Part shown: positions 1 through 64,000 of the stretch, in pieces
How the letters are laid out: each line of letters starts with the position of its first letter
Numbering within the stretch: position 1 is the stretch's first letter
From: Pseudothermotoga thermarum DSM 5069
Lineage (GTDB): Bacteria; Thermotogota; Thermotogae; Thermotogales; DSM-5069
NCBI RefSeq assembly: GCF_000217815.1
Contig: NC_015707.1
Coordinates: 558,001 to 622,000, forward strand
DNA length: 64,000 nt
Direction of reading: 5' to 3'
Position numbers and translations under genes: made by a program
Notes under the pieces: model-generated
Seen by the model: the letters and a program-made list of their open reading frames with translations, nothing else
Database searches by the model: none
Told to the model about the DNA's origin: nothing

Positions 1-1
1 G

Positions 2-1744
2 GGCGTAAAACCGTCTCAAATACTTCTTGTTACTTTCACTAGGGCAGCTGCGAATGAAATGATAGAACGCGCAAGGATGTTGACTGGAACAGACCTTGAT
101 GAAATAACCGCTGGTACTTTTCACCACGTTTGCAACCTTTTGCTTAGAAAATACGCTCCAAAGGTTGGACTTCTTCCAAATTTCACCATACTTGACGAGG
201 AAGATTCCGCAAGTTTGATAAAACACGTTAGAACTAATGTTCTAGAAAGGCATGGTTTAAAGAAAAGCTTTCCCACTCACAACGTTTTACAAAAAATTTT
301 CTCTTACAGCGCAAACACCATGACAAGTTTAAAAGAAGCGATTTTGAAGATAGAACCAAAGTTTGCACAGCATGAAAGCATAATTGAGGAAATTTATCGA
401 GAATATTCACTGGAAAAACGAAGTCAAAACTGCGTGGACTACGATGACCTTTTAACCTTTGCTGTTCAATTGCTTGAAAGTGATCACAACGTTTTGATGA
501 AGGAAGCTTCCAAATACGTATGGGTTTTGGTCGACGAGTTTCAGGATACAAACATACTGCAGTTAAAGCTTATAGAAATGCTTTCTTCTGTACATGGTAA
601 CGTTATGGTTGTGGCAGACGATGCACAAAGCATCTATTCTTTCCGTGGAGCTAGATTTGAAAACGTCAGCGATTTTATGAAGGTGAAAGGCACGAAGTTG
701 TTCAAAATACAGACCAATTACAGGAGCTCCGAAAGCATAGTAAAGTTCATCAACGTTATGATTCCAGGCAAAGCGGTACCAAAGGTTTTAAAGTCCGTAA
801 AGCCAAACGGTGTGAAACCGAAGTTGGTGTACGTGAGCGATCCACAGCAAGAGGCAGTCTTTGTCACAAGGGAAGTTCTCAAATTGATTGAATTTGGCTT
901 TGAACCATCTCAGATTGCAGTTCTTTACAGAAGTCACTCCCATTCGTTGGATCTTCAAATTGAGCTTGCGAAGCACAGGATAGATTTTAGAATTCTTTCC
1001 GGCTTGAAGTTCACCGAAACAGCCCATGTGAAAGACGTTCTTGCGTTCTTAAGGATCCTGCAAAATCCAAAAGAAAAGATCTCTTGGATAAGGATAGCAA
1101 AGCTTTTTCCAGGAATCGGTACCAAAACTGCTTCGAAGTTGGCTGACTTTGCCGCGGTTTGCCCTGAAACTGATCCTGTGAAAATCCTTGAAAAGTTGGG
1201 GGAAGGAAAAGAGGCAATTTGGCAGATGAAAGAACTTTTTGAACTGATGCAGCGGCAAAGCAGGATCGACGCCATGATAAGCGTTTTAAACGAGCGCTTT
1301 TACAGCGATTATCTTTTGAACAATTATCCAGATCATTTTGAAAGACAACAGGATATCAACCGCTTGATGGAAATTGCTAGTAGGTACAGCTCCCTTGAAA
1401 GGTTTCTCACCGATTTGACTGTTAGCAGTGATGTAAACGATGAAACAAAACCAAAAAACGTTTTAACCTTGACGACTGTTCATCAGGCAAAAGGCTTGGA
1501 ATGGGATGTGGTTTTCGTTCTGAGCGTTAACCCCGGTGATTTTCCAAGTTATTATGCGATTGTGGACAACAACATCGACGAAGAAGAAAGGATTTTCTAC
1601 GTTGCCATCACAAGGGCCAAACAGCATTTGTACATAATAAAGCATGGGGTCAACAGATATTCTTCGATTTACTGGTTGAGATCGGTGGATTTTGCTCAAA
1701 GAATACCGAAAAAACTGGTTGAAGAAATTTACTTTGAGGGTTAG
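2..1744 (+). CDS. UvrD/PcrA-type superfamily 1 DNA helicase, 5' end missing
   Basis: ATP-dependent 3'-5' DNA helicase of the UvrD/PcrA/Rep family, for repair and replication restart. The reading frame is open from base 2, and the first visible residues include motif Ia (TFTRAAANEM). The Walker A motif therefore lies left of the window and the gene is truncated by the edge, not broken. Visible motifs in order are motif II DEFQDTN (about nt 534-554), motif III ADDAQSIYSFRGA, motif IV NYRSS, motif V TVHQAKGLEWDVVF and motif VI IFYVAITRAKQ. All are intact, so the protein should be active. It is ~580 residues in the window, so the complete protein would be near or somewhat under the usual 650-730. 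The stop lies ~10 bases before the likely recN start, so the two are probably co-transcribed and both act in DNA repair. Which paralogue (UvrD, PcrA or Rep) cannot be told. Confidence 0.93.
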   Translation, partial: GVKPSQILLVTFTRAAANEMIERARMLTGTDLDEITAGTFHHVCNLLLRKYAPKVGLLPNFTILDEEDSASLIKHVRTNVLERHGLKKSFPTHNVLQKIFSYSANTMTSLKEAILKIEPKFAQHESIIEEIYREYSLEKRSQNCVDYDDLLTFAVQLLESDHNVLMKEASKYVWVLVDEFQDTNILQLKLIEMLSSVHGNVMVVADDAQSIYSFRGARFENVSDFMKVKGTKLFKIQTNYRSSESIVKFINVMIPGKAVPKVLKSVKPNGVKPKLVYVSDPQQEAVFVTREVLKLIEFGFEPSQIAVLYRSHSHSLDLQIELAKHRIDFRILSGLKFTETAHVKDVLAFLRILQNPKEKISWIRIAKLFPGIGTKTASKLADFAAVCPETDPVKILEKLGEGKEAIWQMKELFELMQRQSRIDAMISVLNERFYSDYLLNNYPDHFERQQDINRLMEIASRYSSLERFLTDLTVSSDVNDETKPKNVLTLTTVHQAKGLEWDVVFVLSVNPGDFPSYYAIVDNNIDEEERIFYVAITRAKQHLYIIKHGVNRYSSIYWLRSVDFAQRIPKKLVEEIYFEG

Positions 1745-1754
1745 AGGTGAAAGA

Positions 1755-3332
1755 GTGCTTGTAAGCTTTTCTGGAAGAAAGCTTTTGTTCTTTGAACAGT
1801 TCAACGTGAATTTCTCCGATAAGCTCAACGTTTTGACCGGTGAGACGGGTGCTGGAAAGTCTGTTCTTATCAGAGCGCTTCAAGCACTTTTTGGGAAAAA
1901 AGTGGATTTGCCGGCATCTGAAGGTTGTGAGTTAGAAGCTTTGTTTGTGGTGCCGGAGGAGCAAATGGAAAAGGTGAAGGACTTTGGAATAGAAAGTGAA
2001 GAAATCGTTGTGTCTTTAACGGTTGGAAAAAGATGGATATACCGTTTGAATGGAAAATTGGTACCACAGAATTTTGTTGAGCAGCTTTTCGAAGATCTTG
2101 TACAATTTCACCAACAGAATTCTCAAACTGGGATTTTAAAAAAGCAAAATCAGCTTCTTTTGCTGGATAGATTTCACGATGAGGAAGAACTGGTCAAAGA
2201 ATACTCTTCTGTTTATAAATCCATCAAGGATTTTGAAAAATTCCTAAACCAGCATGATGAGCAAAAACTTTTGGAAAAACTTGAAGAATTAAAGGTGAAA
2301 ATCCATCTTATAGAAAAAGTCAACCCTTCCATCGTGGAAGAGGCAAGCCTTAGAGAAAGGTACGATAGGCTGATGAAACAAAAAGAAGTTGTTGAACTGC
2401 TCAACGAAATAGTTGAAATAGTTGAAGATGATAAAGAATTTGGTTTTCAAAGACTTTTGAAAATATTGCAAAAGATTGAAAGATCAAAGCTTCCAGTGCC
2501 AAGTGAGCTGGTTAACCTTCTTGACGATGTTGTCCAAAAATCTTTCGAAATAGCCCGAGTAAGCAGAAAGATACTCGATGAATTTGAGTTAGAAGACGTT
2601 GAAAAATTGGAAGAAAGAATCTGGCTTTACAACGAATTGAAGAGAAAATTTGGACCAACTGTGGAAGACGTTTTGGAGAACTACAAAAGGCTTCTAAATG
2701 AGTATCAAAGCATTGAAGAAAACTTGAACAAACTCAAAACCGCAAAAGAGCAACTTCAAAAATTGAAAACAAAGGCATTGCAGATTGCAGAAAGATTGCA
2801 TGAAAAACGTGTTGAAGCGGCAAGGCAACTGGAATCGATAGTTCAAAACCACATGAAGGATTTGGCCTTGAACTATGGTTTTGTAATTTCGGTGGAAAAA
2901 CAGTCGCAACTTGGACCGCATGGTTTAGACGATGTTGAAATGAAGTTAAAATCTCACGATGGGGAGCTTTTGGGACTTAAAAACGTTTTGTCAGGAGGAG
3001 AGTTGTCCAGGCTGATGCTTTCCATAGAGCTTGCATGTGCGTCGAAGTCCTTTACTGACGTTTTGGTTTTTGATGAGGTGGACGCAGGAATAGGTGGTTT
3101 AACGGGGAATGTTCTTGGAATGAAGCTAAAACAGGTTTCCAAAAACTATCAAACGATAGTTGTGACGCATCTCCCACAGATTGCAAGGCTTGCCGACACG
3201 CACATCTTGGTGGAAAGATTGGCCCAGGATAAAATGAGGTTGAAGGTTTTAAGCGAAGATGAAAGAAACCAAGAGATAATCAGAATGATCGGTGGATTGG
3301 AAGTTCTTCAAGGAAAAGATCGCCCAAGTTGA
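1755..3332 (+). CDS. recN: DNA repair protein RecN (SMC-like ATPase)
   Basis: RecN is an SMC-like ATPase that acts at double-strand breaks in recombinational repair. The ~525-residue product has Walker A GETGAGKS near residue 35, a long charged coiled-coil middle (roughly 150-360), the ABC signature LSGGELSRLMLS, Walker B VLVFDEVDAGIGG and the switch histidine in VVTHLPQIA. Start chosen: GTG at 1755, which follows an AGAGGTGA ribosome-binding site by five bases. A longer frame reaches back into the helicase gene but lacks such a site. Length is slightly below the usual 550-570. It is flanked by a helicase and a nucleoside deaminase in tight succession, which suggests one operon. Confidence 0.92.
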   Translation: MLVSFSGRKLLFFEQFNVNFSDKLNVLTGETGAGKSVLIRALQALFGKKVDLPASEGCELEALFVVPEEQMEKVKDFGIESEEIVVSLTVGKRWIYRLNGKLVPQNFVEQLFEDLVQFHQQNSQTGILKKQNQLLLLDRFHDEEELVKEYSSVYKSIKDFEKFLNQHDEQKLLEKLEELKVKIHLIEKVNPSIVEEASLRERYDRLMKQKEVVELLNEIVEIVEDDKEFGFQRLLKILQKIERSKLPVPSELVNLLDDVVQKSFEIARVSRKILDEFELEDVEKLEERIWLYNELKRKFGPTVEDVLENYKRLLNEYQSIEENLNKLKTAKEQLQKLKTKALQIAERLHEKRVEAARQLESIVQNHMKDLALNYGFVISVEKQSQLGPHGLDDVEMKLKSHDGELLGLKNVLSGGELSRLMLSIELACASKSFTDVLVFDEVDAGIGGLTGNVLGMKLKQVSKNYQTIVVTHLPQIARLADTHILVERLAQDKMRLKVLSEDERNQEIIRMIGGLEVLQGKDRPS

Positions 3333-3346
3333 AGGAGCGATTTTTC

Positions 3347-4588
3347 ATGAAACTGCTTTTGAAAAATGCTTACCTTTTGAAAGACCCTTTCAGTCAAATT
3401 CAAAAGACCAATTTGTTGATACAAGATGGAAAGATATCAAAAATTGGAGAAATTCAGGAGGATGCGGATCAAGTCTACGATCTTTCTGGAAAACTTGTAA
3501 TGCCTGGTTTGGTGAACTGTCATACACACGCCGCAATGACTTTGATGCGTGGTATTGCCGAAGACATGAATCTTGAAGATTGGCTTAACAAAAAAATCTT
3601 TCCGATAGAAGCAAAGTTAACGGCTGAACATGTTTACTATGGAACAATGATTGCGCAGATGGAGATGGCAAGAAAAGGCATCGTGGCTTACGTAGACATG
3701 TACTTTCACTGCGATTCCGTTGCCCAAGCAGCAGTTGATTTTGGAATGAAAGCTCTCATCACCCGTGGACTTGTGGATATAGACGGTGATGGAGAAAGAA
3801 GATTAAAAGAAAACATCCTTTTTTTTGAAAAATGGAACGGCAAAGATGGTTTGATCGAAGTTGGTTTTGGACCGCATGCTCCATACACTTGTTCTTTGAA
3901 GTACATCGACAAAGTGGCATATGTTGCGCAACAACTGAATGCACCAGTTACGATTCATTTGTACGAATCAAGAAGTGAAACTTACCAGTTGGAGGATATT
4001 CTTTCCACAAACTTGGCAAACTGCAAAGTCATCTTCGCTCACTGCGTTCATCTGAAGGATGAATACATTCCTCTTCTTGCCAAGGAAAACTTTTTTGTAG
4101 CGCACAATCCAACGAGTAACTTAAAACTTGGAAATGGAATTGCCCCAATCAAAAAACTCCTTGATCACGGTGTACAAGTTTGTCTTGGAACCGATGGAGC
4201 AGCAAGCAACAACACGCTGGATATTTTGCACGAAATGCGGCTTGCCACTTTGCTTCAAAAAATGAACGATCCATCAAACATAACGGTGGAGCAAGCTTTG
4301 TGCATGGCAACGATCTTTGGGGCAAAAGCCAGCGGGTTGACCTCTGGTAAACTCCAAGTCGGAGAAGATGCCGACTTAATAGTGCTTGACGTTCAAAGAC
4401 CATGGTTTTTGCCGTTTGAAAATATGAAAGCTCACCTTGTTCATTCTGCAAGCTCGCTGGATGTTTTCGCCACAATGGTCAAAGGAAAGTGGATTTACTA
4501 CGATGGAAATTATCCAACCGTGCAGATCAAGGAGATAATAGAAGGATTTGAAAATTCAGTGAGGGATTTGACGCAAAATAATGTATAA
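3347..4588 (+). CDS. mtaD: 5-methylthioadenosine/S-adenosylhomocysteine deaminase
   Basis: Amidohydrolase-superfamily deaminase that would convert methylthioadenosine or S-adenosylhomocysteine to the inosine derivatives in SAM by-product salvage. The 413-residue protein has the metal-binding NCHTHAAMTLMRG motif (HxH), the GFGPHAPYTCS segment, a middle IHLYESRSE, AHCVHL and the metal Asp in CLGTDGAASNN, all typical of the MTA/SAH deaminase branch. The ATG at 3347 follows GAAGGAG by about nine bases, 14 bases after the recN stop. A TTG overlapping the recN stop is a less likely start because the RBS lies downstream of it. Other amidohydrolases (e.g. guanine deaminase) are possible but fit less well. 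The end of the gene carries the promoter of the next operon. Confidence 0.88.
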   Translation: MKLLLKNAYLLKDPFSQIQKTNLLIQDGKISKIGEIQEDADQVYDLSGKLVMPGLVNCHTHAAMTLMRGIAEDMNLEDWLNKKIFPIEAKLTAEHVYYGTMIAQMEMARKGIVAYVDMYFHCDSVAQAAVDFGMKALITRGLVDIDGDGERRLKENILFFEKWNGKDGLIEVGFGPHAPYTCSLKYIDKVAYVAQQLNAPVTIHLYESRSETYQLEDILSTNLANCKVIFAHCVHLKDEYIPLLAKENFFVAHNPTSNLKLGNGIAPIKKLLDHGVQVCLGTDGAASNNTLDILHEMRLATLLQKMNDPSNITVEQALCMATIFGAKASGLTSGKLQVGEDADLIVLDVQRPWFLPFENMKAHLVHSASSLDVFATMVKGKWIYYDGNYPTVQIKEIIEGFENSVRDLTQNNV

Positions 4589-4597
4589 ATGTATAAT
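4568..4597 (+). promoter_or_regulatory. Predicted sigma-A promoter for the HD-GYP/H-NOX operon
   Basis: A -35 TTGACG at 4568-4573 and a -10 TATAAT at 4592-4597 are separated by 18 bases. It overlaps the stop of mtaD and would start transcription near 4604, leaving a very short leader before the ATG at 4616 with its GAGGTGAA ribosome-binding site. Confidence 0.7.
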
Positions 4598-4615
4598 CAA
4601 TCGTGAGGTGAACTG

Positions 4616-5923
4616 ATGGAAGTGAAACTTAAAGGAACGAAATTGGAAAGTTTGATAAACCTATTTTCGTTGCTTAACGTCGGTGAGTACAAAAGTTTTG
4701 TTCTACACAGCCTTCATGTGGCGAAAATTTCTTCGCAAATTGTCGATAGATTGATGAAGGAGATTGACACAGATGTAGTTTACATATTGGGTTTGTTTCA
4801 CGATATTGGTTTGGTTTTCAAGGCTTCATTGGAAAACTACGAATTGTTCGAAGACATGTTTCCAAAAATAGCGGATCTTGAAAGAATCGTCTTGACATTT
4901 GATAAGGCTAATCAGCACTCAAAGATTTCATATGGATGTGTTCAAAGATTTCCGTTTCTGAGTAACAACGAAATCGTTAAATCGGCGCTTTATCATCATG
5001 TTCCGATTGATAAAATACCAGAAAGTGAGAAAATAGCGTTGGTGTCCAACGCTATGTTGGCAGCAGATGTACTTTCGAGGTTGTTTTTGAAGCGCCAGAT
5101 TGAATTTCCAGATGAAGAGTTTCTGAAAGAATCCATGGATTTTCTTGACAAAAGCCCAGCGCTGCATCCAGAGGTAAGTCGCGTTTTGAAAGAAATTTTG
5201 AAAGACCCAAGCGTTTTAAGTCAATTGTTTGACGATGAAAGTCATTTTTGCTCTAAGAAAGACTTGTACATCGATGATGTTTTGCACTTTGCAGCGATTT
5301 TTTCGGCTTTACTTGATTTTCGTAGCCCATATACAAGAAGTCACACTTTCTTGGTGGACTACGTGGTCGAGAAACTCGCTTGTGAGATTTTTAAGGGCGA
5401 ATTCGATGTGAATTTTCTAAAAGTTGTTGCATTATTTCACGATATTGGTAAGATAAAGATTCCACTTCAAATACTTCACAAGCATGGCAGGCTCAACGAA
5501 TACGAAATGGCTGTAATGAAAACACACGTTGTGGAAACAAAATTGATGCTCACGAAAGCTTCGCTCGAAAAATACGCCGATCTTGCTGGTTCACACCACG
5601 AGAGGCTTGATGGGTCTGGTTATCCATTGAAACTCACTGAAAAGCAGCTGTCCATTTATTCGAGGATACTTCAGGTTGCGGACGTTTTTGCGGCGTTAAC
5701 CGAGAAAAGACCTTACAGAGATGCACTTGAGCCTAAGGAAGCCATTGAAGTTGTGCGCGAAGAAGTTGAATCAGGCAAACTTGATGACTATGTTTTTGAA
5801 AAACTCGAGCAGCTTGTGAAAAACAACCTTGAATTACCTACTCAAAGAAATATCATGGAAAATTTGCTCGGTGTTGAAAGTGTCGATCAAATAGTTGTTG
5901 TGGACGCCAACTTGGTGGTGTGA
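4616..5923 (+). CDS. Tandem HD / HD-GYP domain phosphodiesterase
   Basis: Predicted cytosolic metal-dependent phosphohydrolase, probably a cyclic-di-GMP (or related cyclic dinucleotide) phosphodiesterase. The 435-residue protein has two HD-type domains. The N-terminal one (residues ~20-180) shows SFVLHSLHVAKI, LFHDIG and YHH. The C-terminal one (~210-400) is a full HD-GYP with FHDIGKI, the following histidines, HHERLDGSGYP and VADVFAALTEKRPYR. No membrane segment or receiver domain is visible, so input probably comes from the N-terminal HD module or a partner. It is first in an operon with a radical SAM protein and a heme-sensor chemoreceptor (stop overlaps the next start as GTGA). Substrate is inferred from the GYP signature only. 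Confidence 0.85.
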   Translation: MEVKLKGTKLESLINLFSLLNVGEYKSFVLHSLHVAKISSQIVDRLMKEIDTDVVYILGLFHDIGLVFKASLENYELFEDMFPKIADLERIVLTFDKANQHSKISYGCVQRFPFLSNNEIVKSALYHHVPIDKIPESEKIALVSNAMLAADVLSRLFLKRQIEFPDEEFLKESMDFLDKSPALHPEVSRVLKEILKDPSVLSQLFDDESHFCSKKDLYIDDVLHFAAIFSALLDFRSPYTRSHTFLVDYVVEKLACEIFKGEFDVNFLKVVALFHDIGKIKIPLQILHKHGRLNEYEMAVMKTHVVETKLMLTKASLEKYADLAGSHHERLDGSGYPLKLTEKQLSIYSRILQVADVFAALTEKRPYRDALEPKEAIEVVREEVESGKLDDYVFEKLEQLVKNNLELPTQRNIMENLLGVESVDQIVVVDANLVV

Positions 5924-6828
5924 TACATTTGTTGAGATACAACAAACTGAGCGATCATCTGAAAAAGCGATACGGTGCGAAAGTTCACAGGCTTGTCATA
6001 GATGCTGGATTTACCTGTCCAAACAGGGAAAGGAATAGTCCGTGCATTTTTTGTGATCCAACTGGGAGTGGGTTCAACGCCTTACATGGTTTGCCCATTA
6101 GAGAGCAGGTTATCCGCCAACGTGAATGGGCAAGGAAAAAATATGGTGCGGAGAAATTCATAGCTTACTTTCAGGCTTTCACCAACACGTACGCTCCTGT
6201 TGAGGTTCTAAGGGAAAGGTATTCCGAGGCTTTGATAGACGATACAATAGTCGAACTTGATGTTTCAACAAGACCAGATTGCGTACCTGAAGAGGTTCTT
6301 GAACTTCTTGAAAGCTTTAAATCCAAAGTCAACGTGACTGTGGAATTTGGAATTCAAACGATAAATTCCAGAACTTTGAGAATTTTACGTAGAGGGCACG
6401 GTGTTGCTGAATTCATAGACGCGGTTTTGAGGTCAAAAAGGCATAACCTTGAGGTCGTCGCACATGTAATTGTCGATTTGCCATGGGATGATTTAGAAGA
6501 TGTCGTCGATACTGCAAGAACTTTGTCTGCCTTGAAAGTGGACGGAGTGAAGATGCATTCTCTTTACGTTGTTAAGGATACTCCTTTGGAAGAAATGATC
6601 AAAGAAGGTACGGTGAAACTTCTAAGCTTTGAGGAGTATTTGGAAAGAGTTATAGCTTTTATAGAGAACCTATCAACTGAAATTGTCATTCACAGACTTG
6701 TTTCAGATCCACCAATCGGAATGACAGTGTTTGCAAATTGGGGTAAGAACAAAAGCGAGATCGTTTCTGTGATAGAAAAAGAATTGGAAAAACGCGACAC
6801 GTGGCAAGGGAAAAAATGGGATGCATAA
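5920..6828 (+). CDS. Radical SAM protein, YhcC/TIGR01212-like
   Basis: Radical SAM family protein of the YhcC type, whose substrate is not established. The 302-residue sequence has the N-terminal pattern [19 protein letters not shown]...[10 protein letters not shown] followed by a cluster of cysteines C-x7-C-x2-C ([13 protein letters not shown]) that would hold the [4Fe-4S] centre. A TIM-barrel segment with [15 protein letters not shown] and VEFGIQTIN follows. Start is GTG at 5920, overlapping the preceding TGA by four bases, which points to translational coupling. Its gene also overlaps the region upstream of the H-NOX receptor. The link to the signalling genes around it is positional only. 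Confidence 0.82.
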
Positions 6829-6842
6829 AAGGAGGTATGGAT

Positions 6843-8663
6843 ATGAAAGGTTTTGTGGTAAACGTATGGTTTCAAACTTGGTCGAAGATGTTTGGAAAAG
6901 ATTTTGTCGACAAAATCAAGGCAAAATATGGTATTTCACCAGACCATGTGTACAGCCCAATTGATGATGTTCCAGACGATTTGCCGTTGTCGATTTCTCG
7001 GGATATAGCGGCCGCAAAAAACATGACTTTCGATGATCTTTGGTATCAAACGGGAAAACAAAATCTGTTCACCTTCTTTGAGAATTATCCAGACTTTTTC
7101 AAAAAGCCAAGCTTTATGTCGTTCATGGCCGCGATGGATAGCGTCCACCGTGTTTTGACAAGAAAAATACAAGGCGCAAGACCACCAAGGGTGTTCTTCA
7201 GGATGATATCCGATAGAAAAGCTATAGTTAGATATCAATCGAAGAGAAATTTCAAAAAGTATTTCCTGGGGCTTATGGAAAGTGCATCGGAATTTTTCAA
7301 AGATCCCATCAAATACAGAATTCTTGCCGATGGTAGCGAGAATGGATACAACTATCTTGAGGTTGAAGTAGAAGCCACCAAACCATATGGATTTTTCGAC
7401 AAGATTCGCTCGTTTGCGCTACTTGGCTTTGGTGTTGTGAAAAATTTAGTTTCAGTTTACGTGTTTTTGGTACCTTTGTACACCTTTGTGGTCAGTTTTT
7501 TGGTTGGGAAATTTCTACCAATTGATCTACTTTTCAAATCACTTATAACTGCCGGATTCGTTTCTGGGTTACTTTATTTCACAACCGGCGGATTGAAGAA
7601 GGGTTTTGCGGGAATCAAGAGATTTGCAAAGAACATGAGTGAAAAGAACTTTGATGAACCAGTTGCTTTGGAAGGGTTGAAAGAGTTTAAGGAAATATCC
7701 GAACAGATGAACAACGCTGTTGACCAGCTGAAAGAAGTTCTTCTTGGTATATCCGGTGATATCCAAGAGATGAGCTTGTATTCGCAGAAAGTCATTGCTG
7801 CAGTCAACTCAATGAGGGAACAACTCGACACCATGAACTCACTTTCAAGTGAAATTGCGAACACAGCCGTTCAAATAAGCAATGATACCGAAAGGATTTC
7901 TAACGCTGTCACTTCCAACGTTGAAACGATCACCTCGATCATGAAGGAACAAACCGAGATTGTTAAATCCCTAAACGATGCGGTAGTATCGATTGTTGAG
8001 TCTGCCAACAACGTGGAAAATTCAGCCGATGGAATTGTCAAGATGAGCCAAAGATTTGCCGAACTTGTAGAACTCGGTAAAAACTTGCAGCAGCAAGCCT
8101 CCACGATAATGGAAGTCGCCACAACTGTTTCGAGCATAGCCGAGCAGACCAACTTGCTTGCCTTGAACGCGGCGATTGAAGCTGCCAGGAGTGGCGAAGC
8201 GGGAAGAGGTTTTGCAGTTGTGGCTGACGAAATAAGAAAACTTGCCGAAGAAAGCAGAGCCTCGGCCGCAAAGATTTCCGACTTTTTAAAATCTATAACG
8301 ATTGGTATCGAGAATCTCAGCAAGAGCATTCAAGCTGAATTCAACGAGATGAAACAGCAATCGCAGCTTCTTCTTGAAAGTTCGGCGAGAAACAAACAGT
8401 CGAGCGACCTTATATCAGGTATTTCGAAGAGACTGAGCCAGCTTATCGATACTTTGAACATGCAAGCTGAAAAACTCAACGACATAACCAGCAGCATACA
8501 GAACCTTCTTGCCATAAGTGAAGAGAGCTCTGCCACAGCAGAGGAAATCAGCTCTTCGATACAAAACTTCTTTACGCAGCTTAGGGTTGTTTTGGACAAC
8601 GTGAACGAAACGATCAGGCTTTTGGACATTGTAAGAATGAATTTCGAGGGGGTCAAGCTGTAG
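6843..8663 (+). CDS. Methyl-accepting chemotaxis protein with N-terminal H-NOX heme sensor
   Basis: Membrane chemoreceptor predicted to sense a gas through heme. Residues 1-~185 are an H-NOX domain. Compared from memory with the Caldanaerobacter (Thermoanaerobacter) tengcongensis H-NOX, it aligns without gaps through ~residue 144. It keeps the proximal heme ligand His102 (in MDSVHRVLT), the YxSxR motif at 131-135 (YQSKR) and the O2-binding pocket residues Trp9, Asn74 and Tyr140. Two membrane segments follow (~200-222 and ~226-247), then a HAMP-like linker and a coiled-coil signalling domain with the conserved hairpin tip ([19 protein letters not shown], then [15 protein letters not shown]). 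Start: ATG 6843, six bases after GGAGGT. The ATG at 6837 abuts the RBS and is unlikely. Product 606 residues. The topology puts both sensor and signalling domains in the cytoplasm. Confidence 0.93.
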
Positions 8664-9161
8664 TTGAGGTTGGCAATAACGGGTAGACCAGGGGTTGGAA
8701 AGACTACTCTTTGCGAAAAGATTTGTGAAAGACTCAGAGAAAAAATCCCTATATCAGGTTTTGTAACAAAAGAAGTGAGGGAGAAAGGCAAAAGGATTGG
8801 CTTTAAGGCTTTCGACCTTTCCACTGGAAAAACAGTTTGGATTTCGAAAGTTGGGGAAGGTCAACCAAAAGTTGGTAAATACGTTGTTTTGGTGGATGAA
8901 TTTGAGGAATTTTTGAAAAAACTGGATTGGGACGGAAAACTCGTCGTTATCGACGAAATAGGACCAATGGAACTCAAAAGTGCGGTTTTTTCGCAGTTGA
9001 TCGAAAAGCTTTTGTCACATGAAGATTTGCTTTTTGTGGTACATCAAACCCTTTCGCATCCACTGGTTGAAAGGATAAAAAAGCATTTCAAACTATTCGT
9101 TGTAACAGAGCAAAACAGAGATGCTTTGGTTGAAGAAATTTGCAGGATATTCGCAAAATAA
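8664..9161 (+). CDS. THEP1-type nucleoside-triphosphatase
   Basis: Small P-loop NTPase of the THEP1 family (EC 3.6.1.15 activity is reported for the family). Physiological role is unclear. The 165-residue protein begins RLAITGRPGVGKTTL (Walker A GRPGVGKT), followed by SGFVTKEVRE and the Walker B LVVIDEIGPMELKS, which is a hallmark of the family. Start is the TTG at 8664, directly after the TAG of the chemoreceptor gene, with GAGGGGG upstream. It is the last gene of the operon and is followed by a strong terminator. Its association with the H-NOX receptor may be incidental. Confidence 0.85.
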   Translation: MRLAITGRPGVGKTTLCEKICERLREKIPISGFVTKEVREKGKRIGFKAFDLSTGKTVWISKVGEGQPKVGKYVVLVDEFEEFLKKLDWDGKLVVIDEIGPMELKSAVFSQLIEKLLSHEDLLFVVHQTLSHPLVERIKKHFKLFVVTEQNRDALVEEICRIFAK

Positions 9162-9186
9162 AAAGCCTGGCTTTTGCCAGGCTTTT
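9161..9186. terminator. Bidirectional intrinsic terminator
   Basis: Perfect 11-bp stem AAAAGCCTGGC (9161-9171) and GCCAGGCTTTT (9176-9186) with a TTTT loop. The A and T tracts serve both strands, ending the H-NOX operon (+) and the S9 peptidase gene (-), whose stop codon abuts it. Confidence 0.9.
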
Positions 9187-11076
9187 TCAATCTTTCAAAG
9201 CTTTATCGAGGTCGAATTTTTCTTTCTTTTCAAGGAGTTTTTGTTTGAAGAATTCTACGATCAGCTTGTACCTTTTTAACCTGTGGCTGTAGCTTGCTTG
9301 AACGCTGTGGCTGTGAGCGCCTTTTTTGAAGATGGCTATATAGGCTTCTTTGCCAAGGTCTTTCAATACGGTGTAGAACATCAACGATTGGTCCAAAGGA
9401 CAACGATAATCTTCAAGACTGTGTATCAACAAAATCGGAGTGGTGACGTTTTTTGCGAAGAATATCGGACTGAGTTCCCTATAATTTCTGTTTTCCAGCG
9501 GCTGTTCACCAATCAAACTCTTATCGAACCAAAAGCCGATGTCTGAAAAAGCATAGCTGGTGAACCAATAAGATATTCCGTTTTCGCTGACTGCAGCTTT
9601 GAAAAGATCGGTTTGGGTGATTGCCCAATTCGTCATGAAACCGCCGTAGCTTATTCCGGTGATGCCAAAGTCTGTGATTTGTTCATGTTCGCGGATCCAT
9701 TCGACCGCTTTCATAATATCCTGAAAATCCTCTTTTCCCGTTCGTTCTTTAACCAACAAAGCAAACTCTTCACTGTAGTTATCGCTTCCTCTCGGATTTG
9801 TGTAAAGCACGTAGAATCCTTCTTCGATAAGAAGCTGGCCAAGAAAGTAAGGAACGTAACCATATGCTCCTTTAGGTCCTCCATGTACAAAAACTATGCA
9901 CGGTGCAGGTGTTTTGTCGGGTTTAAGGTACCAACCTTCTATTTTCATGCCATCAAAACTTCTGTATTCGAACTGGTTCATCTTTCTAAAGACAAGTTTT
10001 GAAGCAACATCGGTGTTTAATTGAGTGATCTTTCTAATTTCCTTTCCATCGATCAAGTAAACTTCCGCTGGATTTTGGTCGTTCACGAATACACAGACAG
10101 CTTTTCCATTTCTGGAAACGTCAAAAGTTGTTACAACGCCTTCGTCCAGTAGAGTTTCTTTCTGCAGCGTTTGGAGACTTATTCTTTCTAGAAGAACTTT
10201 TCCACCGCAGCCGGATTTGAAGTAAACACATCCGTTGGAAATTTTCGGAGAAGATTCTCCGTCGGCAGCCCAGATTTCCAAACTGACATGGCCTGTGTTG
10301 TTCAAACCGTATTTATCCGTTAAGCAAATCAGTTTTCCGTTCTCATACATGTAAACGTAATCGTGCAGGAATAGCTCGGGCTTTGATTCTCTTCCATAAA
10401 GAACCAGCTTTGAACCTTCGACATCACAGGCTATAAGTCCAACGTTTTTTAGTATCTCTTTTTTCTCGCTATTTGAATATTGAACGATTGTGAAAATCGT
10501 GAATGGATTTTTTTCATCGGCAGCAGTATAAACAACAGAATTTTTCCAACACAAGATCTTTACGATGTTTCTATCGAAAAATTCTTCGACAACTTGCAAA
10601 TTTTCGACATTTACAATTGAGATAACATCGATTTGATTGTCCAAAAACCCCTTTCCGTCAAACCAAACTGGCAACCGTTCTTCAAAATAAAGATCTTCAT
10701 CGTTTCTTTTTTTAGCCGTCCACAAAGCGATGTGCTTGTTATCTTCAAACCATTCAAAATCGACTATGGATTCTTTTTTGACAACTTCCTTTGAAGTGAA
10801 ATGATCAAGTTCCGTCACAACTAGACAAACTTCTTTGTCGAGTTTTTTCAGGTAAGCAAGGTGCTTTTCATCTTTTGAAAACTTTGGTTTGAAAGTTTCC
10901 TCAGAAAGGTAGATTTTGTCACCTGACTGAAGTTGCTGAAGCACAATTTGCTTAATAGTTTTGTTTTGCTCTGGGATAATTCTTTTAATTGTGTAAGCGA
11001 TCCATTTTCCAAAAGAGCTGATTTTCACATCAACTGGAACAACAAACTTGGTGAAAGTTGCATATTGCCATTTCAC
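9187..11076 (-). CDS. S9 family prolyl oligopeptidase / acylaminoacyl-peptidase-like
   Basis: Serine peptidase of the prolyl oligopeptidase family, probably cytosolic because no signal peptide is visible. The N-terminal ~360 residues look like the beta-propeller gate that restricts entry to short peptides. The C-terminal alpha/beta-hydrolase domain has VFVHGGPKGAYG (oxyanion region), the nucleophile in GISYGGF, the acidic residue in HSLEDYRCP and the catalytic His in KGAHSHS. Start: GTG at 11076, preceded by GCGAGGTGAA at suitable spacing, giving 629 residues. A start 15 codons upstream lacks a good site. Whether it removes acyl-amino acids or cleaves oligopeptides cannot be told. It probably has its own transcript or reads on from the rocD side past a terminator. 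Confidence 0.88.
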   Translation of the reverse strand: MKWQYATFTKFVVPVDVKISSFGKWIAYTIKRIIPEQNKTIKQIVLQQLQSGDKIYLSEETFKPKFSKDEKHLAYLKKLDKEVCLVVTELDHFTSKEVVKKESIVDFEWFEDNKHIALWTAKKRNDEDLYFEERLPVWFDGKGFLDNQIDVISIVNVENLQVVEEFFDRNIVKILCWKNSVVYTAADEKNPFTIFTIVQYSNSEKKEILKNVGLIACDVEGSKLVLYGRESKPELFLHDYVYMYENGKLICLTDKYGLNNTGHVSLEIWAADGESSPKISNGCVYFKSGCGGKVLLERISLQTLQKETLLDEGVVTTFDVSRNGKAVCVFVNDQNPAEVYLIDGKEIRKITQLNTDVASKLVFRKMNQFEYRSFDGMKIEGWYLKPDKTPAPCIVFVHGGPKGAYGYVPYFLGQLLIEEGFYVLYTNPRGSDNYSEEFALLVKERTGKEDFQDIMKAVEWIREHEQITDFGITGISYGGFMTNWAITQTDLFKAAVSENGISYWFTSYAFSDIGFWFDKSLIGEQPLENRNYRELSPIFFAKNVTTPILLIHSLEDYRCPLDQSLMFYTVLKDLGKEAYIAIFKKGAHSHSVQASYSHRLKRYKLIVEFFKQKLLEKKEKFDLDKALKD

Positions 11077-11112
11077 GACATTCACCTCGCTTTTGTTCTT
11101 CCATCGAACCTG

Positions 11113-11146
11113 TAAAACCAAAAGGCTGTGGGATAAGACCCACAGC
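11113..11146 (-). terminator. Intrinsic terminator after rocD
   Basis: On the minus strand an 8-bp stem GCTGTGGG/CCCACAGC (11125-11132 with 11139-11146, six-base loop) is followed by a T-rich tail (CTTTTGGTTTT). It lies just after the rocD stop at 11180 and before the next minus-strand gene. Confidence 0.8.
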
Positions 11147-11179
11147 TAGAATCATGAATTTTTCTTGCATTTTGTTCTT

Positions 11180-12415
11180 TCAAGCTAAGCTTTTTTTAAC
11201 GCTGGGAACATCTATTGGTTCTGTCAGAACTTTTCTAATTCTTTCCAAAGCCCAGTCGATTTCTTCCTTAGTTATCACAAGCGGGGGAGCAAATCTTATC
11301 ACTTGCTCGTGGGTTTCTTTGCAAAGCACTCCTAATTGTGCTAGTTTTTCACAGAATGACCTTGCGGGACCATACTCAGGTTTTATCTCAACACCAATCA
11401 ACAAACCTTTTCCTCTCACTTCTTTCACGTACTCGCTTTCGATCAGTTTGAGCTGACTCATGAAGTAATCGCCAAGTTCCCTTGCTCTTTCGTCTAATCT
11501 TTCTTCTTGCAAAACTTCCATGGCTGCTATTCCCACCGCCGCTGCCAATGGGTTTCCACCAAAGGTCGAGCCATGGTCACCTGGTTTTAAAACATCCATG
11601 ATATCGTTGTTCGCCAAGACCGCTGAAACTGGATATACTCCTCCACCGAGTGCTTTGCCAAGAATCAAGATATCAGGTTTGGCATCTTCCCATTGCCAGG
11701 CGAACATTTTACCAGTTCTTCCAAGTCCAGTTTGAATTTCATCGAAGATGAGCAAAATTTTATGCTTGTCTGCAATTTCTCTCAAAACTTTGAGATAACC
11801 TGCTGGTGGAACACGAACACCACCTTCACCTTGTATAGGTTCAACGAGTATTCCTATGGTTTTTTCGTCTATCAATTTTTCGATTGCACTTGCGTCACCA
11901 AACGGGGCCACTTTGAAACCAGGTGTATATGGTCCAAATCCATCTCGGTACTGAGGCTCTGTGGAAAAGGAAATTATGGTTATCGTTCTTCCGTGAAAGT
12001 TTCCTTCGGCCACGATGATGTTACCATCGTTCATCGGTATGCCTCTTTTGTAATAAGCCCATTTTCGAGCCACTTTTAGAGCGCTTTCAACGGCTTCGGC
12101 ACCTGTGTTCATAGGTAACACTTTATCGTAACCGGCAAACTTTGCAAGTTTTTCTTCAAACAAACCTAAAACGTTGTTGTAAAAAGCCCTAGAGGTTAAG
12201 GCAACTTTTTGCAACTGATCAATCAACGCCTTGACTATTTTTGGATGCCTGTGACCATGGCTCAAAGCTGAATATGCAGAAAGCATGTCCAAATACCTTT
12301 TTCCTTCTACATCCCAAACCCATACCCCTTCGGCTCTTTCAATCACAACGGGTATGGGTTTGTAGTTGTGAGCACCAAATTCGTATTCCAAATCCATGAA
12401 ATATTTGCTGTTCAT
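11180..12415 (-). CDS. rocD: Ornithine aminotransferase
   Basis: PLP-dependent class III aminotransferase, predicted ornithine--oxo-acid transaminase (ornithine to glutamate semialdehyde). The 411-residue protein has YSALSHGHRHP, the GAEAVESALK cofactor-phosphate motif, NFHGRTITIIS, the PLP aspartate in FDEIQTGLGRTG, the Schiff-base lysine in LGKALGGGVYPVSA and HGSTFGGNPLA. This set matches ornithine rather than acetylornithine aminotransferases, but substrate assignment within class III is never certain from sequence. ATG at 12415 follows AAAGGAGGG. A good promoter is visible upstream (12463-12491) and a terminator follows the stop, so it is a single-gene unit. Confidence 0.87.
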   Translation of the reverse strand: MNSKYFMDLEYEFGAHNYKPIPVVIERAEGVWVWDVEGKRYLDMLSAYSALSHGHRHPKIVKALIDQLQKVALTSRAFYNNVLGLFEEKLAKFAGYDKVLPMNTGAEAVESALKVARKWAYYKRGIPMNDGNIIVAEGNFHGRTITIISFSTEPQYRDGFGPYTPGFKVAPFGDASAIEKLIDEKTIGILVEPIQGEGGVRVPPAGYLKVLREIADKHKILLIFDEIQTGLGRTGKMFAWQWEDAKPDILILGKALGGGVYPVSAVLANNDIMDVLKPGDHGSTFGGNPLAAAVGIAAMEVLQEERLDERARELGDYFMSQLKLIESEYVKEVRGKGLLIGVEIKPEYGPARSFCEKLAQLGVLCKETHEQVIRFAPPLVITKEEIDWALERIRKVLTEPIDVPSVKKSLA

Positions 12416-12462
12416 TTGCTTCCCTCCTTTGTAGCGTTTTTGTTACACTTCATAAACATATT

Positions 12463-12491
12463 ATCATAATTGCGGAAATTTGCCAAATCAA
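12463..12491 (-). promoter_or_regulatory. Predicted promoter of rocD
   Basis: Reading the minus strand, -35 TTGATT (12491-12486), 17-base spacer, -10 TATGAT (12468-12463). It lies ~50 bases upstream of the rocD ATG. Confidence 0.65.
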
Positions 12492-12597
12492 ATAAAAATC
12501 AATAAAGGCTGGGAATTTTCTAATAACCAAACCTAAGGTACCTTTTTCTTTTTCTTTCTCACGTATGCTCTTTATTTCAAAAGTATGCGTGTATTTG

Positions 12598-12606
12598 TGA
12601 TACTAT
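12598..12606 (+). promoter_or_regulatory. Predicted extended -10 promoter of the PLC-like gene
   Basis: TGA followed by TACTAT forms an extended -10 element (TGnTACTAT), ~20 bases before the GTG at 12627. No clear -35 hexamer is seen at 17 bases. Confidence 0.45.
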
Positions 12607-12626
12607 AAAAACGGAGGTGAACTTTT

Positions 12627-13595
12627 GTGAAAAAATTTGTTGTGTTTGCATTCTTAACCATTTTGATTTGTTACGTTTTCGGTTGGTCTGCGCATGAAAC
12701 GCTGACTTATCTCATTGTCCAAAGCTTGCCAAACAAAGATGATTTGGTTCCAATCACACCTTATTCGTACGTTGAAAGCAGAGTTTACAACATGGAATAT
12801 CTCAAATTAGAAGATTATTGTGGAGATTTTATCGAAAACTTTGTTCCAAAATGGGCTGTTTTCTTTCCACCCGATCCAAAACCACAAGATGGAAAAGTAC
12901 CTGTTTGGCAGATATTGACGATTTATTCAGTTGAACCAGATCTTGGAATGGATGAAGGTTTGCAACTTTCACCTTTGCAAGATTTGATCGGAAGCAGCAA
13001 GGGAGTCAGGCACATGAAATATAGACTTTTGGTGGTTGACTTTTTTGAAGGCAGCGAAAGTGTTTTGTATTTCATCAACATGTCGCGTGAGGCTTTCAAA
13101 AAAGGTGACAGGTATTGGGGATATCGCTTTTTGGCAAGGGCACTTCACTATTTGCAGGATCTTTCGATGCCGTACCACAACGCTCCAGGACCACTTTTCG
13201 ACACCGTTCGTGGCATTTTTGACAAAGACACGGCTTTGATGTTGGCTTACACTCATTTTTCCTACGATGAGTACATGGCTTATCTTTTGTACAGAAACGA
13301 TGAAGAAACTATAAATGCAATTTTGCATGCCGAACCAAAGAAGGTTAGAAACACGCGTGAACTAATTCAGCGCGTTAGACTGCTTGGCTTAAGAAACATT
13401 TCAAAGGTACACAGATTGATGACACATCATTTTGGCGAAGACCTTAAGGGAAGGATTTTAGGCCTGGAAGATTTTGAAAGAAAATCAACGGAGCTTCAGG
13501 AGTTAAAGCAAATCACCATTTCTATAGCGCGCGATCTATCGAGTTTGCTCAAAGGATTTTTACTGGATTATCTAAAAGAAGTTGGGGAACTGTGA
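12627..13595 (+). CDS. Secreted zinc-dependent phospholipase C / S1-P1 nuclease-fold protein
   Basis: Probably an exported metal-dependent phosphodiesterase of the zinc phospholipase C superfamily. A signal peptide covers residues 1-~19 (MKKF then a hydrophobic stretch to YVFG). Cleavage before WSAHETL would leave Trp as the first mature residue, as in Bacillus cereus PLC where the Trp1 amino group binds zinc. The segment ALHYLQDLSMPYH matches the family zinc motif HYxxDxxxPxH, and several downstream His and Asp residues (e.g. LAYTHFSYDEY, LMTHHFGED) could complete the site. Product 322 residues. Start is GTG after GGAGGTGA. It stands alone between divergent rocD and the convergent prepilin genes. 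Substrate (phospholipid, nucleic acid or other phosphodiester) is unknown. Confidence 0.72.
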   Translation: MKKFVVFAFLTILICYVFGWSAHETLTYLIVQSLPNKDDLVPITPYSYVESRVYNMEYLKLEDYCGDFIENFVPKWAVFFPPDPKPQDGKVPVWQILTIYSVEPDLGMDEGLQLSPLQDLIGSSKGVRHMKYRLLVVDFFEGSESVLYFINMSREAFKKGDRYWGYRFLARALHYLQDLSMPYHNAPGPLFDTVRGIFDKDTALMLAYTHFSYDEYMAYLLYRNDEETINAILHAEPKKVRNTRELIQRVRLLGLRNISKVHRLMTHHFGEDLKGRILGLEDFERKSTELQELKQITISIARDLSSLLKGFLLDYLKEVGEL

Positions 13596-13604
13596 GTTGA
13601 AAAG

Positions 13605-13916
13605 TTAGAAAATTAGATCTTTCAAGGTATAAACGTAGTTGTCTTGTACTTTTCTAATCTCAATTTCGTCGAAAAACCTATACGCTCCAACCGGTTGGTA
13701 ACCTAAAACTTCGCTCAAGGTTCCTATCGCTTCGCCGGAAGGTTGTCCGGCAAAGTTGCTTGTTACTTCAAAGAAATATCTTACCGTTGAATAGAAAGTT
13801 TGATTTGCTTTTGTAAAAGCGCTGATGGCTTGATCTACCGTGGCAAAGATTATCAGTATCGCAAAAAACAAAACAATCATTGCGGTAACAAGTTCTACTA
13901 CTGTGAAGCCTTTCAT
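13605..13916 (-). CDS. Type IV pilin-like prepilin (small)
   Basis: Prepilin-like protein of 103 residues. It starts MKGFTVVELVTAMIVLFF: a short leader ending in Gly, then FTVVE with Glu at mature position 5, then a ~22-residue hydrophobic helix. This is the prepilin-peptidase class III signal used by type IV pili, type II secretion pseudopili and competence pseudopili. The ATG at 13916 overlaps the TGA of the upstream large prepilin-like gene (ATGA). The last gene in a three-gene operon, it converges with the PLC-like gene ten bases away. No prepilin peptidase, assembly ATPase or secretin is in the window, so the machine it joins is unknown. Confidence 0.75.
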   Translation of the reverse strand: MKGFTVVELVTAMIVLFFAILIIFATVDQAISAFTKANQTFYSTVRYFFEVTSNFAGQPSGEAIGTLSEVLGYQPVGAYRFFDEIEIRKVQDNYVYTLKDLIF

Positions 13917-15880
13917 CTCAGCCTCAACCCTTCCAATTTTATTGCCCCTGTCATAGGAGCAAAGCCTTTTTTGGCTGAATAAAGTCTTTGATCGAAAACG
14001 TTGAATTCTTTCAATCCTTTGGTACCACTCCATGTTGCCGTAACTGCCTCGGCAGCTATCGAGCCAAATATGAATCGGTAACTCAAGTCTTTGAAATCTT
14101 TGTAATTCACTTTAAAAGTTGGTACCAAAGGATTTTGTATATTTTTCGCTTTTTCTCTATCCCAGTACATGACAAATACGCTCATATCCATCCTGAGGTT
14201 CCTTATTCTACTTGTTCCAGGTATGTAATAACCGCCATGCCAAGGTATGACTATATCCCCAGTGGTTATCAAGCTGATGTGATCTTTTGTCCCAACTTCA
14301 GACATCGTTCTGTACCAAAAGTCCCAGAACGTTTTTCCATCGATTGTGATAGTTGAACCGTTGACAAGCCTCACTTGACCAACAACATTTTTATTGTTTG
14401 GTATTGGTTCACCATTCGAAAAGAACGGATCCATTTTAACTTTATACTCCATCCCGTCAATTTTGACGATCATTTCCCTTTCGCTGTTTGCGCTGAAATA
14501 CTCTATGTCGCTGTATATAACAACGTTGTCGTGTGGGGTTTGTTCTTTCTGTCTCCCGCGATTTCCCATCACCAATATAGTCCAATCACCCATGAACACA
14601 TTTTTTATCCATTGATCCTTTTTGCCAAAAGCAACTTGAGAATTGGTTGTATCACAAAACAGTCCAAAGAAACCATTGAATGAGTTCAAGATTCTTTCGT
14701 AAAACAAAGGTTCACCTTTTGCTTGAGCTTGTTCCAAGTGGATTTTCACTGGAACATTCGGTGGACCAGGAAACGGTATTTCAATTCTAACTTTGTATTT
14801 TTCATCTTTTAATCTAAAGTAACCATCCTCAGGACCTTCGATGTTTATCACTTGAACGAAAGTTCCATCAACAATTTGAACAGTTGAAGTGATGATCAAA
14901 TCATCGACTGTTTGACCACCTGGAGATTTTGAGTAAATAATTTCAATTCCTGCAGAACCTTCTGGCATGCTTATTTCACCTTTTGCAAATTTGACTAGGT
15001 CAACTCTTGGCAAACTTTCTATTTGCGCCTGCCAGTATGTTTTTCCCTGGAAAGCTTCTTTGTAAGCTTTTACGTCAGCATCACTGAGTACAACTTGACC
15101 GGCTGCAAAGATTTCCAAAAGTTCTCGATCGGTGTACTGTACGTGTTTTCTCAGCAATCTATAAAAAGTTTTTCCATAAAACCTTGGTCCAGGTATGCCA
15201 CCTATTCCAAGTCCACCTTTTCCGTTTTCATCTACTCCAAACCAAGCTGGGCCGTCGATTACCTCTCCTGTTCCGTAGTAAGTCCCTTCGGGTATGCCGT
15301 TTGGTAAAAAAACTGCGTAGTTGAAAAACCCTTCTGGTCCGACAAAAGCCCAGCAATAAGAATTGTTCACCTGTACGAACAGCAAAAGCAACCAAGCTTT
15401 GGTTTCAGATTCTGAAAGAGTAAAAACTTTTATTTTGGAAGGATCTGCGTTTATGAGTCCCCTTGACTTGCTGTCGTAAATGGCTTTTTTAAGCGGTGAT
15501 TCACCTAATTGGAAACTGAGCAGATCCTTGATTGTTGAGAAATCCTCAGCCAAATCATTTTCGAACAAGTTTACCCAAGCGTTTCTTTCGACAGGCCCCA
15601 AACTGTTTAATACGATGTCTTTGATTTTTTCGTAATATTCCTGCGCAGTTAAATGCTCGGCAAGGTAAAATCCGCTTGCAACGCTATATTTGCTCCTCAA
15701 ATACGCTGCACTCATGGCAATGACCTTTAACGCATCGGCTTCGTCTTTCAACTTACCGCTGGCAAGTGCAACGCTTTTGATTGTCGTGTTCACCTGAGTT
15801 ATAATGGCTGTCGCTATTATCGAGGCAATGGCTATCATCATTATGGCAGCAACCATCACATATCCGCTTTTTCCTTTCAT
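13913..15880 (-). CDS. Large PilX/GspK-like minor prepilin
   Basis: A 655-residue protein with a pilin-like N-terminus: MKGKSGYVMVAAIMMIAIASI, i.e. a short basic leader and one long hydrophobic helix (residues ~7-32), without Glu5. PilX-like and GspK-like minor pilins also have short basic leaders, and GspK lacks Glu5. The rest is a large, mostly hydrophilic exported region rich in Gly, Tyr and beta-strand-like stretches, with no motif that I recognise. It lies between two canonical small prepilins and is likely a pseudopilus-tip or surface adhesin component, which is inference. Start: ATG 15880, four bases after the upstream stop. A TTG five codons earlier is possible. Unusually long for a minor pilin. 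Confidence 0.65.
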   Translation of the reverse strand: MKGKSGYVMVAAIMMIAIASIIATAIITQVNTTIKSVALASGKLKDEADALKVIAMSAAYLRSKYSVASGFYLAEHLTAQEYYEKIKDIVLNSLGPVERNAWVNLFENDLAEDFSTIKDLLSFQLGESPLKKAIYDSKSRGLINADPSKIKVFTLSESETKAWLLLLFVQVNNSYCWAFVGPEGFFNYAVFLPNGIPEGTYYGTGEVIDGPAWFGVDENGKGGLGIGGIPGPRFYGKTFYRLLRKHVQYTDRELLEIFAAGQVVLSDADVKAYKEAFQGKTYWQAQIESLPRVDLVKFAKGEISMPEGSAGIEIIYSKSPGGQTVDDLIITSTVQIVDGTFVQVINIEGPEDGYFRLKDEKYKVRIEIPFPGPPNVPVKIHLEQAQAKGEPLFYERILNSFNGFFGLFCDTTNSQVAFGKKDQWIKNVFMGDWTILVMGNRGRQKEQTPHDNVVIYSDIEYFSANSEREMIVKIDGMEYKVKMDPFFSNGEPIPNNKNVVGQVRLVNGSTITIDGKTFWDFWYRTMSEVGTKDHISLITTGDIVIPWHGGYYIPGTSRIRNLRMDMSVFVMYWDREKAKNIQNPLVPTFKVNYKDFKDLSYRFIFGSIAAEAVTATWSGTKGLKEFNVFDQRLYSAKKGFAPMTGAIKLEGLRLR

Positions 15881-15884
15881 GCCA

Positions 15885-16364
15885 TCACATCCCAATTCCC
15901 GGTGGATAAACAGAAAAAGTCATTGAAATCTTTGAATTTGGGTTCATCGGATTGTTTGCTTCGACGGAGAATTTTATCGGCAAGGATGTTGAAGGATCAA
16001 AAGTAACAGTTACACCTCTGGTTGGTATGGTGAGCATCTGTTCTTCTTCCAGATAAATGAGTTTATCTTCTTCCGAAATCAATTTGCAATTTATTATTCC
16101 AGTTCCGAGTATTTCAGGTATTATAATTTGAAATTGAACAACCTTTTCAGAAACATTTATAGAGTTTGCAGACCCGCTGGCTTTGCTGAGAATGCGAATA
16201 ACGCTATTTGCAGTTTCCGTAAGCTGGCGGATTGTTTCTAAAATCTGTATGTGTTGCTGCGCTTTTTTTAAGTAGTCATTTATCACCAAAGCAAAAACAA
16301 TAGTAAAAACAGCGAAAACAGCTATGACTATTACGATTTCCAAAACAGTAAAAGCTTTTTTCAA
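15885..16364 (-). CDS. Type IV pilin-like prepilin
   Basis: A 159-residue prepilin-like protein starting MKKAFTVLEIVIVIAVFAVF. The leader is KKA, followed by FTVLE with Glu5 and a hydrophobic helix to about residue 28, then a ~130-residue hydrophilic head ending with many Pro/Asn residues. Ala rather than Gly precedes the cleavage site, which prepilin peptidases tolerate. Start is TTG at 16364, about eight bases after AGGGTG. It is first in the three-gene prepilin operon, and its stop is four bases from the next start. A promoter must lie in 16370-16460, but no convincing -35/-10 pair was found there. Confidence 0.75.
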   Translation of the reverse strand: MKKAFTVLEIVIVIAVFAVFTIVFALVINDYLKKAQQHIQILETIRQLTETANSVIRILSKASGSANSINVSEKVVQFQIIIPEILGTGIINCKLISEEDKLIYLEEEQMLTIPTRGVTVTFDPSTSLPIKFSVEANNPMNPNSKISMTFSVYPPGIGM

Positions 16365-16467
16365 CTTAAAGCACCCTAATCATATTTTACATGGTTTTTC
16401 AAAAATTGTGATAAATGGTTCGCCTTTGTGTTAGTATTTTTGTGAAGATGTGATCTCCTCCCATTCC

Positions 16468-16990
16468 TTAAAAGGTATAGGCTTCCTGCTTCACCGCGGT
16501 TTCCCACTCCACAGGCGTTACTTCGGGCCGGTCCAACCATAAAGCTTGTTCAAAACTCAAACTAAGCCCTTTCCTCAATATCACCATCGCCGCGTTCACG
16601 TCCCTGTCTATCTTTAAGCCACACTCAACACATACCTTTTGATAAACAACACCTTTGTACATCCTCAAAAAAGCAAACACTTTGTTGATCGCATCACTAC
16701 GTCGATTCGATATCTTCTCATACTCCCTGCGTATCAATGTTAGTCTTCTTTGCAGCTTTTTCAACCTTCTTATTTCATGCTTTGTCTATCACCACTCTGT
16801 TTCGCTTCAAATCAAGCTCGTACTTCAAACCATACCGCTTCATCCCTACTCCATATCCATTGGCTTTAAGCTTATCAAGCGAACGAAGGTTATCTTTCAA
16901 CCTGCCTGATACCTCTTGCTTTACCTGTGATCCAAGTAGACTTAACTGTCTTTGTTCATATTTGACTTGTTCAGATTTGTTCAAAGCCAA
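16468..16990 (-). pseudogene. Degraded tnpB of an IS200/IS605-family element
   Basis: Two minus-strand frames are remnants of one TnpB (IS605 OrfB). 16990-16775 encodes a stretch of the N-terminal half (LSLLGSQVKQEVSGRLKDN, then LKRNRV). 16764-16468 in another frame encodes KKLQRRLTLIRREYEKISNRR (residues after RuvC-I), then jumps directly to VCVECG and DRDVNAAMVIL (second half of the zinc finger and RuvC-III) and a typical TnpB tail (DRPEVTPVE). RuvC-I and RuvC-II catalytic residues and the first zinc-finger CxxC are absent, so several internal deletions and a frameshift have occurred. No tnpA is present. A palindrome (16466-16475, CCTTAAAAGG) at its 3' side may be the relic of the element's right-end hairpin. 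Not functional as a nuclease. Confidence 0.8.
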
Positions 16991-17159
16991 GGCGCTCCTT
17001 TCAGACGAAAATTTGGTATGCTTTGATTATAACCTACATGCTATATTGTATAATGAAATCAAGCCGTTCATCACAGTCCATTGAAAGGGATGTGATTTAT
17101 GGCTAAATTTCTGTAAGGTAGTTACAATTACATCCATAAAAAGTCCTTGGTGGAATGTG

Positions 17160-17188
17160 TTAAAATCCCAAGGGGTTTCTGTTATAAT
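17160..17188 (+). promoter_or_regulatory. Predicted promoter of the phoBR operon
   Basis: -35 TTAAAA (17160-17165), 17-base spacer, -10 TATAAT (17183-17188). It would start near 17195 and give a ~64-base leader containing a CACG...CGTG inverted repeat and the start-proximal hairpin. Confidence 0.65.
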
Positions 17189-17232
17189 GTTAACACGGTG
17201 AACTTCGTGGTGCAAAATTTTTTATGAAGAGG

Positions 17233-17258
17233 GGAGGTGTACCCGAAAGGGTGTAATT
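17233..17258 (+). promoter_or_regulatory. RBS separated from the phoB start by a GAAA-tetraloop hairpin
   Basis: GGAGGTG (17233-17239) is ~20 bases from the ATG at 17259, too far for normal initiation. Between them ACCC (17241-17244), a GAAA loop and GGGT (17249-17252) form a hairpin that, if folded, leaves an effective spacing of about five to seven bases. A weaker AAGGGTG inside the hairpin is the alternative RBS, so folding could switch initiation. Confidence 0.5.
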
Positions 17259-17978
17259 ATGGCTAAGAAAAGAATTTTGGTCGTTGATGACGATCCATCG
17301 ATCATTGAGCTTGTAAGTTACAACCTCGCCAGAGAGGGATACGATGTTCTCAAAGCCTACGACGGCGAGGAAGCTTTGAAAGTCGCCGCCAACGAACCAG
17401 TGGATTTGTTCATCGTCGATATCATGTTACCCGGTATGGATGGTTTTGAACTTGTAAGACAGCTCAGATCAAGTGAAAAGTACAAAACAACACCGGTGAT
17501 TTTCTTGAGCGCAAAAGGCGAGGAGTTTGACAAAGTTTTGGGACTGGAACTTGGCGCTGACGATTACATCACTAAGCCGTTCAGCATCAGAGAATTGATA
17601 GCAAGGATCAAAGCTGTTTTCAGAAGAATCCAATTGAGTGCACAAGAAAAGGAAGAAAGACCAAAGAAGATTGTTGCAAAAGGCTTGGAAATCGACGTTG
17701 AAAGGTACGAAGTCAGGGTCGGGGGTAAAAAAGTCAATTTAACCCCATTGGAATTTGAACTGCTCAGGTTCCTGGCGGAAAACGAAGGAAAAGTTTTCAA
17801 CAGGGATGTTTTGCTTGACAAGCTTTGGGGTTATGACTACTATGGAGACACCAGAACCGTCGATGTTCACATTAGAAGACTTAGAACAAAAATTGAAGAA
17901 GATCCTTCCAATCCGAAGTACATAATCACTGTTAGAGGGAAGGGTTACAAGTTCAGAGACCCAGGGAAGGAAGAATAA
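17259..17978 (+). CDS. OmpR/PhoB-family response regulator
   Basis: Two-component transcription regulator of 239 residues. The receiver domain (5-120) has the acidic pair in VVDDD, the phospho-acceptor Asp in FIVDIMLPGMDG (~residue 54), the Ser in FLSAKG and the Lys in DDYITKPFS. The winged-helix DNA-binding domain (~145-236) has TPLEFELLRFL, the recognition region DTRTVDVHIRRLRTKI and GKGYKF at the end. It resembles PhoB/PhoP more than other OmpR members. Start at ATG 17259. The kinase gene follows after three bases, so the pair forms an operon, and phosphate starvation is the likely but unproven signal. Confidence 0.9.
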   Translation: MAKKRILVVDDDPSIIELVSYNLAREGYDVLKAYDGEEALKVAANEPVDLFIVDIMLPGMDGFELVRQLRSSEKYKTTPVIFLSAKGEEFDKVLGLELGADDYITKPFSIRELIARIKAVFRRIQLSAQEKEERPKKIVAKGLEIDVERYEVRVGGKKVNLTPLEFELLRFLAENEGKVFNRDVLLDKLWGYDYYGDTRTVDVHIRRLRTKIEEDPSNPKYIITVRGKGYKFRDPGKEE

Positions 17979-17981
17979 TAG

Positions 17982-19268
17982 GTGCTTGTTGCTTTTTTAA
18001 TAGCCATTTCAATAATCGTCGCATTGGTTGTTTACGAAATTGCAAGCCATTGGAAAATTAGAGATTACAAAAAATTCTTTCAAAGGGTGGCGGAGTTGGC
18101 TGGTGTGAGTGAAGACTCCCCACCTATTCATATTTTGCAACAACTTAGAAATAGGATCGCGATGTTGGAGGAAGAACTTGCAGCCGTTCAAAAGAGCAGG
18201 GAAAACGTTTTAACCTTATTGGATAACGTGGTGGATCCAATCTTTTTCGTTCAAGTTGATGGAGAAATAATCTTCGCAAACAAAGCAGCCGAGATGATAT
18301 CACGCTCTGCGGTTGTTTCAAAGAAAATACACGAGGTGCTTGAAGATTACTTTCTCATCGAGATGTTTGACGAAACAGTCAGAACCTGGCAAGTTCAAGA
18401 AGCAAATGTGATGCTTTACGTCAACGGTCGCAAGAGGTATTTTTCTTGCAAGATGATACCGGTTTCGCTTTCGAAATCAGAGAAAAGGATAGTTATTCTC
18501 ATGCATGATATAACAAAAGAACACGAGCTCAACGAAATGAGAAAAGAATTTGTATCCAACGTTTCGCACGAGTTGAGGACACCACTCACTTCCATACATG
18601 GATACGCCGAAACTCTCTTGAACGACCCTGATATTGACCCTGAGACTCGCCAAAGGTTTCTAAGCATCATAGAAAATGAAGCGGCAAGAATGACAAGGTT
18701 GATAAACGATCTTTTGGATTTGGAAAGGCTCGAATCTGGAGAAGCCAGATTTGAATTTCAACCTGTGGACTTGTGTTCAGTTATCAAATATGTTCTTTCA
18801 ATAGTAGAACCACTTGCTGTTCAATATGGCGTAAAAGTGGAATACAGTTGTCAGGACATCGTTTTGGAGGCAGATCAAGATAGGTTAATTCAAATGCTGG
18901 TTAACTTGGTTGACAACGCAGTTAAGTATACTTCGCTGAAAGAAACCGGCGAAAAGCAAGTTAAAGTCAGTGCAAAACTTCAGGATGAATCGGTAGTAAT
19001 AAAGGTTGAAGACACAGGACCAGGCATACCGAAAAACGCTTTGGAAAGGATCTTCGATAGGTTTTACAGGGTGGATAAAGGAAGAAGCAGAAAAATGGGT
19101 GGCGCAGGTTTGGGACTTTCAATAGTCAAAACTATAGTTGATAGACACAATGGAAAGATATACGTGGAAAGTGAGGTTGGCGTTGGGACAACTTTTACCG
19201 TAGTGTTGCCAGTTAAGCAGGGAGAGAGAAAAGATGAGAATGTACGATATCATCAAAAAGAAGCGTGA
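17982..19268 (+). CDS. PhoR-like sensor histidine kinase
   Basis: Membrane histidine kinase of 428 residues, partner of the regulator just upstream. A single hydrophobic helix (residues 2-22) anchors it, with no large extracellular sensor loop. This is followed by a PAS-like domain (~70-165), a HisKA domain with the phosphorylated His in VSNVSHELRTPLTSIHG, and an HATPase domain with N-box LVNLVDNAVKY, G1 VEDTGPGIP, F-box IFDRFYRVD and G2 GAGLGLSIV. This architecture equals PhoR. Start is GTG 17982 behind GGAAGGAAG. The 3' end overlaps the nucleoside phosphorylase gene by 35 bases. Confidence 0.88.
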   Translation: MLVAFLIAISIIVALVVYEIASHWKIRDYKKFFQRVAELAGVSEDSPPIHILQQLRNRIAMLEEELAAVQKSRENVLTLLDNVVDPIFFVQVDGEIIFANKAAEMISRSAVVSKKIHEVLEDYFLIEMFDETVRTWQVQEANVMLYVNGRKRYFSCKMIPVSLSKSEKRIVILMHDITKEHELNEMRKEFVSNVSHELRTPLTSIHGYAETLLNDPDIDPETRQRFLSIIENEAARMTRLINDLLDLERLESGEARFEFQPVDLCSVIKYVLSIVEPLAVQYGVKVEYSCQDIVLEADQDRLIQMLVNLVDNAVKYTSLKETGEKQVKVSAKLQDESVVIKVEDTGPGIPKNALERIFDRFYRVDKGRSRKMGGAGLGLSIVKTIVDRHNGKIYVESEVGVGTTFTVVLPVKQGERKDENVRYHQKEA

Positions 19269-20526
19269 TGGAAATGAGTTAACAACTGAGGAGATAAATT
19301 TCGTCGTTGAAAAGTACGTTTCCGGCGAAATACCGGATTATCAAATGGCGGCCTTTTTGATGGCTGTTTATTTTCGCGGTCTCAACGAACGAGAAACCTA
19401 TGACCTGACGATTGCAATGGCAAGATCCGGTGAATTCGTTGATCTTTCGGCTATCTCCGGAATCAAGGTGGATAAGCATTCCACAGGTGGCGTCGGTGAC
19501 AAGGTAACTTTGGTTGTTCTACCGATCGTGGCTTGCTTTGGTGTGAAAGTTGCAAAAATGTCAGGTCGAGGACTTGGACACACCGGTGGCACCATAGACA
19601 AGCTTGAGTCGATACCAGGAATGAGAGTGGAGCTTGACAAATCGGAGTTTTTTAAAGTGGTCAACGAAGTTGGTTTTTCCATAATTAGTCAAACGGGAAA
19701 CCTTGTCCCAGCTGATAAGAAAATCTATGCTCTTAGAGATGCAACCGCCACGGTAGACAACATATCCTTGATCGCTTCAAGCATTGTCAGCAAAAAACTT
19801 GCAAGCGGTGCGGATGCGATTGTTTTTGATGTCAAAGTTGGATCTGGGGCTTTCTTGAAAGATATAGATTCAGCCAGAAAGCTTGCCAGATTGATGATAG
19901 ATATACTCGCAAGGTATGGAAAACGTGCGAAGGCCGTTTTGTCTGATATGGATCAGCCACTTGGAAGAATGGTTGGTAATTCCCTTGAGGTAATCGAAGC
20001 GATAGAGTGCTTAAAAGGATTGGGTCAAAAGGATCTTGAGAAGTTATCGATTCGTATAGCAAAAGAAATGCTCGAATTAGCCGATGTTAAAGTAACCGAA
20101 GCGCAAATATTGGAGGCTTTGATCTCGGGCGAGGCTTTGAAGGTGTTTAGGAAATTTTTGAAAGCCCAGGGTGGAGATGAAGGAATAGTCGAAGATTATT
20201 CAAAATTGCCGGTTGCAAAAGAAACAGTATTTGTTCCTTCGGAAAAAAGCGGCTATGTGTACAAGATAAATGCCGAAGCAGTTGGATTGGCGTCGGTCCT
20301 TTTGGGAGCTGGGAGAAGTAAGAAAGAGGACGTTATAGATCACGGGGTTGGTATAGAAGTTTTGAAAAAAGTGTCAGATTTTGTACAAAAGGGCGAACCA
20401 TTGGTAAAACTCTACGTTGGCAAGCGTAGTAAGGTCGACGATGCTATAAAACTTATCAAGGAGGCTTACGAAATCAGGCAAGAGCAACCAGAACCCAAAG
20501 ACGTTGTTCTTGAGGTGATCGAATGA
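19234..20526 (+). CDS. Pyrimidine-nucleoside (thymidine) phosphorylase
   Basis: Catalyses phosphorolysis of pyrimidine nucleosides to base and (deoxy)ribose-1-phosphate in nucleoside salvage. The 430-residue sequence begins MRMYDIIKKKRDG, has DYQMAAFLMAVYFRGL, the phosphate/substrate loop KVDKHSTGGVGDK, SGRGLGHTGGTIDKLE and DVKVGSGAF, and ends with the typical alpha/beta domain. This fits the Pdp/DeoA family. Thymidine-only versus broad pyrimidine specificity is not resolved. Start is ATG 19234 after GGGAGAG, inside the end of the kinase gene. The next gene overlaps by ATGA. Confidence 0.92.
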   Translation: MRMYDIIKKKRDGNELTTEEINFVVEKYVSGEIPDYQMAAFLMAVYFRGLNERETYDLTIAMARSGEFVDLSAISGIKVDKHSTGGVGDKVTLVVLPIVACFGVKVAKMSGRGLGHTGGTIDKLESIPGMRVELDKSEFFKVVNEVGFSIISQTGNLVPADKKIYALRDATATVDNISLIASSIVSKKLASGADAIVFDVKVGSGAFLKDIDSARKLARLMIDILARYGKRAKAVLSDMDQPLGRMVGNSLEVIEAIECLKGLGQKDLEKLSIRIAKEMLELADVKVTEAQILEALISGEALKVFRKFLKAQGGDEGIVEDYSKLPVAKETVFVPSEKSGYVYKINAEAVGLASVLLGAGRSKKEDVIDHGVGIEVLKKVSDFVQKGEPLVKLYVGKRSKVDDAIKLIKEAYEIRQEQPEPKDVVLEVIE

Positions 20527-22175
20527 AACCTAGCCTGGTTCTAGTGTCGATCTTTTTCCTTTGTTTTTCCACCATTTTTTGTTCCCAAGCAATTGTTATA
20601 ATGAAAGGGCTTGGTGTTTCCACCAATTCTGTGGATGGGTATTTGGATGTAAAACCGCTTGAAAAGCTGGGATTATCGGTCGTAATATCGGAAAGGTCTA
20701 ACAGAGCTTATGTAATATACGGAAGAAAAATAATAGTTGCAGAAGGCGATGGGAGATTGTCGGTAGACTTTTTGGAAAGCTATGAGAACGCTGCTTTGGT
20801 GAAAAAAGATACCGTTTTGATTCAAGCTCAAATTTTGAGTAGAATACTTGGTTTGTCAACGTATTTAACGCCAAACGGTAATACAGTTCTCGCTGACAGT
20901 TTGCCGGTGATCAAATCAGTTCATTTTGGCGAAAATAGTCTTCAGTTTGTTTTTGATGGGATTGTACTTGAGCAAATGTTCAAGATATCAACTTTTCCAG
21001 GAAAGGTTCAGATTGAAGTAGCTCCCTGCAGGGTACAAGTTACTTCTATCGAAAAGGTTAAGCTAAAAGTCGACGAGGTTAAAGCCATTTTTGAAATAGA
21101 AGTTGAAGACGATGTTGACTTGTCGGTTTCCACCGTGTTTGAACCTTCAGCCGTTGTGGTTAAGCTTAGGTATCCAGGATTTGCCAAGGAAAGGATTGCC
21201 CCAGGTATTTTGTGGGAACAAGTTGTAGAGACAATTGCTGGAAAGCAGATGCTTGTAAATTATCTTTGGATAGATCCAAAAAGAGTTGATCTTCGTCCTA
21301 CGATAAGCGTTGGCGGAATAGGAACCACCGAAAGCATCGACAGGATGGTTTCACGTGTCAAAGCGGTGGCTGGGATCAACGCCAATTATTTCGATGTTTC
21401 AACTAGAATGCCAATAGGTTTGATAATAGTCGATGGAAAGGTCTTGTCGCTTCCATACGGAAATAGACCGGTTTTTATTCAGACACAGTCTGGCGAGGTT
21501 TACATTTCAAGAATGTTCTACGAAGTGAACATCAAAATAGGTCAGCTTTTGTTTTTGGTCAAGGGCATCAACACCGTTGCCATAGGAGATGTTTTAATAT
21601 TCACCGAAGAATTTGGATTGCCAATTCCACGGCGTGACGAAACGATTTATTTTACAGTTCAAAACGGTAGAATAAGCAGCATAGGATGGGTTGAAAAAGC
21701 ACCAGCAAAGGGATATGTGCTTGCAATTTCTGCAAAATACGCAAATTATCTACAAGCTGTACAGATAGGCGATCGAGTTGAGGTGATTGTCAACACAGAT
21801 TTTCCTTATCCAATAAAGCATGCCGTTGAAGGCGGTCCATTGTTGATCTACAACGGCTCACCGCTTCCAGATCGAAACGCTGAAAAAAATAGATACGGTG
21901 GAGGGATAGCAACATCCAATGCCAATAGAACCTTGGTTGCCACATTGCCTGATGGAAGAGTTGTTTTTGTCGTTATAAACGATCAAGATGGTTCAGGAGG
22001 CGTGAACTACGACGAGTTAGTGGAATTTTGCTTGCAAAAGGGTTTTTATTCTGCTATGAATCTTGACGGTGGTAGCTCGTCGGTAATGGTTGTTAAAAAT
22101 CAAATAGTCAGTAGAATGTTCTCTGGTTGGGTTAGAAATATACCGGTATCATTGCTTGCAATACCGAAGGAATAA
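20523..22175 (+). CDS. Exported phosphodiester glycosidase family protein (NAGPA-like) with stalk domain
   Basis: A 550-residue exported protein. Residues 1-~22 form a signal peptide. Residues ~35-125 resemble the copper-amine-oxidase-N-like stalk domain found in cell-wall proteins. The C-terminal half (~240-547) carries the NAGPA/DUF2233 pattern: AGINANYFD, GLIIVDGKVLS, the substrate loop AVEGGPLLI with RYGGGIATSNANRTLVAT, and the signature YSAMNLDGGSSSVMVV near the end. The family removes GlcNAc-1-phosphate from phosphodiesters in animals. In bacteria, cell-wall or exopolysaccharide substrates are supposed. Start ATG overlaps the preceding TGA. Its place behind phoBR hints at phosphodiester scavenging, which is inference. 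Confidence 0.8.
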   Translation: MKPSLVLVSIFFLCFSTIFCSQAIVIMKGLGVSTNSVDGYLDVKPLEKLGLSVVISERSNRAYVIYGRKIIVAEGDGRLSVDFLESYENAALVKKDTVLIQAQILSRILGLSTYLTPNGNTVLADSLPVIKSVHFGENSLQFVFDGIVLEQMFKISTFPGKVQIEVAPCRVQVTSIEKVKLKVDEVKAIFEIEVEDDVDLSVSTVFEPSAVVVKLRYPGFAKERIAPGILWEQVVETIAGKQMLVNYLWIDPKRVDLRPTISVGGIGTTESIDRMVSRVKAVAGINANYFDVSTRMPIGLIIVDGKVLSLPYGNRPVFIQTQSGEVYISRMFYEVNIKIGQLLFLVKGINTVAIGDVLIFTEEFGLPIPRRDETIYFTVQNGRISSIGWVEKAPAKGYVLAISAKYANYLQAVQIGDRVEVIVNTDFPYPIKHAVEGGPLLIYNGSPLPDRNAEKNRYGGGIATSNANRTLVATLPDGRVVFVVINDQDGSGGVNYDELVEFCLQKGFYSAMNLDGGSSSVMVVKNQIVSRMFSGWVRNIPVSLLAIPKE

Positions 22176-22196
22176 CTAGCTCGTGGAGGTGGATAT

Positions 22197-24263
22197 ATGG
22201 AATCGGTGATGAGCAAAAGAAAGAACGTAGCGATAGTTGGTCACACGGGATCTGGAAAATCTTTGCTTTTGTCAGCATTCCTTTACAACGCAAAAGTTTT
22301 TGACCGTATAAGCATCAAACAAATTGACACTGATCCGATCGAAGAAGCCAAAGGTTCCAGTGTTACCTCGCATGTTTTTTCTTTCAACTGGAAAGAAGAT
22401 TTGTTCACGGCAATTGACACGCCTGGATTTGGAGATTTCATTGCCGACGTGATAAACGCCATCTTTGTGTGTGAAAATGTTTTGAGCGTTATAAACGGTG
22501 TTGCAGGAGTTGAGATTCAGACTGAAAGAACTTGGCAGATAGCGGAAGATTTCAACCGTCCTGTGATGGTTTTTGTGAATCAGCTTGACAAAGAAAGAAG
22601 CAGTTTTGAAAACTCTGTTGAAAGTTTGAAGTCATCCTTTGGCGCTAAAGTAACTCCGCTTGTTTTACCCATAGGATCGGAAAGCGATTTCAAAGGCGTT
22701 GTCGACCTCATCAAAATGAAAGCTTTTGTTTACCAAAACGGAAAACCAAGTGAAATCCCAATCCCCGATGATTTGAAAAAACAAGCAGATGAGATGAGGC
22801 TTAAGATGGTTGAGGACATAGTTGAATCCGACGACAGTTTGATGGAAAAATACTTGGAAGGTCAAGAGATTTCGTCTGAAGAATTAATCAAAGCACTGAT
22901 CAATGCGTACAAAAAGAGATTGGTGATACCTGTTTTCTGTGGTTCTGCTGAAAAGAACATAGGAATCGATGTTTTGCTCGATTACATTTCCCAAATAGGT
23001 GCAACTCCTTTGGATTGTCCAAAGTACAAAGCAAAACTTGAAGACGGAACAGAAATAGAAGTTCAAGTTACACCAAATGAACCTTTCTGTGCTTACAATT
23101 TTAAAACAATCGTTGACCCGTTTGTTGGACGCGTGAGTTACATAAAGGTCATAGCCGGAACGATTAAGCCAGGCGACAGCTATGTGAACGTTAACAGAGG
23201 GTTGACGGACAAGTTTGGTAGACTCTACAGAGCGATGGGTAAAGAACAGGTAGAAGTTGAGGAAGCAATAAGTGGAGACATAATAGTTCTTCCAAAGCTT
23301 AAAGAAGGTGGGGTAGGCGAAACCCTTGCGCACAGAGACAGAAAGATCATGATAATTCCACCTGCCTTCCCAGAACCGATGTTTTCAAGATCTGTTAACC
23401 CCAAGTCCAAGACGGACATAGACAAGATAAGCAATGGATTGTCAAGGTTAGCGGAAACCGATCCAACTTTCAAGTGGGAATACGATCCTGAAACTGGTGA
23501 AACCGTTGTGTCAGGTATAGGGACAGTCCATCTGGATACGATGATAGAGAGATTGAAAACCATCTTCGGCGTAGACGTTGAAGTTGGTAAGCCGAAGATT
23601 GCCTACAGAGAGACGATCACAAAGAAAGTTGTTGCTGAGTATAAACACAAAAAGCAAACAGGTGGTCACGGTCAGTATGGACATGTGAAAATTGAAATGG
23701 AACCGCTTCCAAGAGGAGCAGGCTTTGAATTTGTAGACAAAATCTTTGGAGGAGCTATTCCGAAGAACTACATACCGGCAGTTGAAAAAGGAATCATAGA
23801 AGCCATGAAACGTGGTTCACTCGCTGGTTATCCTGTGGTTGATGTGAGAGTGACTTTGTTTGATGGTTCTTATCACGAAGTCGACTCCTCGGATATTTCA
23901 TTCCAGATAGCTGCAATTCAAGCCTTTAGAAAGGGTATGGAAGAAGCAAAGCCAGTTTTGCTGGAGCCAATAATGGAGGTTGAAGTTTTCTGCCCAGACG
24001 AAGTTGCCGGTGATGTCATAGGGGATATAACTGCTAGAAGGGGTAGACCGCAAGGTATGGAACCAGTTGGACGCGGAATGTCAAAGATAAAAGCCGAGGT
24101 TCCTCTTGCAGAAATGCTGGACTTTTCAGGCAGATTGTCTGGTTTGACAAGTGGTCGTGGATACTTCACGATGAGGTTTTTGAAATACCAAGAAGTACCA
24201 CCAAACATTCAGGAAAAAATAGTCCAAGAAAGGAAGCAGGAAAGAGAAAAACAAAACGCTTGA
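22197..24263 (+). CDS. EF-G-like translational GTPase paralogue (EF-G2 type)
   Basis: A 688-residue five-domain EF-G relative. G1 is GHTGSGKS (~16-23). The G3 motif reads DTPGFGDF, with Phe where EF-G has the catalytic His (DTPGHVDF). G4 is NQLD instead of NKxD. The RGITI switch I motif is not recognisable. Domains III-V are present, with GGHGQYGHVKIEMEP and a C-terminal RGRPQGMEP loop at the domain IV/V region. These changes place it with the EF-G-like paralogues rather than housekeeping fusA. A ribosome-binding role without normal translocation GTPase kinetics is a guess. ATG 22197 follows GGAGGTGG. A terminator follows immediately, so it ends the phoBR operon. Confidence 0.85.
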   Translation: MESVMSKRKNVAIVGHTGSGKSLLLSAFLYNAKVFDRISIKQIDTDPIEEAKGSSVTSHVFSFNWKEDLFTAIDTPGFGDFIADVINAIFVCENVLSVINGVAGVEIQTERTWQIAEDFNRPVMVFVNQLDKERSSFENSVESLKSSFGAKVTPLVLPIGSESDFKGVVDLIKMKAFVYQNGKPSEIPIPDDLKKQADEMRLKMVEDIVESDDSLMEKYLEGQEISSEELIKALINAYKKRLVIPVFCGSAEKNIGIDVLLDYISQIGATPLDCPKYKAKLEDGTEIEVQVTPNEPFCAYNFKTIVDPFVGRVSYIKVIAGTIKPGDSYVNVNRGLTDKFGRLYRAMGKEQVEVEEAISGDIIVLPKLKEGGVGETLAHRDRKIMIIPPAFPEPMFSRSVNPKSKTDIDKISNGLSRLAETDPTFKWEYDPETGETVVSGIGTVHLDTMIERLKTIFGVDVEVGKPKIAYRETITKKVVAEYKHKKQTGGHGQYGHVKIEMEPLPRGAGFEFVDKIFGGAIPKNYIPAVEKGIIEAMKRGSLAGYPVVDVRVTLFDGSYHEVDSSDISFQIAAIQAFRKGMEEAKPVLLEPIMEVEVFCPDEVAGDVIGDITARRGRPQGMEPVGRGMSKIKAEVPLAEMLDFSGRLSGLTSGRGYFTMRFLKYQEVPPNIQEKIVQERKQEREKQNA

Positions 24264-24270
24264 TACGGCT

Positions 24271-24297
24271 GGCGGGGGCAACCCCGTCGCCTTTTTT
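24271..24297 (+). terminator. Intrinsic terminator after the EF-G paralogue
   Basis: GC-rich hairpin GGCGGGGG, CAA loop, CCCC-GT-CGCC (two-base bulge), followed by TTTTTT. It sits between the stop at 24263 and the RBS of the next gene. Confidence 0.8.
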
Positions 24298-24313
24298 CAG
24301 AAGGTGATAAGCC

Positions 24314-24595
24314 ATGCATGCAGCCATAGTAAACTATAAGATTAGGTTGTTTGGAATTAAAACATTGAAAGAAAAACGATCTCTCATGAAACACTTGATC
24401 AACGAGCTTAGGTCGAAATTCAACGTATCAGTATCAGAAGTCGGTCTGTGCGACTCAACCAACTGGGCAGAAATTGGGGTGGCTGTTGTTTCATCATCTC
24501 AAGAGGTTGTTGAGAACACAATTCAAAATGTAACCCTTTTGATCGAAAATTCCGACGGAATAGAGGTGGAAGAGATTGACAGAGAAAGTTGGTGA
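24314..24595 (+). CDS. DUF503 family protein (YlxP-like)
   Basis: A 93-residue protein of the DUF503/YlxP family, often found near translation and ribosome-maturation genes. Its molecular role is unknown. The recognisable pattern is a beta strand MHAAIVNYKIRLF, then KTLKEKRSLMKHLINELRSKFNVSVSEVG and a second strand WAEIGVAVVS, matching the family's ferredoxin-like fold. ATG 24314 follows AGAAGGTGA at nine bases. The 3' end overlaps the YqeK gene by 20 bases, so the two are co-translated. Confidence 0.85.
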   Translation: MHAAIVNYKIRLFGIKTLKEKRSLMKHLINELRSKFNVSVSEVGLCDSTNWAEIGVAVVSSSQEVVENTIQNVTLLIENSDGIEVEEIDRESW

Positions 24596-25217
24596 AAAAG
24601 CTTTCGATTTGATATCCGAACTTCGAAATTTGGCGTTTCATTTTCTAACTCCTTCAAGATACAACCACGCAATGAAATGCGTCGAATTTGGTTTAAAATT
24701 AGCGGAGATTCACAAAATTGACAAACAAAAGGTCGAAATATCGTGCTTGGCACATGATCTGTTTCGTGATTTTCCACCGAATATTCTTTTAAAGCTAGCT
24801 AGTCGTTATGGCATCGTGATCAACGATTATGAGCTAGTCAATCCTGTTTTACTTCATGGCAAAGTTGCCGCGAAGTATTTGGAAAGACGATACCAACTGA
24901 GGGACGAAAAACTCCTACTTGCTGTTGCTTACCATACCAGCGGTCACAAAGATTTCGACGAAGTTGGAAAGATACTTTTTTTGGCTGATTCTCTCGAAGA
25001 AAGTCGCGATTATGAGAGTGTTCAAGAGTTAAGAAAATTAGCAATGGAAGATTTAAAAGAAGGTTTGTTAAAGACGCTTGCAAACAAAATTTGCTATGCA
25101 ATCCAAAGAAGTTATTTGCTTTTGCCTGAAACAATAGAAATGTGGAATGAATTGATCAAGAGAGAAAGATTTGGATTTTTCGAGCCAGACATGCTTCAAA
25201 ACAACAAAAAGAGGTGA
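24576..25217 (+). CDS. yqeK: HD-domain hydrolase, YqeK-like (symmetrical Ap4A hydrolase)
   Basis: HD-superfamily hydrolase of 213 residues, similar to YqeK, which splits diadenosine tetraphosphate to two ADP. Metal ligands are visible in SRYNHAMKCVEFG, LAHDLFRD, LLHGKVAA, VAYHTSGH and FLADSLEESRDY, the last being characteristic for YqeK (ADxxExxR). Start is TTG at 24576, inside the end of DUF503 and ~8 bases behind GAGGTGG. A later TTG at 24609 is possible. The yqeK gene usually sits beside ribosome-silencing factor genes. Here an unknown membrane protein follows instead. Confidence 0.82.
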   Translation: MTEKVGEKAFDLISELRNLAFHFLTPSRYNHAMKCVEFGLKLAEIHKIDKQKVEISCLAHDLFRDFPPNILLKLASRYGIVINDYELVNPVLLHGKVAAKYLERRYQLRDEKLLLAVAYHTSGHKDFDEVGKILFLADSLEESRDYESVQELRKLAMEDLKEGLLKTLANKICYAIQRSYLLLPETIEMWNELIKRERFGFFEPDMLQNNKKR

Positions 25218-25223
25218 TGAGTT

Positions 25224-25901
25224 GTGAAGCGAAGAAAAACGGCTTTATTTTGGATAATTTTAGCTGCTGCTCTCGCATTCGCTGGTTTTGCTGGATGGAT
25301 TTTATTATCGAACATGTTTTTGAAAAATTCCCCAGAATTTACTTCCAGCGTTTTACATTACGCTTTTGTGAATAAAGAAAAAGGTGTTGCTTACTTTGTA
25401 AGAATTGACACCACCAAACGGATGGTGTACATTGTGACCCTTAAACAACATTACTTTGATCCGGTCAACAGCAGAGCATTGGATTTGTCCAACCCACTTG
25501 ATGTTTTCAGTTTTGTCGAGAGAATGTTTGATATTTCCTCTAGCCAAAGATTCTTTGCTTCTTTGACTGACAAGCAACTGAAAGAATTCATGAATTCGTT
25601 TTTCAAAAACGGTTCAAACGATTTTCCTGTGTTTCTCACCAACTTAGCAAGTAAAAAAGCTGGAATTTTCGATAACATGCTGCTTGGAAGACGATTGAAT
25701 GTTCTTAGGCCCGAATCAAACTTTACCAAAGCATCCCTCGCAAAGTTCGTGTACGAACTTAGGCGAAACGCTTTAAGGTTTTACACACTTACCACCGTTA
25801 TCGACAAACCTGTTCGAATATATGTTGATGGTCGACAATACGAAAGAATATACCTTGACCCAAAAAGCATAGAGCTAATAAGAGAGGATTTAAGAAGGTA
25901 A
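25224..25901 (+). CDS. Unknown protein with one N-terminal membrane anchor
   Basis: A 225-residue protein I do not recognise. A basic start (KRRKT) is followed by one hydrophobic helix (residues ~7-28), so it is probably anchored with the bulk outside. The exported part contains alternating strands (YFVRIDTTKRMVYIVTL) and helical segments, and ends IYLDPKSIELIREDLRR. No cysteines or obvious catalytic motif are present. The first ~65 residues vaguely recall the LytR/CpsA/Psr family N-terminus, but the catalytic arginines of that family are not visible. GTG 25224 follows GAGGTGATG by six bases, seven bases after yqeK, so it belongs to that operon. Confidence 0.6.
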   Translation: MKRRKTALFWIILAAALAFAGFAGWILLSNMFLKNSPEFTSSVLHYAFVNKEKGVAYFVRIDTTKRMVYIVTLKQHYFDPVNSRALDLSNPLDVFSFVERMFDISSSQRFFASLTDKQLKEFMNSFFKNGSNDFPVFLTNLASKKAGIFDNMLLGRRLNVLRPESNFTKASLAKFVYELRRNALRFYTLTTVIDKPVRIYVDGRQYERIYLDPKSIELIREDLRR

Positions 25902-25905
25902 GCTC

Positions 25906-25934
25906 TTGACAAATTTCGACTAAAATAGTATGAT
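25906..25934 (+). promoter_or_regulatory. Near-consensus sigma-A promoter of grx-comB
   Basis: Perfect -35 TTGACA (25906-25911), 17-base spacer, -10 TATGAT (25929-25934). It would start near 25941, just before AGGAGGTGA. An upstream ATG at 25930 lies in the -10 box and so cannot be the start. Confidence 0.85.
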
Positions 25935-25953
25935 TTTCCAGGAGGTGAAAAAG

Positions 25954-26193
25954 ATGGCCTACAAGATCACAGTTTATACCGCGCCAGGTTGTCCGTATTG
26001 CACGAAGGCAAAGAATTATTTTAGACAACTTGGTTTGAACTTCACTGAGATAGACGTTTCAAAAGATTATAGAAAAGCTCAAGAACTTGTGCGCAAAACA
26101 GGACAAATGGGCGTACCGGTTATTGAAATTGGGAACCAGATAATAATAGGTTTCGACAAAGATAGAATTGATAGAATTTTGGGAGTAAGATAA
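25954..26193 (+). CDS. Glutaredoxin-like protein
   Basis: Small thiol-disulfide redox protein of 79 residues with the glutaredoxin fold: strand YKITVYTAPG, active site CPYC (~residues 12-15), the cis-Pro in GVPVIEIGNQIIIGFD. The CPYC dithiol site and the compact size match the NrdH/Grx-like glutaredoxins of anaerobes that pair with thioredoxin reductase-type enzymes. The start at ATG 25954 is set by AGGAGGTGA and by the promoter upstream. Followed after one base by comB, and both end at a terminator. Confidence 0.88.
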   Translation: MAYKITVYTAPGCPYCTKAKNYFRQLGLNFTEIDVSKDYRKAQELVRKTGQMGVPVIEIGNQIIIGFDKDRIDRILGVR

Positions 26194-26194
26194 A

Positions 26195-26878
26195 ATGATT
26201 GATGTCTTGTTCACTCCATCACGCATTTCAACGCAGGCTTGTGTTGTCATAGTGGATGTATTGAGGGCTACCAGCACTATCATCACAGCTTTGGCAAATG
26301 GTGCTTTGTCGGTAAAACCTGTGGTTGAAGTTTCAAAAGCTCTGAAGGAAAGAAATAAAGATGTGCTTGTTTGTGGTGAAAGAAATAGCGTTAAACCAAA
26401 AGGCTTTGACCTTGGCAATTCTCCCAAAGAGTATAAAAGAGAAATCGTTGAAGGAAAGAACATAATTTTAACCACGACTAACGGAACCAAGGCTGTAAAT
26501 CGTGTCAAATCTCCAAAGATTCTAGCAGGTGCATTTTTGAATTTAGGTTCTCTTGTAGAAAAGCTTCGTGGATGTGAGGATGTACTAGTGGTATGCGCTG
26601 GGCAGGATGGTTTTATCGCACTTGAAGATGTGTTGTGCGCTGGTACCATTGTTGAGAGGTTGAAAAGGGATGATCTTGAAGATGGTGCAAAAATAGCGCT
26701 TCAAATTTGGAAAGATTTATCGAACGTTGATTTAAGCTCTTTGCTGTTGAGTACCAGTCATGGAAGAAAACTCGCTGAAATTGGAATGAAAGATGATGTG
26801 ATTTATTGTTCGCAAATTGACCTTTTCGATGTGGTACCTATTTTAAGCAAAGGGAAGTTCATCAAATACGCGGAATGA
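26195..26878 (+). CDS. ComB-like 2-phosphosulfolactate phosphatase family protein
   Basis: A 227-residue member of the ComB family of Mg-dependent acid phosphatases. ComB hydrolyses 2-phosphosulfolactate on the way to coenzyme M in methanogens, but many bacteria without coenzyme M have homologues whose substrate is unknown. Visible family segments are VIVDVLRATSTIITALANG near the start, CGERNSVKPKGFDLGNSP, LTTTNGTKAV, VCAGQDGFIALEDVLCAGTIV, and TSHGRKLAEIG near the C-terminus. Start ATG 26195 lies one base after the glutaredoxin stop. No other sulfolactate or coenzyme M genes are seen nearby. Confidence 0.8.
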   Translation: MIDVLFTPSRISTQACVVIVDVLRATSTIITALANGALSVKPVVEVSKALKERNKDVLVCGERNSVKPKGFDLGNSPKEYKREIVEGKNIILTTTNGTKAVNRVKSPKILAGAFLNLGSLVEKLRGCEDVLVVCAGQDGFIALEDVLCAGTIVERLKRDDLEDGAKIALQIWKDLSNVDLSSLLLSTSHGRKLAEIGMKDDVIYCSQIDLFDVVPILSKGKFIKYAE

Positions 26879-26900
26879 AAAACCCCTCCTTGCGGAGGGG
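26876..26900. terminator. Bidirectional intrinsic terminator between comB and tpi
   Basis: Seven-bp stem CCCCTCC/GGAGGGG (26883-26889 with 26894-26900) and TTGC loop. On the minus strand it is followed by TTTTT, making a strong terminator for gap-pgk-tpi. On the plus strand TAATTT follows, giving a weaker one for comB. Confidence 0.85.
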
Positions 26901-26905
26901 TAATT

Positions 26906-27667
26906 TCAATATATAACCTTCGAAACTATCTTTGCAAGTTCGATGAACTGGCGATCCAAACTGGCTCCACCAACTAACCCACCGTCTATGTCGGGTTTAA
27001 GTATGAGACTCAGGAAGTTGTCGGGTTTTATACTGCCTCCGTATAAAATTGGAACAGAATTTGCTGTTTCTTCATCGTAAAGTTCCGCAAGTAACTGGCG
27101 AATGAACCTTTGTACTTCCTGGGCTTGCCATGGTTTTGCAACTATTCCAGTTCCTATTGCCCAAACTGGTTCGTAGGCTATAACAACGTTTCGCACCTCT
27201 TCTTTTGTAACACCGTACAATCCTTGTCTTACCTGCAATTCAACAACGCAAAATGTCAACCCTTTCTCCCTTTCTTCTTTTGTTTCTCCAACACACAAGA
27301 TCGGTTTCATGCCATTTTTCAAAACGGCTTTGACTTTCTTGTTTATAAGTTCATCAGTTTCCTGAAAGATGTGACGTCTTTCAGAGTGTCCAACTATCAC
27401 GTATTCAACACCTATTTCTTTCAACATTGCCGGAGAGACTTCTCCAGTGAAAGCGCCAAATTGTTCGTAGTAGCAGTTTTGCGCCCCAAGTTTTATATTC
27501 GTGCCAGCAAGTAACTCCTTAACATCGGTTAAACAAACAAATGGCGGGCACAAGACTATTTCAAACTTCATGCCCGCCAAGCTTTGAATCAATTCATTCA
27601 CAAAAAGTTTTGCCTGTTGATTGGTTTTGTTCATTTTCCAATTGCCAGCGAGGATGATTCTATCTAT
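26906..27667 (-). CDS. tpiA: Triosephosphate isomerase, second half of a PGK-TIM frameshift fusion
   Basis: TIM interconverts glyceraldehyde-3-phosphate and dihydroxyacetone phosphate. The frame shows [11 protein letters not shown] with catalytic Lys, IVGHSERR with catalytic His and [13 protein letters not shown] with catalytic Glu, ending [10 protein letters not shown] and GGLVGGASL. It has no usable start of its own. In this frame a TGA lies at 27679-27677, just before the A9 run. Between it and the first ATG (27634) there is no ATG, GTG or TTG, and that ATG would remove the catalytic Asn/Lys of NWK. The frame is -1 relative to pgk, and the shift would occur on the nine A at 27675-27667 next to the pgk TAG. 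The T. maritima enzyme is known to be a PGK-TIM fusion from overlapping frames. ~253 residues after the shift. Confidence 0.92.
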
Positions 27668-27679
27668 TTTTTTTTGTCA
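27664..27679 (-). promoter_or_regulatory. Probable -1 frameshift (or transcript slippage) site joining pgk to tpi
   Basis: On the minus strand GAC, nine A, then TAG (the pgk stop). Slippage by -1 on A AAA AAA, or insertion of one A by RNA polymerase, places the ribosome in the tpi frame (ATA GAT AGA ATC), skipping the stop. A purine-rich GGAGGG-like stretch lies ~40 bases upstream and no clear downstream pseudoknot was seen. Confidence 0.85.
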
Positions 27680-28854
27680 GCAATGCTCTTAATTCCAGGA
27701 AGTTCCTTTCCCTCCAAAAATTCCAGGGAAGCTCCTCCACCGGTTGAAACATGACTGTAAGCTGATTCCAAACCGAATTTTGCCACCGCAGCAGCTGTGT
27801 CTCCACCACCTATGACCGTGGTTCCTTTGACTTTGGCTATTATTTCGGCAACCTTCTTGGTTCCCTCGGCAAAATCATCGATTTCAAATACTCCCATCGG
27901 ACCGTTCCAAACGACAGTTTTTGCACCTTCCATTGCTTTTTCGAACAACGAAACCGTCTCAGGTCCTATGTCAAGACCCATCCAACCCTCAGGTATTCCC
28001 TCTGAGATTTTGACCACTTTCTTTTCCACACCTGGCTCCATTTTTTGAGCTATTACAGCATCGACAGGCAGAACAAGTTCAACACCTTTTTCCTTAGCCA
28101 TTCTCATGATGTCTTTTGCAAGCTCAAGTTTGTCGTCTTCAACGAGGGATGACCCAACCGAGAACCCTTGAGCTTTGAGGAAGGTGAACATCATTGCGCC
28201 ACCAATCAAAAGTTTGTCTGCCTTGTTGAGCAAGTTTGTTATAACACCTATTTTGTCCGAAACCTTGGCTCCTCCAAGCACGACAACATATGGGTGTTCA
28301 GGCTCGTAAGTTACTTTGCTTAGAAATTCTATCTCTTTCTCCATCAGAAAACCTGCAACGCTTGGTATGAAGGAAGCTATTCCAACGTTTGAAGCATGCG
28401 CTCTGTGAGCTGTTCCAAAAGCATCGTTGACGTGAATATCTGCCAACTCAGCCCAAGCACGGGCTAGTTCAAGATCATTTTTCTCCTCACCAGGATGAAA
28501 TCTTGTGTTTTCCAAAACCAAAACATCACCTGGTTTCATGTTTTTCACAGCTTCTTTTACTTCGTCTCCATACAGCTGTGGAACAAATATGACATTTAGA
28601 TTCGATATGTTCTTTAGATGTTCAGCCACTGGTTTCATGGAGTACTTCGGATCTGGTCCTTTTGGTCTGCCAAGGTGCGACAAAAGTATCACTTTTGCAC
28701 CGTTTTTGACGGCATATTCTATGGTTGGCAAAGCAGCTCTTATTCTCGTATCATCGGCAACCTTACCATCTTTATCAAGGGGAACGTTGAAATCAACCCT
28801 CATGATAACGGTTTTGCCAGCCAGATCCACATCCCTGATTGTCATCTTTTTCAT
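27664..28854 (-). CDS. pgk: Phosphoglycerate kinase
   Basis: Glycolytic kinase making ATP and 3-phosphoglycerate from 1,3-bisphosphoglycerate. The 396-residue protein begins [25 protein letters not shown] and has [53 protein letters not shown] and the C-terminal GGGDTAAAV and [14 protein letters not shown]. The frame extends 16 codons upstream, but the ATG at 28854 sits four bases after GGGGGTGG and matches the T. maritima N-terminus, so it is the start. The last sense codons are three AAA followed by TAG. Shifting -1 there continues into tpi, so two products are expected: free PGK and PGK-TIM. Located 44 bases after gap. Confidence 0.95.
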
Positions 28855-28898
28855 CTTTCCACCCCCTTTGCTGGTAAAAGAGGGAGGGAAAACCTCCC

Positions 28899-29981
<1,083 letters not shown>

Positions 29982-30332
29982 TCACAAATTTGGCATACCT
30001 TGTATTCCCGTTATCTTCTCGATCTCCTCTTGTCGTCTCCTTTCAATTTCCTTCAAAGCTTCGTTTACAGCAGCAACGATCAAATCGTTCAACATTTCTT
30101 TATCTTGGAGAAGTGCGTCGTCGTATTCGATTGCCACTATTTCGTAGTTACACTTTGCTCTAACTTTAACCGCTCCTCCACCTGCTGAGCCAATAACTTC
30201 CATTGTTTCGAAGGTTTCTTCAAGTTTTTGAAGATTTTCCCACATCTGTTGTTGTATTTTCTCTAGATTTTGTAGTGTTTTATCCCCTTTCGCTCCGTAA
30301 CTTCTCCCACCAAAGCCTCTAATTTTCTTCAA
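29982..30332 (-). CDS. YbaB/EbfC family nucleoid-associated protein
   Basis: Small DNA-binding protein of 116 residues, usually encoded right after dnaX as here. The core NLEKIQQQMWENLQKLEETFE, then GSAGGGAVKVRAKCNYEIVAIEYDDALL and LNDLIVAAVNEALKEIE, is the YbaB pattern. An N-terminal ~20-residue GFGGRSYGAKGDK stretch precedes it. Start: TTG 30332, about seven bases after GAGGAG. A GTG overlapping the dnaX stop is in frame three codons upstream, but the RBS would be too close. Family members bend DNA and form dimers. Confidence 0.88.
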   Translation of the reverse strand: MKKIRGFGGRSYGAKGDKTLQNLEKIQQQMWENLQKLEETFETMEVIGSAGGGAVKVRAKCNYEIVAIEYDDALLQDKEMLNDLIVAAVNEALKEIERRRQEEIEKITGIQGMPNL

Positions 30333-30337
30333 ATTGA

Positions 30338-31783
30338 TCACTCCTCAATTTGAACTTTTCCAGGGAACATTTGCCGAAGTTTCTTCAAAATTTCTTTTTC
30401 TCTCGCCTCATCTATGACCAACTTTATGGTGAAATCCTTTTTCAGCAGGGATTTTAAAAGGAATTCCAATTCAAACGTTTTTTGTTTCACATACTCGTAC
30501 TGGAATTTTTGTGTCGGTAAAAACGATATTTCTATCTCTTTCTCCTTGACTTTTATTTGAGCTTGGGAAAGTGCAACGAACAGCGCTATGTCACCAACTG
30601 TTTTGAGATATTCAAGTACTTTTTCGATCTCACCGCTTCCTTTTTCTTCTTTTGTAACACTCTCAGGTGCTTGAATTTGTTGAGGCTGTGTAGGTTGCTG
30701 AGGTTGAACGTTTGAGTTTTCGGAAAGACTTGTTTTCGGTTTTGATTCAACAACAGCCGGTTGGGCTTCGGTTTTGCGATACTGTTGAGCCAAATTTGTC
30801 GACAGAAGTTTTAAAATTAACCTTTTGTTTTCGGCATATCTTAAGTCCTTCGAAATGTCGAAGATCTTTCTTGCCAAGTCAATGTATTCCTTTGACGGAT
30901 TTTCCGAAATCTTCTTTTCCAAAAACTCCAGTGACATTTGGACAAGTTGATCAACATCGTAGCCGTGGTCGTAAACTTCGTCGATCAGTTTGACTAAGCC
31001 AACGATATCACCTTTTAAAATCGCTTCTATGTAATCTTCAACGGCTTTTGTTGGCACCAATCCGAGGGCTTTTTCCACAACCGATACATCTATTTTTCCA
31101 TCTTGCGCATAACTCGAAACTTGTTCAAGCATTGATAAAGCATCTCTTAAACTACCCGAAGCCCTTTTTACAATGATCAACGCAGCCTCTTCATCAATAG
31201 ACATTTGTTCATTTTGAGCCACATTTTTGATGTGTTGTAGCATATTTTTTTCTGAAAGATTTTTAAATTGTATAACTTGGCACCTAGATATGATCGTTGG
31301 AGGAACTCTTTCCAAATTCGTTGTTGCAAGCACAAAAACAACCTTTTCCGGTGGTTCTTCCAAAGTTTTCAAAAGAGCGTTGAAAGCTTCCCTGGTCAGC
31401 ATGTGAAATTCGTCGACGATGTAAACTTTGTAGTTTCCCATCATCGGTCTGAAGCCAACGGCATCTCTTATTCTTCTGATCTCATCTATACCACGGTTAG
31501 ATGCCGCGTCGAGTTCTATAACGTCGGGATGGATTCCTTTGTCTATGGCGAGACAGCTGTCACATTTACAGCAGGGTTCATAATCTACTCTATTTGGGCA
31601 GTTCAAAGCTTTTGCGAGGATTCTGGCAATAGAAGTTTTTCCGGTACCCCTTGGACCGGCGAATATGTACGCGTGAGAAACCTTGTTTTTCTTAATGGCG
31701 TTTTGGAGAACCAATTTTGCCTGTTCTTGGTCTATTATTTGGTTGAAACACTTTGGTCTATATTTTCTATAGAGAGCTTCCAA
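30338..31783 (-). CDS. dnaX: DNA polymerase III subunit gamma/tau
   Basis: Clamp-loader motor subunit, 481 residues. The AAA+ module shows MEALYRKYRPK, Walker A GPRGTGKTS, the four zinc-binding Cys (NC...CCKCDSC), Walker B VDEFHMLTREAFNALLKTLEEPP, sensor 1 LATTNLERVPPTIISRC, and sensor 2 GSLRDALS. A Gln/Pro-rich linker near residue 360 leads to the C-terminal polymerase-binding part. Start: TTG 31783 (MEALYRKYRPK as in T. maritima), six bases after GGGTGA. Longer in-frame TTG starts are possible. No frameshift producing a gamma form is evident (see rejected items). Promoter with extended -10 upstream, and the gene is coupled to ybaB. Confidence 0.95.
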   Translation of the reverse strand: MEALYRKYRPKCFNQIIDQEQAKLVLQNAIKKNKVSHAYIFAGPRGTGKTSIARILAKALNCPNRVDYEPCCKCDSCLAIDKGIHPDVIELDAASNRGIDEIRRIRDAVGFRPMMGNYKVYIVDEFHMLTREAFNALLKTLEEPPEKVVFVLATTNLERVPPTIISRCQVIQFKNLSEKNMLQHIKNVAQNEQMSIDEEAALIIVKRASGSLRDALSMLEQVSSYAQDGKIDVSVVEKALGLVPTKAVEDYIEAILKGDIVGLVKLIDEVYDHGYDVDQLVQMSLEFLEKKISENPSKEYIDLARKIFDISKDLRYAENKRLILKLLSTNLAQQYRKTEAQPAVVESKPKTSLSENSNVQPQQPTQPQQIQAPESVTKEEKGSGEIEKVLEYLKTVGDIALFVALSQAQIKVKEKEIEISFLPTQKFQYEYVKQKTFELEFLLKSLLKKDFTIKLVIDEAREKEILKKLRQMFPGKVQIEE

Positions 31784-31803
31784 AGGCAAATCACCCAATT
31801 CAC

Positions 31804-31812
31804 ATTATATCA
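31804..31812 (-). promoter_or_regulatory. Predicted extended -10 promoter of dnaX
   Basis: TGATATAAT on the minus strand (TGn plus perfect TATAAT), ~20 bases before the dnaX start. It overlaps the region upstream of the divergent transglycosylase gene. No clear -35. Confidence 0.6.
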
Positions 31813-31833
31813 AAGATTCTGGAGGTGTGACAG

Positions 31834-32385
31834 TTGAATAAGTTCAACTTTCTTTTCATAGTGTTTTTGACGATGTTGCTTTGCAGTATCGCCCTTTCTC
31901 AAGTTGTTCCACAGTGGTTTCAAAATCTCGTACAAGAAGCCAGAGGAAAGTTTGGGTTGGTGACTGATCCAAAGTTTGTCGAAGAACTTTACACAGCCAT
32001 TTTAAACGTCTCGGAGAAACACGGTTTGGATCCTTTGCTCATAGTGAGTTTAATACTTGTGGAGAGTGAATTTAGGTTTGTTGTTGGGTCATCAGGTGAA
32101 CTTGGCCTAGTTCAAATAAAACCTGAAACAGCTGCGTTCGTTGCGAGAATATACGGTTTGCAGGAACCATCAGAAGGTTGGAGATCTCTTTTGTGGGATT
32201 ATAATTTAAACATAGAGTATGGGGCGCTTTACTTGAAATATCTTTTGAATAGAACAAATGGAAATCTCTTCAAAGCCTTGGAACTTTACAACGGTGGTAG
32301 TAGAAAGAGTGAGTACGCAAACAAAATTATCAAAGCTTACGAGGAGATGATGACATATCACCAAGATCTTGGTAGTGGAAGATGA
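31834..32385 (+). CDS. Exported lytic transglycosylase (SLT family)
   Basis: Peptidoglycan lytic transglycosylase, 183 residues. A signal peptide covers residues 1-~23 (MNKFNFLFIVFLTMLLCSIALS). The SLT domain shows the catalytic Glu in SLILVESEFR, the motif GSSGELGLVQIKPETA and the ALELYNGG sequence near the end, which together are diagnostic. Start TTG 31834 follows GGAGGTG. The 3' end overlaps the response-regulator frame, so it is the head of an operon with the second two-component pair. A role in wall remodelling for envelope assembly is likely. Confidence 0.88.
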   Translation: MNKFNFLFIVFLTMLLCSIALSQVVPQWFQNLVQEARGKFGLVTDPKFVEELYTAILNVSEKHGLDPLLIVSLILVESEFRFVVGSSGELGLVQIKPETAAFVARIYGLQEPSEGWRSLLWDYNLNIEYGALYLKYLLNRTNGNLFKALELYNGGSRKSEYANKIIKAYEEMMTYHQDLGSGR

Positions 32386-33019
32386 TTCAAAGATTGCAAG
32401 ATTGCTTGAAATTTTTCTTCAAAATCACGGTTATCAAGTTAAAATTGCGCCGGATGGTGAAAAAGGTTGGGAGGAATTTGTTTTCTTTGATCCAAAGATC
32501 GTGATAGTGGATTTGATGCTTCCCAAATTCGACGGGTTTGAACTGATAGAAAAGATACGTTCAGTTGATCAAGAAGTTGGGATAATCGTTTTGACTGCCA
32601 GAGGAGAAGTTGAGAACAGAATAAAAGGTTTCAAAAAAGGCGCAGACGACTATGTACCTAAGCCTTTTCACCTTGAAGAGTTGTTGGCAAGGATAGAAGC
32701 GCTTGAAAAGCGCGTTAAGAAAGACGAGCTTTTGCGAGTAGGTCAAGTCATTTTTGATCCAAAAAGCAGAACCTTGACCTTTCCTGATGGAACTGAGACT
32801 GTTCTTTCCGAAAGAGAGTCATCCCTTTTGTATTGGTTGGTTGTTAAAGCCGGGACTGTTCTGTCTCGCGAAGAATTGTTGGAGCTTGTGTGGAAAGATA
32901 GCGAAAACATCAGCAAAAACATAGTGGATGTTTACATTAAGTATCTTCGAGACAAACTCAAAGATTATGGTGGGATGATCAAAACGGTGAGGGGAAGCGG
33001 ATATGTTCTCGACACTTAA
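32357..33019 (+). CDS. OmpR-family response regulator
   Basis: Two-component DNA-binding regulator. Receiver: ITKILVVEDDS, phospho-Asp in VIVDLMLPKFDG, Thr in VLTARG, Lys in DDYVPKPFH. The winged helix follows (~135-218) with LSERESSLLYWLV, NIVDVYIKYLRDKL and TVRGSGYV. The start is unclear. The first beta strand (KILVVEDD) is open from a TGA at 32351, but the only ATG/GTG/TTG candidates (TTG 32369, GTG 32375) lie inside the strand. The ATC at 32357 lies ten bases after GAGGAG and gives a complete domain (220 residues). It is used here provisionally. Kinase follows with a 17-base overlap. Confidence 0.88.
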   Translation: MTKILVVEDDSKIARLLEIFLQNHGYQVKIAPDGEKGWEEFVFFDPKIVIVDLMLPKFDGFELIEKIRSVDQEVGIIVLTARGEVENRIKGFKKGADDYVPKPFHLEELLARIEALEKRVKKDELLRVGQVIFDPKSRTLTFPDGTETVLSERESSLLYWLVVKAGTVLSREELLELVWKDSENISKNIVDVYIKYLRDKLKDYGGMIKTVRGSGYVLDT

Positions 33020-34313
33020 ATGGAAGATGACTTTCTGGCAAACTGTTTTGTTTTCGCTGTTGTTGGGGCTTGGTTTTTTAATGGCTTACAACATCACAAA
33101 AACTTTGCATATAAATCGTTCAGCTGAGGCGTTGAAAAGGGATGTACAGGCTTCTTTAAGGCTTTTTCCAAGACCTTTTAGAATATCTCCGGTACCACAT
33201 GGACTTGTAATTTTGAACGAAAATGGTGAGATAATTTACGGGTCAATCGATGTTGAAAACGAAAATTTTCAAAAGTTCGTAAATCATGTCCTATCGCTCA
33301 AAACTCCTTCTTACGTCAAGCTTGGCAAAAACGAATATTTGGTTGTAAAAATGACTTTGTTGACGTTTTCTGGAGAAAGGAGCTTCTTTTTGCTTGGCCC
33401 TGCCGGTAGTACGGGCGATTTGCTCAAGTTGTTGGCTCGCACTTTTTGGATTTTGTGGGGGATTTTTAGCATAGCTTCGCTTTTGCTTGGAGGGTACTTT
33501 GTCACCAAAACTTTGGAACCAATGAAAAGAATAACCGAGGAAGTGAAAAACATAAACGCCAGCGATTTGTCAAAAAGAGTTTATGATCCAAAAACCAACG
33601 ACGAAGTTTCAATTCTTGCCAGAACCATAAACAGCATGCTTGATAGATTAGAAGCCGGATTTGAAGCACAAAGCGAGTTCATTCGTGACGTTTCTCATGA
33701 ACTGAGAACGCCTTTGACAACCATACAAGGATATGCCGAATTGATCTTGAATTTTCTAGACAGAAAAGACATTGTTGTTGAGGCTGCTTCGACGATTTTT
33801 GAAACTGCCCAGAAACTTTCTAGATTGACGGAGTCTTTGCTTGCACTTTCCATGCCAGTGAAAAAAGTAGAGTTTCGTCAAGTTGACTTAAGGGAATTTC
33901 TTGAGGCTTTAGCTGAAACGTTTAAAGCTCAGTTTAAAGACTTCAACATAATCGTTGAAGGGCAAGGAAAAGCTTACACTGACCCAAAGGTGCTGGAAAT
34001 AATTGTGAAAGCGTTGGTTGAAAATGCCGTGAATTTTTCGAAAGATAGAAAAGAAGTGATCCTGCGATGTGAAGAAGGGAAACTGTCGGTCAAAGATTTT
34101 GGAATAGGGATAGAAGAGAGTGAGATCCCGAAAATTTTCAGAAAATTCTACAAGGTTGATAAATCTAGGTCAAAGGATGGTTATGGTCTAGGGCTCTCGA
34201 TCGTCGATAAACTTTTGAAATTCATAAATGCGAAGATAGAGGTGAAAAGTAAACTTGGCGAAGGAAGCGAGTTTACAATCGTGTTCCCTGATCAAAGGGA
34301 GGTTTTACAGTGA
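33003..34313 (+). CDS. Sensor histidine kinase with HAMP domain
   Basis: Membrane kinase of 436 residues, partner of the regulator upstream. Two transmembrane helices (~10-30 and ~150-170) flank an extracytoplasmic sensor of ~115 residues. This is followed by a HAMP domain (LEPMKRITEEVKNINASDLSKRV), HisKA with the phosphorylated His in DVSHELRTPLTTIQGYAEL, and an HATPase domain with N-box ALVENAVNFS, G1 DFGIGI, F-box IFRKFYKVD and G2 GYGLGLSIV. Start ATG 33003 inside the regulator gene. The transglycosylase in the same operon suggests an envelope-related signal, which is inference. Confidence 0.88.
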   Translation: MFSTLKWKMTFWQTVLFSLLLGLGFLMAYNITKTLHINRSAEALKRDVQASLRLFPRPFRISPVPHGLVILNENGEIIYGSIDVENENFQKFVNHVLSLKTPSYVKLGKNEYLVVKMTLLTFSGERSFFLLGPAGSTGDLLKLLARTFWILWGIFSIASLLLGGYFVTKTLEPMKRITEEVKNINASDLSKRVYDPKTNDEVSILARTINSMLDRLEAGFEAQSEFIRDVSHELRTPLTTIQGYAELILNFLDRKDIVVEAASTIFETAQKLSRLTESLLALSMPVKKVEFRQVDLREFLEALAETFKAQFKDFNIIVEGQGKAYTDPKVLEIIVKALVENAVNFSKDRKEVILRCEEGKLSVKDFGIGIEESEIPKIFRKFYKVDKSRSKDGYGLGLSIVDKLLKFINAKIEVKSKLGEGSEFTIVFPDQREVLQ

Positions 34314-35188
34314 AAGTAGGAGGTCAAGCAATAATCGAAGGAGTTTTGATGATGGGCAAAAGAGTTGTGATCGCCGTAAAGAACCAAGATGGTAACGTGA
34401 TAGTTGAGGAATTATCTGTCAAAGTCCCGAGCAATTCAAAAATGTTCAAGATACCCTTGATTAGAGGACTGATCTCTGTATACTACTCTTTGTATTACGG
34501 TATATTAGCGCTCAACAGATCCGCCGAGATAAGTACTGGTCAAAAAATGAAAAAATCCGAAACCTTTTGGTCTATCGTTTTGGCAGTTGGATTGGCTGTG
34601 GGTTTGTTCATTGTGCTTCCAACTTTGTTGATCAACCTCATAAAGGGCTTAAAAGAAAACGAGTTTTTGTTCTCTCTATTTGAAGGAATTGTACGGTTGA
34701 TTTTCTTTTTGATTTACGTTTACATAATTTCTTTCATGAAAGATGTCAAAAGAATCTTTCAATACCACGGTGCTGAGCACATGGTTATAAACGCCTATGA
34801 ATCTGGTGAAAAGTTGATCGCTGAAAATGTGAGAAAATACAGTACGATTCACCCTAGGTGTGGAACAAGTTTCGTGATGATAGTTTTAATCGTATCCATA
34901 GTTTTGTTCAGCCTTTTTGGCTTGATAAGGTCGAATGATTTGCTATGGAGAATTTTGACAAGACTTGTGATGTTACCAGTTGTTGTTGCGTTCTCCTATG
35001 AAATCTTGCGAATTTCTTCAAAAGGTTCAAAAATCATGAAAATTCTAACGGCACCTGGCTTGCTTTTACAAAAACTTACAACAGCCATTCCAGATGACTC
35101 ACAAATTGAGGTTGCGTTGATTTCACTGAAAGAAGCGTTGAAAGAAAAGGTGAATACAGATGCTTCTGGGATAGAATTTCTTGGTTAA
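34310..35188 (+). CDS. DUF1385 family membrane protein (YqhQ-like)
   Basis: A 292-residue integral membrane protein of the DUF1385 family, with unknown function. The family pattern is clear: GGQAIIEGVLMMGK at the start, PLIRGLISVYYSLYYG, and FQYHGAEHMVINAYESGE followed by HPRCGTSF, conserved His, Glu and Cys residues that could bind a metal. Three to four hydrophobic helices are visible (~85-105, 120-140, 190-215, 225-240). GTG 34310 overlaps the kinase stop as GTGA. The stop codon directly abuts that of the convergent HD gene, leaving no intergenic base. Confidence 0.85.
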   Translation: MKVGGQAIIEGVLMMGKRVVIAVKNQDGNVIVEELSVKVPSNSKMFKIPLIRGLISVYYSLYYGILALNRSAEISTGQKMKKSETFWSIVLAVGLAVGLFIVLPTLLINLIKGLKENEFLFSLFEGIVRLIFFLIYVYIISFMKDVKRIFQYHGAEHMVINAYESGEKLIAENVRKYSTIHPRCGTSFVMIVLIVSIVLFSLFGLIRSNDLLWRILTRLVMLPVVVAFSYEILRISSKGSKIMKILTAPGLLLQKLTTAIPDDSQIEVALISLKEALKEKVNTDASGIEFLG

Positions 35189-36691
35189 TCACCATCTTGT
35201 GGTTAGCTCTAGCGTTCCGCTTGGAATTATGTTGTATTTTTTCAACAGTTCTCTGACATCTTCAGTTGCATAAATTCTCACGATTTGCAAAAGGTTGTTT
35301 TCCATTATCTTGTAAGCCGGATAACGTTTCATGTAATCATCAAAGGTAAGTATTTCGTCTTTTTTAGAATCATAAAGGTATACGTTGCTTTTTAGAAATT
35401 CTTCTGGATGCATTAAAGACAACTTGTAAGGTGTATCTGGTTTGAATATTTCGTCGAACTTTTCGAAAATTCTAACGAGTTGTTTCCTATCTTCAGACGA
35501 AAGTTCTTTTGATTTGCTGAGAACTTGGTTGATGCCTTCTTTAATTTTCTTCAACGTATCTTCCACAACGGCACTGCAGACTATGGATGGATCAACGCCT
35601 TGGGTGGAGAAAATCACCTCAACAACAACCTTCCAAAGATCTCTTTTTTGATAGCGTCTCACCAATTTGTAAGCCTTAACAAGTTTTTCTTCTTCCGAAG
35701 TCAAAGCCACGTTTCCGGATAAAATCTGCTGTTCGTCGCAAGTGTATTTTTGAAGAAGTTTTTCAAATTGCGATATCACCATGTACATTATTGATTGATC
35801 CGTTAAATCGAGAAATTTTTGCAAATCTTTGACCTTTTCTTCCAATCGCAGTGGTTCGTAAATCAAGGAGAGTATCTCCTGAATCATTAAGTCAGCAGCC
35901 CTTGAGGTTTTGTGAAAATAGACATTTTTGTACATCATGAATCTGCTGAACAAGCTTGCATATATTTGGTCTAAAACCTTTACATCATAACAAAGAATTT
36001 GCTTTTGACCAAAAACTTTGATGTAAGAGTTCCTGATGAGACGATCCACAGCGCTAACACCAAAATCGCTTGTTCCGCAATAATAAGCATCCCTTAGCAG
36101 GAAATCTAACCTGTCTGCTCCGAGAGGACCTTGTACGATGTTGAATTCCACAGTACCAGTTGATTCACCTTCGAAAATTTCGTTGACCTTTTGCATCAGC
36201 AAGTAGAATGTTTTTTCAGAAATCTTATCGGTTTTCATGGTAATTTTCAAGTCTTCTGCGACGGCTTCCCTCATCCTTGGATCGGGGATTCTCAAAAAAC
36301 ATTCCATCAATTCGTATGGCATCAATTCAAGCAGTAGCTTCTCTCTGTATTGGTCATGCCCGTCTTTTATCTGCATCCTTTTGTAAACTACGTCGTCAAA
36401 TTGGTGGCTAAAAGGCCCATGCCCAATGTCGTGCAACAAGCCTGCAAGACGAATGATTCTGATTTTCGATTGGTCCTTGAAAAGTCGGTTCGCATAAATG
36501 CCAGCTATGTGCATCACTCCAAGTGAGTGTGCAAATCGAGTATGACTCGCTCCAGGATAAACCAATTCAGCGCCGACAAGTTGTGATAAGCTTCTTAGCC
36601 TTTGAACAGGTCTTGTGTCAATCGATAATATCTCCAACGGAAAAAGTGCTATTTCAGAATGTATTGGATCACGTGACACCTTGTGGTACAC
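35189..36691 (-). CDS. HD-domain phosphohydrolase (dNTPase-like)
   Basis: A 500-residue HD-superfamily protein resembling the SAMHD1/dGTPase-like bacterial family (YwfO-type). Features: DPIHSEIALFPLEILSIDTRPVQRLRSLSQLVGAELVYPGASHTRFAHSLGVMHIA at the start (motif blocks RLR and H-R-F-H), the HD pair in GLLHDIGHGPFSHQFD, and QGPLGADRLDFLLRDAYY. The C-terminal half is helical. Members hydrolyse dNTPs or related nucleotides. The exact substrate is not predictable. GTG 36691 follows AGAGGTGA. It stands alone on this strand. Confidence 0.85.
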   Translation of the reverse strand: MYHKVSRDPIHSEIALFPLEILSIDTRPVQRLRSLSQLVGAELVYPGASHTRFAHSLGVMHIAGIYANRLFKDQSKIRIIRLAGLLHDIGHGPFSHQFDDVVYKRMQIKDGHDQYREKLLLELMPYELMECFLRIPDPRMREAVAEDLKITMKTDKISEKTFYLLMQKVNEIFEGESTGTVEFNIVQGPLGADRLDFLLRDAYYCGTSDFGVSAVDRLIRNSYIKVFGQKQILCYDVKVLDQIYASLFSRFMMYKNVYFHKTSRAADLMIQEILSLIYEPLRLEEKVKDLQKFLDLTDQSIMYMVISQFEKLLQKYTCDEQQILSGNVALTSEEEKLVKAYKLVRRYQKRDLWKVVVEVIFSTQGVDPSIVCSAVVEDTLKKIKEGINQVLSKSKELSSEDRKQLVRIFEKFDEIFKPDTPYKLSLMHPEEFLKSNVYLYDSKKDEILTFDDYMKRYPAYKIMENNLLQIVRIYATEDVRELLKKYNIIPSGTLELTTRW

Positions 36692-36706
36692 CGCTTATCA
36701 CCTCTT

Positions 36707-36735
36707 TTGAGATTTTACAACGATTTTGGCATAAT
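36707..36735 (+). promoter_or_regulatory. Predicted promoter of the ABC transporter operon
   Basis: -35 TTGAGA (36707-36712), 17-base spacer, -10 CATAAT (36730-36735). Transcription would begin just before the AGAGGTGGG ribosome-binding site, in the gap between divergent genes. Confidence 0.65.
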
Positions 36736-36769
36736 AGTTTCGCTTGATAAAAGAGAGGTGGGAATTTTG

Positions 36770-37552
36770 TTGGCCATCAAGGCATTGAACGTGACAAAGG
36801 TTTTCAGAAGAGAGAAAAACGATTTAATTTATGCTGTGAACAATGTTTCTTTTGAGGTTGAAGAAGGTGAAATATTCGGTATTCTTGGTCCTAATGGATC
36901 GGGTAAGTCGACGTTGATTAGGCTTATTTCAACTCTTTTGATACCCGACAGTGGCACCATAGAAGTTTTTGGAAAAGATGTGGTGAAAGAAGCGCACGAG
37001 GTTAGAAAATACATTCACAGAGTTTCCGCCGAAGCTGGACTTTTCAAAAAACTTTCGGCGTATGAGAATTTGTTGTTCTCGGCTGGAATTTACGGTTTAA
37101 GCAAAAAAGAGGCCTACGAGAAAATCAACGAAATAGCTTCGTTGATAGGACTTGATAAAAAAAGGCTCAACGATCCGATTGAACAGTTTTCAAGAGGTAT
37201 GCAACAAAAAGTATCCATTGCAAGGGCTTTTCTAACTCAACCAAAATTGCTGCTACTCGACGAACCGACGACAGGGCTCGATCCGCGTGCAAAATTGGAG
37301 GTTCACGCCCTTATAAGAAAGGCAAACAAGCAAGGCAGCACCATACTTCTTTCAACACACGATATGAACGAGGCTTATGAGCTTTGTGACAGAGTGATGA
37401 TAATTTTCAACGGCAGGATAGTTGTGATAGGTGATCCAAAAGAATTGGTTAGAAACATGAGGGAAAAATATCAGGATGCAACTTTGGAAACAGTATTTTT
37501 GGAATACACTGGTTATGACTTTTCCGAGGTAGATGTTGAGGAGGTCGGATGA
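36770..37552 (+). CDS. ABC transporter ATP-binding protein
   Basis: Nucleotide-binding subunit of an ABC-2-type exporter, ~260 residues. It contains Walker A GPNGSGKST, the Q-loop region HRVSAEAGLFKKLSAYENL (Q replaced by Glu-Ala context), the variant signature FSRGMQQKVSIARAFL (SRGMQQ instead of SGGQ, usual in ABC-2 exporters), Walker B LLLLDEPTTGLDP and the H-loop STHDMNEA. Start: TTG 36770 or the adjacent TTG 36767, both suitably placed behind GAGAGGTGGG. The frame continues upstream but crosses the predicted promoter. The permease gene follows directly. Substrate unknown (drug, lipid or polysaccharide). Confidence 0.9.
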   Translation: MAIKALNVTKVFRREKNDLIYAVNNVSFEVEEGEIFGILGPNGSGKSTLIRLISTLLIPDSGTIEVFGKDVVKEAHEVRKYIHRVSAEAGLFKKLSAYENLLFSAGIYGLSKKEAYEKINEIASLIGLDKKRLNDPIEQFSRGMQQKVSIARAFLTQPKLLLLDEPTTGLDPRAKLEVHALIRKANKQGSTILLSTHDMNEAYELCDRVMIIFNGRIVVIGDPKELVRNMREKYQDATLETVFLEYTGYDFSEVDVEEVG

Positions 37553-37553
37553 T

Positions 37554-38375
37554 ATGGAGAGTCTGATCAGAGAAATAAGGGCAGCAGGAGCTTTCATAAC
37601 GAGGAATCTTCATCTGACAAAAAGGTATTTCAAATGGGAGCTGGTGTTCTTTGCTTATACGGTTGCAAACACCGTAACCATGGGATTCATCGGCAAAGGT
37701 GCGGTCCAGTTTGGTGCAACAATTGATGTGAATTATCTTGTACTTTATATGCTCATTGGTTCAATACTTTGGGGATATCTTTCTGTTCTTTTTGAAATAA
37801 TAGCAGAAACAGTGGCGTGGGAAAGATGGGAAGACACAATTGAATATACCTTCATGGCACCGGTGAGTAGAGTAACGCATTTGCTTAGCACGTGCATGTA
37901 CAGTGTTGTGTATGGGATCTTAAGAAGTGCACTGATACTCGTTATCGTAGCTTTGATGTTCAAATTGGATTTATCGAAAGCTAATTTTGCAGGAGCAGCA
38001 GTTGTTTTGGCGGCGAGTTCGATATCGTTCATAGGTCTTGGCGTAATGGGTGCGGTTTTACCGTTGATTTCACCTGAAAAGGGAGTGCAAGTTGTTCACA
38101 TTTTTCAGGCTTTGCTGTTGATGTTTTCTGGCGTTTATTACGAGATAACGGTGCTTCCAAATTGGATGCAAGCTGTTGCGAAGTTTTCCCCCGCGACTTA
38201 TGCTCTTAGAGGCATGAGGAATGCTTTGCTTGAAGGAAAAAATGTGGCACAACTTTGGAATGAAATATTTCCATTGCTTTTGTTTGGTTTGGTATTACTT
38301 CCACTTGGTATCTTTGTGTTCTCCAAAGTAGAGCTTTATGCAAAAAAGAAAGGATTGTTGAAAAGACATGGTTGA
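37554..38375 (+). CDS. ABC-2 type transporter permease
   Basis: Membrane subunit of 273 residues paired with the ATPase upstream. Six hydrophobic helices can be traced: ~27-50 (ELVFFAYTVANTVTMGFIG), ~63-90, ~105-135, ~142-170, ~177-195 and ~232-255. The pattern matches the ABC-2 fold, with the short amphipathic N-terminus and the NWMQAVAKFSPATYALRGMRNALLEG element before the last helix. ATG 37554 lies behind GAGGAGGTC. An in-frame ATG seven codons earlier overlaps the ATPase gene and is less well placed. Confidence 0.87.
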   Translation: MESLIREIRAAGAFITRNLHLTKRYFKWELVFFAYTVANTVTMGFIGKGAVQFGATIDVNYLVLYMLIGSILWGYLSVLFEIIAETVAWERWEDTIEYTFMAPVSRVTHLLSTCMYSVVYGILRSALILVIVALMFKLDLSKANFAGAAVVLAASSISFIGLGVMGAVLPLISPEKGVQVVHIFQALLLMFSGVYYEITVLPNWMQAVAKFSPATYALRGMRNALLEGKNVAQLWNEIFPLLLFGLVLLPLGIFVFSKVELYAKKKGLLKRHG

Positions 38376-38387
38376 AGTTTTGTCAAA

Positions 38388-38418
38388 TATCGTCAAAGTT
38401 AATGTATACTAAGTTGTG
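38388..38418 (+). promoter_or_regulatory. Possible promoter of the DUF2344-to-dnaE gene run
   Basis: TTGTCA (38388-38393) and TATACT (38413-38418) are present but 19 bases apart, wider than optimal. Low confidence. Confidence 0.3.
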
Positions 38419-38444
38419 AAAAATAAAGCAAGGGGTCAAAAGTT

Positions 38445-39083
38445 GTGCATGTAGTTATCAAATACAAGAAATATGGGCTTTTAAGATTTCTTTCGGCAAT
38501 AGAGACCGCTAATGCCATAGAAAGGCATTTGAGACGAACTGGTTTGAAAATGGTTTTCAGTCAAGGGTTTCACAGAAAACCAAGAATTTCTTACCTTGAC
38601 CCGACACCGACTGGTGTGGTAAATTTAGCTTTGTATGTCCGTGTTGAGGTTGAAACGTTTTGCGAAAAACTTTTGGATGAACTTAAGAAAACCGCTTTAC
38701 CCAAGCTTTATCCAGTGAGTTTGTGGTGGACTGAGGTTGATCCAAATAGGGTTGTGACCGGGTACAGTTATAGGATAATATTGGATGAAGACTGCGTGGA
38801 TCTTTCAAATTACGATGAAAATAAACCGCTTAAAACTGACAAGAAAGAAGGTAAAGTCGGAGAATTTTTCCAAAACCTACGCTTTAAAAAAGTTGGGCGT
38901 TTTCTCATCTTGGAGTATACCCAAACAAGAAACAAATTGCTGCATCCTATGTATCTATGCAAGATGTTGATGGTTAAAGAACCATCCGTTTTCATCGTTC
39001 AACGTACAGAAGCGTTGTGTGGTGGCAAAGCTTTGAGTGAACTGTTGGAGGAAAGTTATGGCAAAGAAAATATTGGTTGTTGA
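38445..39083 (+). CDS. DUF2344 / TIGR03936 family protein
   Basis: A 212-residue protein of the TIGR03936/DUF2344 family, in many bacteria fused to or beside a radical SAM protein, where it is proposed to act on RNA. Recognisable parts are YKKYGLLRFLSAIETANAIERHLRRTGLKMVFSQGFHRKPRISY near the N-terminus and VEVETFCEKLLDELKK. No radical SAM partner is adjacent here. GTG 38445 follows AAGGGG at nine bases. The 3' end overlaps the CheY-like gene by 26 bases. Function remains unassigned. Confidence 0.8.
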   Translation: MHVVIKYKKYGLLRFLSAIETANAIERHLRRTGLKMVFSQGFHRKPRISYLDPTPTGVVNLALYVRVEVETFCEKLLDELKKTALPKLYPVSLWWTEVDPNRVVTGYSYRIILDEDCVDLSNYDENKPLKTDKKEGKVGEFFQNLRFKKVGRFLILEYTQTRNKLLHPMYLCKMLMVKEPSVFIVQRTEALCGGKALSELLEESYGKENIGC

Positions 39084-39426
39084 TGATTCTGATGTGCTGA
39101 GAAAAATAGTTGTTTTTAACCTTCAAAAAGAAGGTTATTCAGTGTTTGAAGCAAGAAACGGTGTTGAGGCATTACAACTTGTTGAACAAATTAAACCAGA
39201 TCTTGTAATCCTTGACGTTATGATGCCAGAGATGGATGGTTTTGAAGTACTACGAAGGCTTAGATCAAATCCAGCTTACAATTCGATTTTTGTTATAATG
39301 TTGACTGCAAAAGGTGGAGAAGAAGATCCAAAAATTGCTGCTAGTCTTGGAGCAAATGGCTTTCTTACAAAACCTTTCAGTCCGGTGAAGTTGCTGGAAG
39401 AGGTTCGGAGAGTGGTTGGTGAGTGA
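39058..39426 (+). CDS. Single-domain response regulator (CheY-like)
   Basis: Receiver-only protein of 122 residues: MAKKILVVDDSDVLRKIV, phospho-Asp in VILDVMMPEMDG, Thr in IMLTAKG and Lys in FLTKPFS. There is no output domain, so it acts by protein-protein contact. The phosphatase that overlaps it (GTGA junction) is the likely partner, a common regulator/phosphatase pairing in partner-switching systems, but flagellar CheY function cannot be excluded since CheR lies four genes on. Start ATG 39058 follows GGAGGAAAG. A longer in-frame start 21 bases upstream lacks a site. Confidence 0.88.
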   Translation: MAKKILVVDDSDVLRKIVVFNLQKEGYSVFEARNGVEALQLVEQIKPDLVILDVMMPEMDGFEVLRRLRSNPAYNSIFVIMLTAKGGEEDPKIAASLGANGFLTKPFSPVKLLEEVRRVVGE

Positions 39427-40781
39427 CGGATTTGGAAAATTTAAGAAAAAGGGTTTCAAAAATTAAGGATTTGTCAAAAGATAAGCCGATCGGTCCAAAT
39501 GAAATTTTTCCGCTGATTGACGATTTGATGAGAGAAATAGAGAGAAATCAAGCACAGCAGATGAAAATGATGGAAGAATACTTGGAGGAACTTTCGAAGA
39601 CTTATCAAGAGATCAGTACACTTTTTGAGCTGAACAATCTTTTTTCCAGTGTCATAGATCCAAGAGAAAAACTGGAAGAAATGAGTGAGCTTTTGTTGCA
39701 AACAATTTCATTTTGTGGAATAGTAATCGACTTAAAACTGCCAGATCAAGAAATTCACTTTGAGCAAAAAATAGACGTAAGTGACGAGATATTTCAACAT
39801 GCAAAATATCTTGTTTCAAATCTAGAAGAAAAAGTTTTGCTCTTAGAACCATCGGACAGGGATCCGTTGATATCCAATTTGTTATCTGTACCAGTGAAAA
39901 GCATGAAATCCATTTGGGGAAGAATAACTCTTGTCGAAAAAAAGAATGGTATATATACAGCTGCGGATAGAAAAATCCTTGAAGCTGCTGCACAACAACT
40001 TGCGGCTGTGTGTGAAAGAAACCTGAGACTCAGACAAGAAGTTGAACGTGAGAGGCTTAAAAGAGAACTTGAAATAGCACGGCAGATTCAAAAGCGCTTG
40101 CTTCCAGTTGATCCTCCAAAAATTCCTTTTGCAGAACTTAAAGCTTACAGCGAACCTGCCGTCCAAGTTGGCGGAGATTACTATGATTTCATGGTTCGAG
40201 GAGAAAAATTGATGGTTTGTGTTGCCGATGTTTCTGGAAAAGGCATACCAGCAGCTCTTTTGATGACGTCGTTCAGAAGCGCTTTGAGAACACTTGCTGC
40301 TGCCCCGAAAAACATCTCTGAACTCGCGTCACAGTTAAATTCGATCTTCTGTGAAGATCTTGAAGAAGACAGATTCGTGACGGGGGTTTTTTGCTGTTTT
40401 AACAAAGCTGGCGAGGTAGAAATCGTGAATGCGGGTCATAACCCAGTTTTGATTTATCGTTCTGGAAAAGTTGAAGTGATAAATGCACACGATTTACCGT
40501 TAGGTATTGTTTCAAATTTTGTATACCAGTCAGAAAGAGTTTCTTTAAGACCTGGTGATGTTATTTTACTTTACACCGATGGAGTAATCGAAGCAAAAAA
40601 TGCTTCTGGTGAAGAATACGGTTTGGAGAGGCTAATTGAGGTTTTCCAATCTTCAGTGAACTTTCCAGCCGAGCGAATTGCAAAGGAAATTGAGAAAGAT
40701 TTGCTAAGATTTGTTGGTGATTGTCCTCAACACGATGATACCACAATTGTGGTGGTAAAATATCTTGGAGAAAAATCTTAG
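39423..40781 (+). CDS. SpoIIE/RsbU-type protein serine phosphatase
   Basis: PP2C-family phosphatase of 452 residues. The N-terminus (1-~75) is a helical/coiled-coil region, ~80-200 a GAF-like domain, and ~205-450 the SpoIIE catalytic domain with QIQKRLLPVDPP, VGGDYYDF (metal Asp), VADVSGKGIPAALLM, NAGHNPVLI, GDVILLYTDGVIEA and PQHDDTTIVVV. Such enzymes dephosphorylate anti-sigma-factor antagonists. No anti-sigma or antagonist gene is visible in the window. GTG 39423 overlaps the CheY-like stop by four bases, suggesting the phosphorylated receiver controls it. Confidence 0.88.
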   Translation: MTDLENLRKRVSKIKDLSKDKPIGPNEIFPLIDDLMREIERNQAQQMKMMEEYLEELSKTYQEISTLFELNNLFSSVIDPREKLEEMSELLLQTISFCGIVIDLKLPDQEIHFEQKIDVSDEIFQHAKYLVSNLEEKVLLLEPSDRDPLISNLLSVPVKSMKSIWGRITLVEKKNGIYTAADRKILEAAAQQLAAVCERNLRLRQEVERERLKRELEIARQIQKRLLPVDPPKIPFAELKAYSEPAVQVGGDYYDFMVRGEKLMVCVADVSGKGIPAALLMTSFRSALRTLAAAPKNISELASQLNSIFCEDLEEDRFVTGVFCCFNKAGEVEIVNAGHNPVLIYRSGKVEVINAHDLPLGIVSNFVYQSERVSLRPGDVILLYTDGVIEAKNASGEEYGLERLIEVFQSSVNFPAERIAKEIEKDLLRFVGDCPQHDDTTIVVVKYLGEKS

Positions 40782-40800
40782 TTTTAGGGAGGGATAGAAA

Positions 40801-41562
40801 GTGTCAGGTCACAACAAGTGGGCGAATATAAAACATAGGAAAATGGCACAGGATGCGAAAAGATCACAACTTTTCACAAAGCTCATCCGAGAAATAATAG
40901 TTGCAGCAAGACTTGGAGGAGGTAACCCAGAAACAAATCCAAGGCTTAGAGCAGCTATAGAAAAAGCCAGAGAGGCAAGCATGCCAAAGGAAAACATTGA
41001 AAAAGCCATCAAAAGAGGTACAGGAGAACTTGAAGGAGCCGACTATCAAGAAATAATTTACGAAGCCTATGCCCCAGGTGGAGTTGCATTGTACATCAGA
41101 ACTTTGACAGACAACAAGAATAGAACCGCCCAAGAACTAAGGCATGTTTTAAGCAGGCACGGAGGTAGTTTAGCAGATCTTGGTGCGGTCAGCTGGATCT
41201 TTGAAAGAAAAGGGGTAATAACTGTACCAAGATCTCAAGTTGCAAACGTTGAGGAACTCATGATGTTGGCTATCGACGCTGGAGCTGAAGATATAGACGA
41301 TTCCGATGATCCAATTAGAATCATCACCGCTCCTGATGATTTGATGAAGGTTAAAGAAGTTCTTGATCAAAACGGCTACAAATCCGAAGCAAGCATATCG
41401 TACATACCCAAGAACACCGTGAAAGTCTCTGGAAAAGATGCGGAAAGGGTTTTGGCTTTGTTGAATGCTCTTGAAGACATGGACGACGTTCAAGAAGTCT
41501 ACTCTAACTTCGAAATGGACGATGCAGAAATGGAAGCCATTCTTTCTCAGATGAATCAATAG
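40801..41562 (+). CDS. YebC/PmpR family regulatory protein
   Basis: 253-residue YebC-family protein, classed as a DNA-binding regulator and recently also linked to translation at polyproline stretches. Conserved blocks: [20 protein letters not shown] at the start, [68 protein letters not shown] and the acidic C-terminus. GTG 40801 lies after GGGAGGG. Full length and intact. Confidence 0.92.
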
Positions 41563-41565
41563 AAA

Positions 41566-42336
41566 ATGGGAAAATCAACAGTCTTTGCACTAATTCTGCC
41601 AGTTTTGTGTGTTGCTGCTGTTGTAAACGTCGATTTTTGCGTTGGCGATATTGCAAAAACTGGCTTGACCTTCTTGCCTCGTTTGGAGTTCTGGAAGGTC
41701 AACGCCAGGTTATATTTTGATTTATCATTGGTCTTTAAAGATGAAAAGTTGACTCTGGCTTCCTTAAGTAAACCTGAAGAAAGTTTAAGAGATCTATCGA
41801 TTCTTTTTGATTCCGCCGGGATAAAGTACGGTGTTGTCCCAAATGACTTCTTGTTTTTCACAAACGTAGGTTTTTCCGAAAAAACTTTGAGTGCTTGGGC
41901 TTTTGATAAAGTGTTTGGTGCTTGTGTTGCTGAGAACAACTATCTTGTTTTTTTGAATCTAAACTTTTTTGCGATATCTGTTGGTAGCGATGGTTCTTAC
42001 CATTTGGCAATTCCAGTTAAGTTTAAACAGATCTCTCTTGGACCATTTTTGAGCGATAAAGGGTATGGCTTTTGTTTTAGGTATGGTCAGTTGAATATAC
42101 TGGGAATTTTTGAAAGAGGTCTTCGAATCACTGTTGGTCAACCAGATTTTGTGATTTTTTCCGAGTACCTTGATGAAAAGTTGAACGTTGGGATTTCTTG
42201 GAACAACGACGAAGAATGGTTGAAAGTGTCAAACAACGGTTTTTCCTTTCGTAAAAGAATTGGTGCGGTTGCTTTGATATGCAAATTTGAGTGGGAGGAG
42301 TGGTATGCAGGATTTTCTTTCCCAATTTTCTGGTGA
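41566..42336 (+). CDS. Unknown, probably exported protein
   Basis: A 256-residue protein without recognisable motifs. The first ~22 residues ([22 protein letters not shown]) resemble a signal peptide. The rest alternates aromatic and hydrophobic residues with turns ([30 protein letters not shown], ending [16 protein letters not shown]), the pattern of an antiparallel beta protein, possibly an outer-toga beta-barrel with a terminal aromatic residue. The start ATG 41566 is three bases after yebC and has no good RBS, so translation may depend on coupling. The 3' end overlaps cheR by 32 bases. Confidence 0.65.
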
Positions 42337-43120
42337 ACTTCCGATGGAGGAGTTTGAGTGGTTCATAAAGGAGATCCACAGGTATTTCAACCTTGATTTG
42401 TCTGGCTATAAACCCCACAGGTTAAAACGAAGGATTGAAATACTTATCAGAAAGTACAAGTTAAACTCTTACAAAGATTATTTGAAACTACTTCTATCCG
42501 ACCCCAAAGTTAAGGATGAATTTTTCGATAGATTGACGATAAATGTCACCGAGTTTTTTAGAAACCCAGAAAAGTGGTGGGAATTAAGGGATAAATTCTT
42601 GCCAGAACTTTTGGCTTCCAGCAAAGGAAGGTTTAAGGCATGGAGCGCAGGATGTGCCAGTGGAGAAGAACCTTATTCGCTTGCAATTCTTTTGGAGGAA
42701 TTGAAAGCTCCGCCAACGGCGTATGTACTCGCAACTGATATAGATGATAAAGCTCTTGAAGAGGCGGAAAATGGCATCTATGAACCCAGATCGATGGTGA
42801 GTACTCCTAAAGCTTATATCGATAAGTACTTTGACATTATCGATGGTCGTTATAAGGTCAAAGATAATGTGAAAAAAAGGGTGCAATTTAAAAAGCATAA
42901 TTTACTTCAAGATCCATTTCCAGACTCCTTGGATTTGATAATCTGTCGCAACGTTGTAATATATTTCGAGCAAGCAGCTAAAGACATGCTTTACAAAAAT
43001 TTTGCCAAGGCTTTGAGGATTGGAGGGTATCTTTTTGTAGGAAGCACTGAAAGAATATTCAACTATGACGAACTTGGCTTAAAAATTGCCTCACCTTTCA
43101 TCTATCAAAGGGTGAGATGA
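42305..43120 (+). CDS. cheR: CheR chemoreceptor glutamate methyltransferase
   Basis: SAM-dependent methyltransferase that methylates glutamates of chemoreceptors. The 271-residue protein has the CheR N-domain ([25 protein letters not shown]), the linker [14 protein letters not shown], the SAM motif [37 protein letters not shown] and [14 protein letters not shown], all typical. ATG 42305 follows GGGAGGAG by six bases. No other chemotaxis gene of this operon type is nearby, but the H-NOX chemoreceptor of this window is a plausible substrate. Followed directly by lspA. Confidence 0.92.
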
Positions 43121-43549
43121 ATGTTTTGGGTAATCTTGGTTTTGTTGATCGATCAGCTTTCAAAAGCTCTTGTTGAGCGTTTTTTGATCGGACCTGTGTT
43201 CGTAATCCCGGGATTTTTGTGGTTGACCTACACCAGGAACACGGGTATAGCTTTTGGCATGTTTTCAAAATCTTCGTGGATCATCTGGGTTATATTGTCG
43301 GTGACGATTTGTCTTGCTTTGATACCTTACTTTGTTAAGGTTAAAACTTTGACAAAAGTTGGACTTGAAATGATAGTCGCTGGATCGATTGCGAACAACT
43401 TTGTGGACAGGATAAGACTCGGCTACGTGGTGGATTTCATAAATCTTCGCTTTTTTCCAGCAGTTTTTAATTTTGCCGACGTTTTCATAACAATAGGTGG
43501 TTTTCTCGTCGTTTTAAGCTTGTTAAGAGGGGAAAAGGATGGAATTTAA
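43121..43549 (+). CDS. lspA: Lipoprotein signal peptidase (signal peptidase II)
   Basis: Inner-membrane aspartic peptidase that cleaves diacylglyceryl-modified prolipoproteins. The 142-residue sequence has four hydrophobic helices, the DQLSKALVE motif at the start, TRNTGIAFG, and the catalytic aspartates in ANNFVDRIRLGYVVDFINL and FNFADVFI. ATG 43121 is directly after the cheR stop, and the next gene overlaps by 11 bases, all in one operon. Complete. Confidence 0.93.
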   Translation: MFWVILVLLIDQLSKALVERFLIGPVFVIPGFLWLTYTRNTGIAFGMFSKSSWIIWVILSVTICLALIPYFVKVKTLTKVGLEMIVAGSIANNFVDRIRLGYVVDFINLRFFPAVFNFADVFITIGGFLVVLSLLRGEKDGI

Positions 43550-44459
43550 AGTCGGCAAAAGCGAAGCCAACCAAAGGTTGGATTTGTTTTTGCTGGCAAA
43601 GCTTCCAGTGAAGTTTTCAAGAAGTTACATACAGAAAGCCATAAAAGAAGGCAAAGTGAAGGTCAACCAAAAAGTTCAAAAACCAAGTTACAAGGTTAAA
43701 CCCGGAGATGTTATTTTTGTGGAAGAACCAGCAGTTGAGTTGAAACCTATCGCTGTTGAGCCTGAGCCGATCCATCTGGATATTCTATACGAAGATCACG
43801 ATATAATCGTTGTCAACAAGCCGGCTGGGATGGTTGTCCATCCGATCCCAGCTCACATGACTGGTACCCTTGTCAATGCTTTGCTTTACCATTGTAAGGA
43901 TTTGCAAGGAATTGGTGGGGAGCTTCGACCTGGCATAGTTCACAGGCTTGACAAAGATACGTCTGGGGTAATAGTTGTGGCAAAGAATGATTTGGCTCAT
44001 CAAAGCTTGTCGAAACAGTTCAAAGATAGAAAGGTTTTCAAAATGTACTTTGCATTGGTTCAAGGTTGTGTGAAAAACGATGAAGGTGAAATACAGCTTT
44101 CACTTGCTAGGCATCCAGTTCACCGTATCAAAATGACTGTTTCTGAAACAGGAAGAAAATCGATTACTCTATACAAAGTTTTAAAACGCTTCAAAGACCT
44201 TGCAACATTGGTTGTGGCTTATCCAAAAACGGGAAGAACTCATCAAATAAGAGTACACATGAAGTTCATTGGCCATCCTATCATTGGAGATCCGTTGTAC
44301 GGGAAAAAGAGTTTTGAAGGCATAGAACGTCAGATGCTTCATGCCGCAAGACTTGGTTTTTTCCATCCAAGAACAGGAGAGTATGTGCAGTTTACAGCAC
44401 CCCTGCCGGAGGATTTCAAACAAGCCATAAGGATGATTCATAGGATGTGTCTTCAATGA
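43539..44459 (+). CDS. rluD: RluD-family 23S rRNA pseudouridine synthase
   Basis: Pseudouridine synthase of 306 residues with an N-terminal S4 RNA-binding domain (~12-60, RLDLFLLAKLPVKFSRSYIQKAIKEGKVKVN) and the catalytic domain with the nucleophilic Asp in RLDKDTSGV, preceded by the PGIVH block, and the C-terminal KTGRTHQIRVHM. This is the RluD/RluA class. The exact sites are likely in helix 69 of 23S rRNA, by analogy. The start ATG 43539 overlaps lspA. The dnaE gene overlaps its stop by ATGA. Confidence 0.92.
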   Translation: MEFKVGKSEANQRLDLFLLAKLPVKFSRSYIQKAIKEGKVKVNQKVQKPSYKVKPGDVIFVEEPAVELKPIAVEPEPIHLDILYEDHDIIVVNKPAGMVVHPIPAHMTGTLVNALLYHCKDLQGIGGELRPGIVHRLDKDTSGVIVVAKNDLAHQSLSKQFKDRKVFKMYFALVQGCVKNDEGEIQLSLARHPVHRIKMTVSETGRKSITLYKVLKRFKDLATLVVAYPKTGRTHQIRVHMKFIGHPIIGDPLYGKKSFEGIERQMLHAARLGFFHPRTGEYVQFTAPLPEDFKQAIRMIHRMCLQ

Positions 44460-47005
44460 TTTTCGCGGTAGTTAGTCCATACAGCTTTGATGGTTCAGTT
44501 CTTCGGTTGGAGGAATTGATAAAATTTGCTAAGGCTTTTGGAATGAAATCTTTGTTTTTGTGCGACAGAAATTTTCATGCAGCAGTTCATTTCAACAAAC
44601 TTTGCAGAGAAAACGGGCTTGTTCCTGTTCATGGTTTAAGGCTTAAAGACAAGATATTCTACGCAAGATCTAGGAACGAGTTTGAAGAACTGGTATCAGC
44701 TTACAACCAAAAGCGTGAACCAAACACACCTTATCTATCACTTGACGAGGTAAAGTTGGTTTACTTTTTGAAAAAAGACGATTTTGAATCCCATCTTGCC
44801 ATGTGCAAAATCCTATCGGTTGAACCAAAGCAAGATGGTTATTTCAGCAAAAAGCTTTACGATCCAGCCGAAATCTTGAAAGCCACCTCTTACGATTTGA
44901 AGGTTGATTTCAAACTTCCAGAGCCTGAACGCGGTTGGCTAAGAGCTTTTGCAAAAGATCTTCAAAAGGGTCTTTTGGATAGATTCCTATATGAAGTTGA
45001 GGTTGTTGAAAAACTTGGGTTTGAAAGCTATTTTTACGTTGTAAAACAGATAATCGACATTGCAAAAGAAGCAAAAATTCAAATTGGTCCTGGCAGAGGA
45101 AGTGCGGTGGGATCTGTCGTTTCTTACGCGTTGGGAATAACATCGATCAACCCGGTTGAGTACGACTTAATGTTTGAAAGGTTTTTGAACGAATACAGGA
45201 ACGAACCACCTGACATCGACATAGATGTCGAGGACGAAAGAAGATATGAGCTCATTCAACTGCTAAACTCAAAATTTCCATTTGTTGCTCAGATATCCAC
45301 TTTTTCTAGGTTGTCTGAAAGATCCATTCTCAACGAACTTCGTCGAGAAAACTTTTCTGTAAGCGATGAAACGGTTAAAAAGTTGATTGGCCTTCCGTTT
45401 AGAAGAAGTATTCATGCATCTGGTGTTGTGATAAGCAAGGAACCGTTGAATATACCTTTAGTGCCAGACTTGGATCAAAAAGTCACCGAGTACGACATTT
45501 ACTCACTTGAAGATGTCGGGGTAATTAAAATCGATCTTCTTGGTTTAACTACGCTCTCTTTTTTAAAACGCTTGAAAGAGAAGCTTAAAATTCATCACAT
45601 ACCAATTGGTGATAAACTCGCTTATTCCATCATCAAAAGAGGGCAAACTCTTGGAGTTTTTCAATTGGAATCTCAAACTGCAAGAAAACTTTGCAGGCAA
45701 GTTAGGCCAGACGATATCGAAGAACTGTCGATTTTGCTTGCTTTGAACAGACCAGGTCCACTGATGGTAAAACTCAACGAAATGTACGCAAGAAGAAAAA
45801 GAGGCTGTGAAAACCAGGAAAAACTTTTCCCTGAAACAAAGGGTGTGATCGTTTATCAAGAACAAGTCATGAAGCTTGCCATGGATGTGGCAGGACTTTC
45901 AGCGGCTGAATCTGACCTTTTTAGGAAGGCAGTTTCAGGAAAAGATCCACAACTTATGAAAGAAGCTTTGGAAAAGCTCAAAAAAGGGATGCAAAGCAAG
46001 GGATATTCAAAGGAAGAAATAAATCATTTGGTTAATTTGATTTCGAAATTTGCAGAGTATGCCTTCAACAAATCCCACAGCATAGCTTATTCACATTTGA
46101 GTTATGAACTTGCCTATCTCAAACGTTTGATGCCCAAAGAATTTTTCTTTGAATACATAAGGATGCATTCAACCGAAAAAGATAAGAAATTTTTGGCTGT
46201 CCAAGAGTTGATAAATCTTGGCTTCAAAGTTTTGCCTGCTTCTGTAAATTTGCAAAAAGCAAGCGAAGATGAATTTGTCATGCCGCTTGAAGCAATTGAA
46301 GGTGTGAGCGATGTTTTGGCGAAAACGATCTACGAAAATTCCCCATATTCAAGTATCGAAGATTTTGTGCGTAGAACAAATGTTTCAGTTTCTATCCTTC
46401 ACAAGTTAGTCATGGCTGGCGCTTTTGATTGTATTTACGGCGATAGAGAAAAGGCTTTGAATGCTTTTGAATTCTTTCGAACAGGGGTTGATGCATCACT
46501 TCTTGAAATAGCAGCAAAATTTGGAAAACGCGTTGAACAACCCAAGTATCAGCTTTCAGAAAAGGATATTGCCGAGCTTGAAGAAACCAGTTACGGTTTT
46601 CCGCTGACTCCTTTTTCCACAAGTTTGAAAAAATATTTTGCACCAGTTTGTGAAGTTTTCACAACTTTTAGAATTTTACCTGTTTGTGTGGAAGTTAAAG
46701 GTTCGTACGCGAGCGATGGTAAAACGATATTCAAGTTGAAAAACGCACCAAGTGAAGGGGAATATTTGCTGGTACTTGGGCCAGATTGCGAAGCTTTTGA
46801 GATTAGGAAAATCGGAGAAGTTTTGGGCGTGATTTACGAGTTATTTGATTGCTTTGATGAACAGGATTTTGAAAACGCATCACAATGGGAGAGCACCAAA
46901 ATAACTTTGGGTGGAAAAAAGGTCATTTTAAAATCAGTTCGTCCAGTGTTGGATAGTTGTAAAATAAACATTCTGCCTGAAGTTTGGTTGCAAAGCAGTG
47001 CTTGA
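44456..47005 (+). CDS. dnaE: Short DNA polymerase III alpha subunit (DnaE type) with degenerate PHP domain
   Basis: C-family DNA polymerase of 849 residues, well below the usual ~1150. The PHP domain (1-~90) has lost the metal-binding HLH and DHG motifs (it reads FAVVSPYSFDG and LCDRNFHA), so no PHP exonuclease or pyrophosphatase is expected. The polymerase part keeps IGPGRGSAVGSVVSYALGIT, the catalytic PPDIDIDVED, the third acidic residue in VIKIDLLGL and KSHSIAYS. The C-terminal region has a helix-hairpin-helix (AIEGVSDVLAKTIYENSPY), but the OB and tau-binding domains are lacking. A T. maritima homologue of similar size is known beside PolC. Start ATG 44456 (GTG 44447 possible). Stop overlaps the tRNA promoter. 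Confidence 0.9.
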   Translation: MIFAVVSPYSFDGSVLRLEELIKFAKAFGMKSLFLCDRNFHAAVHFNKLCRENGLVPVHGLRLKDKIFYARSRNEFEELVSAYNQKREPNTPYLSLDEVKLVYFLKKDDFESHLAMCKILSVEPKQDGYFSKKLYDPAEILKATSYDLKVDFKLPEPERGWLRAFAKDLQKGLLDRFLYEVEVVEKLGFESYFYVVKQIIDIAKEAKIQIGPGRGSAVGSVVSYALGITSINPVEYDLMFERFLNEYRNEPPDIDIDVEDERRYELIQLLNSKFPFVAQISTFSRLSERSILNELRRENFSVSDETVKKLIGLPFRRSIHASGVVISKEPLNIPLVPDLDQKVTEYDIYSLEDVGVIKIDLLGLTTLSFLKRLKEKLKIHHIPIGDKLAYSIIKRGQTLGVFQLESQTARKLCRQVRPDDIEELSILLALNRPGPLMVKLNEMYARRKRGCENQEKLFPETKGVIVYQEQVMKLAMDVAGLSAAESDLFRKAVSGKDPQLMKEALEKLKKGMQSKGYSKEEINHLVNLISKFAEYAFNKSHSIAYSHLSYELAYLKRLMPKEFFFEYIRMHSTEKDKKFLAVQELINLGFKVLPASVNLQKASEDEFVMPLEAIEGVSDVLAKTIYENSPYSSIEDFVRRTNVSVSILHKLVMAGAFDCIYGDREKALNAFEFFRTGVDASLLEIAAKFGKRVEQPKYQLSEKDIAELEETSYGFPLTPFSTSLKKYFAPVCEVFTTFRILPVCVEVKGSYASDGKTIFKLKNAPSEGEYLLVLGPDCEAFEIRKIGEVLGVIYELFDCFDEQDFENASQWESTKITLGGKKVILKSVRPVLDSCKINILPEVWLQSSA

Positions 47006-47029
47006 AATGGTTTAATAGTGTGGTATACT
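47002..47029 (+). promoter_or_regulatory. Predicted promoter of tRNA-Thr
   Basis: -35 TTGAAA (47002-47007, overlapping the dnaE stop TGA), 16-base spacer, -10 TATACT (47024-47029). The tRNA begins 11 bases after the -10, so the 5' leader would be only a few bases. Confidence 0.7.
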
Positions 47030-47039
47030 TGTAGCGTGA

Positions 47040-47116
47040 GCAGGCGTAGCTTCAAAAGGCGGAGCGCCGCCTTGGTAAGGCGGAGGGTGTGGGTTCGAGT
47101 CCCACCGCCTGCTCCA
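47040..47116 (+). tRNA. tRNA-Thr (anticodon GGT)
   Basis: 77 bases with a seven-bp acceptor stem GCAGGCG/CGCCTGC, D arm GCT...AGC, anticodon stem CCGCC/GGCGG with loop TTGGTAA (anticodon GGT), variable loop AGGGT, T arm GTGGG TTCGAGT CCCAC, discriminator T and encoded CCA. GGT reads ACC and ACT threonine codons. TTTTTT follows the CCA and may help termination. The opposing amidohydrolase gene ends eight bases away. Confidence 0.95.
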
Positions 47117-47123
47117 TTTTTTA

Positions 47124-48473
47124 TTATTTTTCCCAAACGAGTTCTCCCGCAACGTAAACTGCCACTGGGTCGTCTTCGAATTTCATTGGATTTCTTTCGT
47201 AAATTGCAAAATCCGCCATATAACCAGGTTCGATTTTTCCCAAAGGAATTTTCACCATTTGAGCGTTAGCGGTTGTGTAAAGGTCCACGCATTCTTTTGG
47301 TGAAAATCCCAATTTTAAAGCAGCTTCGATGACGTACTTTGGGTCTTCTGGTGAAACTGGCGCATCGCTTGAAAAACCTATCTTAAGGCCCATTTTGAAC
47401 ATCTCGATGAATGGGTATGTTAAAGCATCGAGATCTTGTGGAATGTGTGATTTTTTTATCTCATCATCTTCGAAAGCAAAGTGCGGTTGTATTGAAATAT
47501 AAGTTTCTCTGAGTTTTTCAAGGTCTTCTTTTTTTATCAGCTGAACATGGATGATTCGATTGTTGGGGAAATCCTTGAAAACGTTAGCTACTTCGCTAAC
47601 AGCCGCATCTCCTATCGCATGAACGCAGAGTTGGATCCTTTTCTCTTTGCAAAGTTCCGCATATTGTCTTAGCTTATCTTCGTCGATTAATTTGGTTCCT
47701 CGATAACCATGGCTGTTTGGATACGGTTTGCTCAAATACGCCGTTTTTCCTCCCAAAGATCCGTCGGCAAAAAGTTTGACACCACCTACGAAAACCCTTT
47801 CTGTTAACCTTCCAAATTCGTTGAAGTTTTCCAGTTGATCTACGTTTGGAAGATAAAGCTTTTCAAAAATCCTTATTTTGGAGCCCAAAAGAACTTTCTT
47901 AAGGTTTTCCCAGCTGATCCCATGAAGATCATCAGAATGAACAAAAGTCACTCCTTTTGAAAGAAAGGCATTTTGTCCAACTTGAAAGTATTGTTCGTAA
48001 TTTTCATCGGGAAATTTTGATTTGAGAATTTCCAGCTCTTCTTCTTTGAAGATGCCATCTTCTTTTTGAATCCCGGCTATTTCCATAGCTTTTTTATTGA
48101 CTATAGCCACATGTCCACATCTTCTTATCAGTATCACCGGTTTGTCAAACTTGTCCAACATTCTCTTGTCTGGGCAACCTTTCAGTTTTTCCTCACTCCA
48201 ACCTCTGCCAACGACAACAGAAGCATTGCACTTGCTTATGAGTTCATACATTTCTTCTTGGCTTTTGACGTTTTCAAGATTTAGCTGAAGATACTTCTTA
48301 CCAACACCAATTATGTGTGCATGGGAATCTATATAACCTGGCATGACGTAGAATCCCTGTAGATTTTTCTTCGAAGATTCACTTGGTCTTTCAACAAACA
48401 TGCCGTTTTCAACAAAAAAGTCACTTTTTTCAAATTGTCCTTCTTTGTAAATCAAAGCGTTTTTGAAGATCAT
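47124..48473 (-). CDS. Amidohydrolase, YtcJ-like (amidohydrolase 3 family)
   Basis: Metal-dependent amidohydrolase of ~449 residues. It begins MIFKNALIYKEGQF, has the metal-binding PGYIDSHAHI (HxH), VVVGRGWSEEK, GGVKLFADGSLGGKTAYL (bridging Lys replaced/adjacent), CVHAIGDAAVSEVANVF, the second metal His in HVQLI, and SSDAPVSPEDP with the metal Asp. This matches the YtcJ/exoenzyme-regulatory branch with unclear substrates. Start: ATG 48473 with GGGTGA five bases upstream. ATG 48479 overlaps the preceding stop and is too close to the RBS. Last gene of the minus-strand operon from gltX. Confidence 0.85.
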   Translation of the reverse strand: MIFKNALIYKEGQFEKSDFFVENGMFVERPSESSKKNLQGFYVMPGYIDSHAHIIGVGKKYLQLNLENVKSQEEMYELISKCNASVVVGRGWSEEKLKGCPDKRMLDKFDKPVILIRRCGHVAIVNKKAMEIAGIQKEDGIFKEEELEILKSKFPDENYEQYFQVGQNAFLSKGVTFVHSDDLHGISWENLKKVLLGSKIRIFEKLYLPNVDQLENFNEFGRLTERVFVGGVKLFADGSLGGKTAYLSKPYPNSHGYRGTKLIDEDKLRQYAELCKEKRIQLCVHAIGDAAVSEVANVFKDFPNNRIIHVQLIKKEDLEKLRETYISIQPHFAFEDDEIKKSHIPQDLDALTYPFIEMFKMGLKIGFSSDAPVSPEDPKYVIEAALKLGFSPKECVDLYTTANAQMVKIPLGKIEPGYMADFAIYERNPMKFEDDPVAVYVAGELVWEK

Positions 48474-48478
48474 CTTCA

Positions 48479-50365
48479 TCACCCAAAAAGTTTTGCCTTG
48501 GTTTCTTCTCGTTCTTCTTCGCTGTAAGAAAAAGCTCCATCCTCCCTGGTACACCAGGCTGGAAGAGGGAATTTGACAGTGATCGGGAGTCTAAGGAATG
48601 GTTGATCAACGATGACTTCTCCTTGTTGAAGTAAAGCTGCACGTTGTTTTTGCTCTAAAGTTAAATGTCCATATTCTGGCTTTTCAAGTTCAACTGCCTT
48701 TTGCCTGCCTACAACAGTTGTCGAAGACTGTGTGATAACCCTGTAGTCGACTTCAGAAGCAGTTTGTTCTGCACCGATGAGGATTATTCTGAAAGACCTT
48801 CCTCGTTCCGCAATATCTCGAAAGATGTTTTTCAAAGGTCCACCGCCGTGTCTTGGAGCGTACTTGTTTAACTCGTCCAAGAATATGAAAACAGGATCTT
48901 GATTGGATTTCTCTTCCCTGGATTTCAAAATCTCAACCAACGTTGCTCCCACCACAAAAGTTTGAACACGTGGCCTAAGCTTTGAAATATCGAACACCGT
49001 TACTTGTCCTGGTTTATCCCACAGCATGTTGTGAGATTCGAAATTTTGTGAATTCAAACTAAAGTGCATTGGTATCCACACAAGGTCCATACCTATGTTT
49101 TTCGCTGCCTTCAGTCTTCTTATCATTGCTGAAACTGTGGCTTTACTTCCAACCTCGCTATAGATCTTGTTTTGGACTTCTTGATCGTTTTTTACCATTT
49201 CAATTAAATCATCAATGCCATCGGGTAAATTCGCATACAATTTCACATCTAATCCCCTGCTCATGGCTTTTCGTAGTACAATGGTTGGATCCATTGAAGG
49301 TGGAACTTTTTCTCCATCATCTTCCAGAAATTTTTTAGCCATTTCAAAGGCTTTTTCAAGTTTTTCTTGCAAAATTTCCTGCAAAGTCGTCACGGCAAGT
49401 TGCAGGTTTTGATTTGCCTCGAGCTCATCTTGATCGAACATGAGTTCAAGCAGATTCATCCGAATTATATCTATGGCATCCCAACCGTAAGTGAAAACTT
49501 TTCCTGGTTCTGGAATCCTTTTGAATGACCAGGGTTCATCGATATTCCTTTGTTTTCTTGGAAAGTAGAATAAAACCTTTTCAAACGGTTCAGGCTTTAT
49601 CTTAAGCTTTTCATACATTTCCTTCCATCGTCTTCCAGACTCATTTGATTCGTTGTTCTTCCAATCCTTCGACCATTTGTCCAAGAACATCAGTCCTTCG
49701 CCTTTGACGTTGAAGACTATAAAACGCGAGTTTTCAAGATATTTCATCAAAGGATTGTATTTTGAAAGTCTTTTGCCCGTATCCAAAAACGATTTCATCA
49801 AGAACGTTGCGTAAGAAGTTTTGGCTGCGACACCTGATTGACCTGAAATATTTATGTGTGCACCGTTTTCACCAAGGATATAACGAACATCTAAATATGC
49901 AACGCTACCGTTTCGCATTATTCCAACTGGAACTGCCAAATTTTCTTTTACAAGTTCGTCAAAACCAAGCGCTGTGTTCATCTCTTCTCCTGCGGCAAGA
50001 AAAACCGGTGTTCCAGGCGGAGGGGGTACTTGCGGTGCATCCTGATCGATGTAGTCATTTTCACGTTTTAAAAGCATCCTTGTGGTGATAACAGTGGCCA
50101 GATAGTACCCAAAAGCCGGTGCAAGGCCTTTCAAAGCCACATCTTCTTCATAACCAGACATTGGGCCAAAGTCCCATTTTGCATTCAATTGGGTTATCAC
50201 ACCGTAGTACACGATTTCACCATGAGGTTTGTATTCAAAGATGACTTTCACAACATCATCTATTTGTGGCATATAAACTGGTTTGTTATTTTCGTGTTCG
50301 AGTCTTACGTAGAAAACATATGGACTGGAAGTATTACTTCCAGTTACAACGCCTATTCTTTTCAA
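48479..50365 (-). CDS. HerA-type DNA-translocating ATPase
   Basis: Predicted hexameric ATPase/DNA translocase of the HerA/FtsK group, 628 residues. The N-terminal ~110 residues form a HAS-barrel-like domain (KRIGVVTGSNTSSPYVFYVRL, then DDVVKV). The P-loop is HINISGQSGVAAKTSYA, with Ala in place of the glycine before Lys. Walker B is VFIFLDELNKYAP, followed by the arginine region DIAERGRSFRIILIGAEQTASEVD. HerA usually works with the NurA nuclease in end resection. No nurA is in the window. Start: TTG 50365 behind GGAGGGGGG. An in-frame ATG 66 bases upstream would lie within glyA. Co-transcribed with glyA upstream. Confidence 0.82.
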   Translation of the reverse strand: MKRIGVVTGSNTSSPYVFYVRLEHENNKPVYMPQIDDVVKVIFEYKPHGEIVYYGVITQLNAKWDFGPMSGYEEDVALKGLAPAFGYYLATVITTRMLLKRENDYIDQDAPQVPPPPGTPVFLAAGEEMNTALGFDELVKENLAVPVGIMRNGSVAYLDVRYILGENGAHINISGQSGVAAKTSYATFLMKSFLDTGKRLSKYNPLMKYLENSRFIVFNVKGEGLMFLDKWSKDWKNNESNESGRRWKEMYEKLKIKPEPFEKVLFYFPRKQRNIDEPWSFKRIPEPGKVFTYGWDAIDIIRMNLLELMFDQDELEANQNLQLAVTTLQEILQEKLEKAFEMAKKFLEDDGEKVPPSMDPTIVLRKAMSRGLDVKLYANLPDGIDDLIEMVKNDQEVQNKIYSEVGSKATVSAMIRRLKAAKNIGMDLVWIPMHFSLNSQNFESHNMLWDKPGQVTVFDISKLRPRVQTFVVGATLVEILKSREEKSNQDPVFIFLDELNKYAPRHGGGPLKNIFRDIAERGRSFRIILIGAEQTASEVDYRVITQSSTTVVGRQKAVELEKPEYGHLTLEQKQRAALLQQGEVIVDQPFLRLPITVKFPLPAWCTREDGAFSYSEEEREETKAKLFG

Positions 50366-50391
50366 AAGACGGCCCCCCTCCGCCGATAATC

Positions 50392-51663
50392 TCAAACTAT
50401 TATCTGTGGATACAACGGGAACTGGTTGCACAACTCTTTAACACGACTGATAACTTCCTGTTGCACATTTTCTGGGACATTACCTTCTTCGTCTAAAACA
50501 TTTGTGAGAACACGGTGAATCAATGTTGCGATTTCTTCCATTTGTTCTTCTTTCATTCCACGAGTTGTCACAGCTGGTGTACCAATTCGTATTCCACTTG
50601 CGATGAACGGTGGGCGGGTTTCGTTTGGTATAGTGTTTTTGTTAACCGTGATACCGCACTTTTCAAGGGCTTTTTCAGCTGCTTTTCCAGTTACATTTAT
50701 AGGAGTTAAATCGACTAGCATTAGATGTGTATCAGTTCCACCAGAGACAATCCTTAAACCAAGTTCCGAAAGCTTTTGCGCAAGTACTTTTGCGTTCTTA
50801 ACAACTTGTCTTTGATATTCGGCAAATTCAGGTTTCATTGCCTCTTTGAAGCAAACAGCTTTTGCGGCTATAACATGCATCAAAGGTCCACCTTGGATGC
50901 CTGGGAAAACGGTTTTGTTGATGTTTTTGTATATTTCTGGATCGTTCGTCAAGATCAATCCAGCCCTTGGTCCTCTCAAGGTTTTATGGGTTGTGGAAGT
51001 CACGATGTGGGCGTATTCAGCTGGATTTGGGTACAAACCAGCTGCCACAAGCCCAGCGAAGTGAGCCATATCAACTATCAAGTACGCACCAACTTCATCA
51101 GCAATTTCTCTGAACCTTTTAAAATCTATTATCCTTGGATATGCACTTCCACCTGCAACGATGATTTTTGGTTTATACTCGAGCGCCAACCTTCTAACCG
51201 CATCGTAGTCTATCAACTCTGTTTTTGGATCAACACCATATTGAACAACTTTGAAAAGTTTCCCAGAAAAGTTCACACTGGCTCCATGTGTTAAATGCCC
51301 ACCGTGAGATAAACTCATTCCCATTAGCACGTCCCCAGGTTCTGCAACCGCCAGGTAAGCTGCCATATTCGCCTGGGAGCCTGAGTGTGGTTGGACGTTT
51401 GCATACTTAACTTTGAACAACGCTTTTGCCCTTTCTTGCGCTATTTCTTCGACTTTATCTACCCATTCGCATCCGCCGTAGTACCTTCTTCCAGGGTATC
51501 CCTCGGCGTACTTGTTGGTCAACACACTTCCCATCGCTTGGATGACTGCCAGCGAAGCGAAGTTTTCCGATGCTATCAACTCCAAATTATTTCTTTGTCT
51601 GTTGAGTTCACCCACCAAAGCTTCATAAATTTCTGGATCCGTTTGTTTAACGTACTCCCACAT
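50392..51663 (-). CDS. glyA: Serine hydroxymethyltransferase
   Basis: PLP enzyme converting serine and tetrahydrofolate to glycine and methylene-tetrahydrofolate. The 423-residue protein starts [16 protein letters not shown], has [42 protein letters not shown], the PLP-binding Lys in [13 protein letters not shown], and [16 protein letters not shown] 51663 is six bases after GGAGGG and matches the T. maritima N-terminus. The ATG at 51669 overlaps the RBS. It begins two bases after cysS, in a run of translation and one-carbon genes. Confidence 0.95.
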
Positions 51664-51665
51664 TC

Positions 51666-53060
51666 TCATCCCTCCTTGAACGTGTACGTTGTACCCGATG
51701 GGGTATCCCTTAATTCAATTTTGATTTCACTCAGCTTTTGCCTGATTAAATCTGCCAATTGATACATTTTGTTTGCCCTCAACTCTGATCTGATGTCTAT
51801 GACAGTTTTTATCAATGCTTCTGTAACATCGTCGCTTCTAGGTTGAGAAGGTAACTCAAATAACCCAAGCGTTGGGCAAAACTCTCTTCTTAAAAGGTGG
51901 TATACCTTCAAAGCTTTTTCTTCGTTGCCTTCGTCCATTGCTTTGTTCAACTCGTTGACAAGATCGAAGATCAAAGCCAGCGCAGCAGGTGTGTTGAAAT
52001 CATTTTCCAAAGCTTCCACAAAGGCAGCTCTTGTATCGTTCATCCATTGATCGTTTTTTGGTATTCGAACTTCTGGAAATTTACTTTCAAATTTTTCAAA
52101 AGCTTCTCTTACGCGTCTAGCTGCTTTGACGTTTGCTTCCAAGGTTTCTTCCAAGAAATCTATCGGACTTCTGTAATGCTTTGACAGGAAAAATAGTTTT
52201 AAAGCATCTGCTCCAAATTTTTTTATCGCATTTCTCAAAAGAAAGACATTTCCAACGGATTTACTCATTTTATCGCCAGTCATTCTTATCATTCCGTTGT
52301 GCATCCAATATTTTACGAACCTTTCACCAGTTAGAGCTTCGCTTTGAGCTTTTTCGTTTTCATGGTGTGGAAAGATCAAGTCTTCTCCGCCTGCGTGAAT
52401 GTCGAGTGTTGATCCAAGAAGCTTTGTCGACATTACAGAGCATTCTATGTGCCAACCTGGTCTACCTTTGCCCCAAGGACTATCCCAACTTGGTTCTCCT
52501 GGTTTTGCGGCCTTCCAAAGTGCAAAATCCACAGGATTTCGTTTCTTTTCACTTGGATCAACTCTTGCTCCAACAAGCATTTCCTCGATGGAACGATGCG
52601 AAAGCTCTCCGTAGCGTGGGAACTTTTGAACGTCAAAGTAAACATCCCCGTCTGAAACGTAGGCATAACCTTTTTCTATCAACTTTTTTATGGCTTCTAT
52701 CATGTCGGGGATAAAGTCGGAAGTTTTCGGGGCAAAGTTTGGTGCGCGTACCCCTAGCGCCGTTATATCTCTCCAATACTCTGCAATGAAAGTGTTGGCA
52801 ACATCTGAAAAATCAACTCCCCACTCTTTTGCCCTGTTTATTATTTTGTCGTCTATATCGGTAAAATTTTGAACCAAGATGACTCTGTACCCTCTGTACT
52901 CAAGAAATCTTCTGAAGGCATCGAAAACTACAACAGGTCTGGCGTTTCCAACGTGGATTAATCCGTAGACTGTGGGACCGCATACGTACATCTTTACAAC
53001 ACCTGGTTCATTTGGCTGGAATTTTTCAAGTTGACCGCTCAGTGTGTTTCTTATGTACAT
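51666..53060 (-). CDS. cysS: Cysteinyl-tRNA synthetase
   Basis: Class I aminoacyl-tRNA synthetase for cysteine, ~464 residues. Visible are the zinc Cys in YVCGPTVYG, the HIGH-like [17 protein letters not shown] and [17 protein letters not shown] (zinc ligands Cys, His, Glu), and KMSKS in [10 protein letters not shown]. The C-terminal anticodon domain follows. Start: ATG 53060 behind GGGGGTGTGAGG. A GTG overlapping the gltX stop (53066) is possible. Full length. Confidence 0.95.
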
Positions 53061-53062
53061 CC

Positions 53063-54478
53063 TCACACCCCCAAGCTTGCTTCGATCCTTCTTACAACCT
53101 CTTCGATTCCAAGTAGAAGAACTATATCCAAAAGCTCTGGTCCTCCTTGTTTTCCTGTGAGTACCAGGCGCAAAGTTTGGTAGAAATCTTTCGGTTTAAC
53201 ATTGCTTTCTTTGACGACTTTTCTAAATATTTCAACCAACTCTTCCCTGCTGGCTTTTGCATTGTTAGATAATTCTTGGGCGCATTTTTCCAGAGCCTTT
53301 TTTATGTCTTCTGGAATTTGCACTTCTACCTTTGGGGCTTTGAAGAAATAATCAGCGTTTGTGAGAAAATCTTCCAAGGTGTGCATTCGTTCTTTTTCAA
53401 CCTCAACGACTCTTTCAAGCCAATTTTTGTCTTCAACCTCTATGTTCCACTTTTTCAAAAACGGTTTCAAAAGTTCCACGAGACGTTTGCTGTCGGTTGC
53501 TTTTATGTACTGAGAATTCATCCAAGTCAACTTAGCGGGATCGAAGATCGCCGGGTTTTTGCTCACTCTTTCCAAACTGAATTTGCTTATCATTTCTTCC
53601 ATGGACATTATCTCTTTTCCATCCGGTGAAGACCAACCAAGCAACGCGAGGTAATTTACCACAGCTTCAGGCAAATAACCTCTTTCCATGAACTCTTCGA
53701 TGGAGGTTGCACCATGACGTTTACTTAACTTTTTTCCATCTGGTCCAAGTATCATCGAGACATGTCCCATGAGTGGGGGATTTACGCCAAAGGCCTTGTA
53801 AATCGCCAGCTGCTTCAGTGTGTTTGGAAGATGGTCATCACCTCTTATCACATGGGTGATTTCCATGAGCATGTCATCGACCACGCATGCAAAGTTGTAA
53901 GTTGGTACTCCGTTGCTTCTAAGTATTGCGAAATCTCCAACCGATCCTTCGCTGAAAACAACCTCACCTTTGACTAAATCGTGATGAACGATTTTTTCCC
54001 TTGGCATGGCAAAGTAGATCGCTGGTTTTAAACCTTTTTCCTCGTACTCTCTTATCCTTTCTCTTGTAGCAAAAGGTTCGAACATTTCGCGAGTGTAGTG
54101 AGGTGGTAAACCTTTTGAAAGCAGATCCTCGCGGATTTTTTCTATTTCTTCAGGATAAGCGTAAACTCTGTAAGCTTTGTCAAATTTGACAAGTTTTTCT
54201 GCGTATTCAGCGTATATATGCAAACGTTCGCTTTGCCTGTATGGTCCGTATTTACCACCAATATCTGGTCCTTCATCCCAGTGTAATCCAAGCCACCGAA
54301 GAGTTTTCATGAGGTTTTCTTCGAATATCCTTTCCGATCTCGCCAAATCAGTGTCTTCTATTCTCAAAATGAATGAACCGTTGTGATGCCTTGCAAACAA
54401 ATAATTGAAAAGAGCAGTTCTGGCACCACCAACGTGAAGATAACCAGTAGGGCTTGGGGCAAATCTCACCCTTACCAT
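53063..54478 (-). CDS. gltX: Glutamyl-tRNA synthetase
   Basis: Class I glutamyl-tRNA synthetase of 471 residues. HIGH motif region [25 protein letters not shown], the KMSKS equivalent KKLSKRHGA, and [16 protein letters not shown], followed by the bundle anticodon-binding domain. At the site where many homologues hold zinc (around residue 105) the sequence reads YRVYAYPEE, so the Cys ligands are absent. Thermotogales have two GluRS paralogues, one of which can charge tRNA-Gln. This sequence alone does not show which one this is. ATG 54478 follows AGGAGGTG. Head of the gltX-cysS-glyA-herA-amidohydrolase operon. Confidence 0.95.
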
Positions 54479-54493
54479 TCAAACACCTCCTAG

Positions 54494-55138
54494 TTATTTT
54501 TCAACCTTTCCCTTCAGAAGGTACCAAAGATAAAGGTCGAACTTGCCAAGTGGTTCACCGAATTGATCTGCAACATCTTTGAGTATACCTTCAAGAAAAA
54601 GATAGTTTTTTCTCGTCAAACTTTTGGGTAAAGAATTCACCAGTCCATACTCGAGCATTGTCTTCAACACATGTCGGTCCAGTATTGCCAAACAATCCAC
54701 CCCAACGTTTCTCAAGAAATGGCTGGCTTCTTTGTAACCTATACCCCAAGCGTTTTGTACTAGCCAATACCTTGCAGCAAAAGGCTCCCAGCGTATAACT
54801 TCCCTTAACTTTTCGGCAAGTGGTCTGTTTTTGACTATGTAACTTGCTCTTGCCTTTGGATACCTGTGCCCGAGTTTTGTCAAAAGTTGCTCAAGTTCGG
54901 CTTCTGTCAAATTCAAAAACCCTTCTGGTCCGATCACTTGCTGAGCTTTAATACCACCTTGTGCGCTCCAATTTGCGGTTAAAACACAAAAGCAAAGTTC
55001 CGAGAAAAGATCTGCATCAGTTCCATTTTCTCCCAAATTTTTAAACTCTGAAAACCTTTTTTCAACCAGTGGTCTTGCTTCTTCCTTTATTCTTTTTAAA
55101 TCTTCCAACAAGCGAATTTGAATCGCCTCCAATTTCAT
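54494..55138 (-). CDS. ogg: 8-oxoguanine DNA glycosylase/AP lyase (Ogg2 type)
   Basis: Base-excision repair glycosylase of 214 residues, Ogg2 family. Recognisable are FCVLTANWSAQGGIKAQQ near residue 55, GHRYPKARASYIVKNR, the helix-hairpin-helix GIGYKEASHFLRNVG with the catalytic Lys, and the catalytic Asp in LAILDRHVLKTML, and the C-terminal FGEPLGKFDLYLWYLLKGKV. The ATG at 55138 lies in the palindrome before fur and has no RBS. A shorter start at TTG 55111 or 55108 downstream of GGAGG is possible. Removal of oxidised guanine next to a PerR-like regulator suggests an oxidative-stress link. Confidence 0.9.
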   Translation of the reverse strand: MKLEAIQIRLLEDLKRIKEEARPLVEKRFSEFKNLGENGTDADLFSELCFCVLTANWSAQGGIKAQQVIGPEGFLNLTEAELEQLLTKLGHRYPKARASYIVKNRPLAEKLREVIRWEPFAARYWLVQNAWGIGYKEASHFLRNVGVDCLAILDRHVLKTMLEYGLVNSLPKSLTRKNYLFLEGILKDVADQFGEPLGKFDLYLWYLLKGKVEK

Positions 55139-55162
55139 TATAGATCCAAATTTGGTATAATG
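55136..55162. promoter_or_regulatory. Fur/PerR-like palindrome between ogg and fur
   Basis: CATTATA, three bases, CCAAATTTGG, TATAATG. Arms of seven bases match inversely (CATTATA/TATAATG) around an exact ten-base palindrome. A -10-like TATAAT for fur is inside it (55156-55161). The site is placed to control both divergent genes. Operator function is inference. Confidence 0.5.
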
Positions 55163-55194
55163 TACATGAAGTATGAAAAGACGGAGTGGTTATC

Positions 55195-55596
55195 GTGACG
55201 ACTGCAGAGATTACAGCTATTTTGAAGACTCATGGTTTGAAGGTTACACCTCAACGAGTTGAAATAGTCAGATATTTGGATACCTATCGAATTCATCCAA
55301 CCGCTCAACAGATCTACGAGTATGTTTTGGCAAAAGTGGGTAACATATCCTTTACAACGGTTTACAACACCCTTCACAGCTTGGAAAAGCTCGGTTATGT
55401 GAAAAAAATTGCCTTAGACGAATCGAAGGTTGTCTACGATTTCAACGTTTCCGACCATGGACATTTCGTTTGCACCGTTTGTGGACAAATTTACGATATA
55501 GACCATAACGTTCGAATTGAAAATGCACCTGGTCGAGTTTTAAGAAGCGAGCTCATCGTTTACGGTATCTGTAAAGATTGTTTGCAATATCACTGA
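55195..55596 (+). CDS. Fur family regulator, PerR-like
   Basis: Ferric uptake/peroxide-responsive regulator family, 133 residues. The winged helix (~1-80) includes [32 protein letters not shown] and [15 protein letters not shown]. The metal site region has [21 protein letters not shown] and GICKDC, so two CxxC pairs for structural zinc are present. The HPTA and HxHFVC patterns resemble PerR more than Fur. Start: GTG 55195, five bases after GGAG. An earlier GTG at 55186 overlaps the RBS. Its stop overlaps the convergent infB stop region by seven bases. Probably autoregulated through the palindrome upstream. Confidence 0.88.
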
Positions 55597-57644
55597 TTTC
55601 CAGGTGAAGTTGTGACGTTTTCCAATTTGCGAGGAACCTGTTTGATCACATAAAATTCCAGTTCGTCGCCTTCTTGGAAATCTTCCCTGGTTTTCAGTTT
55701 TATACCGCATTCCTGTGGCGCATCTATCCTCGACACATCTTGTTTGTAATGTTTCAAGGACTCTATTTGGTCGCTGAGCAAAAGAACACCATTTCTGTAA
55801 ACCTTAACAACGCTATCCCTTGTAACATATCCTTCAATCATTTGGACTCCAGCAACGTTTCCAACTTTCTTTATTTTGAAAACTTTCTTTATCTCTCCGC
55901 GTCCAACTAATTCTTCGACGTACTCAGGCTGCAGCATCCCCTCCAAAGCGCGTTTTAGATTGTCGATCAAATCGTATATGATCTCGTAAGTTCTTATCTC
56001 AACACCTTCTGATTCTGCTACTTTTCTGGCTTGCGAATCAACTTTTACTCTAAAACCAATCACCATGCCATCGCTTGCTGATGCAAGCATTACGTCTCCT
56101 GTGTTTATCGTTCCAACACCTGCGTGAACGACATTCACTTTTATTTCCTGAACAGAACTTTTTAGGGAAAGAACGGCGTTTTGGACTGCGTTCAACGATC
56201 CGACGGTATCGGCTTTCAAGACGATGTTCAACTCTTTCTTCTCTGATTCTTCCATTATCTTCAACAGTTCTTCTAAACTGATCTTCCTCTTACTTGGTTT
56301 TTCTTTTTCGAGTTTTTCCTTTACCTCTTGGGCAATTTCTTGAGCAAGCTCTAGACTTTCAACTGCGTAAATGGTGTACCTTATATCGGGAAGCTCCTCA
56401 AATCCAACGATCATCACCGGTTGGGATGGTTCGGCACTCTTTATCCTTCTTCCTTTATCGTCTATGAGAGCTCTGACTTTGCAGTACACAGGTCCTGCTA
56501 CAATGTAATCACCCACATTTAAGATCCCATCTTTTACTATGGCGTTTGCCACTGGTCCGAGAGCTCGATCGACCTTTGACTCAATGATTGCCGCTCTAGC
56601 CGGTCCTTTTGGATAACATTTTATTTCCTTTATTTCCGCAAGAAGGAGTATCATTTCCAAAAGTTGATCGATTCCCTGTCCTGTTCGTGCAGAAATGGGA
56701 ACGACGATCGTGTCTCCACCCCAATCTTCGGGTATAAGGTTGAGTTTTGTCACAAGTTGTTGTTTGGTTGCTTCAACATTGGCGTTTGGTTTATCAATTT
56801 TATTTATCGCGACTATCACTGGAACGTTGGCAGCTTTTGCGTGGTTGTAAGCTTCTATGGTTTGAGGCATAACGCCATCGTCGGCTGCCACAACCAAAAC
56901 CACGATGTCGGTAACTTGAACTCCTTTTGCACGCATTTCCGTGAAAAGCTCGTGACCAGGGGTGTCGATGAACGTTATCTTTTTGCCAGCATATTCAACT
57001 TGATATGCACCTATCGATTGCGTTATTCCTCCAACTTCTTGTTCGGCTATCCTAGTTTTTCTTATTTTGTCCAGCAATGTAGTTTTACCATGGTCAACGT
57101 GTCCCATCACCGTGACGACTGGTGGTCTGGTCACAAGTTCATTCTTTTTGGTGATATACAATTGCTCAAAATATTTTTCGATTTTCTCCAGTTTGCTTTC
57201 ACCAACGCTTGTTTCCTTATCTTCCAACTGTTCTTGTTCAAACCTCACGCGATAACCATACATTCTGGCTATTTCTTTCGCTTGTTTTTCATCTATGCGC
57301 TGGTTAGGGTTCAAAGCTATTCCCTTGACAAACATATCTTGTATTATCCTGTTGACAGGTACTCCTATCTTTGCGGCAAAGGTTTTCAAAACCAGATCTT
57401 CTGGTTTAATTAGAATCTCTTCTCTGTATTCTTGTTCCTTTTCTTCTTTGACCTTCTTTGTTTTTGGTCCTTTTCCACTGGTTGTTTCGTCTTCAAATAT
57501 TTCAAGAATCAACGATACTGTTTCTTCATCAATATAGCTTGAGGTACTTTTAACCTCAAGCCCAAGTTCTTGAAGCTCTTGAAGAACTTCCTCGGGTGGC
57601 ATGTTGAGTTTTTTGGCAAGTTCGTCCACTCTAAGTCGCGGCAT
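55590..57644 (-). CDS. infB: Translation initiation factor IF-2
   Basis: GTPase that delivers initiator tRNA to the 30S subunit, 684 residues. The N-terminal part is short (IF2_N-like [20 protein letters not shown] and a second copy near 85-135, with a lysine/glutamate linker). The G domain has GHVDHGKTT, switch [21 protein letters not shown] and NKIDKP. The C-terminal domains 2-4 are intact, including the initiator-tRNA-binding region ([17 protein letters not shown]). Start ATG 57644 follows AAAGGAGTGTGA. Promoter visible upstream (57676-57704). Confidence 0.95.
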
Positions 57645-57675
57645 TTGATCACACTCCTTTGAAATGTCACCACTT

Positions 57676-57704
57676 TTTATATTTTACACGCTTTTCAGTT
57701 TGAA
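57676..57704 (-). promoter_or_regulatory. Predicted promoter of infB
   Basis: Minus strand -35 TTCAAA (57704-57699), 17-base spacer, -10 TATAAA (57681-57676). It gives a ~25-base leader before the ATG. Confidence 0.55.
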
Positions 57705-57725
57705 GGGAACAGGGGGATTTTGCGG

Positions 57726-59114
57726 TCAATTAATCGATTTCTTGATCATCATCGATGTGAGCGAATTATCGTCTTTTTCGTAAATATTTCTTGCCAACTG
57801 CTTTAACTTTTGAACAGTTTGCGCATCCATTCCGTGTTTCCACCAATATGGGATCAAGCTGTTGTTGAGTAAAATCGGATCTAGATCTGGTTGTAACCAG
57901 CCAAGTTCAACCAGTTCGTACCAATCTTTTGTGAAAGGTATAGGCGTGTATTCGTTCACCGAAACGGAAATGCCGAGAGATTTGCAAAATTTGATGGCAT
58001 TGACAACATCCTCTGGCTTTTGGAATGGCATGTTCACCATGACGTAAGCTTGGATGTTTGAGGGATCATGCCCTGTTTTAAGGAGAATTTCTACCGCTCT
58101 TTTCAAGTCTTCGTCGAAAACTTTGCCACCGGTTTTCTTCTGCAAAAAGCCTGAGGTTTCATATCCAAGTTTAATGGTTTTAAAGCCTGCTTCCTTCATG
58201 AGTAAAGCTGTTTCCTCATCCAACAATCGCGCGTGTATTCCGTTCGGTAAGTGATAATTTACTTGAAAGTTTTTGGATATCAGAAGTCTCAAAAGCGGTT
58301 TGAAATGATTTTCTTTGTTTACCAAGATTGCGTCGTCAAAGAACACGATGTCTTTCACTTTGAAAATCTCAATGTATTTTTCAATCATTTCAACCACTCT
58401 TACAGGGTCTCTTTGTACGAATTTTTCCCACAGCTTCGGTGATAAACAATAAGAACAACTGAATGGACAGCCCAAAGAGGTCAGAAAAACCAAATAACCA
58501 ACCTTGTTGTACAGTTCGTAGGCTGGATCGAAGATTTCAAACCACTTTGAAAGATCGAAATCACATTTCACCTCTTTTTCAAGCAGTTCTTGCAAAAGCG
58601 AAGGTAAACCTCTCAGATCTTGGCTAAAGATAACATCTGCTTTGATATGAGCTTTTGCATGGTTTTGATACAGCCTCGCGTACAGTCCACCCAGAACTAC
58701 CGGTGTTTTTGGGAAAAATTTTTTAAGAACATCTATGGTTTCCTTAACACCTGGCCACCAGTACGTCATCGTTGAGGTCACGAATATTGCGTCGGGTTCT
58801 TGAATATTTTTCAAGCGCCACTCGAAATATTCAACTGGAGCACCGTATCTTTTGTAGCGTCTTGGGATGTTTTTCAAAATAGCGGGTTTTTGGACTTCAA
58901 CGGTAAAGAATTTGCCTGTACCATATCTTTTGTCGCCTTTTGGTTTGCAAAATTTTGCAAGATCTGGATCGTGGCGGTTAAGCAAATCTACCAGCTCCAC
59001 ATCTATTCCAAAGGTTTTTAGTGCGGCTCCAACGTACAACAACCCTATGGGTTTGAGCCAAAAGTCGTAGGCGGCAACATCACAAATCCACGGGTTTACG
59101 AGCAGGATGCGCAT
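57726..59114 (-). CDS. B12-binding-domain radical SAM protein
   Basis: Radical SAM protein of 462 residues. N-terminal ~170 residues form a Rossmann-like domain of the B12-binding type (MRILLVNPWICDVAAYDFWLKPIGLLYVGAALK, GVDVELVDL) without the classical DxHxxG motif. The radical SAM domain has CPFSCSYC (CxxxCxxC) near residue 220, FFDDAILVN, and KLGYETSGFLQKKTGG. It belongs to the large group of B12-dependent methylases and lipid-modifying enzymes, with no substrate assignable. ATG 59114 lies inside the end of coaX with no RBS, so it is translationally coupled to coaX. Confidence 0.8.
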   Translation of the reverse strand: MRILLVNPWICDVAAYDFWLKPIGLLYVGAALKTFGIDVELVDLLNRHDPDLAKFCKPKGDKRYGTGKFFTVEVQKPAILKNIPRRYKRYGAPVEYFEWRLKNIQEPDAIFVTSTMTYWWPGVKETIDVLKKFFPKTPVVLGGLYARLYQNHAKAHIKADVIFSQDLRGLPSLLQELLEKEVKCDFDLSKWFEIFDPAYELYNKVGYLVFLTSLGCPFSCSYCLSPKLWEKFVQRDPVRVVEMIEKYIEIFKVKDIVFFDDAILVNKENHFKPLLRLLISKNFQVNYHLPNGIHARLLDEETALLMKEAGFKTIKLGYETSGFLQKKTGGKVFDEDLKRAVEILLKTGHDPSNIQAYVMVNMPFQKPEDVVNAIKFCKSLGISVSVNEYTPIPFTKDWYELVELGWLQPDLDPILLNNSLIPYWWKHGMDAQTVQKLKQLARNIYEKDDNSLTSMMIKKSIN

Positions 59115-59863
59115 TTTTTAAGCCAGTAATTGTACATCCCCCTCAGTGTTAGGTCGGGTAACAACTTGTGATGTTCAACGAATTTTTCCAAAATTACACT
59201 TTGTCCACCAGTTAAATACACCACAGGGGGATTGATGTAAATCTTTAAAATATCTTTGACCAAACCGTTTATCGCGTGAGCCGTTCCTTTGACTATTCCG
59301 ATCCTGATATTTTCAACGGTGTCTTTTCCAAGAATGTCAACGGGAGAGTAAAGATCAACTTGAGGAAGTTTTGCCGTTTTTTCAAATAGAGAATATGCTG
59401 CCGTTGCCAAGCCTGGTAATATGGCGCCACCTTCGTAGCAACCAGACTTCAGCACGTCGATTGTTATCGCAGTACCAACGTCGACAACTATCGCATCCTT
59501 GGTTTCGTCAACAACCGCCAAAACATTTGCAACTCTATCTGCACCGATTTCTGAGGGATTTTTCACGTTCCAAACCACTCCAAGTCCATCACAAGCTTCA
59601 ACCCAATGATGTTCAACTTTCAGGTATTTTTCAACAAATTTTTGAAAAACGTAATTCAAAGCCGGCACAACTGAAGATATAACAACTGCTTTTACCTTGT
59701 CCATTTTTATTCCAGTGTGAAGCAAAAGATTTGAAATCATAACGAAAAGTTCGTCTTCAGTACCGAACTTTTGGGTTGCCAATCTCCATGTTTCAAAGTT
59801 ATTTCCATCTTTCGTGAGCCCAAAGACAACGTTCGTGTTTCCAACGTCTATCAGAAGAACCAC
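59096..59863 (-). CDS. coaX: Type III pantothenate kinase
   Basis: Converts pantothenate to 4'-phosphopantothenate, first step of coenzyme A synthesis. The 255-residue ASKHA-fold protein shows VLLIDVGNTNVVFGL (phosphate loop 1), WRLATQKFGTEDE, EIGADRVANVLAVV (substrate region), VVDVGTAITIDVL and YEGGAILPGLATAAYSLFEKTAKLP, all typical for CoaX. Start: GTG 59863, five bases after GGAGGTG. An extended -10 (TGCTAGAAT, 59902-59910) lies upstream. The downstream radical SAM gene overlaps by 19 bases. Confidence 0.93.
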   Translation of the reverse strand: MVLLIDVGNTNVVFGLTKDGNNFETWRLATQKFGTEDELFVMISNLLLHTGIKMDKVKAVVISSVVPALNYVFQKFVEKYLKVEHHWVEACDGLGVVWNVKNPSEIGADRVANVLAVVDETKDAIVVDVGTAITIDVLKSGCYEGGAILPGLATAAYSLFEKTAKLPQVDLYSPVDILGKDTVENIRIGIVKGTAHAINGLVKDILKIYINPPVVYLTGGQSVILEKFVEHHKLLPDLTLRGMYNYWLKKCASCS

Positions 59864-59901
59864 AAAGACACCTCCGTGTTTTTCAAAAAAACTTCAGAAA
59901 T

Positions 59902-59910
59902 ATTCTAGCA
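59902..59910 (-). promoter_or_regulatory. Possible extended -10 promoter of coaX
   Basis: TGCTAGAAT on the minus strand (TGn plus TAGAAT), with no clear -35. A plus-strand TATAAT at 59927-59932 in the same gap would serve the DUF554 operon. Confidence 0.45.
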
Positions 59911-59953
59911 CATGGTTTTAATCACTTATAATAATTCAAAGGAGGTGGGCTTT

Positions 59954-60631
59954 ATACATCCTTCGGTATTCGTGAACACTTTGACGGTGGTGGCCGGTTC
60001 TACCATAGGTATCTTGATTGGAAAATCCATTCCTGACAGGTTTCGTTCTATTTTGTTTCAAGCGGTTGGTCTTACCACAGTTGGCATAGGTGTGAAAATG
60101 ACTCTAAGCACCTCGAGCTTCATCGTAGTGTTGCTCGCATTAGCTTCAGGTGCTTTGGTTGGGGAGCTTGTGAAGTTGGAGGATAAGATAGCTTCAATTG
60201 GAAGATTTTCAAAAGATCCAAAGAAATTTTCGGCAGGTTTTGTCGCGGCATCGACTTTGTTTTTGGTGGGTCCGATGACCATAATTGGCTCGATACAAGC
60301 TGGGTTGATAAACGATGGGACTTTGATATACGTCAAATCAACTTTGGATTTCATTTCTTCAATTGTGTTAGCATCGCTTTATGGACTTGGCGTTTTGTTC
60401 TCCGCGCTGGCAGTTTTTGTCGTTCAGGGAAGTTTGGTCTTGTTCGCGTCAAAGCTAGGTTTTTTAACTGAAAGTGCTTATCTTTCAAACCTAACAGGTG
60501 TTGGAGGATTGATAGTAGTGGCGATAGGTATAAGGTTGCTTGAGTTGAAAGATGTGAAAACTGGTAATCTTCTTCCAGCCTTAGCCTTTTCTCCATTATT
60601 TGATTATTTGGCGCGGGTGTTTAAACTGTGA
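59954..60631 (+). CDS. DUF554 family membrane protein
   Basis: A 225-residue integral membrane protein of the DUF554 family, unknown function. Family pattern: VFVNTLTVVAGSTIGILIGKSIPDRF, VGIKMTLS-like turn, LVGELVKLEDKI, and GPMTIIGSIQAGL (glycine-rich conserved loop), with about six helices. No ATG, GTG or TTG lies between the RBS and the family start. GGAGGTG (59941-59947) is followed six bases later by ATA (IHPSVFVNTL). The in-frame ATG at 59912 is upstream of the likely transcription start and far from the RBS, and GTG 59972 would shorten helix 1. ATA is therefore taken provisionally. The stop overlaps the next start as GTGA. Confidence 0.8.
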   Translation: MHPSVFVNTLTVVAGSTIGILIGKSIPDRFRSILFQAVGLTTVGIGVKMTLSTSSFIVVLLALASGALVGELVKLEDKIASIGRFSKDPKKFSAGFVAASTLFLVGPMTIIGSIQAGLINDGTLIYVKSTLDFISSIVLASLYGLGVLFSALAVFVVQGSLVLFASKLGFLTESAYLSNLTGVGGLIVVAIGIRLLELKDVKTGNLLPALAFSPLFDYLARVFKL

Positions 60632-61527
60632 AGGAATTCTTTGTATCCTTCATTTTATCAGTTTTATTCACACCTTTGCTTTCGAAAATCGCTTTGAAAT
60701 TTGGAATAGTTGATAGACCGGACAACCATCTTAAAAATCACGGTAAGGTTGTACCTTATCTAGGTGGTGTGGCTCTGTACCTCTCAGTTTTGCCTTTTTT
60801 GAAGAATTTGATTTTGTTGTTCATTTTGACAGGTTTCATGCTGCTAGGTCTTGCGGATGACATCAAAAAGCTGAGCTGGCAGTTTAGATTGACAATAGAA
60901 TTTTTTCTTGCAGCTTTGCTTGTGTTGAGATTTTCCAAAGATTTTCTCAGCTTTTTGTTCAACGTCATTTTAACTGTTGCAATTATCAACGCGGTAAACA
61001 TGTCCGATGGGCTTGATGGTGCGTGCGCCGTAGTTGTGAGCCTGGGCATATTGCTCGGCAATTTTGGAAAGATTGGTTTGGCTTTTGTTGGAGCCTTGCT
61101 TGGTTATTTAGTTTTCAACTTTCCTCCAACAAAGGTTCACATGGGCGATGCGGGAACATATTTGCTCGGTGCTTTTGTTTCTTACATGATCGTTGGTAGA
61201 ATGGATAATCCTTTTGATTTGAAACCTGTTTTGCTGTTTTTTCTACCTTTGTTGGATTTGCTTTCTGCTGTGATTAGAAGAATTTCTCATCACAAATCTC
61301 CCTTCAAAGGTGATTTGGATCATGTTCATCACAAACTTTTTAGAAGATTTGCAGGAACACCGGTTGTTAGAAAACGCAAAGTGATACTTGCTTTGGGGTT
61401 CTTAACTGTTGTTTATGGTGTGGCAAGTTATACAAGGTTTGGGGTACTTCTGGCAGCAGTTTTGTCGATCTTGCTAGTTGCTTACTTGAGATTGTTTTTC
61501 TACGATGAAAAGGAGGTTTTTAAATGA
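60628..61527 (+). CDS. WecA/TagO-like polyprenyl-phosphate sugar-phosphate transferase
   Basis: Membrane glycosyltransferase of 299 residues of the MraY/WecA superfamily, which starts a surface polysaccharide by moving sugar-1-phosphate onto undecaprenyl phosphate. Motifs: FGIVDRPDNHLKNHGKVVPYLGG, LGLADDIKKLSWQFRL (catalytic acidic pair), NAVNMSDGLDGACA, FPPTKVHMGDAGTYLLG and the cytoplasmic histidine motif DHVHHKL. GTG 60628 overlaps DUF554. The next gene overlaps by ATGA and encodes a polymerase, fitting a cell-surface polysaccharide pathway. MraY itself is less likely because of the DHVHHKL motif, which marks the WecA/TagO branch. Confidence 0.9.
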   Translation: MKEFFVSFILSVLFTPLLSKIALKFGIVDRPDNHLKNHGKVVPYLGGVALYLSVLPFLKNLILLFILTGFMLLGLADDIKKLSWQFRLTIEFFLAALLVLRFSKDFLSFLFNVILTVAIINAVNMSDGLDGACAVVVSLGILLGNFGKIGLAFVGALLGYLVFNFPPTKVHMGDAGTYLLGAFVSYMIVGRMDNPFDLKPVLLFFLPLLDLLSAVIRRISHHKSPFKGDLDHVHHKLFRRFAGTPVVRKRKVILALGFLTVVYGVASYTRFGVLLAAVLSILLVAYLRLFFYDEKEVFK

Positions 61528-64000
61528 CAAAGGTTGAAGAAATTTTCTTTCACCTGATGATAATTGTTGTCGCACTGCTTGCTGGGAAAAAGTTCACTTA
61601 CGAATTCAGCGTTCCAAAATACGCGGCATTGGCCACTATCTTTGGAATCATGTTGCTTATACTTCTTCCAAAGTTGATCAAAAGAAAAAAACTTGATATT
61701 TATATCTCCTTTGCAAACTTGTCCTGGCTTCTTTTCGCTGTGGCATCGTTTGTTTCCATCGTTTATGTTCTTCTCGAAAACAGTTATTATGTGCTCTATT
61801 CAACAAATGTTGCGTTTTTCATTTTGCTTACTGTGATTTTGTCGATTTACATCTCCAACAGATTTTTCAGCAAAGAAACGATAACAAAGGCAATGCTAAC
61901 TTTTGTTGGAACTGGGGTAGTCATTGCGATAGATAGCCTGCTTGCCTATTACGTGGGTAGAAGTATTTTTCTTGGTCGCTTTGATCAAAGATTTTCAAAG
62001 ATGAACATACTAGGCACAATAGGGAATCCTATCTTTGTTGCAAATTACATGACAATGCTTTTACCGATAGCTTTTTACTTTGTCTTCGCGGACGATTATG
62101 GTTGGAAAAACAAAGGCAAAATTGCTAAGTTAACAACAAAAATCTTTTGCTTTGTCGCCTTTCTTTTGTTTCTTACTGTTGATCTGCTTTGTCAAACAAG
62201 ATCTGAATACATTGCGATGTTTCTCAGCTTTGCTGCTTTTTGGATCTTGTATTTTGCTTACTCGCGTAATAAAAAGGTTGACGATGAGAAAGAAAATCAA
62301 TCTAACAAAAGATTGAGAAGGATTCTAACAGCTCTTCTTGCCATTTGTTCTCTCGTCGTTTTTTGGTTGTTTGGAACAAACAATCCACTGACACAGGGTA
62401 AAGCGATAGCACCTAGGTTCACTCCAGAAGTGATAGCAGCGGACGCTGACACAAGAATTCTTGCCTGGCTTGCTGCCGTCGAACAATGGAAGGAAAGCAA
62501 AGTAATAGGAACAGGGATAGGCACTTACCAAATAAAAGCCATCGACATGATGGAGAAGGTGATGAGGGAAAAGCCTAAGTACCTTTACGCTTGGGAAAAT
62601 TTCAAAAGAGCACACAACGACTATGTGCAAGTTTTAGGGGAAACAGGAATTTTTGGCTTTTCTTCTGTGATTTTGCTAGCTGTCGCTCTAATTTTCTATG
62701 CCTTTGCCTATATGAGAAGGGAAACTTCCAAAGATAATCTTTTCCTTTTCCTTTCTCTTTCTAGTTCCTTCATCGCGTTCATGGTTCAAAGCTTCTTCAG
62801 CTTTCCAGGACAGTTGATGCCAAATGCTTTGCTTGCGATTTTTGTCGCGAGTGTAGCTGTTGGAAGATATTTCAACCGCTGGTTTGTACTTGCCAAAAAC
62901 GTTGATCTTTCAGGATTTAAAAAATTTACAGCAGTTGTTTTGGCATTTTTTGTCGTTATATTCTCCATCTACTTCACTTGGAACTACTTTCTGTCCGAGT
63001 ACAATTTCAAATGGGGTGAGTATTCCTTCAAAATGATTGAAGCTTTATCCAAGCAGAAGTCTCAACTGCAAGAATACGAAAAGTTGTATGCTCAAAAGTT
63101 TAAAGAGCTTGAATCTCTCTCCGGCGAGTTTGCAAGGTTGAGACCGGAAAATTATCCGGTGAAGGGAATCGAAGGAGAAAGGCAAAGGCTTTTGGAGATA
63201 GCAAACATAAGGGCAAGTTTGCAGAAAAGCTTAGAAACCATTCGAAAAAACATCGTTGAAATCGATGAAAAGATCCTAGAACACGAAAACAAGGCAAGAG
63301 AGCGTTTTATAAAAAGTGTTAAGATCAACCACACCTATGGAAAATCGCACTTTTATCTTTCTTCACTGGCTTTAAGATCTTCGAGGATAGAGAAAATTCA
63401 AAAAGTACTAGAATCTGGAAATTACTTACCTTTGGAGCAACGTTTTGACGATATACAGAAAGTTATCTTTCCTGATTACAGATCGGCTGATTTACTGTTT
63501 TTATCTGAGTTTGCATCCAGCTATTCGGAAACCATTGCTTTACTTCAAGCGGCTCTTGATTCATGCGATTTGTTTAAAACATCTTTGAAATCTTTCAACG
63601 AGAGAAACACCTACAAAGCTTTGGCGATGAGATACGCGGCGATTTACATTTTACTCGATCAACTTGAAAGCAAACTTGTTGAAAACGGTATGCCTTTTGA
63701 CAGAAACAATTTTTCAAAGCTTAAAGATCAAATTGTCTTGGAATTCGAAAACTTTGCCAGAAAAACTATAGAAAAACTTCCTGGTGCATGGAACAAATAT
63801 CCAGATTGGAAAAACATCGATTATGCACGGGCATTTTCAGGGGAAGACATATACAGGGTTGTTGCAAAATCTGCCGAGGACACAGGTGATAAAAGGCTCA
63901 ACGAGTTCATCGTTTGGGTGGCAGAAAAAGAAATTTGGGCATGTGAGAATATGGCGAAAAAAGGCGTTTGGGCTGTTCCAAATGGCGCAATCGATTCGAT
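61524..64000 (+). CDS. O-antigen ligase/polymerase family membrane protein, 3' end missing
   Basis: A large polytopic protein; the frame is open from ATG 61524 to the right edge (over 825 codons). About ten hydrophobic helices fill roughly residues 10-490. Family features are GNPIFVANYMTMLLPIAFYF near residue 170, TRSEYIAM, and the periplasmic loop with TRILAWLAAVEQWKESKVIGTGIGTYQ and HNDYVQVLGETGIFGF, the Wzy_C/WaaL pattern. Beyond helix ~490 lies an unusually long hydrophilic, helical C-terminal region (coiled-coil-like, ~330 residues visible) with no recognised repeat. ATG follows AAGGAGG. With the WecA-like gene it should build or ligate a surface glycan. Confidence 0.85.
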   Translation, partial: MTKVEEIFFHLMIIVVALLAGKKFTYEFSVPKYAALATIFGIMLLILLPKLIKRKKLDIYISFANLSWLLFAVASFVSIVYVLLENSYYVLYSTNVAFFILLTVILSIYISNRFFSKETITKAMLTFVGTGVVIAIDSLLAYYVGRSIFLGRFDQRFSKMNILGTIGNPIFVANYMTMLLPIAFYFVFADDYGWKNKGKIAKLTTKIFCFVAFLLFLTVDLLCQTRSEYIAMFLSFAAFWILYFAYSRNKKVDDEKENQSNKRLRRILTALLAICSLVVFWLFGTNNPLTQGKAIAPRFTPEVIAADADTRILAWLAAVEQWKESKVIGTGIGTYQIKAIDMMEKVMREKPKYLYAWENFKRAHNDYVQVLGETGIFGFSSVILLAVALIFYAFAYMRRETSKDNLFLFLSLSSSFIAFMVQSFFSFPGQLMPNALLAIFVASVAVGRYFNRWFVLAKNVDLSGFKKFTAVVLAFFVVIFSIYFTWNYFLSEYNFKWGEYSFKMIEALSKQKSQLQEYEKLYAQKFKELESLSGEFARLRPENYPVKGIEGERQRLLEIANIRASLQKSLETIRKNIVEIDEKILEHENKARERFIKSVKINHTYGKSHFYLSSLALRSSRIEKIQKVLESGNYLPLEQRFDDIQKVIFPDYRSADLLFLSEFASSYSETIALLQAALDSCDLFKTSLKSFNERNTYKALAMRYAAIYILLDQLESKLVENGMPFDRNNFSKLKDQIVLEFENFARKTIEKLPGAWNKYPDWKNIDYARAFSGEDIYRVVAKSAEDTGDKRLNEFIVWVAEKEIWACENMAKKGVWAVPNGAIDS

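Follow-up and report, generated by a model that had tools for sequence, protein, structure and literature searches.

A predicted heme-dependent H-NOX oxygen chemoreceptor in Pseudothermotoga thermarum and its phylum-wide relatives, whose heme presumably comes from outside the cell

Does the chemoreceptor encoded at positions 6843 to 8663 of this stretch of the Pseudothermotoga thermarum chromosome (64,000 nucleotides, hereafter the window) read O2 through a heme and, if it does, where would its host obtain that heme? We propose, with a probability of about 0.68, that it is a heme H-NOX O2 chemoreceptor which steers the cell via CheA/CheW and whose heme is probably of external origin. The features of the gene on which this proposal builds are the following.

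6830..6835, + strand: ribosome-binding site AGGAGG (read in the sequence)
6843..8663, + strand: H-NOX methyl-accepting chemotaxis protein (MCP), 606 amino acids plus stop (list of open reading frames, Pfam HNOB and MCPsignal, family-conserved M1-K2 start)
6843..7400, + strand: H-NOX (HNOB) sensor domain, residues 1-186 (Pfam, 1u4h alignment, model, structural superposition)
6867..6869, + strand: codon of Trp9, distal pocket (sequence, 1u4h alignment, invariance)
7062..7064, + strand: codon of Asn74, distal pocket (sequence, 1u4h alignment, invariance)
7146..7148, + strand: codon of His102, proximal heme ligand (1u4h alignment; invariant)
7185..7187, + strand: codon of Pro115, proximal residue that in the reference protein is linked to distortion of the heme (sequence, 1u4h alignment, invariance)
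7233..7247, + strand: heme-propionate motif Y131-x-S133-x-R135 (sequence, 1u4h alignment, invariance)
7260..7262, + strand: codon of Tyr140, which in the reference protein donates a hydrogen bond to bound O2 (sequence, 1u4h alignment, invariance)
7446..7592, + strand: two membrane helices, about residues 202-224 and 229-250 (hydropathy, full-length model)
8043..8507, + strand: MCP signalling domain, residues 401-555 (Pfam MCPsignal, E 1.1e-30)

The reading frame opens with an ATG at 6843 and closes with a stop codon at 8661-8663, and the HNOB profile (PF07700) is matched by residues 2-159 over its positions 1-162 of 163 (E 1.4e-39). Hydropathy peaks within about residues 190-231, and a full-length model (pLDDT 82, pTM 0.52) places the H-NOX domain ahead of two helices, at 202-224 and from 229, which run on into a long helical coiled coil. 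Because the loop between these helices comprises only a few residues, we take the H-NOX sensor to be cytoplasmic, and the model is consistent with a membrane-bound receptor whose sensor faces the cell interior. Membrane-bound and MCP-fused is also the form in which the O2-binding H-NOX chemoreceptors of obligate anaerobes occur.

A sequence-only reading of this DNA had proposed an H-NOX chemoreceptor with about 144 residues that align without gaps to the Caldanaerobacter (C.) tengcongensis H-NOX and that keep His102, Trp9, Asn74, Tyr140 and YxSxR. All of this holds: in a phmmer alignment the ungapped match to 1u4h, the C. tengcongensis protein, extends over residues 1-181 (E 4e-35), W9, N74, H102, P115, Y131, S133, R135 and Y140 are each identical to 1u4h, and the identity of the receptor is borne out by sequence, model and phylum-wide invariance alike. 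The domain had been located correctly and needs to be lengthened, its end having been set at 7275, since the ungapped match reaches about 7385 and the domain itself about 7400. All eight pocket residues belong to the 22 invariant columns found among 36 homologues from Thermotogota, whose identity to the domain in the window is 32-67%, a coincidence with a probability of ~1e-8 if eight named positions fell at random into 22 invariant of 186 columns, and all eight are also kept in a clostridial homologue from Acetoanaerobium. A model of residues 1-186 (m0810faa3f8b4; built from the 36 Thermotogota sequences; mean pLDDT 91) answers the call for structure modelling in the same way, in that it has the H-NOX fold and superposes on the O2-complex crystal structure of C. 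tengcongensis H-NOX; with VIA-align it scores Z 27.1 against 3tf0 and Z 26.9 against 1u4h (rmsd 1.4-1.5 A, 186 residues), and lower against the H-NOX domains of Nostoc (about 21), Shewanella (about 20) and guanylate cyclase (11.5-19).

With respect to the recognized subclasses, the proximal His and YxSxR place the domain in the H-NOX/HNOB family, and the distal Tyr in company with Trp9 and Asn74 places it among the O2-binding H-NOX chemoreceptors. It departs from the NO-specific H-NOX proteins, which have no distal hydrogen-bond donor, in carrying Tyr140, and from the Cys/Zn redox H-NOX proteins, which have three or four zinc-site cysteines, in that the whole receptor contains no cysteine at all (cysteines are absent from 37 of 45 H-NOX domains of the phylum, and the remainder have one). 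The assignment to the O2-pocket family is correct and ordinary, and the domain is predicted to bind heme.

The mechanism that we envisage begins with an H-NOX domain that would hold ferrous heme on His102 and would stabilise bound O2 by Tyr140 inside the Trp9/Asn74/Tyr140 network, a hydrogen-bond triad described in the literature. The ensuing conformational change would pass through the membrane helices and the coiled coil to CheA/CheW, the output of which would then guide swimming relative to O2, with a heme that is probably taken up from outside. That the receptor carries heme in the cell, that O2 is its signal and that it acts on swimming is inferred. Distal-Tyr, membrane-bound, MCP-fused H-NOX proteins of obligate anaerobes have been assigned to O2 sensing (PMC8738867), so that an O2 chemoreceptor role is supported here and is already established for the H-NOX-MCP class; our literature search found neither spectra nor behaviour for any Thermotogota member. 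It had also been suggested that the protein is an aerotactic repellent receptor. O2 sensing is indeed favoured by the pocket, by the neighbours of relatives and by the literature, but "repellent" has no basis in the sequence, which does not tell attraction from repulsion.

The pocket by itself does not prove an O2 signal, because the H-NOX of Clostridium botulinum has the same closest distal residues as that of C. subterraneus and yet binds ligands differently (PMC7356049). The C. botulinum protein is described as a femtomolar NO sensor in work cited by PMC9814294, and the receptor in the window could conceivably serve as an NO chemoreceptor too: the affinity of heme for NO far exceeds that for O2, and the cells would then avoid NO or nitrosative stress. 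Consistent with this, the window genome encodes a hybrid cluster protein, as do 79 of the 103 Thermotogota genomes, and the HcpR regulon of Thermotogales is predicted to answer nitrogen oxides (PMC1274295); the hybrid cluster protein is too widespread to discriminate between NO and O2. Against it, the distal Tyr, Trp and Asn are invariant, whereas NO-specific H-NOX proteins exclude O2 and lack the Tyr (PMC8738867), and what adjoins the receptor gene in nine relatives is O2 and superoxide defence, with no NO-handling gene among the annotated neighbours. We therefore regard NO as an unlikely signal.

These nine loci (L087-L090, L092-L095 and L097) all belong to family f10 and span the genera g29, g31, g33, g34 and g36. 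In each of them genes for rubrerythrin and superoxide reductase come after the receptor gene in the same orientation, and wherever the flanking sequence extends far enough, in eight loci, ClpB comes next on the opposite strand. The rubrerythrin/superoxide reductase pair is also present about 4 kb from the receptor in two f1g3 genomes. Since most Thermotogota genomes hold a single superoxide reductase gene, its adjacency to the receptor is unlikely to have arisen by chance, with the proviso that the nine genomes are related and thus non-independent. Moreover, part of this synteny may be inherited inertia, because three f10 genomes without HNOB (G036, G037 and G051) keep the rubrerythrin-superoxide reductase-ClpB block. 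On gene order, the f10 neighbourhood nevertheless favours O2 over NO as the signal and provides genomic support for it that is independent of the pocket; no paper naming H-NOX and rubrerythrin together was found in the literature searched. At the window locus an O2-defence gene is absent beside the receptor.

HNOB is present in 46 of 103 Thermotogota genomes, nearly always as an H-NOX-MCP fusion of about 600 amino acids, and every one of these carriers has CheW, the split being 46 of 86 genomes with CheW versus 0 of 17 without (Fisher p 1.7e-5, uncorrected for phylogeny). The window genome, with three CheW-domain matches and about a dozen MCP genes, has the host chemotaxis pathway that such a receptor needs. 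The H-NOX gene tree groups mostly by family, with members from f3, f5 and f11 partly nested among other families, suggesting long residence of the gene in the phylum with some transfer and loss. A scan of contigs returned a single relative, 67% identical, and an uncultured Pseudothermotoga is the closest relative that bears a name; earlier work has touched briefly on H-NOX in Thermotogae (PMC9510103). Genome G046 encodes two H-NOX chemoreceptors (L005 and L047), the second of them divergent (32% identical to the window domain) with a full O2 pocket. Another locus, L014 on a 5-kb contig (G004:C269), encodes a 180-amino-acid frame whose H-NOX domain has F140 and L9, unlike all other members in the phylum; it was left out as a probable member of a different H-NOX subfamily or a contaminant.

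The genes around the receptor in the window raise a further alternative.

4616..5923, + strand: HD-GYP protein bearing a second domain, HD/HDOD-like, at its N-terminus; its gene recurs as the partner upstream of the receptor (motifs, neighbouring loci)
5920..6828, + strand: MnmL/YtqA-family radical SAM protein, encoded between the genes for the HD-GYP protein and the receptor (TIGR01212, 353 bits, above cut-off)
8664-9161: NTPase gene, directly after the receptor gene

The four genes stand head to tail, and no overlap or gap between them exceeds 14 bases, the radical SAM gene ending 14 bases before the receptor start; this gene is likely an operon neighbour and has no known part in the receptor system. 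In ten further f1, f3 and f5 loci (including L072-L080), the wider surroundings of which differ, the gene directly upstream of the receptor, and on its strand, encodes the same kind of HD-GYP. The motifs of this c-di-GMP phosphodiesterase family, HDIGK and HHERLDGSGYP, are intact in the window, as are HDIGK and HHExxDGxGYP in most other copies (three miss one strict pattern). A different HD-GYP, along with an adenosine-specific kinase, precedes the receptor in 7 of 7 f10g32 loci, and a GGDEF protein is encoded directly upstream in several f2g5/g6 loci. It is thus conceivable that the receptor and the upstream HD-GYP act chiefly in a c-di-GMP circuit, which would govern attachment and not the direction of swimming. 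Adjacent genes need not encode proteins that are physically coupled, however, the partner enzyme varies by lineage, the MCP signalling tip is kept intact and HNOB is found only alongside CheW, all of which makes this arrangement rather improbable.

The O2 account requires a heme, and its supply is, along with the gene neighbours, what stands out beyond the ordinary family assignment. Ferrochelatase was detected in 0 of 103 Thermotogota genomes by a model that detects it in 8 of 14 control genomes, and AhbD reached its cut-off of 500 bits in 0 of 103; none of the 46 HNOB carriers thus has either enzyme by these measures. AhbD matches in 102 genomes fall below the cut-off and were discarded as generic radical SAM proteins. 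Just four genomes encode ALAD, and the same four encode porphobilinogen deaminase: G078-G080, which have HNOB, and G015, which does not, so that 3 of 46 carriers encode them. The window genome lacks ferrochelatase, ALAD and porphobilinogen deaminase, and this is not an assembly gap, because the genome is a single contig of 2,039,943 bases and 99.99% complete. The radical SAM gene at 5920-6828 was considered as a heme enzyme and ruled out, as it belongs to MnmL/YtqA at 353 bits and its HemZ, HemW and HutW matches are weak. Cytochrome bd oxidase exceeds its cut-off in four genomes, none of which has HNOB. In G015, ALAD, porphobilinogen deaminase and AhbD-like radical SAM genes are clustered (G015:C56:21733-27410; L049, L051, L071), an arrangement unique among the surveyed Thermotogota and a possible siroheme-route heme pathway; its AhbD-like match, 355 bits and beside ALAD, is the sole one that looks real. 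Ferrochelatase also went undetected in the one clostridial record checked, that of Acetoanaerobium noterae (NZ_CP154629.1, L056), a 2.63-Mb sequence labelled as a plasmid that encodes an H-NOX-MCP with the full pocket.

An apparent inability to make heme could have two consequences. First, the receptor might work without it, either by sensing redox state or by binding a different cofactor, and the V. cholerae H-NOX can indeed respond to oxidation without heme (PMC7108781). That mechanism requires three or four zinc-site cysteines (PMC7108781), which the window protein lacks, and heme-free redox sensing was rejected on this account; in addition, pocket residues that matter solely to heme and its ligand are invariant, which renders heme-free function of any kind highly improbable despite the missing ferrochelatase, ALAD and porphobilinogen deaminase. 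Second, the heme could be scavenged, as follows from the failure to find a route for making it, barring an unrecognised pathway, and the heme of Thermotogota H-NOX receptors thus presumably comes from outside. One might then speculate that the receptor reads two inputs, exogenous heme setting the number of receptors that are armed and O2 setting what the armed ones report; we hold this to be doubtful. If it were true, motility would depend on heme leaked by neighbouring organisms. What is new here is the invariance of the whole O2 pocket throughout a phylum whose carriers all lack a recognisable means of completing heme, and the origin of the heme, together with sensor function in its absence, is a directly testable question.

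Taken together, these findings place the window protein alongside several known systems. The cell probably has both a heme and a non-heme O2 receptor, judging from a tight cluster elsewhere in the same genome (G000:C1:1594829-1598142; L119:1330-4643) that encodes a flavodiiron protein, the only superoxide reductase of the genome, a soluble MCP-signal protein of 280 amino acids and an ODP protein matching oxygen-binding di-iron proteins in the PDB (1.9e-120). The ODP/MCP pair reportedly works as an O2 chemoreceptor in Treponema denticola. ODP/MCP systems, of T. maritima as well as of Treponema denticola, likewise join a chemoreceptor to an O2-binding protein in an anaerobe, but differ in that the sensor is a non-heme di-iron center on a separate protein and the receptor is soluble.

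The closest counterpart is the H-NOX of Caldanaerobacter subterraneus tengcongensis (1u4h, 3tf0), which has the same fold, heme ligand, distal triad, Pro115 and YxSxR and is likewise fused to an MCP in a thermophilic anaerobe. The window protein differs from it in being only about one third identical and in residing in the phylum Thermotogota; the apparent lack of heme synthesis is a result for the Thermotogota carriers tested. The Clostridium botulinum H-NOX (SONO) also comes from an anaerobe and has Tyr as the closest distal residue, yet titles cited in PMC9814294 describe it as sensing NO and as forming a less stable oxy complex. Finally, the NO-specific H-NOX proteins of Shewanella and Vibrio and that of soluble guanylate cyclase share the fold, the proximal His and YxSxR, but exclude O2, are without the distal Tyr and act via kinases or cyclases (PMC8738867), and their structural Z against the window model is correspondingly lower, from 11.5 to about 20.
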